Source of the DNA: Siphonodentalium dalli
Taxonomy: Eukaryota > Mollusca > Scaphopoda > Gadilida > Siphonodentaliidae
DNA: 64,000 bases
Reading direction: 5' to 3'
Assembly (NCBI GenBank): GCA_032622095.1
Contig: CP136069.1
Coordinates: forward strand, 121,758,126-121,822,125
The stretch's first letter is position 1. Each line of letters begins with the position of its first letter. The notes beneath the pieces were generated by a model. The model was not told the origin of the DNA. It was given only the letters and a program-made list of their open reading frames with translations, and made no database searches. Position numbers and translations under genes: made by a program. Positions 1 to 64,000 of this stretch are shown here, one piece after another.

Positions 1-321
1 GGATCCTGCAGTAGATACTGCTTAGTTGGAACATTACGGTGTGAACTGATTGTGGTAGTAGATTATTGACAACATGTTTAATAGATCTGTCATCGTTAGC
101 TCACAACCGAAGTGTTGTTTCGGCTTTCCTCTGAGCAGAACTTAAATTTCGACAATTTTCGGTGGCCAATTTGGTAGCCATCTTAGCATTTTGAATCGTG
201 ATTGGCTACTCATACCCACAAAAACATTGATTTCAATCAATGATATGAATTGGTGCCAAATTGGCGTTTTGTCGAGTGGGTTTTCGTGAATAACTACATA
301 TTTGCCATTTTCATTATTATT

Positions 322-1160
322 GGCGACCATGTTGGACGCCATCTTGAATTCTGTATTTTCCCCAAAGCGGATTTTAGCGGATTTTGGATATGTTGTACAC
401 GAGATTCTCCCGCGTCGAATGACAACAAAACCGCTTCTTTACCAATTCCTTCTGGGTCTAACCCTCTGACGACCATTCTAAATATCTGCCATTTTCCATA
501 TTTTGACCGCCATTTTGGCAGCCATTTTAAGACAAAGCGCCAATTGGGTTTCATTGAATTGGAGTATTTATAGATAATGGTATGCCCAACTTATTTTGTA
601 CAGTTCTGTCCATTTCTTGTTGATATATGACTGGAATCCCAATGGCGATTTTTGTGGAATTTTATACCGCGTTCTGTAAAATCAAATTTGTGAGGGTGTA
701 GATGAGTCTGGGACCCCATTTATGGTATCTTTCATTGCTCCAATGCTGTATTAACATGAATATGACTAATCAATGTCGCCTGTCTGAACCATTATCAAAC
801 AACAGGAATTGATCTTTAAGATATTAGGCAAAAACTTCAAATTTTCGAGTTTAGGCCGCCATTGTGGCAGCCATCTGGGGCGAGGGGTTCCATTTTTTCT
901 ATAGATATGTCGCATAATACTTTACCTTCCCAAAAATGTTTACATTTGTATAAATATGGCAACATTTGTTCTCATTATGTCGAATTAATCTCAGTCAGAA
1001 TCTTTTTTGACTAAAGGAGGCCATGTTGGACGCCATATTGGATCCTGGATTTTGCCCAAAGCGGATTTTAGCGGATTTTGGATATGTTGTAGCAGAGATT
1101 CTCCCCCGTTGATTGACACCGAGATCGCTTCTTTACCAATTTCTTCTGGGTCAACCCCCT
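322..1160. repeat. two diverged copies of a GGCCAT-rich dispersed repeat
   Basis: Copies at about 322-466 and 1017-1160 share the same order of blocks: ATGTTGGACGCCAT, AAAGCGGATTTTAGCGGATT, GAGATTCTCCC and CTTCTTTACCAATT. The stretch between them and around 130-200 and 490-540 carries further degenerate GCCATTTTGG words. Short open frames overlap both copies on both strands, which is what a repeat without in-frame stops gives. I see no gene here. Confidence 0.7.
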
Positions 1161-1519
1161 TTTTTGCGTACCACGACCACACTAATAGTTTTAGAACAAT
1201 TGTAATTCAGATATTACCGATATGAAGTTTACTCCATGTTGAAACATTTCCTAAGTGCTAAGAGTATAAACAATTATTATCTTATCATGCTCAGGGTATT
1301 TATGACATGTAATATATTATTGAAATTGTGAAAATGGAAGTGTTCTCATTTGGATTTATAACAATTGTTACGCATTATAATGGAAGTGTCAATAGTGCAT
1401 ACAAGTAAACAAATTACGATAATATTGATGTCGATGTAGATATTTGAGTATAACACGTTATTCAATGCACATATGGCATTTTAATACTTGATTTAGTTTG
1501 TACTCGACTATTTCTCGAT

Positions 1520-1838
1520 TGTTGTCGGTAAATATGAGTACCATGGTCACCTTTCAATATTGTTCTCGCTAAATATGAGTACCATGGGCACCTTTCAATG
1601 TTGTTGTCGATAAATATGAGTACCATGGGCACCTTTCGATATTGTTCGTGGTAAATAGGAGTACCATTGACACCTTTCAATATTGTTCTTGGTAAATATG
1701 AGTACCATGGGTACCTTTCAATATTGTTGTCGATAAATATGAGTACCATGGGCACCTTTCGATATTGTTCTTGGTAAATAGGAGTACCATTGACACCTTT
1801 CAATATTGTTCTCGGTAAATATGTGTACCATTGGCACC
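1520..1838. repeat. 41-bp minisatellite, about 8 copies
   Basis: Units start at 1520, 1561, 1602, 1643, 1684, 1725, 1766 and 1807. Each has the form TGTTNTCGGTAAATATGAGT followed by ACCATGGGCACCTTTCAATAT. Variants such as ATAGGAGTACCATTGACACC recur in units 4 and 7, hinting at a 123-bp higher-order unit. The 41-bp period cycles through all frames. The resulting long minus-strand open frame is therefore a repeat artefact. Confidence 0.9.
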
Positions 1839-3140
1839 AGTCATTATATTTGGTCTGGTTTGTTGTGATTCGGGGCTGGTTTGGTGCGATTCGGTGTGAT
1901 TATTATGAATAAGCAACAAGTATATGGGCAAACGTTTACTCATAATGGTGAACAGAGAACCATACTATTTTTGGCTGGCACATGAACAGCTATATCACTC
2001 GTGTGAAATATTCGTCTATATCGATTGGCAAGTGTCGCTTATCAAAGATCCAGCAGCACGAGAACTTTTTATTGTTTAATTGTAAACACTGTTGAATGAA
2101 GTACTCAACACGACAATCACAAATGGCGTTTACTATCCAAGACATACCTGTTGTTCTGTTATATTGGTTATCACTCTTATGAGAGTGGTGCCTTTTGTTA
2201 TCGCTGGATTGTCGTCAGATGTCAGAATTGAAGATGGGTCCAATATTATCCCTTGGTTTATCAAACAACGTTTTATTGAAATGAACTTTCTATAGGAAAG
2301 ACCATGAGGCTTATCGAAGCTCCCCGGGTGTACTTGGATAATGGATCTATCTCGAATAGTTTAGAACATTCAACCTTGAAATTTGCGAAATACAATGACA
2401 TTTCAAGAAGGATATCACTTTTACATATTTAGCTATTGACCACTTGTGTATACTATTTTGACCACATCATGAAACTGAGTGGGACCATATTATGTGGCTA
2501 CTCTTTCATTACCATCAACATCAACTTCCTATATGGCGTATGTGAAAATGGTAGGGCGTGAATGTGTGGTCATAGGTGAGGTGAACAGTTATACAGGGAG
2601 TTATTGTATGGTCATGAATGATGCGAAGGAGTGGCTATATGGTAATGTGTGGTGTGTCCATGGTGAGATGTATAGATATACAAGGAGTCACTATATGGTC
2701 ATGTGTGAGGTGAATAGCTATACACTGACTGGCTGTATGATAATTGAAGTGGTGTATACGTTTAATGATATAGTAGCTACATGGTCATATGTGTGTTGTT
2801 TATGTATATATAGAGATAATGTATTGTCATGTGTGGGATGTATATTTGACGAATATTGCACTGGACGTTCATGTATGTAGGTTCCAGTGTCATATCGTCC
2901 AAATATTAATGTAAAATGGATTTGGTGGTAATTTAATGTATAGACATGTATAGATATGTTTAGAGTAGTCTAGTATAGTTGCCATTTCCGAAGGATCATT
3001 ACTATGATTAGTACACTTGAATACATAATTCGTTCATGAAATTGCTTGACCGTGAATGCAATGCAAACTTGGTAGTCCAATCTATATTTGTGACCCGCCA
3101 TATCAAATCCAGTCGGAAGTCGGGATTTTGTTTACCCTGT
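1839..3140. other. no gene recognised; degenerate repeat at 2540-2800
   Basis: An open frame at 2479-2880 (+) spans irregular tandem words such as ATATGGTCATG and GTGAGGTGAA with a TATACA-type block, repeated three or four times with drift. The predicted peptide has no domain I recognise. I treat it as a decayed minisatellite. The rest is unremarkable AT-rich sequence. Confidence 0.5.
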
Positions 3141-3209
3141 GCCAATGCATTCTCTTATATATGCGAGTCGACCATATGTCGCCTCGCATATATAAGAGAA
3201 TGCATTGGC
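3141..3209. repeat. perfect 27-bp-arm palindrome, solo core of TTAA MITE
   Basis: Arms 3141-3167 and 3183-3209 are exact reverse complements, beginning GCCAATGCATTCTC, around a 15-bp loop containing TCGACCATATGTCGC. The same core occurs twice, in opposite orientation, in each of the MITEs at 10325-10716 and 25270-25661. Here it is alone, without the CCCTTTACCC termini, so it is a fragment or an independent hairpin. Confidence 0.9.
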
Positions 3210-6200
3210 CTAACAATTTTTTATCATTTTTTATAAATGTTTCTGACAAATTTTAGGACATAAAACCTGTCCCCATGTTTACGGAAGGCTCGATTTAATA
3301 GGATATACAAAGGAAGTATATATATAGTAATCATAAAAGTTCTCTCTAAATCGATCAAAAATAAAAAAGATAAAGCCTCCTGATATGGAACAATTATTTA
3401 TTGTTACTAAGGTCAAAGGATACTTTTTCTCAATGTGTATCTCAAACAGCTTACTAATCACAATATCGCACAAAAAAACTTTGTGTTGACTTTGAATTGT
3501 TCATATCTATAATTCACGGTAGGGTATCACATAGTTTCGAGTTGATGAGTATCACGCATTCAAAGTGGCCGAGGCGAGGAAAAAGGTAATAAACTAGGAT
3601 ATGACATATTACATAGTTTTGGCAGCTACGAGCATATGCTATACTATTTTTTAAACAAGCTGATACCTCATTTGTGTCCATCTTAAAGTTGTTTGCTCTA
3701 ACACTCTGACCAAAGATATATTGACTGGTGTTTTCCGCGAATCAGAATGTTATTGAAAAGTACTGAGTCTTTTGGAACAAACAATAAATCAACTTGTTTT
3801 TAAATTAAACTAGCATATGCTCACAGCAGTCAAGATGCTACACTTTTTGACAGTTCCTCATATATTATGTTCTGGTCGTTTGTGCTCGCCTCTGCCATTT
3901 TGAATGCGTGGTACTCAACAGCCTCGAAACTACGCGATTCCCACCGTGTAATTGGCTCCCTAATTTTGTGGAATTTTGTCGACGATTTCCACCAAACTGA
4001 TATGTGTAGTTTAAGGATACAAAACAGTAGCGTTGCTCGAGTGATGGTGGGGGTTGACTGGTGTGGCAAAACAATGATTACGTTTATCGGCGATTTCTAC
4101 CGAACTTATATAAAGATGTATTATAATTATCGAGGCACGGATTCAGCATGAGTGTTCATTGCTTCAATTGTGCTTAATTCAGTTTACGTGAACAAAATCT
4201 CAATTCTGATCGAAATGACCATGTATCCATCGGCCACATTGCGATGCCCCTCAATTCAGATCAAGCTTGAAAATCGGTCCCGATTTTCGCCCATGTCAAG
4301 GTTCTAACCCGCACAAACCTCGTCTAGTCAAGAGTGCGATTATTTCATCCACGACCTAATCACCTCGGCTATGGGTACATCCTTAAAACGGAAGCCCGTT
4401 CACTGAGAATTGGGAAGCGTATTAGTCTGAATATGGGTTCTAATTTTAACACAGAACAGATTGGCCACTATATTAATTGTAACAACACAATGCATCTCCT
4501 TCGAAAATGGTATATGTGATATAGGGTATATAATTGTGTGGTTTAAATATACCTAATGCCATCTATGTCAGGGATGGGGTCGGAGTGAGCGCAAAATTGA
4601 CAAAACATTTTTGTCGTCGATTCCGGCAAACGTATATATTGTCATCTCTATTGTACAATGAATCTATGGTATGATTGAAAGTTGTAAATGTGGCTTTGCC
4701 GGGGTCAGTGATGGGGTTGAATGAGGAGCACCAAAATTGATAACAAACTTTTTATCACAGACATAGTTGAAGTGACATCGATAAAGATAAACAGACAACC
4801 ATAATTTCGTTTCGTCGACTTGATAATTCTTGTTGTATAGTGAATTAAGTCAAATCTGTCTTAATCTGATTAAATTCTTCAGCTTCAACGACCATGCATG
4901 GCATATACAGTAGAAAGGTCCAATCATTACTAACACGTTGTGTGGTGTAGAAGTGCCTAGTGTTCTTATTCACGTTTTTTTTTTTTTTTTTTTTTTGTAG
5001 ATTCAGTGAATTTCCCCACTTTTTCGCGTATAATTATCTTTGGAATGAGATACTAAACAAAACATTTCGAAAACTGATATTATATCCAGAACTGTAAAAA
5101 CGGTAGAAATGAAGGCGAAAACAATAAATAAATTACGATTATCAACTCCCATATTCTGCACTTACCCTGTTGGCATACATGACGGAATACACGACGGTTT
5201 TATCTATAATGTTTCCCTCGAATTTAATAATTGTCACATATTTCTGAATATTCATAATTTATATCGTCAAATTCTGAATGTCAAAGATCCCTCTATCTCC
5301 TTGCAAATATCTATACTGACGTCGGTAGTCCGTAATGAGTTGTAAAGTGCGAGCAATCTTTGATATATCACCCATTTCCATTTCCAAATAGCACATGATT
5401 AATCGCATACATGTAGATATAACAAATTGTACATGCATGCATACCTCAATAGCATCATTCTGCATGTCAGGGGTTCACGTGTACACATACACGCGTTTGT
5501 TTATCTAATGTAACCGAACTTCCATGTCATCTTAGTTTATGTCAGTTTCTGAGAGTGTAACGTTATTTTAGAGAAAGATATGGTTTGGTTTATCTCAGTG
5601 TATCGTCGTTCCAGCCTATAGGACAATCACGACGTTCTCATTTTTGCGGGTAGAGGAAAGACTGCGCAGGTGGCTAACGCGAAATCACTCTAATGCACAC
5701 AAAAACATAACTTACAAAATTGCCCAGGTACACGAATCAGATTACTGAGCCTGCATTCAAACCAGTTTCTCCAGCACTGGGTCGCTTATTACGGCCTATT
5801 TCACCTTACCGAATGAGCCACTGGGGCCCCGGACAAAAGATATGTGGCTGTGCGCTGTTTGGAAATCTCGAATACTCAGTCTATACGCGTAAAATAAAGG
5901 GGTCTCATGAACACGCTAAATGCTTCACTTCAACATGAATGACATTATCAGTGGATGTTAGCAACGGACAGCCTCTAATAGGAGTTATCGCCCATAATAT
6001 TCCTAATTAATTGGATTAGTTTGCACATCTCTTCAGAATATAATTTAATTGGCACACGAAACAACAACGGATAATAGATCGAAACGATGCGCGTTAACAC
6101 TACAATCATGCGCGCTTCACTTCCCCGCTATCTCCCGGCATGCAACGCGCCGATAAAAGACTCGTTCTATTGTGACAAATTTGATGACTTCTGTCATCGA

Positions 6201-7741
6201 CATTGGTTGTTCATTCTATCAATCGGCATCGAATTAAGAATAGATAAATGACAGTCATAGCGCTACAAGAGAATCTATGAATGTTTAAATCCATATTAGA
6301 CGCATATATCTCGCCCCTACCAGTGGATAATAACACATTTTACCGTGTTAAAGGAAATGCAATTTCCTCCATTATCTGAGACGTTATATCTTTATTGGTC
6401 GGAAATGCTACAAATCCAAGTTTTATCATAATGCGCCAGTCTAGCAATGAAACAGGAAATTGAGTGTGTGTTCCATTCTTGTAACATGGTTCAGTTGGCT
6501 TCGCCATGGTCTTGTTCGATTAATCTAGGATTCATGACGGAACATTTCCTGGTTCCCAGCGCAGAATGAATACACGATCATCATGATTAACATAACAGCA
6601 CGGGGACGTACGACGACATTGGTTACAGCCAACACACCCACGGCATAACCCATGTCATATACTTGTGAACTAAATAATGAACGGTTCTAGAATGGGAATA
6701 GGAAAGGATGTACATGTACATGTATATAATCAGAAATGCCAATCACCGCAAAAAAAAAATGAAAAACAAAACAAAACAAAACTATAGAACAAAACAAACA
6801 ATTTCGGAATGTATGAATTTAATGTTTGATTTAATGATATAAAACGTGCTGATTTCACTGCATCTAACTGATATATTCGACACAACCACTACACTCATTT
6901 GAAGAATTCACAATTAAACTATTACTGTCAAAATATTCAACAACATCGGCTGTGCCATTTCGTAAAACACGACACGGCGTCCTAACAACACAGAAATGTA
7001 AACAAACAGTCCTTCGTTCGCCCCGATCAAATCACCGATTAACAACCGGGAATGGTTTCACCAATAAGAGTCATTTTATTTAATTTATACAACAACTAGC
7101 GTTGTATGCTGGCACTTTTTATACAAAAAATGTATTTTTAAATACCTGCGTTGAGCAAGTTTGCCCATTGTGAGCCGCAGCATAGTGTATTGCCAATAAT
7201 TGTTGCAAATATCTTGGGTTTCAGCAAATCAGGTTCATGCTCCGTGTTTCCATATATAAGAAAATGTCCGGCCAATTCACGGCCCCCAGCGTAAAATACA
7301 GAACTCTCACTGCGTAAATACAGAACTCACACTGCACTACATAAGCCTCTCAGTAAAATTTCTCTCTTTTTTTGGACGAAATATAAACATCAACACGGTC
7401 GGTCATTATACTTTTTGCAACGACATGATTAGAAAAAGAAATAAGATTGTCAATAGTTTTGCATTTATCAGCAACAATGGTCATCTGGCGATGTCCGGTT
7501 AAATAAATCAGAATCTCCTGAGCTACTGTTTCTCTATAGCAAAGCGAAAGCAAACGAAAATGAAACAAAAAAACTTGCTATCGCCATCATTCGTATACCA
7601 CAGGTACCACAAAAATCCATAAATCACCCATAAGTAATTCGTTGAATAGTTCATAATTGATAATTATCTTTATTATCAACCATTTTTTGTTGTGGGGAAG
7701 CATGCATGGACGCACTTTATCAGAGACGATATCTGATTTTT
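3210..7741. other. no gene recognised; degenerate repeat 3960-4790, poly-T 4976-4996
   Basis: Three or four diverged copies of a block reading roughly AGTGATGGGGTTG, AAAATTGA and TCGACGATTTCCACC occur at about 3960, 4040-4120, 4570-4650 and 4703-4790. A pure T run lies near 4976-4996, and an A-rich AAAACAAAAC stretch near 6750-6800. Open frames of 60-94 codons here (for example 3867-4151, 5720-5938 and 7350-7568 minus) show no recognisable domain and no convincing splice context. Confidence 0.5.
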
Positions 7742-7854
7742 GCTGGGCTGACCTGTCTGACAACAAAATCAAAACGTGTTAAAAGATCTTTTGCTAGGCT
7801 GACCTGTCTGACAACAAAATCAAAACGTGTTAAAAGATCTTTTGCTAGGCTGAC
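7742..7854. repeat. 51-bp tandem repeat, 2.2 copies
   Basis: Units 7742-7792 and 7793-7843 are almost identical (GCTRGGCTGACCTGTCTGAC and onward, one difference). They are followed by an 11-bp start of a third unit. The near identity points to a recent duplication. Confidence 0.9.
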
Positions 7855-7937
7855 ATCCGGCCACCAGATACTCCTATTACTGGGATCATGGATCCGATCG
7901 AATTATTTAAAACGTACAAAGGGTGGTTTACATAAGA

Positions 7938-8084
7938 AATGAACGGCGGTTTCAATGTGGTCATGGGATTTTGACCGCGAGAAAAAATCAGCAAACTGCA
8001 TGAACCCCGAAGGAGTTCATGCGGTGTTTGCTGATTTTTTATCGCGGTCAAAACCCATGACCACGTTGAATCCGCCGTTTATTA
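7938..8084. mobile_element. foldback MITE with about 65-bp arms
   Basis: The sequence folds on itself: AACGGCGGTTTCAATGTGG near 7942 pairs with the CACGTTGAATCCGCCGTT end near 8080. The arms continue through GACCGCGA and ATCAGCAAAC to a short loop CCCGAAGGA flanked by ATGAAC and GTTCAT. A few mismatches and small indels break the stem. No coding capacity. Superfamily unknown, because I could not fix a target duplication. Confidence 0.8.
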
Positions 8085-8109
8085 TTTATATTTATATACT
8101 TACGCTCTT

Positions 8110-8340
8110 TAAAACACTTCTCCAAATATGTCCGTTATTTCGTCAAAAACACTTTTTCAAATATCTCCGTTATTTCGTTTATAAAAATAATTTCCTAATT
8201 TCTATATTTCGCTCTATATTTCGCCCTATTTCGCTATTTCGTTGTATTTTCCTATTTCGATTTTTCGTACTATTTCGCTGTATTTTCATATTTCGCTTTT
8301 TCGTTGTATTTCATATTTCGATAATTCGCTATATTTGACA
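8110..8340. repeat. TATTTCG-rich low-complexity tract
   Basis: The motif TATTTCG or TTTCGCTA recurs irregularly about every 8-20 bases, giving a pyrimidine-rich plus strand. Weak minisatellite character. The overlapping open frame is low complexity (F, I, R, S). Confidence 0.7.
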
Positions 8341-8554
8341 TATTATGGGATATGGGATTATATGATAACCAACATTATGTTAGTCAATCGAACATCTCGT
8401 GCCACCCGTTCTCGCGATTAGATGCAACTAGCCATCCAATTGTGATCTTTCGAACCTCGATTACATATTGTTTGCTATCAAATCCTTGGCGTATTGGCTG
8501 ACTAGATACTCAAGCAGTCGGTAATGTCCGACAATCCCCGGTGATTTCCGGGAC

Positions 8555-8627
8555 CAATGTGTTCATAAACCTATGAACGACATTGGAAGTGACGTCACGT
8601 TACGTTCATAGGTTTATGAACGCATTG
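8555..8627. repeat. 25-bp-arm palindrome with TGACGTCA in the loop
   Basis: Arms 8555-8579 and 8603-8627 (ATAAACCTATGAACG and its complement) pair with one mismatch around a 23-bp loop. The loop contains GTGACGTCAC, itself a perfect palindrome holding the consensus CRE octamer TGACGTCA. It is probably a small foldback element. Use as a CREB/ATF site is only a possibility. Confidence 0.8.
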
Positions 8628-8689
8628 AATAAGGGGGCGTGTCTACCGAAACGCTATGGGGAAATCGGAAGAGATATTAGGGGTATGTA

Positions 8690-9930
8690 AATATATTCCA
8701 ATGATCGTCTCTGACGAAGAGCGTCCATGCTTTTGTTTCCCGAAAGTAAGTATATATTACAGAGAGATCTGTCGTATGTTTTCAACATGAAACTGGATAC
8801 TATTGTGGGGTTTCGCGATATACATGTGGCTTACATAATTTTTGCAAGTATGTTGTTTTTCCTTGTGACTGGTAAACCGAAAATATGGAAAGTTTGACTA
8901 TTTTGGTGTCAACTCGGACCGTTGGTCTTAAATATAGTTTTCTCTCGTACATCGGTATGAATATATACATGGTATTGCCATATAACTTTTTTCTTCCCGA
9001 TTTCATGCTATTTAACGTCAGCAAATCTCTAGTTCGTATGCTTTCCCGTCCCTCAGAGAAGTTCCCTATTTGATCCCACCGCGGCCCTATTAAGTATCTA
9101 TTATGCATTCATTAGCATAGCCTGGAGCAGATAATTTTAATTGAAACCCATGTTAGCAAGCGTTCATGCGTTATTATTGTCACATCTAAAAAACACAAAC
9201 ATTAAAATTGCCTCCCATCATCTATTAGACACATACGAATGCATTTTGAGTTCGCGTGTAAGGGGAGAGCATCCACATTCCCAGAGGGCGCGTTAAAAGA
9301 CCGCTAAAGAGACTCCGAACATGACCATATGGTCGCAAAGATGCTCATCTCGAAAGTCAAAGCTGCGTTTTCTCCGGATGGAGTAATTATTAATGTTCTG
9401 TTGATTTTTATCGTCGCTGAGTGCGTTTTAATTAGTAGCATTGGGGAGATGCCACAGAGGAGGTTTCACGAAGAACAAAACTTAATGAAATTTGAATAAA
9501 TGCGCCTCATCGAGTGTTATTATTCCTTTTATATGCGACTAAAATCGCTCGCATTAGGAGACTTTTATTCCCCTTCAGAGGCTTTTCCCTGCGGATATGA
9601 GGATCTGGAGCGGCTCTAAGTTGATTTCACCTACTGCTTCGAATTTTAAATAGTAAGTTCCCTTTCCCTGACTTTGGTGTAAACAATATTTATTTAAAAA
9701 ATCAAATATATCACACAAACACAAATACATATGTAGATACATAGAGATTTAGGAAGAGGGTTGGAAAGCAAAATGCTTTTTAAAGTCCTCTCCTCGTGGA
9801 ACAGATATTACTTCATGTGACAGAAATATCACTTGAGGTAAAGCAGACGGGATATATAGTTTTGTTTGATTGGAATGTTATTACATGTCCAGGATTGAGA
9901 TATGGATATAACATTTAATACGGGAGTTAA
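8690..9930. other. no gene recognised; dispersed repeat near 8697-8745
   Basis: A stretch CAATGATCGTCTCTGACGAA followed by GAGCGTCCATGCTTTTGT resembles 35638-35690, so it belongs to a dispersed family. The remainder, including open frames at 8800-9108 (-) and 8885-9073 (+), overlaps itself on both strands and carries no recognisable domain. Confidence 0.45.
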
Positions 9931-10014
9931 GGGTGAGGGTGAGAGAGCGAAAGAGAGAGTGAAAGAGAGAGAGAGAGTGAGTGAGAGAGGGAGAGAGGGA
10001 GGGAGAGAGAGGTT
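9931..10014. repeat. GA-rich microsatellite
   Basis: An imperfect GAGAGAG tract with GTGAGTGAG and GGGAGGGAG interruptions. Long Ser/Leu or Arg/Glu open frames over it on both strands are low-complexity artefacts. Confidence 0.95.
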
Positions 10015-10320
10015 GACACAACATACATTCGATACAAAACAACACAACATCCGTTCAGTGGGGAAATCACTTGCACGAATGCGTCACGACCACGGAGGAG
10101 ACCTTGTTGTGGATAATGATAAGACTGGTCTGAGAATGGATTGAAATTATTTGTCGGACGTAACACCTCCAGACAAGTGATCCATTCTTCTGTTACATGA
10201 TATTTGCGCGTGTACATGTACTTTTTAAATTGAGTATCGAATACGACACTATCAATTATATACTCGTAATATAAGCGTATTGCGCATAAGCCCAATAATA
10301 AAGCCCCGATGCGTTCTGAA

Positions 10321-10720
10321 TTAACCCTTTACCCAACAAACCGGCCAAAACCGGCCAAATAAAGCTTCAACAGCCTAAAATATCTTCGGTCTGTCTCAAT
10401 AGAACCATACAAATATGGATATCATTGGAACCGGCTCCTTGACCACATTGTGATAGTTACAGTTATGCCCTGTGCCAATGCATTCTCTTATATATGCGAG
10501 TCGACCATAGGTCGCCTCGCATATATAAGAGAATGCATTGGCCTAAAAAAAATCTTTTTTTAACACTTTTTACCATTTTTTCTTACATTCTTTAACAATT
10601 TTATAATTTTTAATGAGTTAAGCCAATGCATTCTCTTATATATGCGAGGCGACCTATGGTCGACTCGCATATATAAGAGAATGCATTGGCACAGGGCCGT
10701 TCTGTTGGGTAAAGGGTTTA
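10321..10720. mobile_element. TTAA-flanked 392-bp MITE, copy A
   Basis: The element 10325-10716 has terminal inverted repeats CCCTTTACCCAACA and TGTTGGGTAAAGGG. It is flanked by TTAA on the left and TTTA on the right, a slightly decayed TTAA duplication as made by piggyBac- or Kolobok-type transposases. Inside are two 69-bp palindromes (10474-10542 and 10622-10690) in opposite orientation, separated by A/T-rich sequence, so the whole right half folds into a compound hairpin. It is about 99% identical to copy B at 25270-25661 and has the same length. Confidence 0.92.
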
Positions 10721-11406
10721 TACGCGGAACATAGCCTCGGATTGATAAGACATTAATCTCAGTTGGTTATCATACACAACACTGTTGAGGAAATATGACA
10801 CCCAAGTACCGTAACTCTGCCGAAAATACGCGGACCGTCCCTGGACGGTTTTCGAACTCGATCCAGACATTCTTGAGCAACTGTCATATTATATTGACTC
10901 TCAATAAAATCAGTTGAGATTGTTCAAGTTATCGCTCCAACGTCATATGTATAGACGAACTCCGTCTTCCCGTGAAACGGCCTCGCCAAACTATATATAG
11001 GTGAATACTCGACCAACAATTATTTTTGTACTATGTCGTACACGGTAATTACGGATAATTTGTTTCGACATGTGCATATAAGAATGGTTTGACCAGATAT
11101 ATCAACGTGTACATGATGTGGAGGAGGGGTGAGTATACGATAAGTATGTGGACATATGAATAAAATCCCAAAGCCATTGTAATTTCCCAGTTGTTTTCAA
11201 GTTTTGAATGTAAACTGTCCACATTACCATAACATGACTAGAATAGAAATGTTCTCAGAGGATATCTTCGAGGTCCTTTCATTCAACAAATGATTCATGG
11301 TCGCTGATCCTCCTCTTCGCCAGAAGTGAGTCATTTTCAACCATATATATACCCGCAGCCGATAATGCTGGGGTGCGTGCTATACTATTTTCTCGATTCT
11401 CATGTT
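10721..11406. other. no gene recognised
   Basis: Unique-looking AT-rich sequence without an open frame of note. It lies directly downstream, in minus-strand terms, of the candidate terminal exon at 11407-11494 and could hold its 3' UTR. Confidence 0.4.
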
Positions 11407-11494
11407 TTACCAGATTATTTTCTTCCAGGCTTTCTTCTCGGTCTTGTCAGTAGCGACCACGCTGGTTTTCCGTGTTTCAGCTTTGGGAACTCCT
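11407..11494 (-). CDS. candidate terminal exon, unknown protein (28 codons)
   Basis: On the minus strand an AG acceptor (bases 11496-11495, in ACTAAG) is preceded by GTTGAC and CCTAAT, which could serve as branch points. It is followed by 28 sense codons and a TAA at 11409-11407. The peptide starts GVPKAETRKTSVV and ends KKAWKKIIW. Codons are mostly G- or C-ending (GTC, GAC, AAG, ACC, GAG, GCC, AAG), unlike the surrounding A+T-rich DNA, and the K/E/T-rich composition looks protein-like. I do not recognise the protein and cannot find upstream exons. It could also be a fragment of a decayed retroelement or chance. Confidence 0.25.
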
Positions 11495-12457
11495 CTTAGT
11501 GTCAACGGACCCAGGACGACATTCGATTAGGAAGAACTGGCTAGCGGTATTTTCTGCATTTGAAGGAATAGCCCAACCAGTTGTAATGCCTGTACGATTG
11601 GTAACCGACATTGTTGAGGCGTTATCAGATTGATTTTAATTTGGAAGTGGGTGGTCATTAACGCTGCTACATGTGCTTAAGAAGTCGTATTCAATGAAAA
11701 CTATGCTTTTATACGGGAATATCACGGTGTCCTGAAGCCAATGCCGATCCTACAAACCGGGCAATATGATAAACTAGCTGAAACAGGCTCCCTAAGGGAG
11801 CCTTAATATATTCGGCGTCGGAGGGGCTGCGGCCCCTGCACAGAGGGGTCTGCGCCTTTGTGCGTTATAGGGGGCTGTGGCTCCTGTGTGTGATTCGCGC
11901 ACATTATAGAATATAGACAAATCCCACTCTTTTATATATATTGATCATATTATTATGCTACTTCAATATAAATTCGGGCAAAAATAGGTTCATATTGGAC
12001 CTAAATGATGACATTGGTTCATAATGGACTTATACCCGTTATTATGTTGGATGGCGCAGGCCACAGTGAAAACACATATATAAAGAGATAACATCTGGTC
12101 CCGAAATAGGCCCACAGTGAGTGTATTTTTGTTTTGTTATCTATTTAATTAATTAATCAAAATAAAAAATTCCGATATAACCTTCGCCAGGGTACCCTGC
12201 GTCACCACCAAAAAATGGTTGAATTCGGACCAGCATTCTGGGAGAGAAATCAGGGCAGACAGACAGATAGACATATCTTATACTCTTGTATCTATCCTGA
12301 TAGATGATAACTGTTTGGTCTGGGTTAAACATAATCCAGCGATAAACATCTTGGATGTAGCAAGTTTGGAATGGTGAAAATATTGCAACATCAATGGGTT
12401 GGATATTGTGTCTATAGAATAGAAATACTACGCGAGGATCGCAACTCCGTTTGCCTT
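11495..12457. other. no gene recognised; GC-rich block and dispersed repeat
   Basis: A GC-rich block near 11775-11890 (GGAGGGGCTGCGGCCCCTG and GGGGGCTGTGGCTCCTG) is related to 37545-37620. From about 11950 to 12130 the words ATAATGGACTTATACCCGTT and GGCGCAGGCCACAGTGAAA match a dispersed family also seen at 38397-38705 and 39425-39640. No coding signal. Confidence 0.5.
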
Positions 12458-12574
12458 AACAACACCACAGGTCCCCAGAACAGAAATTGACCCCACTCCC
12501 AATAATACTTAATCCTAGATTAAGTATTATTGGGAGTGGGGTCAATTTTTGTTCTGGGGACCTGTGAACAACAC
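12458..12574. mobile_element. hAT-like 101-bp hairpin MITE with perfect 8-bp TSD
   Basis: The element 12466-12566 consists of two 49-bp arms differing at one pair around a 3-base loop. It is flanked by exact direct repeats AACAACAC at 12458-12465 and 12567-12574. The termini CACAGGTCCCC...GGGGACCTGTG plus an 8-bp target duplication are typical of hAT-family non-autonomous elements. Having almost no loop, it is one of the most complete foldbacks here and would give a 49-bp duplex RNA if transcribed. Confidence 0.93.
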
Positions 12575-13627
12575 CTCAATTGATACATATATATGTGACT
12601 CATGATTGTTATAGCTCAGCAGTGCCGTATTCTCTTTGGTTATATGGTGTATGTGAAATGGCTAATTATACGCACAAAGTGTTTTGTCGTCATCCAGTCT
12701 TATAAGCAAGTTGGTCACTGTCTTTGAAAATTAACTCATTTGAAAATCGTTGCTTGTGGTAATGCAGTACCAGAAGCACTCGCTGTGACACAAGTGGTTA
12801 CCAAAGTACAATTTTCACCACCAGTGTAGTGCATTTGTTCGGCTGCTTAAATCCTTTTTCGGCTAATATCTTGGTTCTGGACAGTTTTCGTCCCCGTTTC
12901 TTCGAGATTAAATATTATTGTGCCGTCGCCGAACATGAGTTCCCTGTTAGCATATATTTTCAAAAAACATTTCGATATGTTACATAACAGATACCGCATC
13001 ATTCTGGTGTACGGAGACTTATAGATGAGGTTGCATATTCATAAATCATCACAACCAATCAATTTCAGTCCTCATTTTTGGGTAGGTCCTTCATCTTTGC
13101 CACACCATGTGTCAATTTTCTAAACTCTTTAACCCCTTCGCTGCTAAGACGTCCGTAAATATTACGGACGTAAAAGTGCACGTCGTGTGTTATTTGGTTT
13201 GCAGCACACTAGCAGTGGGCCATTATTTATACCTGGAACTCAGATATTGGTGCATCGGAATAACTGTATCTAGAAGTTTCAAACAGTGTATGGCGTTCTG
13301 CGATTGTGACCGTTAATATAGCCTTTCAACTGAGTCAGTGTTATGGTTCTTGTGATATCCCCGTTATAATTGTACACTGGAAAATGGAAATAGCGTCAAC
13401 AGCCCAGCACAGTGACGATGTCATAACCTCATTCTGCAGCGAAAAGATAAACATAAAACATGTATATATGACGATGCAATCTGCAGGTTGATATTCTTGT
13501 TTCTCGTTGAACACCAGCCATGTTGGTTGATGTATAGAACAATAGTTACTGACAACGTTGTATTGATTGTACCATGTTTTTAATCAGGAATTTTACTACA
13601 AATAATCCATAAAAATCCATAGATGAA
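12575..13627. other. no gene recognised; small palindrome at 13146-13172
   Basis: The sequence ACGTCCGTAA with the inverted TTACGGACGT around 13149-13171 is a short perfect dyad. Open frames at 13107-13316 and 13306-13491 (+) show no known motif. Otherwise nothing. Confidence 0.4.
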
Positions 13628-13842
13628 TCAATTAATTCCCTTCCTCGAATATGATATCATGGATATATAAACTGAACTTGTGAAAAAAACTACAGTTTTT
13701 GAGAAGTTCTTGGTATCCGACCATAGTGAACAATTAAGAGTTTTCATGTCATAAAAATATAGCAGCTGGTCTTATATTTGATTGTTTGATTTTACTTAAT
13801 TGTTGTATACCAATCGAAATTCCTGATCGATTTTGAGAACGT
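13628..13842 (+). repeat. dispersed repeat, copy 1
   Basis: Roughly 215 bp beginning TCAATTAATTC and including ACAGTTTTTG, TTCATGTCATAAAA and TTAATTGTTGT align with 16446-16655 at perhaps 75-80% identity in the same orientation. An old interspersed family, non-coding. Confidence 0.8.
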
Positions 13843-14493
13843 TGTAAGCCGTTTCAAACAAGATTGTGTTACAATTGCGCCACATGATCGACAACTCTAT
13901 TTACAACAAAATTGTAATCAAACAAAACTGATCGGCATGCTGCAACTGTCATTCAGCGATGAAAGGAAAGCAACTCTATTTTCATTTGTCGTTGCACCTC
14001 ATATTTTGGGTTAGAAGGAACTAAATGTTTTCCGTAGGCCTCAGTGTTATCGTTTGGCCACGCCCACGATAAATTAGCTCCATCCGAAGTACACGAATCA
14101 TAGGTTCGCTGAGACATAGTTTGCTATGTAGGAGTACTTTCTGAGCCACGACTTTTATACTTTTTCAACATAGGTTTTCCACACTGCCCAACTGTTTGCA
14201 CAAAATTTGAAAGACTGACGAAAGCAAACACCCAGCCTTATTCTCCCGTCATTGTTTGGATGCGAACGCATTTCAGACTAGGGGAAAAGCCACGTCTTAT
14301 ATGCCATCGGTATTATATTTCTTTAATTTGTAAATTTATTTTCAATATTATATGCCAATCGAGTGCCTGTCGGATGTATATGTGGGATATTTCATGTTGT
14401 TAAAACAACAAGAGATATCGCAAGCATGCACGTATATATAGGGCAAAATGACGCACTCAATTGACCAGTTACCGTCGTTACCGAAAAAACACA

Positions 14494-14534
<41 letters not shown>

Positions 14535-15831
14535 CACTTTCTGCCACCGAGACAGTGGCCTTTCGGCGTTCTAATCTTGATTTTACTTTCACATCTATCA
14601 GGATCGGTGATACCAAACATCTGTTTATGAGATATAAAATATGTATTGTTATTTATTAAAATATTCTTCATCTACTGCGGCTAATATTATATAGTTCTGA
14701 CATTTGGATAAAATGGAAGTATGCAATTACAAGAGGGACACAACTCTAAGGGCCTGATTGTGTGGTGAGGTGAAAATCTTAGGATTTGTAAAACGATGCA
14801 TCGAGGATTACTAAGCTGTAGAGATAGAAAGAGAGAATGGTTGCAAACCCCCCTTGTCTACTCGTATACACTGTCCCAGGTATGAGGAAGCTACTCATTA
14901 AAAAATTGAAAAGAGTAAAATGTAGTACTCACTTTGGTACAATGTATAGCTCATAACACCTTCCTCAATATCTTAATCTTCTGTTCAGGGTTGTTTTCTT
15001 ATTGACGAGAGAAAAACAAAATAAATAAATGACATTTCCTTTCCATGTCCACTATCCCAGACAGAGTAGATTATCCTGCTCTAATCAGGCCTACTCTCTT
15101 ACACTATCAGTCGGAAGTAAAATTTGAGCGTTGCAGATCAGACTGTTAGGATATGAAAAGTCCGCTGTTTTATGTTTGGCATTTGGTTTGTTGACGTTAT
15201 AATGGATGTGTAGGTTATATAATCGTATCTGGGGGCCTCCATAATAATATTCATTTTATTTTCATCTCCATCTCATTGCCAAAATTATTGTCAATGATGA
15301 TAAGGTCTGGACGAGCGGATGAGCGATCTGATCGTAGAACCAGTTATATCCCTTTTAAACTATGGTTCAGTCTGTATCGTATACACCACTTAATATGCAC
15401 ACACTTCTCTTTCACACGCGACAGTGACTTTCACATATCACCATCTACATTGCATATAGAACCTGAACAGAAATTAACAAAATAACGAACCGAATTAAAA
15501 AAATAAAATTATTTTGTGTCTATTTAGGTACCAAGAACTGCCAGAATAATTAATAATTTAACAAAACGAACCATTCACCAACCATCATCAGCTTATTATA
15601 TTGGCCCTATATCTCAATGGATAGCTTCATTTGTGTCATAATGTTTGGTTAAATTTTTAATTATATCTTATAACATCATACTCCCATAATAAAAACATTA
15701 TCTTACAATGAAGAATAAAGCAGTCACAATTGAACACAATTGTCTACATTTAGTCTGGTCTACTCAAGAAGAGAGAAATCGGATGGAATCATGCCACCGT
15801 ATTACAGCAGCCAACACGCACATGATCAGAA
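13843..15831. other. no gene recognised; CT microsatellite 14499-14532
   Basis: A pure CT tract lies at about 14499-14532. Open frames crossing it on both strands are artefacts. A minus-strand frame and others around 15276-15485 (+) have no recognisable domain. The rest is plain AT-rich sequence. Confidence 0.5.
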
Positions 15832-16270
15832 AGCGAAAGATACTTCATCTGGGTTCACGATTAGTTAGTCATTGATATTCAATCACAGTACGTGCCACGT
15901 GAGGATAGGACTGAGGTTAGGATTATTGACGAAATAAAGGAGATTTTTGTGTGTGTTTGTTCGTTATTTATATGAGATGCCGGAGATAATTGAAGAAGCG
16001 GTTTTAAAGAACGTCTCCCTAACATCCCCTGTGACCACCAACCGAAGGAGAGTTTGACTTATGTCCGACCAAATGTGATCACGTGTGGTGTTGTGAATTA
16101 TTTCATACAAATCTCCATTATTTCGTCAAAGTACGTGCTATATAGAGTTATCTTCCTTCCGATTAACGCAGAATAATCATTTCGAAATCATGCCTCGCGT
16201 GGCACGTGTTACTGAGATTGAATAACAATCGCTATCTAATCGAGAACCCCGATTAAATCTCTTTCGCTAT
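15832..16270. mobile_element. inverted-repeat element with about 75-bp arms
   Basis: The left arm (about 15832-15905: AGCGAAAGATACTTC, then ATTCAATCACAGTACGTG and CCACGTGAGG) pairs with the right arm (about 16194-16270: CCTCGCGTGGCACGTG, then AGATTGAATAAC and ATCTCTTTCGCT). The pairing includes ATTAGTTAG/CTATCTAAT. Inside, CGAAATAAAGGAGAT near 15929 pairs with ATCTCCATTATTTCG near 16110. Non-coding MITE-like foldback; termini and target duplication not settled. Confidence 0.75.
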
Positions 16271-16445
16271 ATTATCGTGTTATTATGTGATTGCAGAGTA
16301 GTCACCAACGAATTTGGCTATGGACATATGACAAGAACTCACCTTAGTCCATTTTGCATTGATCAGCAGCACGACATGATATTTATAGAAAGTTATTTAT
16401 GGCTGGTTGTCTTTCTAAATGGAAATAATTACGAAATTTCTTGAA

Positions 16446-16655
16446 TCAATTAATTCACTTCCTCGGTTATGATAGCATCGATTTGAAAGTTGGACTTGTG
16501 CAAAAATTACAGTTTTTGGGAACTTCTTGGTACATGACCATTACTAAAAATAAAGAGTGTTCATGTCATAAAAGAGTATAAGGTGGTCTTAAAATTGATT
16601 GATTAAATTTTCTTAATTGTTGTGTACCAAAAGAAATTCCTGTCAGATTTTGAGA
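16446..16655 (+). repeat. dispersed repeat, copy 2
   Basis: Second copy of the family at 13628-13842, same orientation. It ends about 45 bp before the TIR element at 16700. Confidence 0.8.
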
Positions 16656-16699
16656 AAATACATTTTTTAAACATCAAGATTTTTGACAAAACCAAATAA

Positions 16700-17197
16700 A
16701 GTGGTCCTGCTAATGTGCTATGGTGCGGTAGGGTCATGATGGATTGCTATGGTGCTGTTAGGGCAAACTGATGCTGTTAACAAAAAGTACCGTTATATTT
16801 TTTAATTTGTCTTTTTCGCGGTGTTCCGATAATCTGAACATATCCAGGAAAAGCAATTATGCGTATGAAACATTCAAAAATATATTTATTGCGAAATATA
16901 TTTAATACTGGCTGTATTAGTTATTGAAACTCGACTATAATCAAGAAGGTTATTGACGTCGTTTTAGAAACACAAACGTAGGCGTTAGTATATTTTTTTC
17001 AAAAATAGATATGTTCTTGAATGTTTCATAGATACACTAATTTTTTCTAAAATCTCTCGGGATTAGCCAAACAACGCGAAACTGACCACTTTAGAAAAAA
17101 TAATGGTACTTTTTCGTAACGGCATCAGTTTGCCCTATACCCGCGTCATATCAAATCAGCAGGGCAACCAGTATAATAGTATATTAGCAGGACCACT
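16700..17197. mobile_element. 498-bp TIR element (AGTGGTCCTGCTAAT ends)
   Basis: It begins AGTGGTCCTGCTAATGTGC and ends with ATTAGCAGGACCACT. The two halves are long imperfect inverted repeats (about 200 bp): AAGTACCGTTAT, TTTTTCGCGGTGTTCC and TGAAACATTCAAAAATAT on the left, their complements on the right. Related half-elements sit at 32140-32336 and 33268-33480. No open frame, so it is non-autonomous. I could not define a target duplication. Confidence 0.85.
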
Positions 17198-17493
17198 AGC
17201 AGGGGGTGAAAACATGCGTCTATGTCGTAACTCCTGATAATGTTCGGGGACCATTGTGGGTATGAACCACAGCCCTTGGCAGGAATGACTCAACGCAGCC
17301 TATCTGATACGTTTGTCACATCTATATAGTTTATGTTTAATTTAATATCTAAAATTCAATGCATCCGGTGATGTGCTTAAGCGATTTCCTAAAGCTAGAT
17401 TTGAAGTCAATTTAATAAACCGACCCTTGAATTTAATTGCACGTCAAACAGCGAAGGTCATAAACGAATTGAACATGGTATGTGTACAGGTAT

Positions 17494-17946
17494 AGGTTAC
17501 ACTGGTGTAAATATTTCCCATAGGCTTCAATGTTAACGTTTGTTGATCTGCATCAGAGGTCAAATGGAAACTGTTCAAACTGCCTTCGGATTATGTGAGC
17601 TTGACATCTGTGGAAACTTTCCCAATAAAAAAATCAACACCGTCTAGCAGGGAATCCACTTCAAATTTTCGTTTTTTCATGACTAGGGTCAGTTCCGCAC
17701 TAAAAAAATATTGTCATTTTTTCAATCACACTTAAAATTTCTAAACAGCCACAACAGACTTCACCTTTAATGAATGGGCCTCTTGGCAAATGAAGTTTGT
17801 GGGAGAATGATTCCTTGAATTTTTGTCAACAGTTTACATTTAATTCATGCAACCAATCACAGCCCAGAGTGTTTTAACTGTGAAACTCTATACTCCTCCC
17901 GCAACCGCAGGGGGAGCTGGCTATAGTATTTACACCAGTGTAACCT
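17494..17946 (+). repeat. left 453-bp direct repeat with its own TIRs
   Basis: Starts AGGTTACACTGGTGTAAATA and ends with the exact reverse complement of those 20 bases, so it resembles a complete MITE. Each end contains a 14-bp dyad: TTACACTGGTGTAA at 17497-17510 and TTACACCAGTGTAA at 17930-17943. These are good candidates for transposase-binding sites. The inner junction continues as TAAAGG. No open frame. Confidence 0.93.
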
Positions 17947-18883
17947 AAAGGGCCATGTGGCCTTTCTTCATATTTTTTGTGCATAACCCATTGTGAACCT
18001 TGATATATACCTATAATTATTAAACTGATGTTGTTTTAAAAAAATGTGTTTTTAATGCCATGTGACCCTTTAATTGGAACCCACCCAATAATACACCCAT
18101 TCAGAATAAAAAGCCAAAATGCAGGTTGGATTTGAGTTTAATTTAATAATATGAGGCATCTAATAAAGCATGAGAAGTTATACCACATTCATTTGATCAG
18201 GTTTTCACTTGGCTTTCATCTGTTGTGTCCCATGAATTTAATTTCTCCACAGGAACAGATATGCACAGGTTTCATTTAACCCTATGCAAATCAGCTGCAG
18301 ATTCACACAAAAAATGCCTTTACTTTGAAAAATAAATAGTGTGGAGGGTTCATTAGTCAGTAAACTTGGCATAATTTTGAAGAACAATTACTACTTGTCC
18401 CAAAATCAGAAAAATTAAGTGGAAAATTATTTAAACAATGAGCTCAGACAAGGGTGTTTTAACCCTGGGTCAGGTGAATTTTCCTGATTGAAAATGGTGC
18501 TAAAATTTGTAATGTCTGCTGCAATCCCAATTAGAAGGAATCCTTAATCTATTGTCTCACAGTATCAAATGTCGTTAACTAACATTGGACAGGGGGTGCC
18601 AATGATGAGGTTATAATGACAACATGTTCCTTCAGCTGATAAAGTAGTAATATATCAACAGATAAGATGGCAGACATTTTCAAGCATCATTAATTTCAAA
18701 ACTCCTTAAAAGCAAGGTGCTGATCTCAGAACGGTTAGTTGTCATCATTTCTCGAGACAAATATCATTTCTCATTGTAAAAATTCTGGAAGTTGTATATT
18801 CGCGAGAAGAATTTTCCAAATTAATGCTGTTAATGTGACAGAGTTGTTGAGTGGATTTTGGAATTTGTGAGGACTGTGAGACA
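17947..18883 (+). other. transposon 5' leader, no ORF
   Basis: 937 bp between the left repeat and the first ATG of the transposase. It begins TAAAGGGCC, whose first six bases are mirrored by CCTTTA just before the right repeat. No open frame of note on either strand. An in-frame TGA at 18848-18850 closes the transposase frame upstream. This stretch or the left repeat must hold the promoter; I see no unambiguous core elements. Confidence 0.5.
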
Positions 18884-21483
18884 ATGAAGTTTACATTTGA
18901 TAATCCCCTCAGATTCAAACCAGGACACAAACAGTTGTATAAAGCCAAGCGAGAACCATATGTGGATAACAGAGTAGTGAAACATTTACGCAAAAGAACG
19001 ATCATTACATCACTGGACATTCTCGAAAAGCCAAACTCTGTGAGAGCACATCAAACTCGGTCTGCTGCAAACAGTCTTAATCCAAGAGGGAAGGGTCAAT
19101 CTGACAACAAAGAGCCTGAAAGAAAAAATGAAAGGTAAACATCTCTCACAATATTCCATGCAACAAACAATGTTATATGCATGTTCTTTTCATCATATAG
19201 ATAAGAAATAGGGGGGGGGGGTATGAAATTCAGCATTATAATATCAATAAACTAAACATATATTTGATCTTCTCAAATCAAGTGTATGACTTTAAAATCT
19301 TTTTTCAAAATCTTGGCTGTGTCCTCCTGCATGACAACAAAAATTAATTTGACATGCCCCCATCCCTCTGTGTGCAGGAAATGATTTGAAAACTGTACCC
19401 TGAGTCAAAACACAGGTTTTCAGCCTAATAATTTGCAGATAGAGTTACTCCCCTTATTCTGTTCATATGAATTGGGTCACTAATTGCAAACAGCACAGGT
19501 ATAACATTGCTTTGCATGCAGATATATATAAATTAAATTGCAGCACTGAGTGCTTTAGTTTACTATTCATTCAAAGGACTGTTTGGAGCAGGCAGTGTTT
19601 TTAAAGAAAAAAAATATCTCACAGTTAGACCGATATGTATGTACCTTTAATATATATGGTTCAAAGAGTAAAATTTAGGATTTTACTTTTTAATTTTCAG
19701 AAATGATAGCCCAGACAAGAGATGTGTCAGTGGTTGGCAATGCGAATGCGGATCAAACAGGGTGGTCAATATACGCCGAAATGCGATGATGTGGAACTCT
19801 TCCTTCGAAAAACATAGGGCATATAAACCCACGTGTACAGGATTCCTATACTGGGACATGAACGCTGAGGAAATTCGTGGAATTGGATGTAGAGAGAAAA
19901 TGATTTGCACGTGTTGTGATTTTAGATCTGAAATTTTCAACCTGTATGATGAAATTATAACAGGGAACCCTGGCAGGAGACCAGCAAAACCAAATGTTGG
20001 ACTTTCAGTCGGATTATCTAAAACACCCATTGCAGCAGGAGGATTCAGACGCATATGTGCAAGTGCTAATATTCCCCCGCCAGCCGAAAAGTCAATTCAG
20101 AGCACAGCAAATAAAAGTTTACCAAAAATTGAGGAAATAAATAAAAAGGATCTCCGAGAAAGACGTTCGAAACTCATACATAAACAACAAACTGATGGAA
20201 AGAAGAGTCCACATATCATCGACGCACAGGCAGATGGACTTTATAATAATCCGATTTATTCTGGGTGTGGCAGAAACCCATTTCAACCAAGCACTCAAGT
20301 TATATACAGTGTTGTTGAAAATCTAACGCCGTCACATGACATTATTGGACTTGTGGTGCACAACAAGCTTTGTTCGAAACGCAAACACCTGAACAAATGT
20401 GATAATCACACATGTGGGAAAGACTGTTTCGCAACGATTCCATTTGAGAAGAGCATCGGCGATGAGAGAACATGGGCGAAAGAAGCATTTGGTGAAATGA
20501 AAACCAATAGCAATATCGAGATTGGTCACCTTGTTACTGATCCCGATGCAGCGGGCTTCAAAGGCTGTGAGGATCTCTATGACGAAGGAGCAACAGCGAC
20601 CAGACCAACTCATCAACTGGACTCAGCTCATGTGTCGAGAAACCATCGGAAATTCATCAAAAACCATAAGACGCTGCCAACTCTCATCGCTGGACCTGAC
20701 CTAAAAAGCAAATCAAAACTGATAAATAAACTCGCAATGAACATTTCTGATCGATGTCAGGGTGAATTGACATCTGCGGGAAAGCATTTCAAAGCCAACG
20801 CTGAAGGAATGAAGAAACATTTACTGAATGTGAAAGAAGCAATAGTGAAGTGTTTCCAAAACTCCCATGTTATGTGTAAAAAATACTCATATCTGTGCAA
20901 GGGAACGAAAAAATCCAACTGGATCGTTAAAAATGAAACTGTGCTAGGACCCAAATTTACGATCAATAAAACTTCGGACTGTTCGGATATTCTCACGGAG
21001 TGTGTTGACTACAGACTGTGTCCACAAATGATTGACAAGACTTTTCTTGGCATGAACACGCAAAAAGCCGAGGCATTCAACAGAGCAATTCGGGTATCTC
21101 TGCCCAAAAATGTGACATTTACCCGAAATGTTAGTGGGCGTGCACATTCAGCTTGCCATTCCACAAATGTAGGCTGTGGGAATTCCATATCTGTGTTGTG
21201 TAAAGAACTTGATTGTGAGATTCACCCAAGATCAAAAGTGTCCAAAAGACTTGCAGCAGTGCAGAAGGCTGGAAATGACTTGAGATCATATAAAATGACC
21301 AAAAAGTCCAAACGGGCAAGAGTGGACAGGAGGGCAAAGTTATATGCTCTCTACGACAAACATAGTGAGGAAATTGCCTATCAGAAGGATATCATGATTC
21401 CACCTGAAGCATGTCCCAAACAGTTAAAGGAACACACATACACTAAGTCATCCAAGTGGAAAAGGGTTAAACCAAGGAGGTGA
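18884..21483 (+). CDS. Mutator-like DDE transposase, two exons
   Basis: Exon 1 is 18884-19134 and exon 2 is 19701-21483, joined in frame through an AGA codon to give 677 aa. The start ATG is the first in frame after the TGA at 18848. A GTG at 18851 would add 11 residues but is unlikely in an animal gene. The protein resembles the Mutator-like transposases common in mollusc and cnidarian genomes. It has a Cys-rich N-terminal half (CGSN and ICTCC around 120-155), then ADGLYNNP with candidate first Asp at 262. Next come an SIGDE block and VTDPDAAG with the second Asp at 364, followed by a Cys/His cluster (C468, H473, C476, C483). The last motif is TQKAEAFNRA with Glu at 541, followed by SLPKNVTF and GRAHSA. 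The C-terminal tail is Lys/Arg-rich. The DDE residues are inferred from spacing. No internal stop or frameshift. It should excise and integrate the element by binding its ends. Confidence 0.88.
19135..19700 (+). other. intron of the transposase gene (566 bp)
   Basis: Donor AAAG|GTAAAC at 19134/19135 and acceptor TTTTAATTTTCAG at 19700, with a pyrimidine-rich tract directly upstream. Splicing removes an in-frame TAA at the donor and continues the frame into the exon 2 codons upstream of 19762. It contains a G run near 19211-19220. Confidence 0.85.
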
Positions 21484-21503
21484 AATGTACCTTTCTCTTT
21501 AAC

Positions 21504-21902
21504 TCAAATCAGACAAAAGGGTCTATGTGCCCTAGTGCAATATTTCTGTCCCTCGCAATGGCGTCGTTCAACATTTTTTTCATGGCTTTCCATAACAATG
21601 TGGTCGGGATTTACACATGTCTTCCTATGGCATATGTGACTAAGTTCGAGGCTGCCAGGGTAATAGGCGGGTGGAGACATCGCGAGTCTGTGTTTTATGA
21701 CGAATGCTATTCGGTGGACACCCCAATCCTTTCTCGGCTGACCGGGCTCAGAATTATAACTCGAAGGGAACTTGACATATAAATATCCATAACCGTCCTT
21801 TCTTGTCCGACCTGTCCAAACGCGACAGTCGAACAACCCCTCAAATCTCGATTTTTCGGATAATTTCGCATTGTAAAAATCATAAAATTGACTCTCCTCC
21901 AT
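21504..21902 (-). CDS. I-PpoI-like His-Cys box (HNH) endonuclease
   Basis: A complete 132-aa frame, ATG at 21902-21900 and TGA at 21506-21504. The core motif starts LSHICHRKTCVNPDH. The spacing matches the I-PpoI His-Me finger family: catalytic His89, zinc ligands Cys91, Cys96 and His101 (with Cys26 as likely first ligand), and Asn110 exactly 21 residues after His89. The second zinc site is Cys116, Cys122, His126 and Cys130. GVHRIAFVI around 61-69 is typical of the strand before the active site. The family makes metal-dependent double-strand cuts at long sites. The gene is convergent with the transposase, 20 bp away, and starts 80 bp from the right repeat, which may supply its promoter. All catalytic positions are kept, so it looks functional. 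Whether it aids transposition, acts as a selfish homing nuclease or has been tamed is unknown. Confidence 0.88.
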   Translation of the reverse strand: MEESQFYDFYNAKLSEKSRFEGLFDCRVWTGRTRKDGYGYLYVKFPSSYNSEPGQPRKDWGVHRIAFVIKHRLAMSPPAYYPGSLELSHICHRKTCVNPDHIVMESHEKNVERRHCEGQKYCTRAHRPFCLI

Positions 21903-21982
21903 GTTTATTCACTTGTATGACTTAAATGTGTGTTTAAAAATTGGATTTGGGACATGCTATCAGGAACTGGATAAATACCTTT

Positions 21983-22435
21983 AGGTTACACTGGTGTAAA
22001 TATTTCCCATAGGCTTCAATGTTAACGTTTGTTGATCTGCATCAGAGGTCAAATGGAAACTGTTCAAACTGCCTTCGGATTATGTGAGCTTGACATCTGT
22101 GGAAACTTTCCCAATAAAAAAATCAACACCGTCTAGCAGGGAATCCACTTCAAATTTTCGTTTTTTCATGACTAGGGTCAGTTCCGCACTAAAAAAATAT
22201 TGTCATTTTTTCAATCACACTTAAAATTTCTAAACAGCCACAACAGACTTCACCTTTAATGAATGGGCCTCTTGGCAAATGAAGTTTGTGGGAGAATGAT
22301 TCCTTGAATTTTTGTCAACAGTTTACATTTAATTCATGCAACCAATCACAGCCCAGAGTGTTTTAACTGTGAAACTCTATACTCCTCCCGCAACCGCAGG
22401 GGGAGCTGGCTATAGTATTTACACCAGTGTAACCT
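21983..22435 (+). repeat. right 453-bp direct repeat with its own TIRs
   Basis: Same sequence, length and orientation as 17494-17946; I found no difference reading them side by side. Dyads at 21986-21999 and 22419-22432. Preceded by CCTTT and followed by ATATACAG, so the flanks of the two copies differ exactly at the repeat borders. Confidence 0.93.
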
Positions 22436-24536
22436 ATATACAGTATGTTGCCTATTTGTGGATTTGATTTTGATTTTAACCATTCCACTTCGGGCGCTAG
22501 ACTTTGCCGTCAAAATATATAACGTGTCTGGCATCACGCTTGCGGTGTTACACATAGTCGAATGAGTAATTAGTGTATTATATAGGCTATCACGCACACG
22601 AGAAATACTCGATAACTTCCGTGTTTGGTATGTGAGTTAGTAGCTATGTGTGACAGATGCGCACTATATCTGGCTCACTCCAAATGTCTTATGAGGGTTA
22701 TGGCCCTTGTTCTGTTTATAGACGTTTCAGGACCTTTAGCACAATGACTTGAAGAAACGTCAACCGATTCCATTCGTATACTATTTAGTATATACACACC
22801 AGCCAGTATAGGCATACCGTTCTTTCACAAGTGACACCTTTCGCATTGTGAATTACTACTGCTAAGAAGTATATAAGCTATATATTATAGCTATTATATT
22901 GTAGCTTATAGTAGTCGTAAATTTGTCCAACAGTCCAAAATCATTTTCGCAAACTTGACGACTACGAGTACATTTGTGAGAATATAGAGTCTTTCAAACT
23001 TCTTGCCACTCATAGTAAGGTTATATAATAATGCTTGCCATGATTACTTTGTACTTAACTATATTGTTATCGGGTCATAGTCAGTGTCAGGCGCGATGAT
23101 AGCATGTCAAGCTCGCGTGCCCATGCTTGGCTGCTGGGAATCCTAATTACCGATATGACAAAACAGCAACTGATAGGCAGATAGAATTCCGAGATATGGA
23201 AGACAACAGATGTGGAGAGAAAAGACAGAGTTACTGAAAACAAAACACAAAAGCATGAAGTAAACATGAAGTTTATGGAACGAAAAAAAGAAAAGAAACC
23301 ACACTAAGTAAGATATTTAGACCCATTAATAATTTATATACACATTATATGCTCGTTGCTCTATAAGTGATTTATCAATTTTAAATTTACCTTTTTAACT
23401 AATTTATACTATCGTTATATGTATTAGCCGACCGAGTTGTCAGTATTTGCAAAGGCCTGATTTGATAGTGCAATTAAATCACCCTGAAGAAAAAAAATTC
23501 AGACTTTGTAGATGAATATGTTTAGAACAACATACTAAAAGTCCTCCAAGAATCCGAGGTGAGCATTTTATGCAATAGCAATTTCAACGAGTTGCATATT
23601 TCAGTGAAATTAAAAAATATGAAAAATGGTCGGAGAGTGTTAAGATGGTCACTGTTTATCACAGTCAGTTATATTTTATTTATAATTATTGATTATGTGT
23701 GGCCTATAATTATTTTAAGGAAAAAAGGTATGCGCAACTTATGCCAAAAATAAGCCGAAATTGTAAAACAAGATCTCAAATTTCAATAAAAATTACAATT
23801 TGCAAAGAAATGTTTGGACCAATGAGACTTTATTATTGTTTATATGTATATTAGGCATTCATAATGTTGCCAAACCATTTTGAACTCGAACAGCTTGTCA
23901 TTTGTTTGAAATATCAACAATAACCGAATAAATTGTAAGAGGTGTAAAACTCATTTTCAAAATATTTCATTGTCTTAACAGCACGACATTAAGATTGTCG
24001 AATTAGCGAATAAAGAATATCGGTCGTATATTTAAATGTATTCTGACGATGGTTTAATGCGGCTATTATATCCGGTGGATTTAAACATTCTGTCGTTGAG
24101 CAATGGCGAATCGAAATTCAAATTGTGAGCAAACAACAGTCGTGTGCCTGTTTTAGGTCTCGGAACGACGGGACAATCACTATTCGACCAGTCTTGCGAT
24201 ATATTTCAACGGTGTAACTCTACAGTCAAATGTTACCTGACACGAGTTTTTGACAATGCTGGGAATCCCAACATACAACAAGCGGGATGAGAAATTCAAA
24301 ATACTATTTCATTAACAACATACTGACATATATCAGCACTTGTACCTAAATACCATATACCCAAATGATCATACATGCAATTGGTCTCTTAGCAAAATGT
24401 GCATAAAAACATTATAGTCTCGTCTTACCCACATTTAAATTGAACCGAAGTTTATGACATTCAAATTTGGGTGATTTGGGTACAAGCAGACTGAGGGTTG
24501 ACTAAACCCATCCTTTAACTCCAAAGACACTCTACG
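22436..24536. other. no gene recognised
   Basis: Low-complexity AT-rich sequence, including TATA/AGCTA runs near 22865-22915. A 64-codon frame at 23559-23753 (+) begins with GTG and has one hydrophobic stretch (SLFITVSYILFIIIDYVW) but no other support. I do not call it a gene. Confidence 0.45.
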
Positions 24537-24664
24537 CTGTTGGTACGCCGTATCCATATGGGATTTAACACTATACGCTGTTGGTACGCCGTATATGGGA
24601 TTTACGCCGTATACATATGGGATTTAACACTCTACGCTGTTGGTACACCGTATACATATGGGAT
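24537..24664. repeat. tandem repeat, about 3 imperfect units
   Basis: Units built from ACGCTGTTGGTACGCCGTAT and ACATATGGGATTTAACACT repeat with a period of 43-45 bp, including one partial unit missing the first block. A T run follows. Confidence 0.85.
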
Positions 24665-25265
24665 TTTTTTTTTTCAGAGATTGGTTTGGTTTGTTTGGAA
24701 TAATCGTGTTTTCAGCCAGATTAGGATGTTGTTATGAAAATCATAAGACACCACACACAATTTAACTGAAAGGTCACTCTGGTGCATCATGCAGGGAATA
24801 ACCAGCCCCCAGTAAGAAACTGACAAACTTGCATGAATTATTCAGAGATCCAGACTTAGTGTTTAACACCATATGGATATCAGAAAAATCTGCTTCTGTG
24901 ACAGTCGTGGTGTGAGAACTAGAGGGAAAGACAAACATCAACTTGAGATTTCAAACGTCCGGTAATCCGCAAAACAGATGTGGTAAACCACTTATAGCAT
25001 GCTCCACAAGTACTCTACATTATTCTTAAACTAAGCATTCAGCATTTAAGTCCACTGCATGATCATATCGACAAGTATATTGCTAACATGAAAAGGGAAT
25101 ATGTGCCAGTCCCTATATCAAATACTTCATGACAATCAGCAGCCATTCCAAGAGCCGTTCTTACAATTAAAGACATATCGTGAGCTCATTTCAGTGAATC
25201 CAACTGCATGGTAAGTCAGCACGCATGAACTTTACTAACACCAAACATGTAGCATTTAACTTCTA
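24665..25265. other. no gene recognised
   Basis: Plain AT-rich sequence up to the MITE at 25270. No open frame of note and no repeat structure that I can see. Confidence 0.4.
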
Positions 25266-25665
25266 TTAACCCTTTACCCAACAAACCGGCCAAAACCGGC
25301 CAAATAAAGCTTCAACAGCCTAAAATATCTTCGGTCTGTCTCAATAGAACCATACAAATATGGATATCATTGGAACCGGCTCCTTGACCACATTGTGATA
25401 GTTACAGTTATGCCCTGTGCCAATGCATTCTCTTATATATGCGAGTCGACCATAGGTCGCCTCGCATATATAAGAGAATGCATTGGCCTAAAACAAATCT
25501 TTTTTTAACACTTTTTACCATTTTTTCTTACATTCTTTAACAATTTTATAATTTTTAATGTGTTAAGCCAATGCATTCTCTTATATATGCGAGGCGACCT
25601 ATGGTCGACTCGCATATATAAGAGAATACATTGGCACAGGGCCGTTCTGTTGGGTAAAGGGTTAA
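25266..25665. mobile_element. TTAA-flanked 392-bp MITE, copy B
   Basis: Element 25270-25661 has perfect TTAA on both sides (25266-25269 and 25662-25665), termini CCCTTTACCC/GGGTAAAGGG and the same two opposed palindromes as copy A at 10325-10716. I count only three or four base differences over 392 bp, so both copies are young. Non-autonomous; the transposase that moved it (piggyBac- or Kolobok-like, from the TTAA target) is not in the window. Confidence 0.94.
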
Positions 25666-26189
25666 CGACAAAACCAACCACATCGATCGTACCATTTCAG
25701 AGAACACAACGACTCGGGACAACCTTATCGGCGATCAACAAAAATCATTGATTCCGCAAAAAAAAGTATTTAGGAAAACAATTGCTTGTTCCTAATTTGA
25801 ATATGAAATTTATGGGAGTAACCATTGTATTATATGCTAAGCCGCAAATAGTAGTATTTTTGCATCAGATAAAAACCGTTATCATCTAGTGAGATATCGA
25901 TATCTCACTCGTATGCATCCGCGTGATTTGGTTTCTTGACTGAATACTGTGCTAAAAGTTCCCGACTGTTCAGTTTGAACAAATTGTAATATGATTGTTT
26001 TTTGTTAAACCTATTATGATGTAAGCCCCTTTATCCCTCAACCAATCTGTCTGAAAAATAGAACTATTTTTTATGTGCACAAGCTCAATACCATGCCTGT
26101 GCTTGGGTATATATACACATCTTCACAGTTTATTCTTCTTTTGAGTTGAGCCATGGGCCAACTGAGAGGAGCAATTAATAAACAGAACA
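25666..26189. other. no gene recognised
   Basis: Unique-looking sequence; no open frame or repeat worth noting. Confidence 0.4.
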
Positions 26190-26312
26190 TCTACACTGTT
26201 TGGTTGGGTATGGTAATTATCTCACTCATCCAAAGCCATGCACTCGTGGAAATTAATTTTGTTTTGTCATCACTCATGAGATAATTCCCACATCCAACCA
26301 AAAAGTGTAGAT
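26190..26312. mobile_element. foldback hairpin, about 45-bp arms
   Basis: ATCTACACTGTTTGGTTGGG with AATTATCTCACTCAT on the left pairs with ATCACTCATGAGATAATT and CCAACCAAAAAGTGTAGAT on the right, around a loop of roughly 30 bp. Outer bases AATAAACAG and CTATTTATT extend the stem loosely. Non-coding. Confidence 0.75.
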
Positions 26313-27329
26313 ATCCTCTATTTATTCTCTATTCCCCCTTGATCACCCGGGCGAAGTGTTCAAAATCACGTTAAAGTATCTGCCTGTATGGGACTGACTT
26401 GCCATAACAGAAGACCTTAACTTCCTATAAAAGCTCATATCAACTGCATCTGTGCATATTCAGTGTGTTAGCGAGGTTGGATACAACGCACGTTTTTTTT
26501 GTTGCATTTATCGCTATCAGTAATCCATGGGCTATTTAATGTGGTGGTGAAGTAAATCATTATTATTTGAATGGCGGGAAATGAACAATACGCACTTTAT
26601 GGTGAACATTTTGGTGTTTCCCATTCCTGTCATGTGAAGTATTTGAGAATGTACCATCGGTATGTTGTTAATTTATGGCAGGTATACACATAAATTGCAA
26701 AATAAAGTTGGTCAGTTGTTTTATTTTGAATAGTATATTGCAACCTATCCAAGGTAGCAAAGAGCGTAACACCAGCAGTTGTTGACAATATCGATCACTC
26801 AACCCGCAAACTATTCAACCAATCCAATGTTCTTGGTAGGTCTGTAAGGTGCTTTGCTGTATAATATTTAATATTTTGAGTTACAATGAATAATATAAGA
26901 TTTCTGAATGTACGGTGGTCGTATTGGTTGCCATATAAAATAAACTTCAGCTGAATATACAAGTGGACAAGCTCTCATAAAGCGTATACATGTATATGGA
27001 TGAATTTGAATGAGAAACGTACTTCCTCTGGGTTATACGTGGGTTTTATGAGTGTATACATAGCAATAACACCTCCAAATTGTCAATTTGGGATCTTATC
27101 TAGATACATCACCAACTGTGTGTAAATATATTTGACCGTGTAATATATGTTTAGTTGACACTTAAACTACCCCAGTCACACTAAGAGGCTGACACAGAAG
27201 AGTAATAATTTTTCCATATTAACCAGCATCTTAGATTAGGTATCATTCATAAATTGTTGGTTTTAGTAAACTTTTGGTAATTTTGTAGTCGCTATTTTTA
27301 AGATAAAGTTTGAGCTATTGTCATGGGTT
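26313..27329. other. no gene recognised
   Basis: AT-rich sequence without a supported feature. Confidence 0.4.
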
Positions 27330-28320
27330 GGGGTCCGTTGTTCGTGTGTGCGTCCCACCTTACGTGCGTCAACAGTTTCCTGCGGCACGCCCTACGGGCC
27401 GCATCCCTCATCCGATCTTCACTAAACTGCATATGTAGATTCAGGGTGACCTATAGATGTGAGCTGTCGATTTTTTCCGAATTTCATTGAAAAATGTAGC
27501 CGCCAGCAAATTTGAATCTATCGGCACACCCTACACCCTATACAATATATATTTATGGCCGGATTATTTTTAACTTTTGCAGGCACGATTGTCATCACAC
27601 GTAGATGGATGGTAGCTATCGAATTTGAACATAACCAAATCCGATCACCACCAATCTTCATATAGATCTTCGGGGTGACCTCCAGATGGGAGCCTACTAT
27701 TTTGACCGAAATTTGTTGAAAAACATGGCCGCCAACGGCCATCTTGGAGTTTACTCTTCGGCACGCTCTACATGCCACATCTCATCCGATCGCCGCAAAA
27801 CTTCATATGGATCTTCGGGGTGACCTCTAGATGGGAGCGTCCTATTTTGACCGAAATGTGTTTAAAACATTGCCGTCAGCAGCCATCTTGGATTTAAAAT
27901 TTTAATCCATCGGCACACTCCGCAGCCCGCATATATTGGATAATTGATTTGAAAATTTAAACACATGTTTAGAGTCACCTTTAGATGGGAACTATCAAAT
28001 TTGAATAATTTTCAATGAAAAAAATGGCCGCCGGCAGCCATCTTGGATTTTACTCTTTGCATGTCTAAGTCTTTGGCACACCATACAGACCACACCCCTC
28101 ATCGAATGATCACCAATCTTCATTTGGATCTTCGAGGTGACTTCTAGATGGGAGCCGCCAATTTTGACGGAAATTCGTTGAAAAACAATGCCACCAGCGG
28201 CCATCTTGGCACTTACTCTGTGTATGACTAAATCCTTTGGCGCACCCTACAAACCATATCCCTCTCTCATTCATTAGCAGAACGTTCTATGGATCTTCAG
28301 CGTGACTTCTTCGTTTTCAT
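27330..28320. repeat. degenerate tandem repeat, about 5 units of 145-230 bp
   Basis: Blocks recur in order: CATATGGATCTTCGGGGTGA, CCTCTAGATGGGAGC, ATTTTGACCGAAAT, GGCCGCCAGCGGCCATCTTGG and CGGCACACCCTACA. The GGCCGCC/GCCATCTTGG word sits near 27496, 27727, 27871, 28026 and 28189. Short minus-strand open frames here are fragments of this repeat. Confidence 0.8.
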
Positions 28321-29377
28321 TTTTTCATTGCTCAGCAAAAAAATCACTCCTCCCCAGTTGATCTCCAGTGTCGTTGACACTTTCATTTTTATTTTCCGGA
28401 ACAAGGTACTCCCTGCTGGGCAATCCCATCCTATAATGCTATAGAATATGATAGAAATTATGCCTATTTGTGGTTACCATGTAGATATTTATATCAAAGT
28501 GAGTTTAAATTAGGGGCCATAATCTCAGAAAAAGGGGGGGGGTTACCCCCAAATTGCGTTATGGTCCAAAATTAGGGCTTTGTCCATTTTATATATAAAC
28601 AAATTGACTGGACCAATGAATTCTTCTCTTCATAGAAAAGTACCGCAGAATCACCATCAAACAAAAATTGGTCCCCAATTTTGTTAAGAGCCTAATAACG
28701 AGACGACTAATAGTAACCCAAATGCAATATTAATAATTTTTGGGAAAGGTTAAATTTATATTTGTATTATGTATGCAAGTATTGAACCAACTATAATGCT
28801 GTATGTTCGCAAGGTCAGCGAATTTTTTAAGACTAAACATGGGCTGAACAGGTGAATGTAATGCAAGTCTTTGGATACGGGGTTTAGTTTGAAAATACAT
28901 TGTGCAAAATAAAATTGGAAATTCATTTGTTCAGAGCATGGGAGTTCCGTAAATATCGTTTCTTTTTACAAATTCAGGTTTTTATAATCAAATATATATT
29001 ATTAACATCATTAAATACTAATTTTGTAAACTATACAACAAGGAAGTTTATATTCCACGAGTCTTCGCTAAAATATCGCTTAAGTATTGTGTGTGGAATC
29101 GTGTGAATACCAAAAACGTCGCGTAACTCAAAATGCTCACCTCCGATGTTTGGGGACTTTTTGTATAGTGTCTGTGATGCCATTTCTCACCAACAGACCA
29201 AACAACTCTTCAGTGGTATTTATGTCCTTGCTTTGCCTCGTTTTGGCCTAATGTTCCTGGACTATCATATTAGATTATACATATCAAAGCACCAATGTCT
29301 GATTAAATGTTGAGTTTTTCTTTTGTTTCTATTGGGATCTATCGTCGATTCAGCGGTTATGACGTCGGTACTAAGGG
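28321..29377. other. no gene recognised
   Basis: AT-rich sequence with a G run near 28533-28541. Open frame 28900-29106 (+) has no known motif. Confidence 0.4.
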
Positions 29378-29606
29378 TGCAATAAGCCCACACTGTGGGT
29401 CAGTTTCACCGGGTAATCCCCCCATTGCGCGTAGAAACCACATACCTACCGAAAGCGACAGCTAATATTGCCCTGATGCACAAAACAGGTGACCTTCCCC
29501 ATGCGTGTATCACACATGCATCCGCTGGATTAGAACCAGCTTCATCACCGCTGGACGACTCATTCTATCTAATGCGCCATACACCTTATTAACTGAGCCA
29601 CCCCGA
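29378..29606 (-). mobile_element. tRNA-derived SINE
   Basis: Read on the minus strand, GGGGTGGCTCAGTTAATAAGG (about 29604-29584) is a good Pol III box A. GGTTCTAATCC (29537-29527) is a near-consensus box B inside a T-arm-like hairpin GCTGG/CCAGC. The spacing is slightly longer than in a true tRNA, and there is no proper anticodon arm or acceptor pairing, so this is a SINE head, not a tRNA gene. The body continues to about 29378. I did not find an A-rich tail. Confidence 0.65.
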
Positions 29607-30216
29607 TACATGTTGAGTCACGAGCAGACACTCATAAATGTATATTGAGAGTAGAACGTATTTTTCAGTCCCAAATACTTCAATATCTTCCAGATCCGCA
29701 ATATAGTGCATGGCATATTGCCCTCGAGCATAAAAATTGGCCATTACTCAGCAACAATATTGGACATTTACAGAACTCCCATGCCCTGTAATCATCTTTG
29801 GTATAACCATACGCTAACTTTATTACAACGTCGTGACATGGGAGGAGGAAGATTGTTCCCTGCATTGTAATAAAGTAACGAAGTTATTCAAATATAAAAG
29901 GCGTCTTATTATATTAATTGCTCAAGAGAGTCCTTCCTATTTGTCATTCAACAAACTAATAAGAGCAACAATAATGCACCGGAGTTATATATGGTGGTTA
30001 TATGAACCGCATGTCTATCAAACTTAGTTAACGTTGTGTACAGGTCTCGCCCGAGATAACCCGTAGATAAGAGTTTTATTGAATGTTTACGGATACATTT
30101 TTCATTTCACTTGACACTTGTCTGTCAGTGTGAACTAGAAGTGAATGTCTAGTGAGTTCTAGAAGGATACTGTCTCCAGGTCAGTCAGAATATAACTCAA
30201 ACCGCTACAAGTTACG
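29607..30216. other. no gene recognised
   Basis: Nothing beyond short non-descript open frames. Confidence 0.4.
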
Positions 30217-30363
30217 TACAGTAATGCTCTAAGTAATCGACTTCTTAACCACAGCAGAATAATGGGTAACTTTTCAGGATTTAGTCGGAAATATGGCTTG
30301 TGGCCATTCATCGGAAACCTCTCACCTGTGGTTAATGAGTTGATTACTTAGAGCATTACTGTA
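30217..30363. mobile_element. foldback with 38-bp arms
   Basis: Left arm 30217-30254 (TACAGTAATGCTCTAAGTAA and onward) and right arm 30326-30363 pair with about two mismatches around a 71-bp loop. MITE-like, non-coding. Confidence 0.85.
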
Positions 30364-31009
30364 GCTATGGTTTCGTATATATAGGGGTGGTTATTTCCAA
30401 ATTGGTAATTTAATATTACCCCATCGCTTGTTATCCTATGGTAGTTTCATGCTTGAAAGTTCAAAGTGTCGTGATTTATACCCTGCGATTAATTAGTTCA
30501 GGCGAATTACACGTACGTACAATACAAGTACTGTATCACCTTCGTCTCAATCCGATGATCAAAATAGCTTAATAAATACACGACAAACATATAAATTCAT
30601 ATAATTTAAAAAGGATCCCTTCTGTTATTAGGCTCGTAACATTAATGATCGTTTTGTAGCAGTTTTTTCCTTATGATATGGTAACACGTAGGTCGTCTGT
30701 GTGCCCAGGTCACTGATTCCTTGTATTATACTTTAATTGCTTCGTATAACTATAGATGATCAAATGTTAAATTCTTATGAAAATTTATACTTTTCAATTG
30801 ATACAATGAGAATGTCCCTAGGTTTTTTTTCAATCTGGCCAATTTGTTCCAAATCTGGCTACGAACGCGTGGCCGTATAAAAAAAACTTGGCGTGAAATG
30901 AGACCTACGTTTAGATCGTGTCACAAAGCTATACTCTGGCTACGCCTGTAGCGATCATATTCTACGAGTTCAAAACCTGTGAACGTTTTGATCTTCTGTT
31001 GGGGAAATT
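30364..31009. other. no gene recognised; dispersed repeat at 30905-31030
   Basis: CTACTCTGGCTACRCC, then GTTCAAAACC and GGGAAATTTT around 30930-31015, is related to 37290-37400 in the same orientation, so both belong to one dispersed family. Confidence 0.5.
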
Positions 31010-31138
31010 TTAACATTATGGCAAAATAACGCAGGTAATACATTTCTTTGTTAACAATCTCGAGCTGGAACCTTCTCATACAGGAACAGGTATTATCCAA
31101 AGAATATATATACCTGCGTTATTTTGTCAATGTTATAA
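31010..31138. mobile_element. foldback with about 27-bp arms
   Basis: TAACATTATGGCAAAATAAC with GCAGGTA (31010-31036) pairs with TACCTGCGTTATTTTG and its tail near 31111-31137 around a loop of roughly 75 bp. Confidence 0.8.
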
Positions 31139-31177
31139 AGTTCTCTGTCAGAACACCAACACGTTCTCAGACTTTGG

Positions 31178-31294
31178 TGGAATATATCTGCGGCGTACCC
31201 AGAGTAGAGACTCATATGGAATATATCTGCGGCGTACCCAGAGTAGAGACTCATATGGAATATATCTGTGGCGTACCCAGAGTAGAGATTCATA
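31178..31294. repeat. 39-bp tandem repeat, 3 copies, open in both strands
   Basis: Units at 31178, 31217 and 31256 are nearly identical. Because 39 is divisible by 3, the plus strand reads a 13-residue repeat (EYICGVPRVETHM) and the minus strand is open as well. Two differences occur, both in the third unit. I regard it as a recent minisatellite, not a gene. Confidence 0.9.
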
Positions 31295-32139
31295 GCACGA
31301 TCTAACCTGCGTGTAGCTACCATCATCATAAACACTACACTGCCCTTCTAACGCTACATGTATTTTGTTCACCAAAAGCTTCTTTTCTCACAGGGCTGAA
31401 CGTTATATTTTGTCCCATCTGCCTTGCTATTCTGGGGTGTATATATCATTGGGCAGCTAATGCTCGAAACTGCAATTAAACCTTCATTAAAGGCTTGCCA
31501 ATATAATAAACTATGTCACATGTTATTTATCTTTACCTATGTTAGCTGTCGTTATGTGTTCTCGCAAACATATTTCGAGTATCCACGCTTGGTTAGCGAT
31601 TGCCGTAATCGTAGTTACACTGGGTCCGCGAGCATATAGCGTAATTATATCAACTGCAAATTTTTCATTGTTATTTCTTGCACTCTGAATGCGATACTTT
31701 CATCAATCCATGATATCATGATTCAGCATTCCAGCGCTGAAAAAAGCGAATGGGTAACCTTTCTAAGTACTAAGTTAATAAGTAATATTGGCCTGTTAAG
31801 ATTGTTGGATATAGCGATGGGTTGCTTCAGTAATGATAGTCAGGAATATTTTTTCAAAAAATAAATGTTCCATGTATAAAGCTACACATTGAAGCTCATT
31901 GAAAAGCTATATCCCGTAGCCAGTGCAGCAATTGGTTATTTTCTGAAAGCTAAAGCTCGTGGAATAGGGCAGACTTCTTTCAACATGAAACGTCCTAGAA
32001 AAACATATTTTCCCCCAAAAAAATTAATTTATGTAATATAATAAACCAACGGGCGTACTATATAGATACAGAGGATCTGCAACGAGTTATGTTGGGATAT
32101 AATATTTTATGAAACGAGTTTGATAAATTTGAATCAAAA
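31295..32139. other. no gene recognised
   Basis: No supported feature in this AT-rich stretch. Confidence 0.4.
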
Positions 32140-32336
32140 CGAGTATATGTGTTCTTGAATGTTTCATACACACAATGGTATTTTTTTCTCAAATCGCTCG
32201 GGTTAGCCGAACAGCGCGAAAATAACAACATTAAAAAAATAACGGTACTTTTTCGTAACGGCATCAGTTTTCCCTACTCGCATTATAGCAATTGAGCCGG
32301 ACCACCAGCATCATAGCATATTAGCAGGACCACTTG
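32140..32336 (-). mobile_element. half of the AGTGGTCCTGCTAAT TIR element, tip facing right
   Basis: GTTCTTGAATGTTTCATA, CGCTCGGGTTAGCC, AACGGTACTTTTTCGTAACG and CATATTAGCAGGACCACTT match the right half of the element at 16700-17197. The tip ends at about 32334 and directly abuts the satellite. Confidence 0.8.
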
Positions 32337-32339
32337 AGA

Positions 32340-33004
32340 AGGGGTGATATAGTGCGGCGATGTCTACCCGGTCGACGATCACGTACAAGAGCCGGCCTGA
32401 CTGTTGAGCCTCAATCGGTAAACTACCTGTTTGACGACCACGTGCAAGAGCCAGCCTGACTGTTGAGCCTCCATCGGTAATCTACCTGGTCGACGACCAC
32501 ATGCAATAGCCGGCCTGACTGTTGAGCCTCAATCGGTAAACTACCTGTTCGACTACCACATGCAATAGCCGGGCCTGACTGTTGAGCCTTAATCGGTAAA
32601 CTACCTGTTCGACGACCACATGCAATAGCCGGCCTGACTGTTGAGCCTCAATCGGTATACTACCTGTTCGACGACCACATGCAATAGCCGGCCTGACTGT
32701 TGAGCCTCAATCGGTATACTACCTGTTCGACGACCACATGCAATAGCCGGGCCTGACTGTTGAGCCTCAATCGGTATACTACCTGTTCGACGACCACATG
32801 CAATAGCCGGGCCTGACTGTTGAGCCTCAATCGGTAAACTACATGGTCGACTACCACATGCAATAGCCGGCCTGACTGTTGAGCCTCAATCGGTAAACTA
32901 CATGGTCGACGACCACATGCAATAGCCGGTCTGACTGTTGAGCCTCAATCGGTAAATAACCTGGTCGACGACCACGTGCAATAGCCGGGGCTGACTGTTG
33001 AGCC
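32340..33004. repeat. 59-60-bp satellite, about 11 copies
   Basis: Unit: TGACTGTTGAGCCTCAATCG, then GTAAACTACCTGTTCGACGA, then CCACATGCAATAGCCGGCC. Copies differ by a base or two, and by one extra G in GCCGGGCC that alternates the period between 59 and 60. The open frame on the minus strand is a by-product. Confidence 0.95.
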
Positions 33005-33267
33005 ATATGATATTATATAGTGTGTGTCGTGTGAGCGCTTATCGGCGTTAAGTCGTAAATGAACGGAAATCGATCTACTTGCTTGGTTATATCGAAGAGG
33101 ATCATAAATCTGCTGTGTTTAAACAAATGTGACCCGATCGGAACGCAGATAACCTCATTTCTATGAACAAACGGCAAACGAGCTTCGCGTTACACATTCA
33201 AACGACAGGTCGAGTGGGCATATCAGAGCACACCCTGCAGATAAAACACGTGTGTAACATAACCCTG
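33005..33267. other. spacer between satellite and second TIR half
   Basis: About 260 bp of non-repetitive sequence with no open frame; ends at the tip AAGTGGTCCTGCTAAT. Confidence 0.5.
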
Positions 33268-33480
33268 GTCAAGTGGTCCTGCTAATATGCTATGTTGCTG
33301 GTGGGTCCTGCTAAATTTCTATGATGCTGTTAAGGAAAGCTGATGCTGTAAACAAGTACCGTTATTTGTTTCTAAAGTTGCCATTTTCGCGGTTTCCGGT
33401 AAGCAGGAGCATATCTAAACAAAAGCAAAAATACAAAAAAGAAGCCATTAAGTGATTCAAACATTCAAAAACATATATAT
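33268..33480 (+). mobile_element. half of the AGTGGTCCTGCTAAT TIR element, tip facing left
   Basis: AAGTGGTCCTGCTAATATGC, AAGTACCGTTAT, TTTTCGCGGTTTCCGGTAA and ACATTCAAAAACATATAT match the left half of the element at 16700. With 32140-32336 it forms two tips that point at each other across the satellite, opposite to a normal element. Confidence 0.8.
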
Positions 33481-35050
33481 TGCAGCCGGACCTCACACGA
33501 ATCTCATACCGTTTGGAAGTGTACCTATAGGCATGTGGATAATACCCCATTTAAACGATGACATCTAACAAGGGACGTGGTCGCATTGTTTTTGTTGTAC
33601 TGATAAAGGGTCATCAGTTGAAAAATGGGTGTAAGGTTGGAAATTTACACTTGATGCATAAGTTGGAAAATAACAGTTCTGAGGGAGCGTGTGAATAGAA
33701 TGTCTCCTATAGCAGTTAGGTCCGCTTTTGCATGGTCTTGATAAGGTGGGATAGAGTTGGAAATTGCAATATGTACACCCCAACAGAGAACCACTATACA
33801 AACGTCCCTGCATCCAACACACATTCGAAAAACTAAACCAGGAATATGCAGCAGTGTACATGTAAGAGTGCATATGGACGTATACGCGGGATTACTTCAG
33901 CACCACGTGGCGACCTCCAGCCTGTCATTTCCTGGGTCCGGGTAACGCGGACGGGTTACATACGAGACATATACTTAGTTGAAGTGCACTGCTGTGTTGT
34001 TTCGCTGAACGCGCGTTTTGTCCCATATTCGATCAATTCTTTTACGCCCGCGCGTCGACAATACATAAATGTGTATATAGATATATTGTAACGGACTCAT
34101 TAAAGCCACCCCGTGATTAGCCAGCGCAATGCTTATTGATCTCGTTCGGGTCTCTTGTGTATTTTAAAGTGTCCATTAAATTTAATTTATGCGCGAATAA
34201 AGGTGCATGTGTTTAATAACAATAACACCTGATCTTGAGGCAGGTGCACAAAACAATACCTATATACATACATGACATGTGACATTATATTAGAGCAACT
34301 GGGCATGTACATCAGTCATGTGTTCTATGTGGTGGATCTTATATTGTATTGATGTATTCCTCACGAGACGCCGACGCTTAATATAGTGACTCTGCTTCCG
34401 GTCCTTAGTTTTCTGTCGAGTGCATGGGTGCGCATTGAGTTGGAAAGTTTAGTTAAAATCAACGTTTTAGGATGCGTTTTTCTCGCATGTAATGGCATAT
34501 CGTTGTGGATATAAATATATATGGATTAAGGATTATTATTCCGTTACGTCGACTCACAGTGGATATAGGATATGAATAAAATCAGACCATGCATGATCTA
34601 CAGGATTTGTGCGCTTGATTATTTTGTTGATTAACAGATTCGTCGAGTGTACATATATATACGAATGTGGAGGCAAATATAAATGTTCTTTAAACTTGTG
34701 TGAATCAACAAACTGAATGGACGACTCTTCATAGACCACTCCTAAATGATTCGACACTAGAAAGTACTAACATGAAATGCTGGAATAGGAGTTCTTTGAC
34801 ATTGGGCGCGAATTACATGTAGCATGTGTCCATGTCGATGAGTATGCACACAACGCAGGGTGCATAGACGGACTTAATCGATAAATTGACCACCAGGTGC
34901 AGTTAAGATAACATACTCTATATTTTTATAAATGATACTTTCGCCAAAACAATACAAACGTTGCAAATGAATACGCATGCACAACGAATATACAAAGATG
35001 GCCAACAGTTAAACCGACTAATGGAAACTAGCAACTAAGCGGATTGGCAG
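33481..35050. other. no gene recognised
   Basis: Words such as GGTTGGAAATTTACACTTGATG (33630-33670) recur around 35750-35830 and 54890-54950, showing dispersed repeats. Open frames 33565-33873 (-) and 33757-34091 (+) have no recognisable domain. Confidence 0.4.
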
Positions 35051-35287
35051 GCACTTTTCGTCGGCACTATGTTAAGAAGATCAATATGTGTTAGAGCGAA
35101 CGCACCGAGTCAACAGACGAACAACGAGAGGCAGAGGAAGGACGAAAAGGGACTGATCATTATTGGGCCGTATAGACCGAAACCACGACCTGTCTACGTA
35201 CAGCCACCTGCACTGATCAGGTCAATTTATGTACGTGCAAATGCTCCATCGCACAGCTTCAGTAGCCATAGTGGTGTCAACGAGCAG
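35051..35287 (+). CDS. candidate coding exon with duplicated RSIxVRANAPS peptide
   Basis: 79 codons open from a possible acceptor (TTGGCAG, ending 35050) to a good donor CAG|GTAATA at 35287/35288, phase 0 at both ends. An in-frame ATG at 35069 could instead make this a first coding exon (73 codons). From that ATG, residues 4-14 and 51-61 are the same peptide (RSICVRANAPS and RSIYVRANAPS). Of the 11 codon pairs, nine differ only synonymously, one is identical and one is replaced (Cys/Tyr). This pattern is expected only under selection on protein. Between them is a Pro/Arg-rich stretch (GPYRPKPRPVYVQPP). There is no signal peptide in this exon. Function unknown; a repetitive secreted or precursor protein would fit. 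Neighbouring exons were not found. Confidence 0.5.
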
Positions 35288-36402
35288 GTAATATTAATGA
35301 TAACACCAAGGCCGTACGCAAGTTTTGTCTATCATACATGTACATTTGTCATTTGTACATGTTGTTTCATAGAGATTTTCTGAAATCTGTCTGGATATTT
35401 TTCGTTAGAAATTCAGAACATGCTAGTAATGTGACTCGAATTTAAGATACATCGATTACTTGAAACACGTTCTACTTTGAACACGATCTCTCGGACTTGA
35501 CACTACATTCATAAACCCCCCATCTGTACGTTTTCAATACCAGAAAATAATTACATCGGACCCGAGAGCCTATTAATAGAAGGTTTGGGTGGCTAAATGT
35601 GGTATTTCAAAAGAGGAAGTTTTAAATCTAGCAAAAATTTCAATGATCGCCTCTTATAAGAGTCGTCCATGCTTTCGTCAACCTAAAGCAGTAGATAATA
35701 AAGATCGCTCTCCATTATGAGCTTCTGTGATCGTGGGTAATAACTTTTAACATTTGGAAATTGCATACCTGACACAAGATTATTTGGAAAATTCACACCA
35801 ACAATAGGTTGAAATTGTTTTCGTATAGTGTGATTTTCCAACAATTTATTAGTGGGGGATTTGTTGTTTTTTAGCCCATGCATGCGGCATTTTCTTACTT
35901 TTGGTAAAACACTTTGACTGAAATGGAGATTGCCCAACTGTAGTATGGGTGTCAGGGTGTCAGGTTGGACATTTCCAACACTTAGAAAGCTTTAGGCTTG
36001 CTAGGATTTCGCATCTTTCATGTTCATATTAAAAAAATAATTCTGGTCCCTCCCCCGTGGCTAATTAATTTACGAAAATCAGGTGTGAATTTGATTGATT
36101 GACTGGTTGAGGGTTTATCGTCGTTTATCACGACCAATAACAGAATCAGGAGTCACAAGAGATCGCAGCGAAGCAACTATATGTAGATGAATCAGACATT
36201 CGATTAGAATAAAACAGTAAGCTATGTACAAATAAAAGCACCCTAGATGAAATATTTCCTCTTGGAGTCAGGAGTATAAATTCAAGAACTGACTTGTGTG
36301 CAAGCATAACATAGAACGCATAAAAGTAGTACAATAATACAAAATCAATAGCAATTAAATAACAAGGAATTACCCAGACTGAATGCCAAAATATTTACAA
36401 GG
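35288..36402. other. no gene recognised; dispersed repeats
   Basis: If 35051-35287 is an exon, its intron begins here. A block at 35638-35690 matches 8697-8745, and 35740-35900 shares words with 54890-55040 (TTGGACATTT, TTTGTTGTTTTTAG). No second exon of the same gene stands out. Confidence 0.4.
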
Positions 36403-36585
36403 TTATAATCTGATGAATCGTGCATGAGCCTTTATCAATGCGTCAAGCTGACGGCCGGGTGGGTCCAACATAATGTCATCCTGCACCCAACCGACAGCTT
36501 CCGCCCACAAACACTGCTTTTTGTCTCCTGGTGGTAATCGTTTCTCGTCAAACATCTGGTCAAACCCCGAGGCCCGATCCGTCAT
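36403..36585 (-). CDS. candidate terminal exon, unknown protein (60 codons)
   Basis: On the minus strand 60 codons from ATG at 36585 to TAA at 36403-36405 use many G/C-rich codons (CGG GCC TCG, GTC GGG TGG GTG CAG, CCC GGC CGT CAG), unlike the flanks. The peptide opens MTDRASGFDQMF and contains LPPGDKKQCLWAEAVGW. It reads like real protein, but I recognise no domain. The frame is closed 48 bases upstream by TAA. CCTGAG directly before the ATG could be an acceptor, weakly supported. Alternatives are a decayed transposon piece or chance. Confidence 0.28.
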   Translation of the reverse strand: MTDRASGFDQMFDEKRLPPGDKKQCLWAEAVGWVQDDIMLDPPGRQLDALIKAHARFIRL

Positions 36586-38396
36586 CTCAGGTTTAAACCG
36601 CCGTGAGTCAGCAAAATCCGTGGTTTAAACCCGAGAACATAGGTCTCTAAGTAACACATTCGTCATATCTGGTCCAGCCAGACCAGTGGTTTAGCAGTAG
36701 TGTCTCTGTATCGTCGAGATAATTTATGTACTTTCGCAATGCGGACCGTCTCGTTTTACTGACTGCGAAAATAAATAATTACGACAGCGAGCATATCTTG
36801 ATTGGAAATATATCAGTTAGAAGCACTCACACATATAACGCGTGTGAGGATAAGTTTTTGTCAATTCTTTTGCGTTTTATAAGCTTAAACTGGCAACTAA
36901 ACCATCTAATTCGGCGGTCCAGCTAAACCAGCTTTACCGAGGCTGAACTTGAGATGTCGAATCTGTCTTTCCTTCATCGCGGTTTAGAATTGTCAAACAA
37001 TTAGTCAAAGGGTGGAGCTGTAAATAATCTCGAGCGAGAGCGTGTCTAAGTGGCGACTGCCGACTGGTGTTAACATGTCACAGCTTTGCTCAGATATGGA
37101 CATGTTCCTTCAGTATGATTTTTACAACTATCTTGGGGTTTTATTTTTTGGCTTGTGGCAATCACAAATACTGGTGTTTTCTACGAATTCAACGTTTTAA
37201 TTTTGACCCCAAAACGATGCTACTGCATGACCAGATATGCTATACACATAGTTTGCAATCCTGAACTTATACTGCTATATGAGATCATGCCACAAAACTC
37301 TACTCTGGCTACACCCATAAATTCCCATTATATTCGACCAGTTCAAACCCTGGGAACTTGTTGATTTTCTGCCGTATGACGGGAAATATATGACATTGAA
37401 AAAAGCAACGCATGTAATATAAATCTTTATTTAAAAGCTGTCCCTTTGCATGGATGCCCACTTCCAACAGTTCAGATGCCGCGTATGGTGTGCACTATAA
37501 GCAAATTGCCTTCACTTGACTGATCTCTTGGTCCAGGATTGACTCGATTATGGAGCCTTTATTCAGCGTCAGAGGGGCCTGCAGCCCCTTTGTGCGGTAG
37601 GAGCCTGCGACACCCTGCGAACATTTTGATTATTTGAACATTTTTTTTTTTTTAATTAATTAAGTAAATTTAAAACAAACAAATATGATTTTGAATTTTG
37701 TTTAGTTCCTGTTAGATTAAACTCCTTACTCAATTTAACAACACAATTTTTCTTATTTTTATATAAAAAAAAATTTAATCCAATGAGCGTGCACGTGTTA
37801 GCGATAATTTATGACGTGTCAATAACCATTATATCGGCCTGTATTTTGGTCCGATTGGTAAGAGGGTAGTCTGAATGCATGCTCATATCACCGAATCGAG
37901 TTGTCAATTAGCTGGCAACTGAACGACAATAACGCCCCCTTAGATCCGGTTTGGCTGGACCACCAATGTAGGTTTAAACCAAGTTTAAACGAATAGAATA
38001 TCGTATAGCTGCAACTGGCTCAACTTGAGTGGATTGTTTGGGAGCAACAGAAAACTTTTGCATCTTCAGTAGACGTTTCCACGGCCTGTGAAACATGCTC
38101 TTGTATATGAGTTATATCGGTTGCGTTAAGTTGTGTTGCTTGTGATACCCAACTGATGTTGGTCTGACTGCTATCTGTTTCAGTAACGGCATCAGCACAC
38201 GCTTTTATAGAAGCGATTGCAGATTATATGACTGGTTCTATTGATGGTCGGGCACATCTATTTTCTTGGCATCGAAATATCACAGATGTTTCTCGGCCTT
38301 ACTCCTTTGAATTATTTTAAGTTAATCGTGCAACATATCCTCGCGTAAATACGCACATAAAATCGACCTATAATGTTAAATGGGTACATACAATGT
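36586..38396. other. no gene recognised; dispersed repeats
   Basis: GTTTAAAC and GGTCCAGCCAGACC/GGTTTGGCTGGACC words recur around 36590-36700, 36905-36930 and 37945-37995. The stretch 37290-37400 matches 30930-31015. The GC-rich block 37545-37620 matches 11775-11890. Homopolymer T and A runs lie at 37640-37652 and 37765-37775. No coding signal. Confidence 0.45.
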
Positions 38397-38705
38397 GATT
38401 ATTTGATTCTGAAATAAGCACATAATGGAGTCATACCTGTTATTTTATTTTTGGCGCGGGCCGCAGTGAAATCACTTGCTAGAGAGCGTGCACCTGAAAA
38501 GTCATGTTGATTAATTGTGGCATTGTCTCCACATAATCTGCTGAGAATAGCCTCATTATGAGTCGATAATGTGACTAAAAAGCTCTCAAATATTTCAGCA
38601 CATTATTGACTCAAAATGAGCCAATTCTAAGCAGATTAACTACCTAAAACAAGTTATATTATACGCAGATAGTGTGCGTATTTTTGGGAGAACAGGATGG
38701 ATAGT
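38397..38705 (+). repeat. dispersed repeat with internal 39-bp-arm hairpin
   Basis: Begins TTGATTCTGAAATAAGC, carries GGCGCGGGCCGCAGTGAAA and ends near GAGAACAGGATGG. It is related to 39425-39640 and 11950-12130. Inside, 38535-38573 pairs with 38599-38637 (AATCTGCTGAGAATAG and GAATTCTAAGCAGATT type arms, five or six mismatches). Confidence 0.7.
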
Positions 38706-39424
38706 CCCATTTTGGGACATAAACGATCGATTGGGACGATCGATTGCAATATGTGCACCTTTAGAGTTTGCACAGCGTCCACACTTTAACTCCATGAGGA
38801 GTTAACTACGCCAATATTTCTGATTCCGAAGAATCAGCTATATCGCGGGTTCTCACGCAGCTCTGTTACTGTTCAATGTCTTGTGAGGAGTAATCAACAC
38901 TGGTGTTTGTGCAATAGATGTAAATTTCATAAGAGCGTCAGCGTGGCCCAGTCCAGATAGGTTTGATCGATTTGAATTGCCCGGCTATGCTTTGTATCGA
39001 TGTACTGTTGACAAATACAGAAGGTATCTTGACATTCGGATAACCAAGAACCTAGTAACGAGGATATACCTCAGAACCAGTGGAACTTAGCCAGTTATCA
39101 TCCTTATGTTTTGGATTGTTTTGAGTTGTTGCCATATGAAAAGCAAATAATCGACTACTAGCCCAACAGCAGCCTCAGACTACCCTTCGAATTGTGATCG
39201 TACCAATGATTGGTGCATAGATGAAGCGGTGACCCGTCTAGCCGCTGCATCATCTCGGTACCTCCCCACATCGAGATACGCGTGAACATTGCAAGATGAT
39301 TGAAACAAACAGTTAACGGTTATGAGGACGAAATGCTAAGAGACATGACACAAAAGAAACAACAAACACAAAACAGAACAAACAACAAGACACCAGGACC
39401 TAATTATTCACATTAGTTCATGTT
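38706..39424. other. no gene recognised
   Basis: Unremarkable sequence; A/C-rich tract AACAACAAAC near 39360-39390. Confidence 0.4.
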
Positions 39425-39640
39425 GAACTTTTTAGATTCTGAAATAAGCCCAAAATGGACTTATGCTCGTTATATTGTTATATGTCACGTACCAACGCAT
39501 ATTATAAAGAGCGTACAAATGGTAAGTCGATTTAGTTTCACATCGAGCGTAATTCAGATTCAAATAATGTCGATATGGGCTTATTTGTGTTTCTGAAATA
39601 TGTTCAATATGAGCTTAATTTCAGAAGAACAGGATGACAA
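39425..39640 (+). repeat. dispersed repeat, second copy
   Basis: TTAGATTCTGAAATAAGCCC, ATGGACTTATGCTCG, AAGAGCGT and a terminal AGAACAGGATGAC match 38397-38705 in order and orientation. Confidence 0.7.
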
Positions 39641-41551
39641 ACTATACGCAATGAAACTGATGATATATGAACTTCAAGAGCCTCCACTCAATACTTCCCG
39701 AGAAATTCTTCGGTGAGCATGTCTTGTGCATGGTGGTTCAAGTCCCAATATACACAAACATGTTTCCAGTCTTTAAAGGGACATTCACGTTTATGTATTC
39801 ATGGTGGTATCCATACACGAATAACGGCTAACAAATTGATATTGAAGTAGTTATGACGTGATACAAAACAGAAAGCGCGTCTATTGATTCTTATATTTAG
39901 TTTTATAGCATCGGGTTATTCCTCTTAGTGCGAAAGTGAATCGACTAGCCGTGTACTTTGAGTCAAGATTGTGTCATCTCTGTTGAATAGCATCATATAT
40001 ACGCTAAATATACATGTACGTGGATGGTGAAGCAGACATGTGTAGCGGAAGATAGCCAGATGATATATGTTTAGTTGTATTCCGCTAAACATTGATAACG
40101 GCAAGAATTATTTGTCAATTTGTGCGTGGAAACTTTTCACCATTATTGAATGCGTTCGCTATATATAGTCCGGAACGATTGATCTTATTTGACTGTCTAG
40201 ATTTTGCATCCTCCAATTATCAAATGGAACTGTTTGGCACCGCGCGCGAGAAACTTATGAAACCAACGAGAAATTATTCATCGGTGTTAGAGTTACATTA
40301 AGGCTAATAATCGATTTCTTGATTAGGAGAATTTTAAACTAGCGATCGATATATACATGTTAACATGACAACATACAACCACTCCCCTGTCGGCGATCAA
40401 CTCTCACTCAGTTTGACGCATCCCTAACTACAACTGCATGGCAGCTAGTTATATCATTTCGATGTACAATCTAACATCTCAATCTGTCCTTACAGCCACA
40501 GTGTATACATTTCATTATATATCTATTCCAGTTTATTGTATTCGGTATATATATTCACTATATATGTTTAGTCTAATGTAACTTTATATACGTGTTATCC
40601 AGGAAGGTTGTCAAACTCTTTTTTATATTGTTGTGGGGGGCGTTGACAAATTACACGTAGAAATAACTTGTGCCCACATCCAGTTATAGCGCGTTGCTAA
40701 TAAAATATGTTTAAACCAAAATATTCCGCGTTTTGATTGTGGCTTGTCGGCATCAAACTTCCATTACGATTGATGCTTCGAATTTATAAACAGAAAAACT
40801 CAAATCATTGCCACAAATTCTTTCAACTTGAGCAGAGATATCACTGGTGCAATCACACTCATTATTATACGGCCCAAATATGATCGAAATCGGTGTAACG
40901 CAATGTTTTTTTCGAAAATGACCAAAAATAATTTCATTTATCCAAACCTCAAAATGAGTTTGTAACGGGAACGACACGAGAATCAAATTTATAGTATGGC
41001 CAATGCAGATCATCTGCTAAAATACCAGGCGTTTTAACTAGCATGCATAATACAGTAAATAAAATCATTGTTCTTCGTGATAGGTTTGCCTAATAAAATG
41101 AGTCAAATATAATTCACATTGTTTTAACATTGACTGGTCCAGATAATTGATTAGGTGATACAGTTTAATGGACCACGTAATGTATCAGGGCAGTGCACAA
41201 TAAAATAATGGGCCACCAAATGCAATAAAACATTAATGCGGATTAACGCTAATGAATCCATTGTTTGTCACACGACTGAATGGTGGGTGGTGGGTAGTGG
41301 TATTTTGCACGGGGTCGACATAAATTTGTTTACTTGGTTGGTCGCAGTTATGTTATTATAATTATATACAATGCTAGATATTCAATAAAAAAAAAGTATT
41401 TATAAATTGTGAGCCCAGAAAAATGAGGATTTTATTTGGCCCAAAAACAATCAGAATTGGCCAACCGATTTTTCGGCCCAACATGAACACTTGTGTAGCG
41501 AGACGTTCCTAATTAGAAATAATTCTTAGCGTTCTGTCGTATTCATTGTCG
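39641..41551. other. no gene recognised
   Basis: Open frames 40092-40301 (+) and 40753-41013 (-) show no known domain. No clear repeats. Confidence 0.4.
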
Positions 41552-42812
41552 CTATATATGATACTAGAAGGTGGACCCGACTTCGTCCGGGCTGTTTCCC
41601 CTCTGCTTTTCGGCGAATTGCGCGATTTAACCTTGAATTGTCCATTTTGAAGGTCAAGGTCACGATTTGACCCGTCCAAAACACTGGCCGGACAAAAGTA
41701 CCCGACAAAAGTGCTTTTCGGCGAATTGCGCGATTTGACCTTGAATTGTCCATTCCCCTCTGCTTTTCTGCGAATTGCGCGATTTGACCTTGAGTTGTCA
41801 ATTTTGAAGGTCAAGGTCAGGTGGGGTCACAATTTGACCCGTCCAAAACACTGCCCGGACAAAAGTACCTGACAAACGTACCCGTCGAAATCCATCCGGT
41901 TTTACCCGATTTGACCTTGAATTGATCATTTTGAAGGTCAAGGTCAGGTCGGGGTCACGACGTGACCCGTCCAAAACACTCAGTGCTTTGACCTTGAATT
42001 GACCATTTTGAAGGTCAAGGTCAGGTGAGGTCACGATTTGACCCATCAAACACACTGCCCGGACAAAAGTTATCCATCCGGTTTTATCCGATTTGACCTC
42101 GAATTGATCATTTTGAAGGTCAAGGTCAGGTCGGGATCACGATTTGACCCGTCCAAAACACTCAGTGGACAAAAGTAACCCTATGTATCAAATTTTGTGG
42201 AAATCCTATCACAATTCGCGATTTGACCTTGACGTGACCAGATTTCAAGGTCAAGGTCTCGTCGCACGGGTAAATGAATAGGCTTATGAGACTCCCCATA
42301 CGAAAGTATCCCTAGACACTAATTTTCATCGAAATCCCGTGATATTCGGGCGTTTGACCTTGAAATGACCCGACTTCAAGGTCAAAGTCACGTCGCACGG
42401 GCAAATTAATAGGCCTATGCCACTCCCCGGCCGAAAGTACCCCCACATACCAAGTTTCATCGAAATCCCGTGATATTCGGGCGTTTGACCGTGAATGACC
42501 CGATTCCAAGGTTAAGGTCACGTCGTACGGGCAAATTAATAGGCCTGTGCCACTCCCCGACCGAAAGTACCCCCACATACCAAGTTTCATCGAAATCCCG
42601 TGATATTCGGGCGTTTGACCTCGAAATGACCCGATTTCAAGGTCAATTTCACGTCGCACGGACAAATTAATATGCCTATGCCAGTCCCCGGTCGAAAATA
42701 CCCCCACATACCAAGTTTCATCGAAATCGGCTAAGCCGTTTTCGAGTCCATCGCGATCACACAGACACACAGACACACACACACACAGATCTTCCAAAAT
42801 ATATAATAGACT
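41552..42812. repeat. array of RTE-like repeat units rich in TGACCTTGA/TCAAGGTCA
   Basis: Units of about 80-130 bp repeat the order GCGATTTGACCTTGAATTG, TTTTGAAGGTCAAGGTCA, TCACGATTTGACCCGTCC and AAAACACT. Toward the right end they become ATCGAAATCCCGTGATATTC units ending in ACCAAGTTTCATCGAAATC and a CACACAGACACA run with TTCCAAAATATATA. That tail is typical of RTE-type LINE or derived SINE 3' ends. Long open frames here on both strands are repeat artefacts. Confidence 0.75.
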
Positions 42813-43195
42813 AGCCGATGAGCCCGACGTTGTCCGGGCTATTCAAAAACAAAATTTCAAGTCGATAGCTCTACCTGTTTCCGAGATCTGGTCTGCGCAT
42901 GCACGAAGCTGGCTTCGCACGGGCTCGGCGACCCGATAAAATTCGTATCCGGGGCAAGATACATTCACATAGCAAATTTCAAGTCGATAGCTCCACCCGT
43001 TTCCGAGATCTCGTCTGTGCATGCGCTGCACGGGCGTCGCACGGGCTCGCCAATACGACAATGACGACCGCCTGGTCAAACTACACACACGTACCAAGTT
43101 TCGTCCCGATCGGTCGAGAATCGTAGATTTGTATAAATGACATACATACAGACAGACAGACAGACAGACAGAGGTCTTCAAAATATATAGGAGAC
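42813..43195 (+). repeat. RTE-tail-like SINE or LINE fragment, unit 1
   Basis: Starts ACTAGCCGATGAGCCCGACG, contains twice TTTCAAGTCGATAGCTC followed by CCGTTTCCGAGATCT, and ends TACCAAGTTTCGTCCCGATC, GACAGACAGACAGACAG, CTTCAAAATATATAGGAG. The structure is like the 3' end of RTE-clade retrotransposons. Confidence 0.75.
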
Positions 43196-43713
43196 TAGCC
43201 GATGAGCCCGACGTTGTCCGTGCTATTCAAAAACCAAATTTCAAGTCGATAGCTCCACCCGTTTCCGAGATCTGGTCTGCGCATGCGCGAAGCTGGCGTC
43301 GCACGGGCTCGGCGACCCTATAAAATTCGTATCCGGGGCAAGATACATTCACATACCAAATTTCAAGTCGATAGCTCCACCCGTTTCCGAGATCTCGTCT
43401 GCGCATGCGCGAAGCTGGCGTCGCACGGGCTCGGCGACCCGATAAAATTCGTATCCGGGGCAAGGTACATTCACATAGCAAATTTCAAGGCGATAGCTCC
43501 ACCCGTTTCCGAGATCTCGTCTGCGCATGCGCTGCACGGGCGTCGCACGGGCTCGCCAATACGACAACGACGACCGCCTGGTCAAACTACACACACGTAC
43601 CAAGTTTCGTCCCGATCGGTCGAGAATCGTAGATTTGTATTAATGACAGACAGACAGACAAACAAACAGACAGACAGACAGACAGACAGAGGTTTTCAAA
43701 ATATATATGAGAT
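43196..43713 (+). repeat. RTE-tail-like SINE or LINE fragment, unit 2
   Basis: Directly repeats unit 1 with the same start and end (about 95% identical). It has one extra internal copy of the GTCGATAGCTCCACCC...GCGACCC block, so unequal exchange or slippage has expanded it. It ends at GACAGACAGACAGAGG and TTTTCAAAATATATATGAGA. Confidence 0.8.
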
Positions 43714-44192
43714 ATGATGTAATTTACCGTTCAAGCTACACGCAACAAGGTTGACATCTCTATTATCATGTTAGTTACCACAATAACTAACGTGTTATAT
43801 GGCAAGTTGGCTACGTTAAGATGGAAGTGAGCTACATGTATTTCGTGGATTCAAGTTTTAAATCACACAATCCATCCACATCTCCCTTAATGTTGTTGTA
43901 TCCACTCTATGGTGATAATTCAACGTGAGATATACACTAATGTCAGTGACGATTTTATGGTTACCAGTTAAGGTATGGGACTAGTACCGACATTTACACA
44001 ATGATATTATTACGCCACCTGTGGTGTATCTAGCTGCTGAGATTTTGATATTGCGTGGTGGACAGGGCGAATGCATTGTGGGGCTTTTATTTATAGAGTT
44101 GGAAATTCCGTTTATTTAAAAGTCGGAACTACGCGACCAGTAGGCCAAGTCCAGTAAAACGGTTCGTTATAGGTGCTGGTTGTTATTGTTAT
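43714..44192. other. no gene recognised
   Basis: AT-rich sequence without a supported feature. Confidence 0.4.
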
Positions 44193-44285
44193 TTTAACGG
44201 AATTCTGAGTTGGTCATTCGCGAAACCAATATATTTTATATTCTATAATTAAAACCGTGGGTATATAATATATGATCCTCTTTGT
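44193..44285 (+). repeat. duplicated segment, copy 1
   Basis: TTTAACGGAATTCTGAG, then ACCAATATATTTTATATT and TAATATATGATCCT match 45925-46012 at roughly 75-80%. Confidence 0.75.
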
Positions 44286-44344
44286 GGATATTGTAGGAAG
44301 GTAAATTTAGCTAAAGCGGTGGGATATCTTGCAAGAAAACACAT

Positions 44345-45085
44345 TTCGGTTTGCGCTATAACTGCTCAATGTTTTAACGTGTTACACAACGTCTGATAAA
44401 AAGAGTTCTATCTGGAATATTCACACTATTTTTTCAGAGAACATGCATAGAGTAAACATAGTCCTATCGGACTATCGTAAAGTAGTTCCGTTTAATTCGG
44501 GATTAATTAACCCTCAGACTGCCGAAACTGCCGACAATAAATTCGCTTGTTCGTGTCCCCCGAAAATCAAACTTGCCTGTTTAGAGGTCCCATTTTCGTG
44601 GCTAATGGTGATAGAATCACAATTTTCAGTCAAGTTCATGGATAAATTACAATACACTTAATCGGCTTATGTCCGCGGCCATAAACCTGCGTTTTGATAA
44701 CAATTTATTTGAGACAAACTGTTGCGCGGGTATCAGTCGGCGCTTATCGGTTGAAGTTATTATGATCGTGCAGCCTGCACGTGCAACAAGTGTTCAAATA
44801 CAACAGAAGAAAAAAGTACTATGTCAAATAAATAACGTGATCAATGGACAGACAAGTTTCATTTCCGTGGGACACGAAAAAGCGAATTTAATGTCGTCAG
44901 TTTCGGCAGTCTGAGGGTTTTAATTAATCTCCTTTACGATATCCCGATAGGACTATGTTTACTCTATGTTCTCTGAAAAAAAATGGTGTGAATATTCCCG
45001 ATAGAACTATTTTTATCAGACGTTTTGTAACACATTAAAACATTGAGCAGTTAGCGCAATTTTCTGGAATTTCGGACTATTTCGT
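44345..45085. mobile_element. foldback element with about 200-bp arms
   Basis: The left arm (44345-44545) and right arm (about 44890-45085) are reverse complements over GCTCAATGTTTTAA, CGTCTGATAAAAA, GAATATTCACAC, CATAGAGTAAACATAGTCCT, GGGATTAATTAACCCTCAGA and CTGCCGAAACTG, with scattered differences and small indels. The 344-bp loop has two short open frames with no recognisable domain. Confidence 0.88.
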
Positions 45086-45451
45086 CTATAAAAATACGAT
45101 GAGCAACTGAAAATGTTTTTCAACATTCTGGAAGGGGTATATGTCCATGGTATATATGTTTAAAATTTCACGCATAAACTATGACAGATAACAAAGTTAT
45201 AATTAGTTTTGTAGGCCCACCATAAATCCCCTATAATAAACGCATGCCTCCGTAAGCACATGGCTTTGCTGTGGATACTTTCGTTCCCAGCATGCATCAT
45301 TCTCGCTATCTGTAAAATGTCTATGAACAATGGCTGTGCCATGCACTTTTAGCTTTGATCCGCATTTAGAAGCATTCTGGTGTGGCGAATGAGAAACCTG
45401 CAGTAATTTATAAGCCGTAGTTCATTGTAATAATTTGAAGAATTACTTATC
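45086..45451. other. no gene recognised
   Basis: Nothing noted between the foldback and the TTAA element. Confidence 0.4.
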
Positions 45452-45928
45452 TTAAAGGTACTCAACCCGATAAAACTCCTCTCAATTACTATTTCAATGG
45501 CTTCGGGGGTCAAAAATATTTGATTCGAGTCGAGGAAGTCACCCATCAAAGCTCAGATTTGTTAGATATCGATTTTAGAAATCTATTATTTTTCATTATC
45601 GGGAATACTATCTGGCCCAGAACTCAGTCAAAATTGCATTAAAATTACCACTTGATTTTAGAGTTATCCATCCTTGTCTGTTTGAATAGATTTGGAGAAC
45701 ACATCCAGAGCAGATTACGGCAGTTAGCAGTACTCATCTCGAGTTTATAACAAATTTCAAAAATCAATATCTAATAACTATGAGCTTTGTTTGATGGGTT
45801 CCTCGACTCGAATCAAATATTTTTTACCCCCAAAGCCAAAGAAATAGTAATATAGGACCCTCCGATCGGATTGTTGTTGTTGGAATCTGTTGAGATGGGG
45901 ACCCTCTTTACGGGTTGAGTACCTTTAA
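45452..45928. mobile_element. TTAA-flanked 469-bp foldback MITE
   Basis: TTAA at 45452-45455 and 45925-45928 brackets an element with termini AGGTACTCAACCCG and CGGGTTGAGTACCT. The arms continue inward through CAAATATTTGATTCGAGTCG/CGACTCGAATC, CATCAAAGCTC/GAGCTTTG and TTAGATATCGATTTT/AAATCAATATCTAA. The ends differ from the MITEs at 10325 and 25270, so it is a separate family using the same target. No coding capacity. Confidence 0.88.
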
Positions 45929-46012
45929 CGGAATTCTGAGGCGGTCCATTCATGTAACCAATATATTTTATATTATGATTTATATTTATGGCTAATAATA
46001 TGATCTTGGTGG
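45925..46012 (+). repeat. duplicated segment, copy 2
   Basis: Begins exactly at the right TTAA of the MITE and matches 44193-44285, where the TTAA is present but the MITE is not. The pair may show an empty target site and its filled copy. Confidence 0.65.
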
Positions 46013-47910
46013 CGTTACCATTTCTGACTATGGTTTTCTTGTATGTAATATGTGCCAGATATAGGCGATAAATCGTCACGGCTGCGTGTACTACTATTGT
46101 ATTGTCTTGTGGTGAACATTAAGTTTGTCTATCCTAGCGATGAAACTACCATATATGAGTGGATGTAGTCCTAATTTTCGTGACGCTACATGTAACTTTA
46201 ATTACACACTTGAACGAAACCATCAAAATGGTGTTGCAATCAATGTATGAGCTTCTACGATCGATGATGCGTCTTATTTTCAGTTTATCAACATCATAGA
46301 GGTAATACACATTTAAATTGTGCCCTTTGGCATTTGTACATGGATACTAGAGTCCGCACTGAAAAAAATAACGCACATTGAATGGTTTGCAATATCTTAA
46401 ATATTTCAATATAAACGAAAAAAGCAACTCATGCCTGATGTTAATTCATCAAATATGTATGTGGGTTGTTCACATAGCGCCTACGTCTGATGCCAAATTG
46501 GGGAGGGTGCATTTTCCTATACCCACTACCAATTTATATATTTTTTTAAAGTAAGAAAGCAGTCAATTTCTTTCTTCTTTTCCATACTATGTCGACGTGG
46601 AGTTCTAATCGACATAATGTATCAAGTTTAGCTGATGTCCGTAAAATATCGTGGATATCGCTTAGCTTTATATATAGTACACTCTCGCTAATGTTAAATT
46701 ATGTTAGATGTTTGTAAACTAAACACGATTGGTGCAAATACATCTGATAGGAAACGACATGGGACATAGTTCAGGATACTCATGTGTGTGTCAGCTTGCA
46801 CTTTAAAATCAGTGTTGGCTCTGGAGTTACACGTTACCCCAACCATCTGGTCGCTAAAATCGTGGAACATTCGACACATTGATACAGTCATCAGGGAATC
46901 CCATTATTACTTGCAAGTAGCATTACGTCAATGTCAGGAAATCACAACATTCCACAGTACAAAGATGAATCCAATAAGAAGATTGTCGGAATTAACATTG
47001 TCATATAGCTAAAATAGAGTAAAATCAATGTTCTGTTGCATGGCTAATTTCAGAAAGTGTTTACCAACTTAGAGAATAAGACAACTTATTAAACAATAAA
47101 AAGCGTCCATATAAAGAGTCCAGAATTGACCACTATTACATGGTCCTAGAAATGAGAATAGTATTAAGTATTTTCAAGAATTACAACAAATTGCACCGAA
47201 TTTGTTACTCGCGAAAACGAAACCGAAAGTAAATACTGTCAATCGTAAAATTATTTTAATGCGAAATGATCGCGGTGACGTCAGACTGCCAGGATTCCCG
47301 GGACATCTATTTATAGTTGCGGTAATATGAAAGTTGTAGTAATGTGTCAGACTATCAAACGCGAAGTCAGTTCAATAGAACGACTGGATTTGAATAAGAC
47401 TGGATTAGATATAACTTATCTTTTTAACTTATGTAGTTTTCAGGTTGTTCTGTATTCGGCTTTGTGTTGTATTTTTCATCAATACTAAATTTTATTTTCA
47501 GTTGACTATTTGTATAGATCGGTGATATTAACTATTGACATAAACACCAACATACCTGTAGTGAACCAATTTACTAAATTGCTATCAACCATTAAAATTT
47601 AAATAAGGCTAATAAGCACAACAGCTGGTACGCCCTATACTGCATATTGATTTTTGGAAAACGACTGTGATTTCTCACCAACACCATCGCGTTATCGATA
47701 AATAATATCTTAATTGCCCATATATTATTTCCAAACAAGTAACCTTTAACGGCGAGCGTTAAATACAATTAGTGTAGCGACAGCCATTACCAGTGATCGA
47801 GTGTATTCTGAAAGTTCCTATTAAACTGTATTATACACGGTAAGGATATCGGTGGAATTCAGTTGATTCAAGTATAGTAAGTGTCCATTTTGATATATTT
47901 AGTTCCTCGT
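46013..47910. other. no gene recognised
   Basis: AT-rich, only short open frames (46694-46891 minus and 46782-47012 plus, on opposite strands of the same bases). Nothing supported. Confidence 0.4.
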
Positions 47911-48339
47911 TAATATATCAGCATGTTCTCATGAAAATAAGCACAATATGGACTTATTTTGAATGTCGCGTTGTAGGCCCATATATATACAGCAGGGGGG
48001 GGGGGTCGGAAAAAAATTCCAGACACGTATGCTACTTATTTGCCGATGACCACTTTTTGGACTCACCCACCCCCGACCCCAATTTGTTTTTCCATTTCAT
48101 AGAGTTTGTTCCCGCCATGTTTTGACACCCACCCCATTGTGGAACGCAAAACACAAACATACAGAGAAAACCTCCTACATTGAGATTCAGTGGATCTAGT
48201 AATGAACAGCAGGACTGGTCTCTAGCAGTATATTCTTGACTGCAGTGGATTTTTAATCGTTTTTGTTAAATATCATATTTCCACAGCTCTGCAGTCAATT
48301 TATTTTAAAGCTTAGTATATGAATAGAGCATGGCTTGGA

Positions 48340-48442
48340 GTTGACTACGCGAATGTAGTGGTCAATGGGAAGGGTGTAGTTCATGAGCCGAAGGCGAGTG
48401 AACTACACCATTCCCACTGGCCACTACATTCGCGTAGTCAAC
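48340..48442. mobile_element. palindromic hairpin with 44-bp arms
   Basis: Arms 48340-48383 and 48399-48442 (GTTGACTACGCGAATGTAGT and complement) pair with about three mismatches around a 15-bp loop. Outer AGAGC and GCTCT extend the stem after a gap. Confidence 0.9.
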
Positions 48443-48794
48443 GACAAGATAGGCTCTAATCATTATATTAAATCGAACATTTATAGACAAACTGACGTTC
48501 TAATATTTATATACCATCGAACATTTTATTGCTAAACTGAAGTCATTGTATTGTGTCCAGGTTGCATTCAATTTCCTTCTCGTCATAAAACCTATTAAGC
48601 AGCTTTATTGCTATTGTGAATAGCAGCTATGCCTGAGTGGGTAACCGGTCACTGACACAGCGCGCACGGTTAATCATAATTAATAGTCATTGTTTTAGTG
48701 CCAAAATGTGTGTGGTAGTCCTTTTTAAAGACCTTTTTAGTTTTTGTGTTTTGTTACTTTGTTATGGAAATTTATAAAGATATTATGTCTATAG

Positions 48795-48911
48795 ACCAGG
48801 TAGGTGATATTGCTCTACACCAGATATGAGATTTTGTTTCACACCAGATAGGTGATATTGTTTTACACCAGACAGGTGATTGTATTATATCAGATGGGTT
48901 AAATTATTATA
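48795..48911. repeat. 24-bp minisatellite, about 5 copies
   Basis: ACCAGATAGGTGATATTG followed by TTTTAC repeats about five times with drift. Confidence 0.85.
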
Positions 48912-50082
48912 TGCTACGTGCCACCCAGACTCATTAGACATTACTAAGGCATGTTTATCGCACATATAGCAATACACTAGAGCACTCAGGAGCACCAATG
49001 GGAAATCAAAGAAAGTTAATGTTACGATTGATTCCAATTGATTCAGATTGGTTAGGAATTTTATAACGTTCACTGTTTATCTTGTATGAATTCAGGAATA
49101 TTGTATGAGTTCAGAAAAGCATTATTTCTATTGGACTGCTCAAGTGTAGCATGTGAGAGTAAAGCATATAATAAAAAACAAACGTACACTTTTAGTAGAA
49201 ACCTGTATTAACTCATTCATGACTACATGAGATTGTGAATTATTACCATTTTCTATCTCTTTTGTCACTTATGAGATAATTGTGTTATCCACTCACTCAC
49301 AGGTCTAGGTATGTTACATGTTTTTTTTTCTGTATACATCAGTGTATACATCAGTGTTTAATTTCCATGTTTGACCAGATTTGGCATTAAATTTATTTCT
49401 TTAAAGTTATCCTTATGTGTTGTTAATTACATAGAATACTTCATGGGCGATTCAGCTGCATTAAGAATACTTTCCCTTGTCCTAAAGAGGCACAAACCAA
49501 CATCCAATGGCCCTAGCGTGTTTAGTGTTGCTGCAGTTCCTTATTATTGATTTCTTAGTGTTACAAACCAGTACAAACTAGTAAAAATCCAATAAAATGT
49601 GTGAAGGAAAAAAAATGTCACGGAAAAAATTGCTTTGGGCTTATTTTGACACCCACCACCCCCAGGATACGTGTCGGAAAAAAAATATGCCCCCTCCCTG
49701 TATACAGGGGGAAATACGCTCTATATAATGATGGGCCCGTATAGTGCTTACTTCAATACTTAATAAGCCAATATTGGCACTATTTAATCTACTTTGTTTC
49801 ATCGACACACGACTGACCAGATTCACGCTCTTTAGAATGTATTTTCGCTGCCGCCCGTGCCATTCAATGGAATAATGGGTATAAGCTCAATATGGCCTTA
49901 TCTAAGAACAAACATGTCAATTGTGGACATATGTGAATATTTACGTCCAATATGAACCTATTTTCATGAGGACATGTTGAATATATAGCACGTATTGGAT
50001 CTCGGACTGGCGTTTTCAACCGGCTGCTGTGGGACGTGTACACACAATGCCACATATGCTCCATTATGTTCAATATATAGAG

Positions 50083-50192
50083 GATCTACAACGAGTCCCA
50101 AGTTTATAGCGGAATTTACAAAACGAACCCAGTAAATTAGGTCTGGACGAGTTTTGTAAATTCCGCTATAAACTGGGGACGAGATGTAGATT
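50083..50192. mobile_element. foldback hairpin with about 42-bp arms
   Basis: GATCTACAACGAGTCCC and AAGTTTATAGCGGAATTTAC on the left pair with the complement at 50151-50192, with a few mismatches, around a 26-bp loop. Confidence 0.88.
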
Positions 50193-52527
50193 CTATTTAT
50201 TACATGATCCAAAACCTCGACAAACATACTTAAATCAACAAATTGGACGCGAAACTAACATCGGTTTCTATAAGGCATGCTATGACGTTTCGCGTAACTA
50301 TGCGCTGTTTGTCCGCGCAAAGAAATAGTCCCAGATAAATAAAGACTCCTTTGGCGTATTTAATGGCGTATACTTAATTACATAACTTTTCAAACTCTTC
50401 ATTCAATATAGGTTGTTGTGAAAATATTGGAAGCCATAGTATTTTTAGACGTAGCGTACGGAATGTAAACAGACGACAAACCGGAAGTCAAAGGTCACCT
50501 GGCACTATATTTCCTGTTATTAAACGAACGTTTAATATCACAATTTACAGAATGGGCTTATTGCATAGAATAAGGGTAGGATCATGTAATAAAACATTGT
50601 TACATATGGGTGGAATGATCATCGAAATTCCGCCACTAATAAATCCATGCATTTTTGTGAGAATAAAAACAATTTTGGGAAATTCGTCTTTGGGTATATG
50701 TTGAAGTCACATGTACAGTTGTAGGTTTGGTGCGCCAAATTATACCTAGTAGCGCTCTATTTTATCCGGAGGTGTAAAAAATAGGTCGACCGATGCATAT
50801 AATAAAATGTAATTTAATATTGAAGTCATAAAAGTTTTTGTTCTTCATGAAACAATAAAAAGCGTTTCCTGATCGTTTATTCCTAATATGGTGCGAATAA
50901 AGAGGCTTTGTCTCGTTTATATGTGAACAGTTGGTAACATCGTGGAATTTGTTTCAGAAGATATTAGGTTATAAGCCGGTATTCCGTCGATTTATCGAAC
51001 TATATAGTCCATACCTGCCAAACTATGCATTGTGTTTCGCGGTTCAAATGAGCCATGTCCATTTAAACCGAGGTCAAAGTTTTTGATTGAATTAAACCAT
51101 TGCTTTAAGGAATGCAGACATCCTACATATTTTGTCACTGCAGCATACATGGTTGGAACTCATTATAGTATCACATCAGTTGATAATGTTACAGGAGACT
51201 TTGTGAGCAGCCATGCATGTCCATATAATATATCTAGATGGGTACCCCAAATCTTAATTTACATATTTTCTTTAAATTATTTTTACCGTAATTGCGTTAT
51301 TTAAAGCAAACCCAAGACATGTCTCCTGTATTGTTTATTTGGGGAATTCTGCGCCATGATAATGTAAATGATAGTGTTGCAAATCTCCAGTACACGATAA
51401 TTGGCTTTAAATGGGAATACCAATTATTTGAACGAAGTAAAATTATTGAGTTATATGTCGAGACGTAAGCCTTAATTGTTATTAAGGAAGAGAAGAGTTG
51501 GCTAATTTCAACATTGCTGGTCGTGGCAAATGTTTCATAAACTTAATCTTCTAGTATTGAAGTTACATATCTCACAGTTATGGGTTTACCGAAAAGCTGG
51601 ATCACTTATCTAGTGCAAGCATTGGTCTATTTTGCAGGAAAAGACCACGTTAAGGTAATATTGGACACATCCTTAACCCTTTCATAACGGGAGCTGCGCT
51701 GACGCAACATTAATGCCCAAAGGTGTGAACTCCACACCCACCCAGAAATCGAAGCACATGCCATCCAGCATCACAATCAGCCGAGAAAAAAACTTTAACA
51801 GAGATTTTTTGCTTACCAATAAAATTGGCTCTTTGCTTCTGGACAATACTAAATAATCATTGATGAGTAGTTATCACAAATGTGAAATTATTGAAAAATA
51901 TTTTGAAAATAAAATGATATTCATACTAAAATGTTTGATCTTACTGCACGATTAGCGATATTTGTTGAAAAATCGCAGTAACAGTTTTTGTTTACATAAC
52001 TATGGTTTCAAATCGTGAAATATCGTTATAGCAGAACTATCAATAATGAATATATATGTAAGTACAACGTTTATCTATTTCCCCATGTTCTTGTTAGTGG
52101 TGATGTTTTACATTCTTATATTTTTGTATGTTTACCCACTGTGAGTGCTTTGTGCCCCTTTAAATTTTAAATTTATCTGAGTACCGACTACATCGGGTAT
52201 CACAACAGTAGTGATACCATTGAGCATCACCAAATGATGTACACCCACATTATTATGAAAATGAATTCCATCTGATTTGTGTTAACATGACAACCCCAGG
52301 TTGTTCCAGTCTGATTGATTAGTTGCGTTTTTATTTTTCCCTATTTTTCTCTATTTATCCCTTTATTGACTTCGACACCGTTACAATTTCCTTCTGTGCA
52401 CGACTGTGTGACACCGTCAGCGTATTTTATACAAACTAAGACGCCCAGTGACCTCCTTTCACGATTTCGGAGAACCATGGACGTATACATCGCTGGGAGA
52501 ACACAGAACGCATGGAGGATACGTTCG
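50193..52527. other. no gene supported; weak ORF at 51032-51304
   Basis: A 90-codon frame (+, 51032-51304) starts at GTG and contains five Cys and an N-glycosylation-like site (NVTG). It has no known domain, and splice signals are not convincing. I mention it only as the best open frame here. Otherwise AT-rich sequence. Confidence 0.35.
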
Positions 52528-52622
52528 ACCAAGTACGTTAATCCCGGATAAAGGTACATGGTTCGACACAAGCAATATCATTGGTAGTAACATGTACCTT
52601 TATCTGGATTAACGTACTTGGT
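52528..52622. mobile_element. foldback hairpin with 32-bp arms
   Basis: ACCAAGTACGTTAATCC, then GGATAAAGGTACATG on the left pair with CATGTACCTTTATC and GGATTAACGTACTTGGT on the right, two mismatches, 30-bp loop. Confidence 0.9.
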
Positions 52623-53900
52623 AGTAACACACATGTGGTATACCTATAAACATACTAGTCTTAGATAATTCATTAACTCTAACTGGCACCCATGAATATA
52701 TAGACATTACAGCTGCCACTGTGTGGCATTCTGTTATCTGAGGACGCCAAATAGTCAATCTGGGCGACACATAATGTATGGAGGTTGTCGAGTGACCAAT
52801 AGTGGTCCCTTTAAAAGGTAATTGATCATTTTGTAAAATGTAAAAGTAATTGAGTACAGTTATTGTTCAGTGATACAACTACTAATTACTAAACATAACA
52901 GGTATTCTGTCAAACTTTCTCATTCATGTTATGTGTCATATATTCGATTTGCTATTGTCCAGACACGCGGTCGTGCGACCATGATATATATATATACCTA
53001 GTATTCGTGGACTACTGTAAAAATGCGGATAATTGTGACTAATTTGAAGGTAATATAACCACAATCGCCTCTGGCTAATTACAATATAGAGCGTAAAGGA
53101 ATTGTGTAATAGCATAATGACATGTTAATGGAAGCATTGGAAAGCTCCCGTATATATCACAGCCACGGCTACCGGTGAGACAACTTACAAAGTTGTCATA
53201 CTCGATCATGTTCATTTGGAACTCAATAATTATGTGTAAGTAATTAGTTGAAGAAAGAGTAGGATGATAAATAAGTGAAATACCCGTATATTACCACATA
53301 ACACACTTACAGATATCATAACAATTGCCCAGCTGTCCAGTGTGTCGCTTGTAGGTGATACACACGCTCTTTGTTGTTACCATATCCGCATTAGACTAGC
53401 AATGACAATGCTTTTTTTCTAAATTATATGACTTTAATAACCCTCTGTGAGGCATCTTAAGTTCACGTAAACATACATGTACGTATATACTTCAAATAAT
53501 TATATTCATCGACAAATCCTGATGCATACGTTCAAAGAGTAACGATCACCTATGATAGAGAAGGTTTCCATCTGTGCTTGCTGCCATTTTGGACATAACA
53601 TTTTTTATTATATTTTCATCAACTTTTTACATAAAAATATATATTATATCCCACCAGCTGTCCACACTTCCAGAAAACCGAACGTGTTATCCTACTCTCA
53701 AGATGTTATCCTACTCTCACCACTGAATCTTGACGTCAATCTTTGCGTCATACGGTATCTTTGCGCGCTATTTTAACATAAATGGCTGGTGATGTTGTAT
53801 AGCTTTAAGAACGCATTAGGTCTAACGGTGTGTTACCGTGTGTTTCCTTGTGGTCTGGGTCATAACAAACTGGTATAGAAAATATAATAAATTACAACAG
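52623..53900. other. no gene recognised
   Basis: AT-rich; a 17-bp direct repeat GTTATCCTACTCTCA lies at about 53685-53720. Nothing coding. Confidence 0.4.
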
Positions 53901-54039
53901 TCAACTGAGTAGCGTACGGCTTTTCTCCTCTCGTGAGATGGGAGGATTATTTTCACCCGGCTAGCGTCTCGTAAAAATAATCCTCCGCATCTCACTCGAG
54001 GAAGAAAAAAAACATACGCCACTCAGATCAGTTAACTAT
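53901..54039. mobile_element. foldback hairpin with about 55-bp arms
   Basis: CAACTGAGTAGCGTACGG, TCTCGTGAGATGGGAGGATT and ATTTT on the left pair with AAAAATAATCCTCC, GCATCTCACTCGAGGAAG and CGCCACTCAGATCAGTT on the right, with several mismatches, around a short loop near 53958-53972. Confidence 0.8.
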
Positions 54040-55121
54040 TGTCTATGTATCCACATTCGTTTATACCAGTGGAATCTTCCACGTTACTTATACTATGACT
54101 TTGATAATTAATAAGTTTGACTAGTAATGCAGAATAGTGTTAAGAATATTTTATTTTCCCGCGGTATATAATGAATACGCGGAAAATTGGTTAATAAATT
54201 TTACGCTGGCAAAATTGCACCGCAATTTTGTTAGCTGGCATTTTTTAGTTTTGGTAGTTTTGGTAGTTTTGTTAGCTGGCATTTTTGCAGACTTCCGACT
54301 ATAATCAACGACGATTTATGATAACGGTGCCTACCTCTTTGCCGGTGCCCATAAAACGAGGCCACTAACAATAATTACAAGTATCCGTGTTGTCCTTGAT
54401 TCGAATTGTGTATCAGGGAGAGGAATTGATAGAACAGTTTGTTCTCAGCTATTGTCATATTCATACTTAATTGTACATGTATACGCGAGGAATCTCATGA
54501 CGTGGTATAAAGAGTTCCGAAAGTGGTACTCTTCATAAATGGTGGAGCTAGGGGAAGGGGATGGCAAAATGGACACAAACAATGTCGCCAACTTCACAAA
54601 GATATATCATGGTGGGGGTCTTGACAGTTGTGATAATGGTCGTCTTTGGCATTCATAAAGCATATATATGTATATGCATACAACTATGCAGTCAATTGTT
54701 ATGTATAGGCTATTATATGTAAATTTGGTACTGGTATAAATCATATACACATACATTCTAACTCGCATTAACAACGCCAGATAGCCCAATTAGTTAACAT
54801 ATATATGAACATTTTCAAGTATTTTCATAAAACTATTTCAATCAAGGCAATATTTACCACCAGTGATGTGTGTCAGGGGTCGACCCCCAAATTACAACAG
54901 TTGGACATTTGATGCATGACACAACATTAGTTGGAAATTTCCGACTAAAATAGTATGAATTTTGTGCTGCATGATAATTTGATATACCAAACAGTATTAA
55001 GTGTCATATTTGTTGTTTTTAGACCGCATTTTTGTACTGAAATGTAGCAATCAGTTGAGAGTTATCAACCATATTATAGGTGACGTTACGATGGGATCTC
55101 ACATTCCAACATATCAAGTGA
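54040..55121. other. no gene recognised; hairpin remnant near 54204-54300
   Basis: ACGCTGGCAAAATTGCACCG with a following CAATTTTGTTAGCTGGC shares words with 58480-58540, where the complementary end CGGTGCAATATTGCCAGCG is kept. These may be opposite halves of one hairpin family. A TTGGTAGTTTTG repeat sits at 54250-54275. Confidence 0.45.
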
Positions 55122-55674
55122 CATTATTATACCCCCCCCCCCCCCGCAACGAAGTTGTGGGGGTATACTGGAATCAGCTTGTCCGTCCGTCGTCCGTCCG
55201 TGGACACAAATTTGTCCGGAGTTTTTCTCAGTCGTTTTTTTTTATCATTTTCCGTGAAACTTGGCACAGACATCAACCTGTGCACCTGCGATTATGACGC
55301 CTGTCGGACCTTTTTTGACTTAGAAAATCTTCGCAACGTGTATAATTTTGTCCGAGCTTTTATTCCTACATTTTTAGGTCAATTTTTTTAAAACTTGGCA
55401 CATATATTTAATACCATGGGAACCTGTGCACCTGCAATTATGACGTCTGTCTGATATTTGTTTGGTGGTGTTATCCCTCTTTTTCCACTTAGAATTTATT
55501 TTGCAACATGCATAATTTTGTCCGAGCTTTTATTCCTACATTTTACAGGTGGTGCACCTGCAATGGGAACTGTTATTTTATTATTTTAACTAAATGTTTA
55601 CTGATATGTGAAGCATCGTAGTATTTTAAAGACACGGGGGTATTTAGTCCCATTGGGACAGTCACACCTCTAGT
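55122..55674 (+). mobile_element. mollusc-type repeat with C-run hairpin and GTCCGTCC tract
   Basis: Begins ATTATACCCCCCCC, then CGCAACGAAGTTGTGGGG (the C run and GGGGGTATA form a hairpin) and CAGCTTGTCCGTCCGTCG. Internal blocks AACTTGGCACA, CCTGTGCACCTGC and AATTTTGTCCGAGCTTTTATT occur two or three times. Ends near AGTCACACCTCTAG. I recall this structure as abundant in mollusc genomes. No coding capacity. Confidence 0.65.
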
Positions 55675-55734
55675 TTGACTGGCGTAAGAATACCAACACG
55701 CACTGTGTTCTTAATTCATTGTTAACAGCGGCAG

Positions 55735-58392
55735 TAACTCTATGAAAAGAAAACCAAGCCAGTCGTGGTTTGCAAAACGACTGCAGGTCGGCCCGAACGC
55801 GCTTCAGGAAGACCCGCCGATTATTCAAACGTGAACCAAACGTTACTAATAAGTGCGCTATGTTGGCAAGCCGAACAAACTATAAAATGGTTCTTTTGAG
55901 AAGTAGAAAACGCCACAAACGAAACATAAGCTGTACAATACATAGGCTGCGCACAAGATCTAGCAAAGATTTCTGGAGTTTCATCAGGAAACTTGACACA
56001 AGGGGGCAGGGGAAACCCACCCCACCTCAGAAATATTAAAAAATCATTATAAATCAGAAGGGGCTGACCATCTAACAATGGGAGATACTATATTGAGATC
56101 CGATTTATCTAGCTCATTCAGCTCACTTATCGCACCCTCGTCGGATTTTGAAGGACTAGATACCAACTTTTTGAATGGAAATATTTCTTTACAAGAAATT
56201 TAGGCAGCTGTTAAAAAACTTAAATATGGGAAAGCAGCAGGGTATGATGAAATGGCCAACGAATACATAAAATCGTCATTCGACATTTTAAAACATATTT
56301 TAGTAAAGTATTTCAATCTGATTCTGAAGACAGGCCTCGTTCCGAGGGAATGGACTACATGTATAATTAGGCCGATATATGAACGACTTAGACCCAGATA
56401 ACTACCGCAAACTTACCCTTCTGAGCTGTTTCGCGAAATTATTTACCAGCATAATTAGTGAGCGAATCGACTCTTTTGTAGAAACAAATAGTATACAGTC
56501 GGAGGCGCAGGCCGGGTTTCGAAAAGGATATTCTACGATAGACCATACGTTTGCACTTCACGCGTTAACGCACTTACTTAAAGCTAATAAGAAAAATCTT
56601 TACTGTGCATTCGTTGACTTTTCAAAGGCATTTGATACGGTGTGGAGAGTAGGACTTTGGTCAAAACTCCTTAACTACAGAATTAGCGGTAAAATACTGA
56701 CAGTAATAAAAGCTTTATATCATGAACTTAAACTATTTGTTCGCCTTAATGAAGACGAATCCGACGATTTCTACAGCCATGTTGGCCTAAAACAGGGAGA
56801 CAACCTCTCACCTCTGCTTTTTGCCACCTACATCAACGACATTGAAGAATACCTTAACTCACAAACAAATTGTGCATGGCATCAGCTTAGATAAATTCTG
56901 TGGAATTGATACCGGTATATTACTGAAGATAATGTTACTTATATATGCCGACGACACTGCATTGCTTTCTGATACACACGAAGGCCTACAGTGAACATTA
57001 AACTCCTTCTCAGATTACTGCAACATATGGAAATTGAAAATAAACACGACAAAAACTAAAGTCGTCGTTTTCGGCCCGAAACCCAGAAAGAAAAAAACTA
57101 TACCAGTATTCACACTTAATAATCTTCCAATTGAGATAGTTGATAGTTATAAATATCTGGGGACAGTTTTCCACAAAAAAGGTACGTTCGTAGAGGAACG
57201 AAATCTCAGATGTAAGGCAGCTAAAACTGCAATTTATGCACTTATGAACAAATCACGCTGCCACAAACTCACAATTGAATCAATTCTTGAGATATATGAG
57301 AAAAGCATCATACCAATAATGACTTACGGGGCTGAATTATGGGGACATGGAAATATGAGATGTTTCGAAAAACTAGAATCCTGGTTCCTGAAATTTACAC
57401 TGAATATGAAGAAATCTACACCATCCGTGTGTATATACGGGGAACTAGGAATGTACCCAATTACAGTTAGGATCAAAACCCGCTACATCGGTTATTGGGC
57501 AAAAGCTATCTCAATGCCTACCCATAGGACCCCACTTATGTTATATTATGTTATGTATACTCTGTATTGTAAAAATGTTTTTAATAATCCATGGATAAGA
57601 GGAATACATGACTCCCTTATTGCAATTGGTATGAGTAATGTTTGGCTCAACCAGAGAGTATCGAGTATAGACCGATTTAACCGGACCGTTGAGCAAAGAT
57701 TACGCGACTGTTACCGTCAAAGTTGGTGGTCAACAATATCCACATCGAGTAAATATGCATTTTATAGAATTATTAAAACACACTCCGAACGTGAACAATT
57801 TCTCTCTATATGTGATAATAGAACTGTCAATACTATCATTCGATTTCGGACAAGAAATCACAAATTACCAATTGAACAAGGTGCTTGGCTAAATACTGAC
57901 TATTCAACCAGAGTATGTACACTTTGTACGAAAGAACTAGGCGATGAGTATCACGTTATCCTGAAGTGTACAGAATTAAATGAACTCAGATCGACCTATT
58001 TGAAACCATACTTCTATAGAAGACCGAATGCACACAAACTCTCGGAACTCTTTAATAATATAATACTAGAAATAGAAAGACTATTAGGAATCTGTCAACT
58101 TTCATAAGGAAAGTCCAGGATATTTTCGGCAAGTCCACTTGAGGCTATAACACTGATATTCCACGAACCCACCCCTATTTTCTAAAAGACCTATACACAT
58201 CCCTGACTACAAAGTCCCCGAACACAATAACTGAAATCATCACCCGAACGGAAACTTACCAAATATCTAATAATGCTCTCATGTATTCCTCGGGTGAAAT
58301 TTATTGTTATTATGTCAAATTTGAATATCTTGATGTTATAAATAATGTTTCTGTAATATCCACATATTGATGAACAGAATAAACTGAATCTC
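55735..58392 (+). mobile_element. 5'-truncated LINE (non-LTR retrotransposon)
   Basis: The region holds the endonuclease-RT linker, the reverse transcriptase and the C-terminal domain of a LINE of the general CR1/Jockey-related type, but no endonuclease domain. The 3' UTR runs to about 58392, ending near GAATAAACTGAATCT. Truncation at the 5' side is usual for target-primed retrotransposition. The coding frame is broken several times. Confidence 0.85.
55770..58107 (+). pseudogene. LINE ORF2 remnant (reverse transcriptase)
   Basis: Linker with SQSWF and a basic stretch at 55750-56040; typical KKLKYGKAAGYDEM before the RT core. RT motifs: QAGFRKGYST, FVDFSKAFDTVW (near 56610-56650), GLKQGDNLSPLLF, then YADD at 56944-56955. 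After the RT, the C-terminal frame 57034-58107 is intact for 357 codons. It carries a CCHC-like knuckle, C-x2-C-x8-H-x4-C, around 57928-57970. Breaks: frame changes near 55775, 56025, 56375 (with a small deletion) and 56880, a TAG at 56201-56203 and a TGA at 56992-56994. Family assignment beyond non-LTR is uncertain (CR1-like or Nimb-like). Confidence 0.9.
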
Positions 58393-58831
58393 AGCGTTAT
58401 CAGCAATCACGCAAAAATCGCTGTCATACATGATCACCACTAACGCTGATTTGTTGACAACTGGCAGAAATTAATCCGTTTTGGCAATTTTGTTGCTGAC
58501 ATTTTTGCAGTTTGCGGTGCAATATTGCCAGCGTATGAACGTACCCTAATATGATGTCAAATAACAAAGCGGCATCTGGAAAACAGAATGTAAACAATAA
58601 TATTCTTGTATTACACTCATATGCGCGATTTCCATTGAACACTCGTTAATTAAAAATGGTAATAGCACTATAGAATTGGGTCATTTATCGTTTCGTCATT
58701 GACGTTACGTCGCTTACTGATCTAGACTGAATTTTCGATTGTTGATCTTTATCCACATCGGGACTTTCTTGCATTAATTATGGGAGCTTAATCATATTTG
58801 GGGAACCAAATTGATGCAGAACCGTAATAAA
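58393..58831. other. no gene recognised; hairpin remnant
   Basis: GGCAATTTTGTTGCTGAC and GCGGTGCAATATTGCCAGCG (58478-58532) relate to 54204-54300 as described there. Confidence 0.45.
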
Positions 58832-58951
58832 TAGAGTAATCAATTAGTTCCGAGAATCACGTTAAATAATTCACTCGAAGCATTTCTTATCGACGTCTCT
58901 CGCCTCTAGTGAATTATTTAACATAATTCTCGGAACCAATTGATTGTGCTC
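58832..58951. mobile_element. foldback hairpin with about 43-bp arms
   Basis: GAGTAATCAATTAGTTCCGA, GAATCACGTTAAATAATTC and ACT on the left pair with AGTGAATTATTTAAC, AATTCTCGGAACCAATTG and ATTGTGCTC on the right, a few mismatches, around a loop of about 32 bp. Confidence 0.88.
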
Positions 58952-59519
58952 TATATATGTAATCGCCTGTCTAGCATTAGCACACGATGTAGTACGTGTA
59001 TAATGTAGTCTTTTGATACCTGACTCTTATTTTAGGGTAATATTGTGGCACATATATCCCTGAGCTATTTCTTACAAGAATCATTTGCCATCAACCAATG
59101 TTCACATGCAATCCAATCTAAGTTGTTATAACTTGTACTCCAATCCCAATTGTACATACATGATGCAATAAATTATGTTTGAAGTATAATATTCCAGACC
59201 TGCACGATAAGCCACATTTAATAAATGCAAAACAAAGAACACAAAAAGGGAATAAAAAACAAAATGTTAAACTGATCAAATATGTATATATAATTTGGTA
59301 GATAGACACTAGATAGTTCGGTGAGTACACACAATATAAATGTTATATATCCTTTTTAAAAGTTGCCGAAAGCATTGCAATATTTCAGCTGTGTTCATGT
59401 TTGTCGAAATAAATACCACATCACAAAAGCCCTTTATTGTTTCATCATGAAGGAAAATGATTGAAATCTGTTCATATTTGTTTGAGATAACAAGCTATTA
59501 GGGAAATCTAACGGAGAAC
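58952..59519. other. no gene recognised
   Basis: Some words (TTACAAGAATC, TAAATGCAAAA) recur at 60085-60165, perhaps from an old duplication. No coding signal. Confidence 0.4.
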
Positions 59520-59890
59520 ATTGACGAACGAAGGGGCGTAACTCAGGAAACAAATTGGAATAAACATGGCTTACTCACTGATGTGAGATATGATGACAAG
59601 CCACTTATATATCTAAAGTTATACTGAAATCGTTTCATAGTTGTTTGAGTTATCGAGCCGGGCGGACACAAATCGCGAACCATTTGCAAACTATAAGGTC
59701 CATAACTCAAGACATACCTCAGTGATTTTAGATACTGTGGCGAGTAACTGGTACAGACACTTATTGAAATTGATTCATATCTGTTCAAGTTATCAAGCCT
59801 GGATGGACGGACGGTTTAATGCACCGACAAACGGACTTGTGCAATCAATCCATTATACCACCCCAATCTCTTCGAGAGTTGGAGTATAAT
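59520..59890 (+). mobile_element. RTE-like 3' end with two diverged tandem units
   Basis: Two units of about 160-180 bp share CGTAACTCAGGAAAC/CATAACTCAAGACA, TTGAAATTGATTCATAT, CTGTTCAAGTTATC and AAGCC..GGACGGACG. The segment ends with TATACCACCCCAATCTCTTC and GAGAGTTGGAGTATAAT, a terminal inverted hairpin common in RTE-like repeats of molluscs. No ORF with domain content. Confidence 0.6.
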
Positions 59891-61831
59891 GAGGTATAAA
59901 CGAAAGTAGCATATCAACGTGTTTATCGCGTGTGTATGTTTTTCTATATGAAATAAGAGATTTAAATCTCTTGACATTTGATTCTTTGCTCATTGGGATA
60001 TATCTATTGAGAATCTATGTCATGTAATTATGAATATAGGGCAATTTAGGGGGAGAAGTGACAAATGTATCCCCAAGCTTTGGACGAGTTCTCACGAGAA
60101 TCCACTGACCCCATCAAATTGTCCCAACCGTATGTGTATGATCAATCACGTTCGATAAATGCAAAAAAAAAGAAAAGAAAAAATAACACAATCGTACAGC
60201 ATTTGACAAAAGAGAGCATAAACAACATTTGAACAACCAATTAGTCAAGGTTCTCGATCACAGAGTATATAAGTTAATTAACCTTTGTGGAGTCATGTGG
60301 AGTCATTCGTTGCTTTAAATTCGTTAGAAGTTCTCGATCAACTTTTAACAATGTCAGACGGATTGGGAGTACTATAATATAGTATTATGCGGGTCCATGC
60401 AAATTCCGGCTTTGTCAACATAATTCTGCTAATCAGCCTACGGCCTAATCTAGTTTGTTTCAGACGAGGACCGTCGATTACGAGTCTCCGCATAACCCTT
60501 CTGATCAATAAACCACTTTTGTATGTAAGCAATAGCGGGGACTGGTCTAGACCCGGTCACGATCGACGAAATTATTGTCAATAGTTTTGACATCACTGAG
60601 GGAGAAGTACATCCGCCTGTTTCTCTTCAGTCAGTCTGTGGCTTCTGTGTTCCTTATATACGACGCTTTTATCATTCTCGTGGTAAGTATTTTATGTCAG
60701 AGGCAATATTGATTCTATAGCTATATAGTGATGTCTTGCTCACATAAGTTGGGATTAATACGTAATAGCAACGGCAAATTGGCAGTAACAGCAATATTCT
60801 TAACAGACACCCGTTTCCGGATTTGCATGGGTTTTAAGTTGCACATTGCCATTCCAACTAACATGTAGTTTGAACTGTCAGCACATTGTTCCCACAATGA
60901 TCAAACTGCTTCGTGTGTATACTGTATATGTACATATAACGTACCAATATACTATACATGTACAGTACCATATTTTATGATGTTCAAAACGCGGGCATTG
61001 ATAAACAAGTACATAGCTCCACATGTACTTATGCGTGTAAAGCCTCTATATGTTTAGCGTCTATATTAAATGCTCTTTAGATATCGGTCTGGTCCCAAAA
61101 AAGTATCATAAAGAGCGTTCTGTGATTGAAGTAATATCGAAATATTTCTATTCTTCCAGACCATTCAATACACATTTTTGTATGTCCCATATAAAACACT
61201 CAACGAGTAAGGTTCGTCAACAGACTTCGAATAAAAGACATCACTGTATACACCACTGACCACACCAAAGATAGAATAAACATCAGCAATAATAAAAACA
61301 ATGTAGTATTTGCAGAAGTTGCAAAAATATATTGTAGCTAACCACTCTCACAAATTAATCCAAAATGCATCATCATCATCATCACCACCACCATTATTAT
61401 ATTACCAAAAAATTATAAATTTGATCCATATTGAGTAATCCAAATTAAGGTATCCCTACACCGAACCCTGATCTGATATCGCACAAAACATACAAATTAT
61501 GTCACTATTATGTTGCTTTTTGTTGTAATTGTATGGGGAGAGGGGCAAGCTAAGTTGTGAGAACTTTTGCTCCCAAACCAAGAGTAAAGAAATGTTAAAC
61601 TGAAACACTAATACACATCTAATTGATATATCGCTTACATGTGTAATCACCCAACGTGTACTCGGTCATAATTCACGGCAATTAGTCATTATAGACTGTC
61701 TATCGGCCATGATCCTATATATGTTTTCCTAATCAATCATCTTGTCTCCTATGTTCCGCATTCGGCGCTCTATCAATCACTAAATTAGTGGTATTCATAT
61801 AACAAACACAATATTGATTCCTATACATTTA
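59891..61831. other. no gene recognised; CAT-repeat 61368-61395
   Basis: A short CATCATCATCATCACCACC tract lies at 61368-61392. Open frames 60338-60584 overlap on both strands. Nothing supported. Confidence 0.4.
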
Positions 61832-61916
61832 GAGGATATTACTTGGTTTGTTCGATATTAGGCCACCGAGGGCTGAAATCAGGTCAATAATATCAAACCA
61901 ACCAAGTAATATCCTA
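61832..61916. mobile_element. foldback hairpin with about 20-bp arms
   Basis: AGGATATTACTTGGTTTG pairs with the complement in CAAACCAACCAAGTAATATC, apart from a 3-base insertion, and the stem extends via CGATATTA/TAATATC to a loop of about 26 bp. Confidence 0.85.
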
Positions 61917-62449
61917 TTTATTAATTAGATCGCCTTTTAGTAACTGACAACTCTTTCATATGAGCGACGTCGCAAAAATGGATACATACACGTTATTTCA
62001 TAGCAGTGAAGTAGATTTTCGGCATGTCGTAAACCCATATTATTCGGATTGAAGATGTCGCAAATCGATATTACTCGGATTAAGGGGCTATTTCGATAAC
62101 AATAGTTTTGTACGTTTCGAAGAATAGTATCAAAACTGTTGTCTATATGGATACGAGTGATTACAATTGAATGGTCACCGAATGTGTTGAGCGCTCGTTC
62201 GGTGACTGCATGATTTGTCAAGGTTAATTATGAGAGCAGTATTACAATTGAAATGTGTTTACGCCTTATGCGTTATGAGTGAAATAGATCACTTTAGCCA
62301 GTCTGCTTACAGCGCATGGTTCCACAACAAATATATTATACAAAAGTATAGCATACAATAAAGGCAAAAACATAATAAAAAAAATCTGATATATATATAC
62401 ACACGAGTAGATCATTGTATATTATTACCACTTTATAGTGCGTTCTCTA
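61917..62449. other. no gene recognised
   Basis: Open frame 61937-62221 (-, 94 codons) has no recognisable domain. No repeats noted. Confidence 0.4.
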
Positions 62450-63062
62450 GGCCATTGATAATGTTTTTCGGGGCGTTCCAAATAGCGTATTGTTACCAAA
62501 AACAGCGGGCCGCGGGCCGATAACGAGAAGCCTAGTTCAATATTGGCCCGCCGCCCGGAAACTATAGATCTCGTTTATTATCGCGAGAGTTACTTCCCTT
62601 CAACTTCCGATCTGGCGTGTTTATTTCAAGAAAATAATGGGAAGATGTATCCAATTTCCTCGACACTATAGTGGTTTTATGATTGGAATTCACGCTATAT
62701 GATTGAATTATTGTATCAAGCGTAAGTATGCATTGATAATTTTAGCTGTCAACCTCTCATTGGTTGTTACTCGTCTCCAATGCTGGTTTTTCCCCTGTCC
62801 TATTTTCGAGACTCCGTCAGTCCGTGTCAGCTGACAAGTCAAATGATATCAAATTCAAATGTTCTTGAAAATATTTCTCTCTTAATCTACTTCATTATTC
62901 CACTAAATCCTCAAATGGGTCAAATGTCCAAAACTGTGGTAATAATAGTAATACCATGATTTCATTACTTCGACTTCGCCTCGGGCCGCTAATAGGCCCT
63001 TGGGCTGTTAATCGTTCCAGCCGGGCCGTTAATAAACCATAACGCCCTCAAAAATCATGTTA
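62450..63062. mobile_element. about 610-bp TIR element with GGGCCG-rich ends
   Basis: ATAATGTTTTTCGGGGCGTT, TATTGTTACC and CGGGCCGCGGGCC at the left are inverted at the right as GGGCCGTTAATAAACC, AACGCCCTCAAAAATCATG. The GC-rich CGGGCC/GGCCCG words occur only in the two arms. No open frame. Confidence 0.6.
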
Positions 63063-63546
63063 TTGTTATATTATATTACTTTGTCATGATACAAATTGAT
63101 TCATATTATATCCATGTCATGTATGGGGTATTTGTCCATGCTTCCAGAGGGTTTTTTCCCAAAGAATGGGTTTCATCTCTGTTTTAACGCAGGAATAATA
63201 CCAGCTGTTTGTGATATGCATCTTTACTGCTTTTGCACAATAAAGCACAGACTCTGGCTATTTGCGTAAATTTGTGTTGTAATTTATAGTAGAAGGGTAG
63301 ACCATGCTATTCTCATCTAATCCAATTAATAAACGGTACACGTTTTCATACACAGGCATACGCGAGTAGTGCGTAAATACCAAATATAAGAACACATATT
63401 CTCCAAACCAAGCCCTTGTTCCCGGATATTCCCGTTCTATATTGTGTCATATTTTATGTAGTGAAATATACGATTTGGATTACTTCTGCATGGACATTTA
63501 AACATCTCTACGCCTACGTTCCCCACGATGTTTTGTTCTGTCATTT
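63063..63546. other. no gene recognised
   Basis: Plain AT-rich sequence. Confidence 0.4.
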
Positions 63547-63603
63547 GGATATAATTTACTGCGGCATACGATCCTCAAATCTTATGCCGCAGTAAAAGGT
63601 TAT
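63547..63603. repeat. short hairpin with about 20-bp arms
   Basis: TTTACTGCGGCATA (63554-63567) pairs exactly with TATGCCGCAGTAAA (63583-63596), and ATATAA/TTATA extends it; loop about 15 bp. Confidence 0.85.
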
Positions 63604-63744
63604 ACTACACAGATAGAATGACACAAGTGTATACACTGGTTAACATTATTGTACAAGAAAACTAAGATGCATGCATCAGGTCGCCCGTGAACTATCTACC
63701 ATAGAATTGTTGTAGCTATCGATTATACATTTTGAAACACCTGT

Positions 63745-63795
63745 CTGTATGTATGTATGTATGTGTGTATGCGTGAATGCATGTGTGTATGTGTT
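63745..63795. repeat. TGTA microsatellite
   Basis: GTATGTATGTATGTATGTGT followed by interrupted GTATGCGTGAATGC and GTGTGTATGTG. Confidence 0.9.
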
Positions 63796-63847
63796 ATAGA
63801 CTCTAACACTGCTCGAATTTGGTATTTAACGTGTCAACTTGACCTCG

Positions 63848-64000
63848 CTCATAGGCATGTTTCTGGACCTTGACCGATCCGACTAAAAATTTGTGTGTAG
63901 GACTACTTCGATCCCTGGAGCAATATGGACGGGTCCAATTTCACGTGGGACCATGTTCTCGAACGTGCTGATATAGGCATGTTTCTGGACCAATTGAACA
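63848..64000. repeat. start of a 121-bp repeat cut by the window edge
   Basis: ATAGGCATGTTTCTGGACC occurs at about 63852 and again at 63973, 121 bases apart, with GACCGATCC/GACGGGTCC between. It may be the beginning of a tandem array continuing past 64000. Confidence 0.5.

Follow-up and report, generated by a model that had tools for sequence, protein, structure and literature searches.

Two long, identical direct repeats flank a transposase gene and a homing-type endonuclease gene in the genome of the scaphopod Siphonodentalium dalli, within a window of 64,000 nucleotides (the whole stretch of DNA analysed here). The locus raises the questions of whether these parts make up one mobile element, to which class it belongs, and what a nuclease may do for a DNA transposon. 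An earlier note on this DNA knew of no described family with this combination. Such a lineage had in fact been described: KolobokP (Kojima and Bao 2022, Mob DNA 13:24, PMC9587614) comprises 228 families in 7 animal phyla, is rich in bivalves, and is housed in the Kolobok superfamily. The architecture is not new, as the earlier note had itself allowed might prove to be the case, and the locus matches KolobokP in the structural features tested. The locus is, almost certainly, a KolobokP transposon that is intact, autonomous, young, and recently active, with two long terminal direct repeats (LTDRs) enclosing an internal region (INT).

Boundaries of the element

Strict identity between the two repeats extends over 455 bp (17493-17947 and 21982-22436). 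Trimmed to their GG...CC termini, the LTDRs are 451 bp each (17495..17945 and 21984..22434, both on the plus strand), with 0 differences between left and right, and each is bounded by terminal inverted repeats of its own, perfect over 19-21 bp and annotated as 19 bp (GGTTACACTGGTGTAAATA and its reverse complement). Between them lies the INT (17946..21983, plus strand), with a length of 4038 bp and 6-bp inverted ends, TAAAGG...CCTTTA. The whole element occupies 17495-22434 (4940 bp) and is flanked by a 4-bp target-site duplication, TATA, at 17491..17494 and 22435..22438. A single mobile element with identical repeats, each with inverted termini, had been proposed before and is retained here, with revision of its span (given as 17494..22435) and of the repeat length (given as 453 bp). 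Rfam and tRNA matches were absent from the 64,000-nt window.

The transposase and nuclease genes

The transposase is encoded on the plus strand by two exons, separated by a GT...AG intron whose splice sites are predicted from sequence alone. Exon 1 (18884..19134; 83 codons plus two bases, GT donor at 19135) has no Pfam match, and exon 2 (19701..21483) carries a Mutator/Kolobok-type DDE domain (Pfam PF20700, E=3.4e-48). The spliced frame is uninterrupted and specifies 677 aa. The putative catalytic aspartates, assigned by motif position, belong to a set of residues (D262, D364/D366, D391xxH394, and E541, with a C/H cluster of C468, H473, C476, and C483) that is invariant or nearly so in a 12-row alignment. 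As in KolobokP, there is a C/DxxH motif between the second D and E, along with C/H clusters; the C/DxxH signature is common to Kolobok and MuDR (PMC9587614). The named relatives of this protein, from Mytilus trossulus (53% identity over 68% of the query) and Saccostrea cucullata (43% over 77%), are both unclassified bivalve predictions, and there was no match in viral contigs or in plasmids.

The name of the Pfam model, 'Mutator-like transposase', would favour a Mutator (MuDR) element that had acquired LTR-like ends, and the earlier note had used the same term. MuDR target duplications are 8-11 bp long. Those found here are of 4 bp, in agreement with KolobokP, and architecture of this type is classed in Kolobok (PMC9587614), which makes a MuDR origin very improbable; the label holds as the name of the domain model and not as that of the lineage.

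The second gene lies downstream on the minus strand (21504..21902) and encodes an uninterrupted His-Me finger (His-Cys box) endonuclease of 132 aa (Pfam PF05551, E=2.9e-13). The two genes are convergent, with facing stop codons and 20 bp between them. The spliced DDE transposase and convergent His-Cys endonuclease first read at this locus are both confirmed as intact. The nuclease matches I-PpoI chains in the PDB (E=5e-4), and its S88, H89, C91, C96, H101, E105, and N110 align with S97, H98, C100, C105, H110, E114, and N119 of I-PpoI. Further C/H residues complete a set of eight, and the protein retains catalytic and zinc-type C/H residues. A search of 5.8 billion proteins gave no relatives at E <= 1e-3 and no more than 4 candidates; viral contigs contained no match. 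A single-sequence structure prediction had a mean pLDDT of 35, too poor for use. The dN/dS of the nuclease is 0.14-0.38 in 11 comparisons and the gene is thus kept by selection. Since it is under purifying selection and is intact in two families that are 41% identical, it does something for the element.

Copies across the genome

The genome comprises 2.23 Gb in 9 contigs. The first 30 bases of the LTDR occur exactly 934 times and the same pattern read backwards 0 times, so the recurrence is not due to chance. Directly before 689 of the 934 exact 5′ ends stands CTTTA, the inner junction, and therefore approximately 245 are outer ends. A convergent nuclease match lies within 1 kb of 71 of the 75 transposase matches listed, at exactly 27 bp in 54 of these. 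The pairing is thus a recurrent one, contrary to the possibility that no other copy would hold both genes, and the search for further full copies and solo repeats that the earlier note had recommended found both in this genome. The loci examined contain 22 full-length INT units, 19 with the transposase frame preserved and 21 with the nuclease frame preserved.

Both ends could be read for 22 insertions, and in 19 of these the 4-bp duplication is perfect, with varied, AT-rich sequences; two trimers, a solo LTDR, and three non-autonomous multimers are among the 19. The solo LTDR, at locus L039, has a duplication of its own (TGAA/TGAA), bearing out the earlier view of a composite-like element whose LTR-like repeats are themselves MITE-like. 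Each repeat does resemble a complete short inverted-repeat transposon, and from this and the solo copy it could be argued that two independent MITE copies were inserted by chance around unrelated transposase and nuclease genes. That reading is refuted, and has practically no probability left, because complete LTDR-INT-LTDR units occupy many loci, with 4-bp duplications at their outer edges, and the two genes are repeatedly found as a pair.

The three insertions without a target duplication (L042, L048, and L050) all have TTTA immediately to the left of the element. Their left flanks were considered as ends of INT or of a non-autonomous INT′, or as lying near an LTDR, and no match was found within 1.5 kb.

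Tandem arrays and the proposed role of the nuclease

The earlier note had suggested a division of labour between the two enzymes, and one between transposition and nuclease-induced unequal crossover has already been proposed for KolobokP (PMC9587614). The DDE transposase would recognise inverted repeats with GG...CC ends and insert the element, giving the 4-bp duplications that are observed. Two such ends are present on each LTDR, which could therefore also move or remain alone, as the solo copy suggests. The His-Cys nuclease would cut site-specifically at or within the LTDRs; a neighbouring LTDR, paired out of register, would serve as repair template, so that LTDR-INT units would be gained or lost and tandem arrays would arise inside a single outer target duplication.

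Arrays of this type are evident in the genome. The units are 0-1 events apart in one trimer and 0-2 in the other; from units examined at other loci they differ by 4 or more. One non-autonomous multimer contains 22 LTDRs bounded by TATA/TATA, and another run contains at least 25. A 13-unit run (C8, with a spacing of ∼4040 bp and units ∼450 bp shorter than usual) was considered as a series of INT-INT tandems lacking LTDRs, and this was rejected when four junctions and both edges showed LTDRs. While the arrays and their local homogeneity are observed directly, we infer that the nuclease is their cause.

Long identical repeats can recombine unaided, and the arrays and solo LTDRs might reflect ordinary unequal crossing-over in which the nuclease has no part. 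The arrays of greatest length are those of a non-autonomous relative that has no nuclease gene, which is consistent with action of the nuclease in trans and equally with no action at all. Against ordinary exchange stand the purifying selection on the nuclease and its conservation in two divergent families, and no multimers are known among autonomous LTR retrotransposons according to PMC9587614, even though these too have long direct repeats; we consider this explanation unlikely. Integration of an LTDR-INT circle at an existing LTDR (model 5b of PMC9587614), in place of unequal exchange induced by a chromosomal break, would not alter the outer target duplication, in line with what is observed, and IS26-like precedents are cited in the same paper. 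Among the units examined, those of each trimer are closest to each other, which favours local amplification, but the same would be expected of a circle excised at the locus. Circle integration has a somewhat better, if still low, chance of being the route, and nuclease-induced exchange between chromosomal LTDRs is the preferred reading.

A candidate cut site

The INT-LTDR junction is a candidate for the site of the nuclease. At the right junction, C-TTTA-GGTTAC (21979..21989) has 8 of 11 bases identical to the core of the I-PpoI site (site sequence from PMC6294500). The 8-mer CCTTTAGG at 21978-21985 recurs inverted as CCTAAAGG at 17944-17951. The likeness to the I-PpoI core suggests where the nuclease cuts, as a hint and not as proof. 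The 6-bp inverted ends of the INT change in matched fashion between two families (TAAAGG/CCTTTA in one and TAAAGC/GCTTTA in the other).

Of 14 diverged nuclease loci, the junction is readable in 11, with exact CTTTAGGTTAC in 5 and substitutions in the other 6. These loci add few independent points for the motif, because 9 of the 11 are degenerate family A and 2 are family B. Few further INT types use the family A LTDR, since LTDRs of this family follow CTTTA in other contexts at just 6 places, L042 among them. Another candidate was the near-palindrome TTACAC-TG-GTGTAA within the LTDR inverted repeat; such a feature occurs in 155 of 20,000 base-shuffled terminal inverted repeats, and in family B the dyad lacks its inner portion (TTACAGTGAAGTAA), leaving it as a weak lead only.

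A more specific proposal is that the INT-LTDR junctions are themselves the cleavage sites of the nuclease (C-TWWA^GG). The cut would produce a 4-nt 3′ overhang with its edge exactly at the transposon end, so that one end sequence would be common to transposase and nuclease. An I-PpoI-like enzyme might have been recruited owing to a pre-existing likeness between its ancestral site, CTTAAGGT, and the end of a Kolobok element (TTAA target plus GG terminus). This proposal is speculative and unlikely; if true, it would explain the matched inverted INT ends of the two families and the preference for TWWA at inner, not outer, junctions.

Comparison with known systems

To our knowledge, no DNA transposon lineage other than KolobokP combines a homing-type endonuclease with long terminal repeats in direct orientation. 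The present element shares with it the LTDR-INT-LTDR plan, LTDRs of ∼450 bp with their own short inverted repeats, RR...YY termini, and a DDE transposase on the plus strand followed by a His-Me finger nuclease with I-PpoI-like residues on the minus strand. Solo LTDRs and (LTDR-INT)n-LTDR multimers occur in both, and the 4-bp duplications fall within the published 3-5 bp, for which no strong target sequence was reported. Differences from PMC9587614 are in the length of the element (4940 bp versus 4,022-4,748 bp in the Pacific oyster), the inverted repeat (19 bp versus a maximum of 18), the INT ends (TAAAGG...CCTTTA versus the TATA...TATA of KolobokP-1_MeMe), and the arrays, which exceed the examples in its text and tables. 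The nuclease dN/dS and the matched INT ends are possibly new details. The main text of PMC10294476, on bivalve transposons, names Kolobok and contains neither 'homing endonucleases' nor 'terminal direct repeats'. With hundreds of repeat copies in a 9-contig genome, this near-identical and largely intact family is a good system in which to study the role of the nuclease, and the long arrays suggest a direct route from transposon to satellite-like DNA.

LTR retrotransposons have reverse transcriptase/integrase genes and TG...CA repeat ends. The element described here differs in its GG...CC ends with inverted repeats and its DNA transposase, and the three frames scanned (two transposase exons and the nuclease) gave no reverse-transcriptase match. 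Long direct repeats and solo repeats are shared with LTR retrotransposons, and tandem arrays with TRIMs (PMC9587614). In bacterial composite transposons and IS26 pseudo-composites, two mobile repeats likewise flank genes and move alone or together (PMC9587614), although here the transposase is of another family and is encoded in the INT, not in the repeats. Finally, the nuclease resembles I-PpoI and other His-Cys box homing endonucleases in the aligned S, H, C, C, H, E, and N of the active site and first zinc region; it is shorter (132 aa versus 163 in the PDB chain) and resides in a DNA transposon, whereas I-PpoI resides in a group I intron.

Structure of the element and its surroundings

The window element is a member of a young, largely intact KolobokP family that includes long tandem arrays. 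A single complete copy is present in the window, covering 4940 bp (17495-22434). Its two direct repeats, each 451 bp long, are letter-for-letter identical on direct comparison, and each begins with GGTTACACTGGTGTAAATA and ends with the reverse complement of this sequence. The 4038-bp internal region between them holds a transposase gene and a convergent nuclease gene. In the gene model read from the sequence, the transposase (677 aa) is spliced from exons at 18884-19134 and 19701-21483 across a GT...AG intron that keeps the frame; the match to Pfam PF20700 (E=3.4e-48) lies in exon 2. The nuclease (21902-21504, minus strand, 132 aa) matches PF05551 (E=2.9e-13), the Pfam model for the zinc-binding region in homing endonucleases. 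The arrangement described in the earlier note, identical direct repeats around a spliced transposase and a convergent nuclease, is thus confirmed; the novelty that it claimed for this combination is not, as KolobokP was already described by Kojima & Bao 2022 (PMC9587614).

Several other repeats lie in the window. Two direct copies of a 399-bp repeat (10320-10718 and 25265-25663), 99.2% identical and 14.9 kb apart, are unlike the KolobokP repeat. They are largely self-complementary (about 80% within 10467-10697) and look like a separate young MITE. Just left of the KolobokP element, an inverted repeat at 16759-17137, with 47-nt arms that are 87% complementary, is probably another MITE. A tandem array of a 59-bp unit (32364-33004; 10.8 copies, 93% matches) adjoins a segment (32144-32364) whose sequence resembles that at 17006-17226 (80% alike), also just left of the element. 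One frame of a probable non-LTR retrotransposon remnant at 56367-58107 encodes a reverse-transcriptase domain (PF00078, E=4e-24); its 370-aa downstream frame gave no Pfam match.

Copies in the genome and their insertion sites

The assembly searched comprises 2.23 Gb in 9 contigs (C1-C9). Genome-wide there are 934 exact matches to the repeat's opening 30 bases and none to the same pattern read backwards. Of these repeat starts, 689 directly follow CTTTA, with which the internal region ends; by subtraction there are about 245 outer repeat ends, a figure in which mutated inner ends are counted as outer. Searches for the proteins listed 75 transposase matches (74 of 693 candidates scored) and the best 150 of 444 nuclease candidates, scored and listed. 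The neighbourhood of the two genes in other copies, which the earlier note had proposed to examine, holds widely: for 71 of the 75 listed transposase matches, a nuclease match in convergent orientation lies no more than 1 kb away, a lower bound given that the nuclease matches compared were part of the 150 listed, and the spacing is exactly 27 bp in 54. The four unpaired matches are a truncated copy (L036), the upstream piece of one split match and two on C3, both with no nuclease match within 1 kb. The 75 matches form 45 loci, 38 of them with a single match. Among 22 full-length internal regions in the 20 loci examined in full, the transposase frame is kept in 19 and the nuclease frame in 21.

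Perfect 4-bp target-site duplications are present at 19 of the 22 insertions with both ends read, including TATA in the window, TGAT and TTAT at two trimers, and TGAA at a solo repeat. Three multimers of a non-autonomous relative are also among them, one with 22 repeats within TATA/TATA. This count leaves aside L036 (right end truncated), an array on C8 (read short of its right end), the longest C1 array (still within the array at both read ends) and copies of a second, diverged family (right ends only). Three loci (L042, L048, L050), all monomers with both direct repeats, have no duplication, and in each TTTA lies immediately left of the element, adjoining the left repeat.

In one trimer the internal regions are 0-1 events apart and in the other 0-2, compared with at least 4 differences between trimer units and any unit examined elsewhere; single loci differ among themselves by 2 to 21. 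Since trimer units are closest to each other, arrays seem to grow in place, or to be copied as arrays and then homogenised. This homogeneity may be a new, if modest, observation. Longer autonomous arrays include a run of 8 units spaced 4495 bp apart (C2:178.17 Mb) and one of 13 units spaced about 4040 bp (C8:164.87 Mb), the latter with repeats at the four junctions and both edges fetched; unit counts in these and all other arrays depend on the assembly. A cluster of 15 of the listed transposase matches lies near 3.2 Mb on C3, with genes that are partly incomplete. At C9:23152960-23165746, three nuclease-bearing units are spaced about 6197 bp apart, some 1.7 kb above the usual 4489-bp unit.

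The non-autonomous relative has a repeat that is 99.6-99.8% identical to the autonomous one at locus L031 (C1:26561200-26569000, 4 repeats). Its 902-bp internal region has no significant similarity to the autonomous region (best hits at chance level, E 0.13); the two are alike at their ends, starting TAAAG and ending CCTTTA. The 100 listed of the 934 repeat matches, all on C1, include 11 clusters with a spacing of 1352-1354 bp. Ten of these have at least three repeats, and the two largest hold at least 25 (C1:158645709-158678210) and 22 (C1:225049434-225078297). From the spacing we infer that all are the same relative, its internal sequence being known from L031 and from the ends of another array. 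These runs are an apparent transposon-born satellite.

The nuclease and its candidate cut site

The nuclease sequence matches the I-PpoI chains in the PDB (E=5e-4; 3.5e-4 with a seven-sequence profile). Residues S88, H89, C91, C96, H101, E105 and N110 align with I-PpoI S97, H98, C100, C105, H110, E114 and N119 (numbering from PMC9587614). Counting in C26, C116, C122, H126 and C130 gives eight C/H positions, and such positions make up two zinc sites in KolobokP-type nucleases (PMC9587614); particular residues among them would be predicted to bind zinc. One diverged copy (L084) has lost C91. When the window nuclease is compared pairwise with 11 diverged copies of its lineage, dN/dS (Nei-Gojobori) is 0.14-0.38; the copies were picked for open frames and all paired with the window nuclease, so that the 11 comparisons are not independent. 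The synonymous excess is large, for example 20.5 differences at 80 synonymous sites versus 13.5 at 313 nonsynonymous ones. In the second family, whose nuclease is 41% identical over the aligned part, the frame is also open and the active-site residues are retained; synonymous sites between its nuclease and the window copy are saturated. The words 'synonymous' and 'purifying' are absent from the main text of PMC9587614, and selection on the nuclease may be a modest new finding.

The ends of the internal region suggest where such a nuclease might act. They read TAAAGG and CCTTTA in the window element's family, and TAAAGC and GCTTTA in the second; with the sixth pair altered on both sides, it looks as if symmetry itself is kept. 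Against strict symmetry, the non-autonomous region has TAAAGC/CCTTTA, keeping TAAAG...CTTTA without the sixth pair. TTAATG, TATAGT and TAAAAT also recur behind the second family's repeat, where 17 of 53 matches have readable letters; each occurs at two places, and from these starts we infer further internal regions. The inner 4 bp are TWWA in 6/6 classes versus 4/19 outer duplications (Fisher P=0.0012), in a comparison made after the pattern had been spotted, with classes that share some descent and include the three putative ones. For one clam family, ends of TATA...TATA are described (PMC9587614).

I-PpoI leaves 4-base 3' overhangs, TTAA (PMC9587614), and its site sequence is given in one part of PMC6294500. 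The junction CTTTA/GGTTAC equals the site core, CTTAAGGTAGC, at 8/11 positions (binomial chance 0.0012, one fixed register) and the whole site at 9/15 (chance 0.0042). Placed in what we take to be the register of the I-PpoI cut within its site, a cut would fall exactly at the GG end of the transposon. That the nuclease cuts this junction between internal region and repeat is nevertheless unlikely: insertion at TTAA and RR ends are features of ordinary Kolobok elements (PMC9587614), which makes the likeness partly superfamily-derived, the motif is missing from several degenerate copies, and cutting of its own element would be unlike ordinary homing. The alternative in PMC9587614 is cutting inside the direct repeat or at abutted repeat ends. 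As a concrete candidate, the junction may be a modest new proposal.

Comparison with known KolobokP elements

The name KolobokP occurs in one paper of the literature collection searched, and among the papers listed for this architecture none gave a second description of it, going by their titles and the first lines of their abstracts. Among 28 related transposases, species names are attached to two, both from bivalves: Mytilus trossulus (53% identity, with 68% of the query aligned) and Saccostrea cucullata (43%, with 77% aligned). Published KolobokP elements occur in 7 animal phyla, especially in bivalves, and have an internal region flanked by long terminal direct repeats; these measure about 450 or 660 bp, and each carries inverted repeats of its own. 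Their ends are RR...YY, a DDE transposase is followed downstream by an antisense I-PpoI-like nuclease, target duplications are 3-5 bp, and solo repeats and multimers occur (PMC9587614). The window element has these structural features with small departures: its inverted repeat is 19 bp, compared with up to 18 bp, and its length is 4940 bp, compared with 4,022-4,748 bp in the oyster families (PMC9587614).
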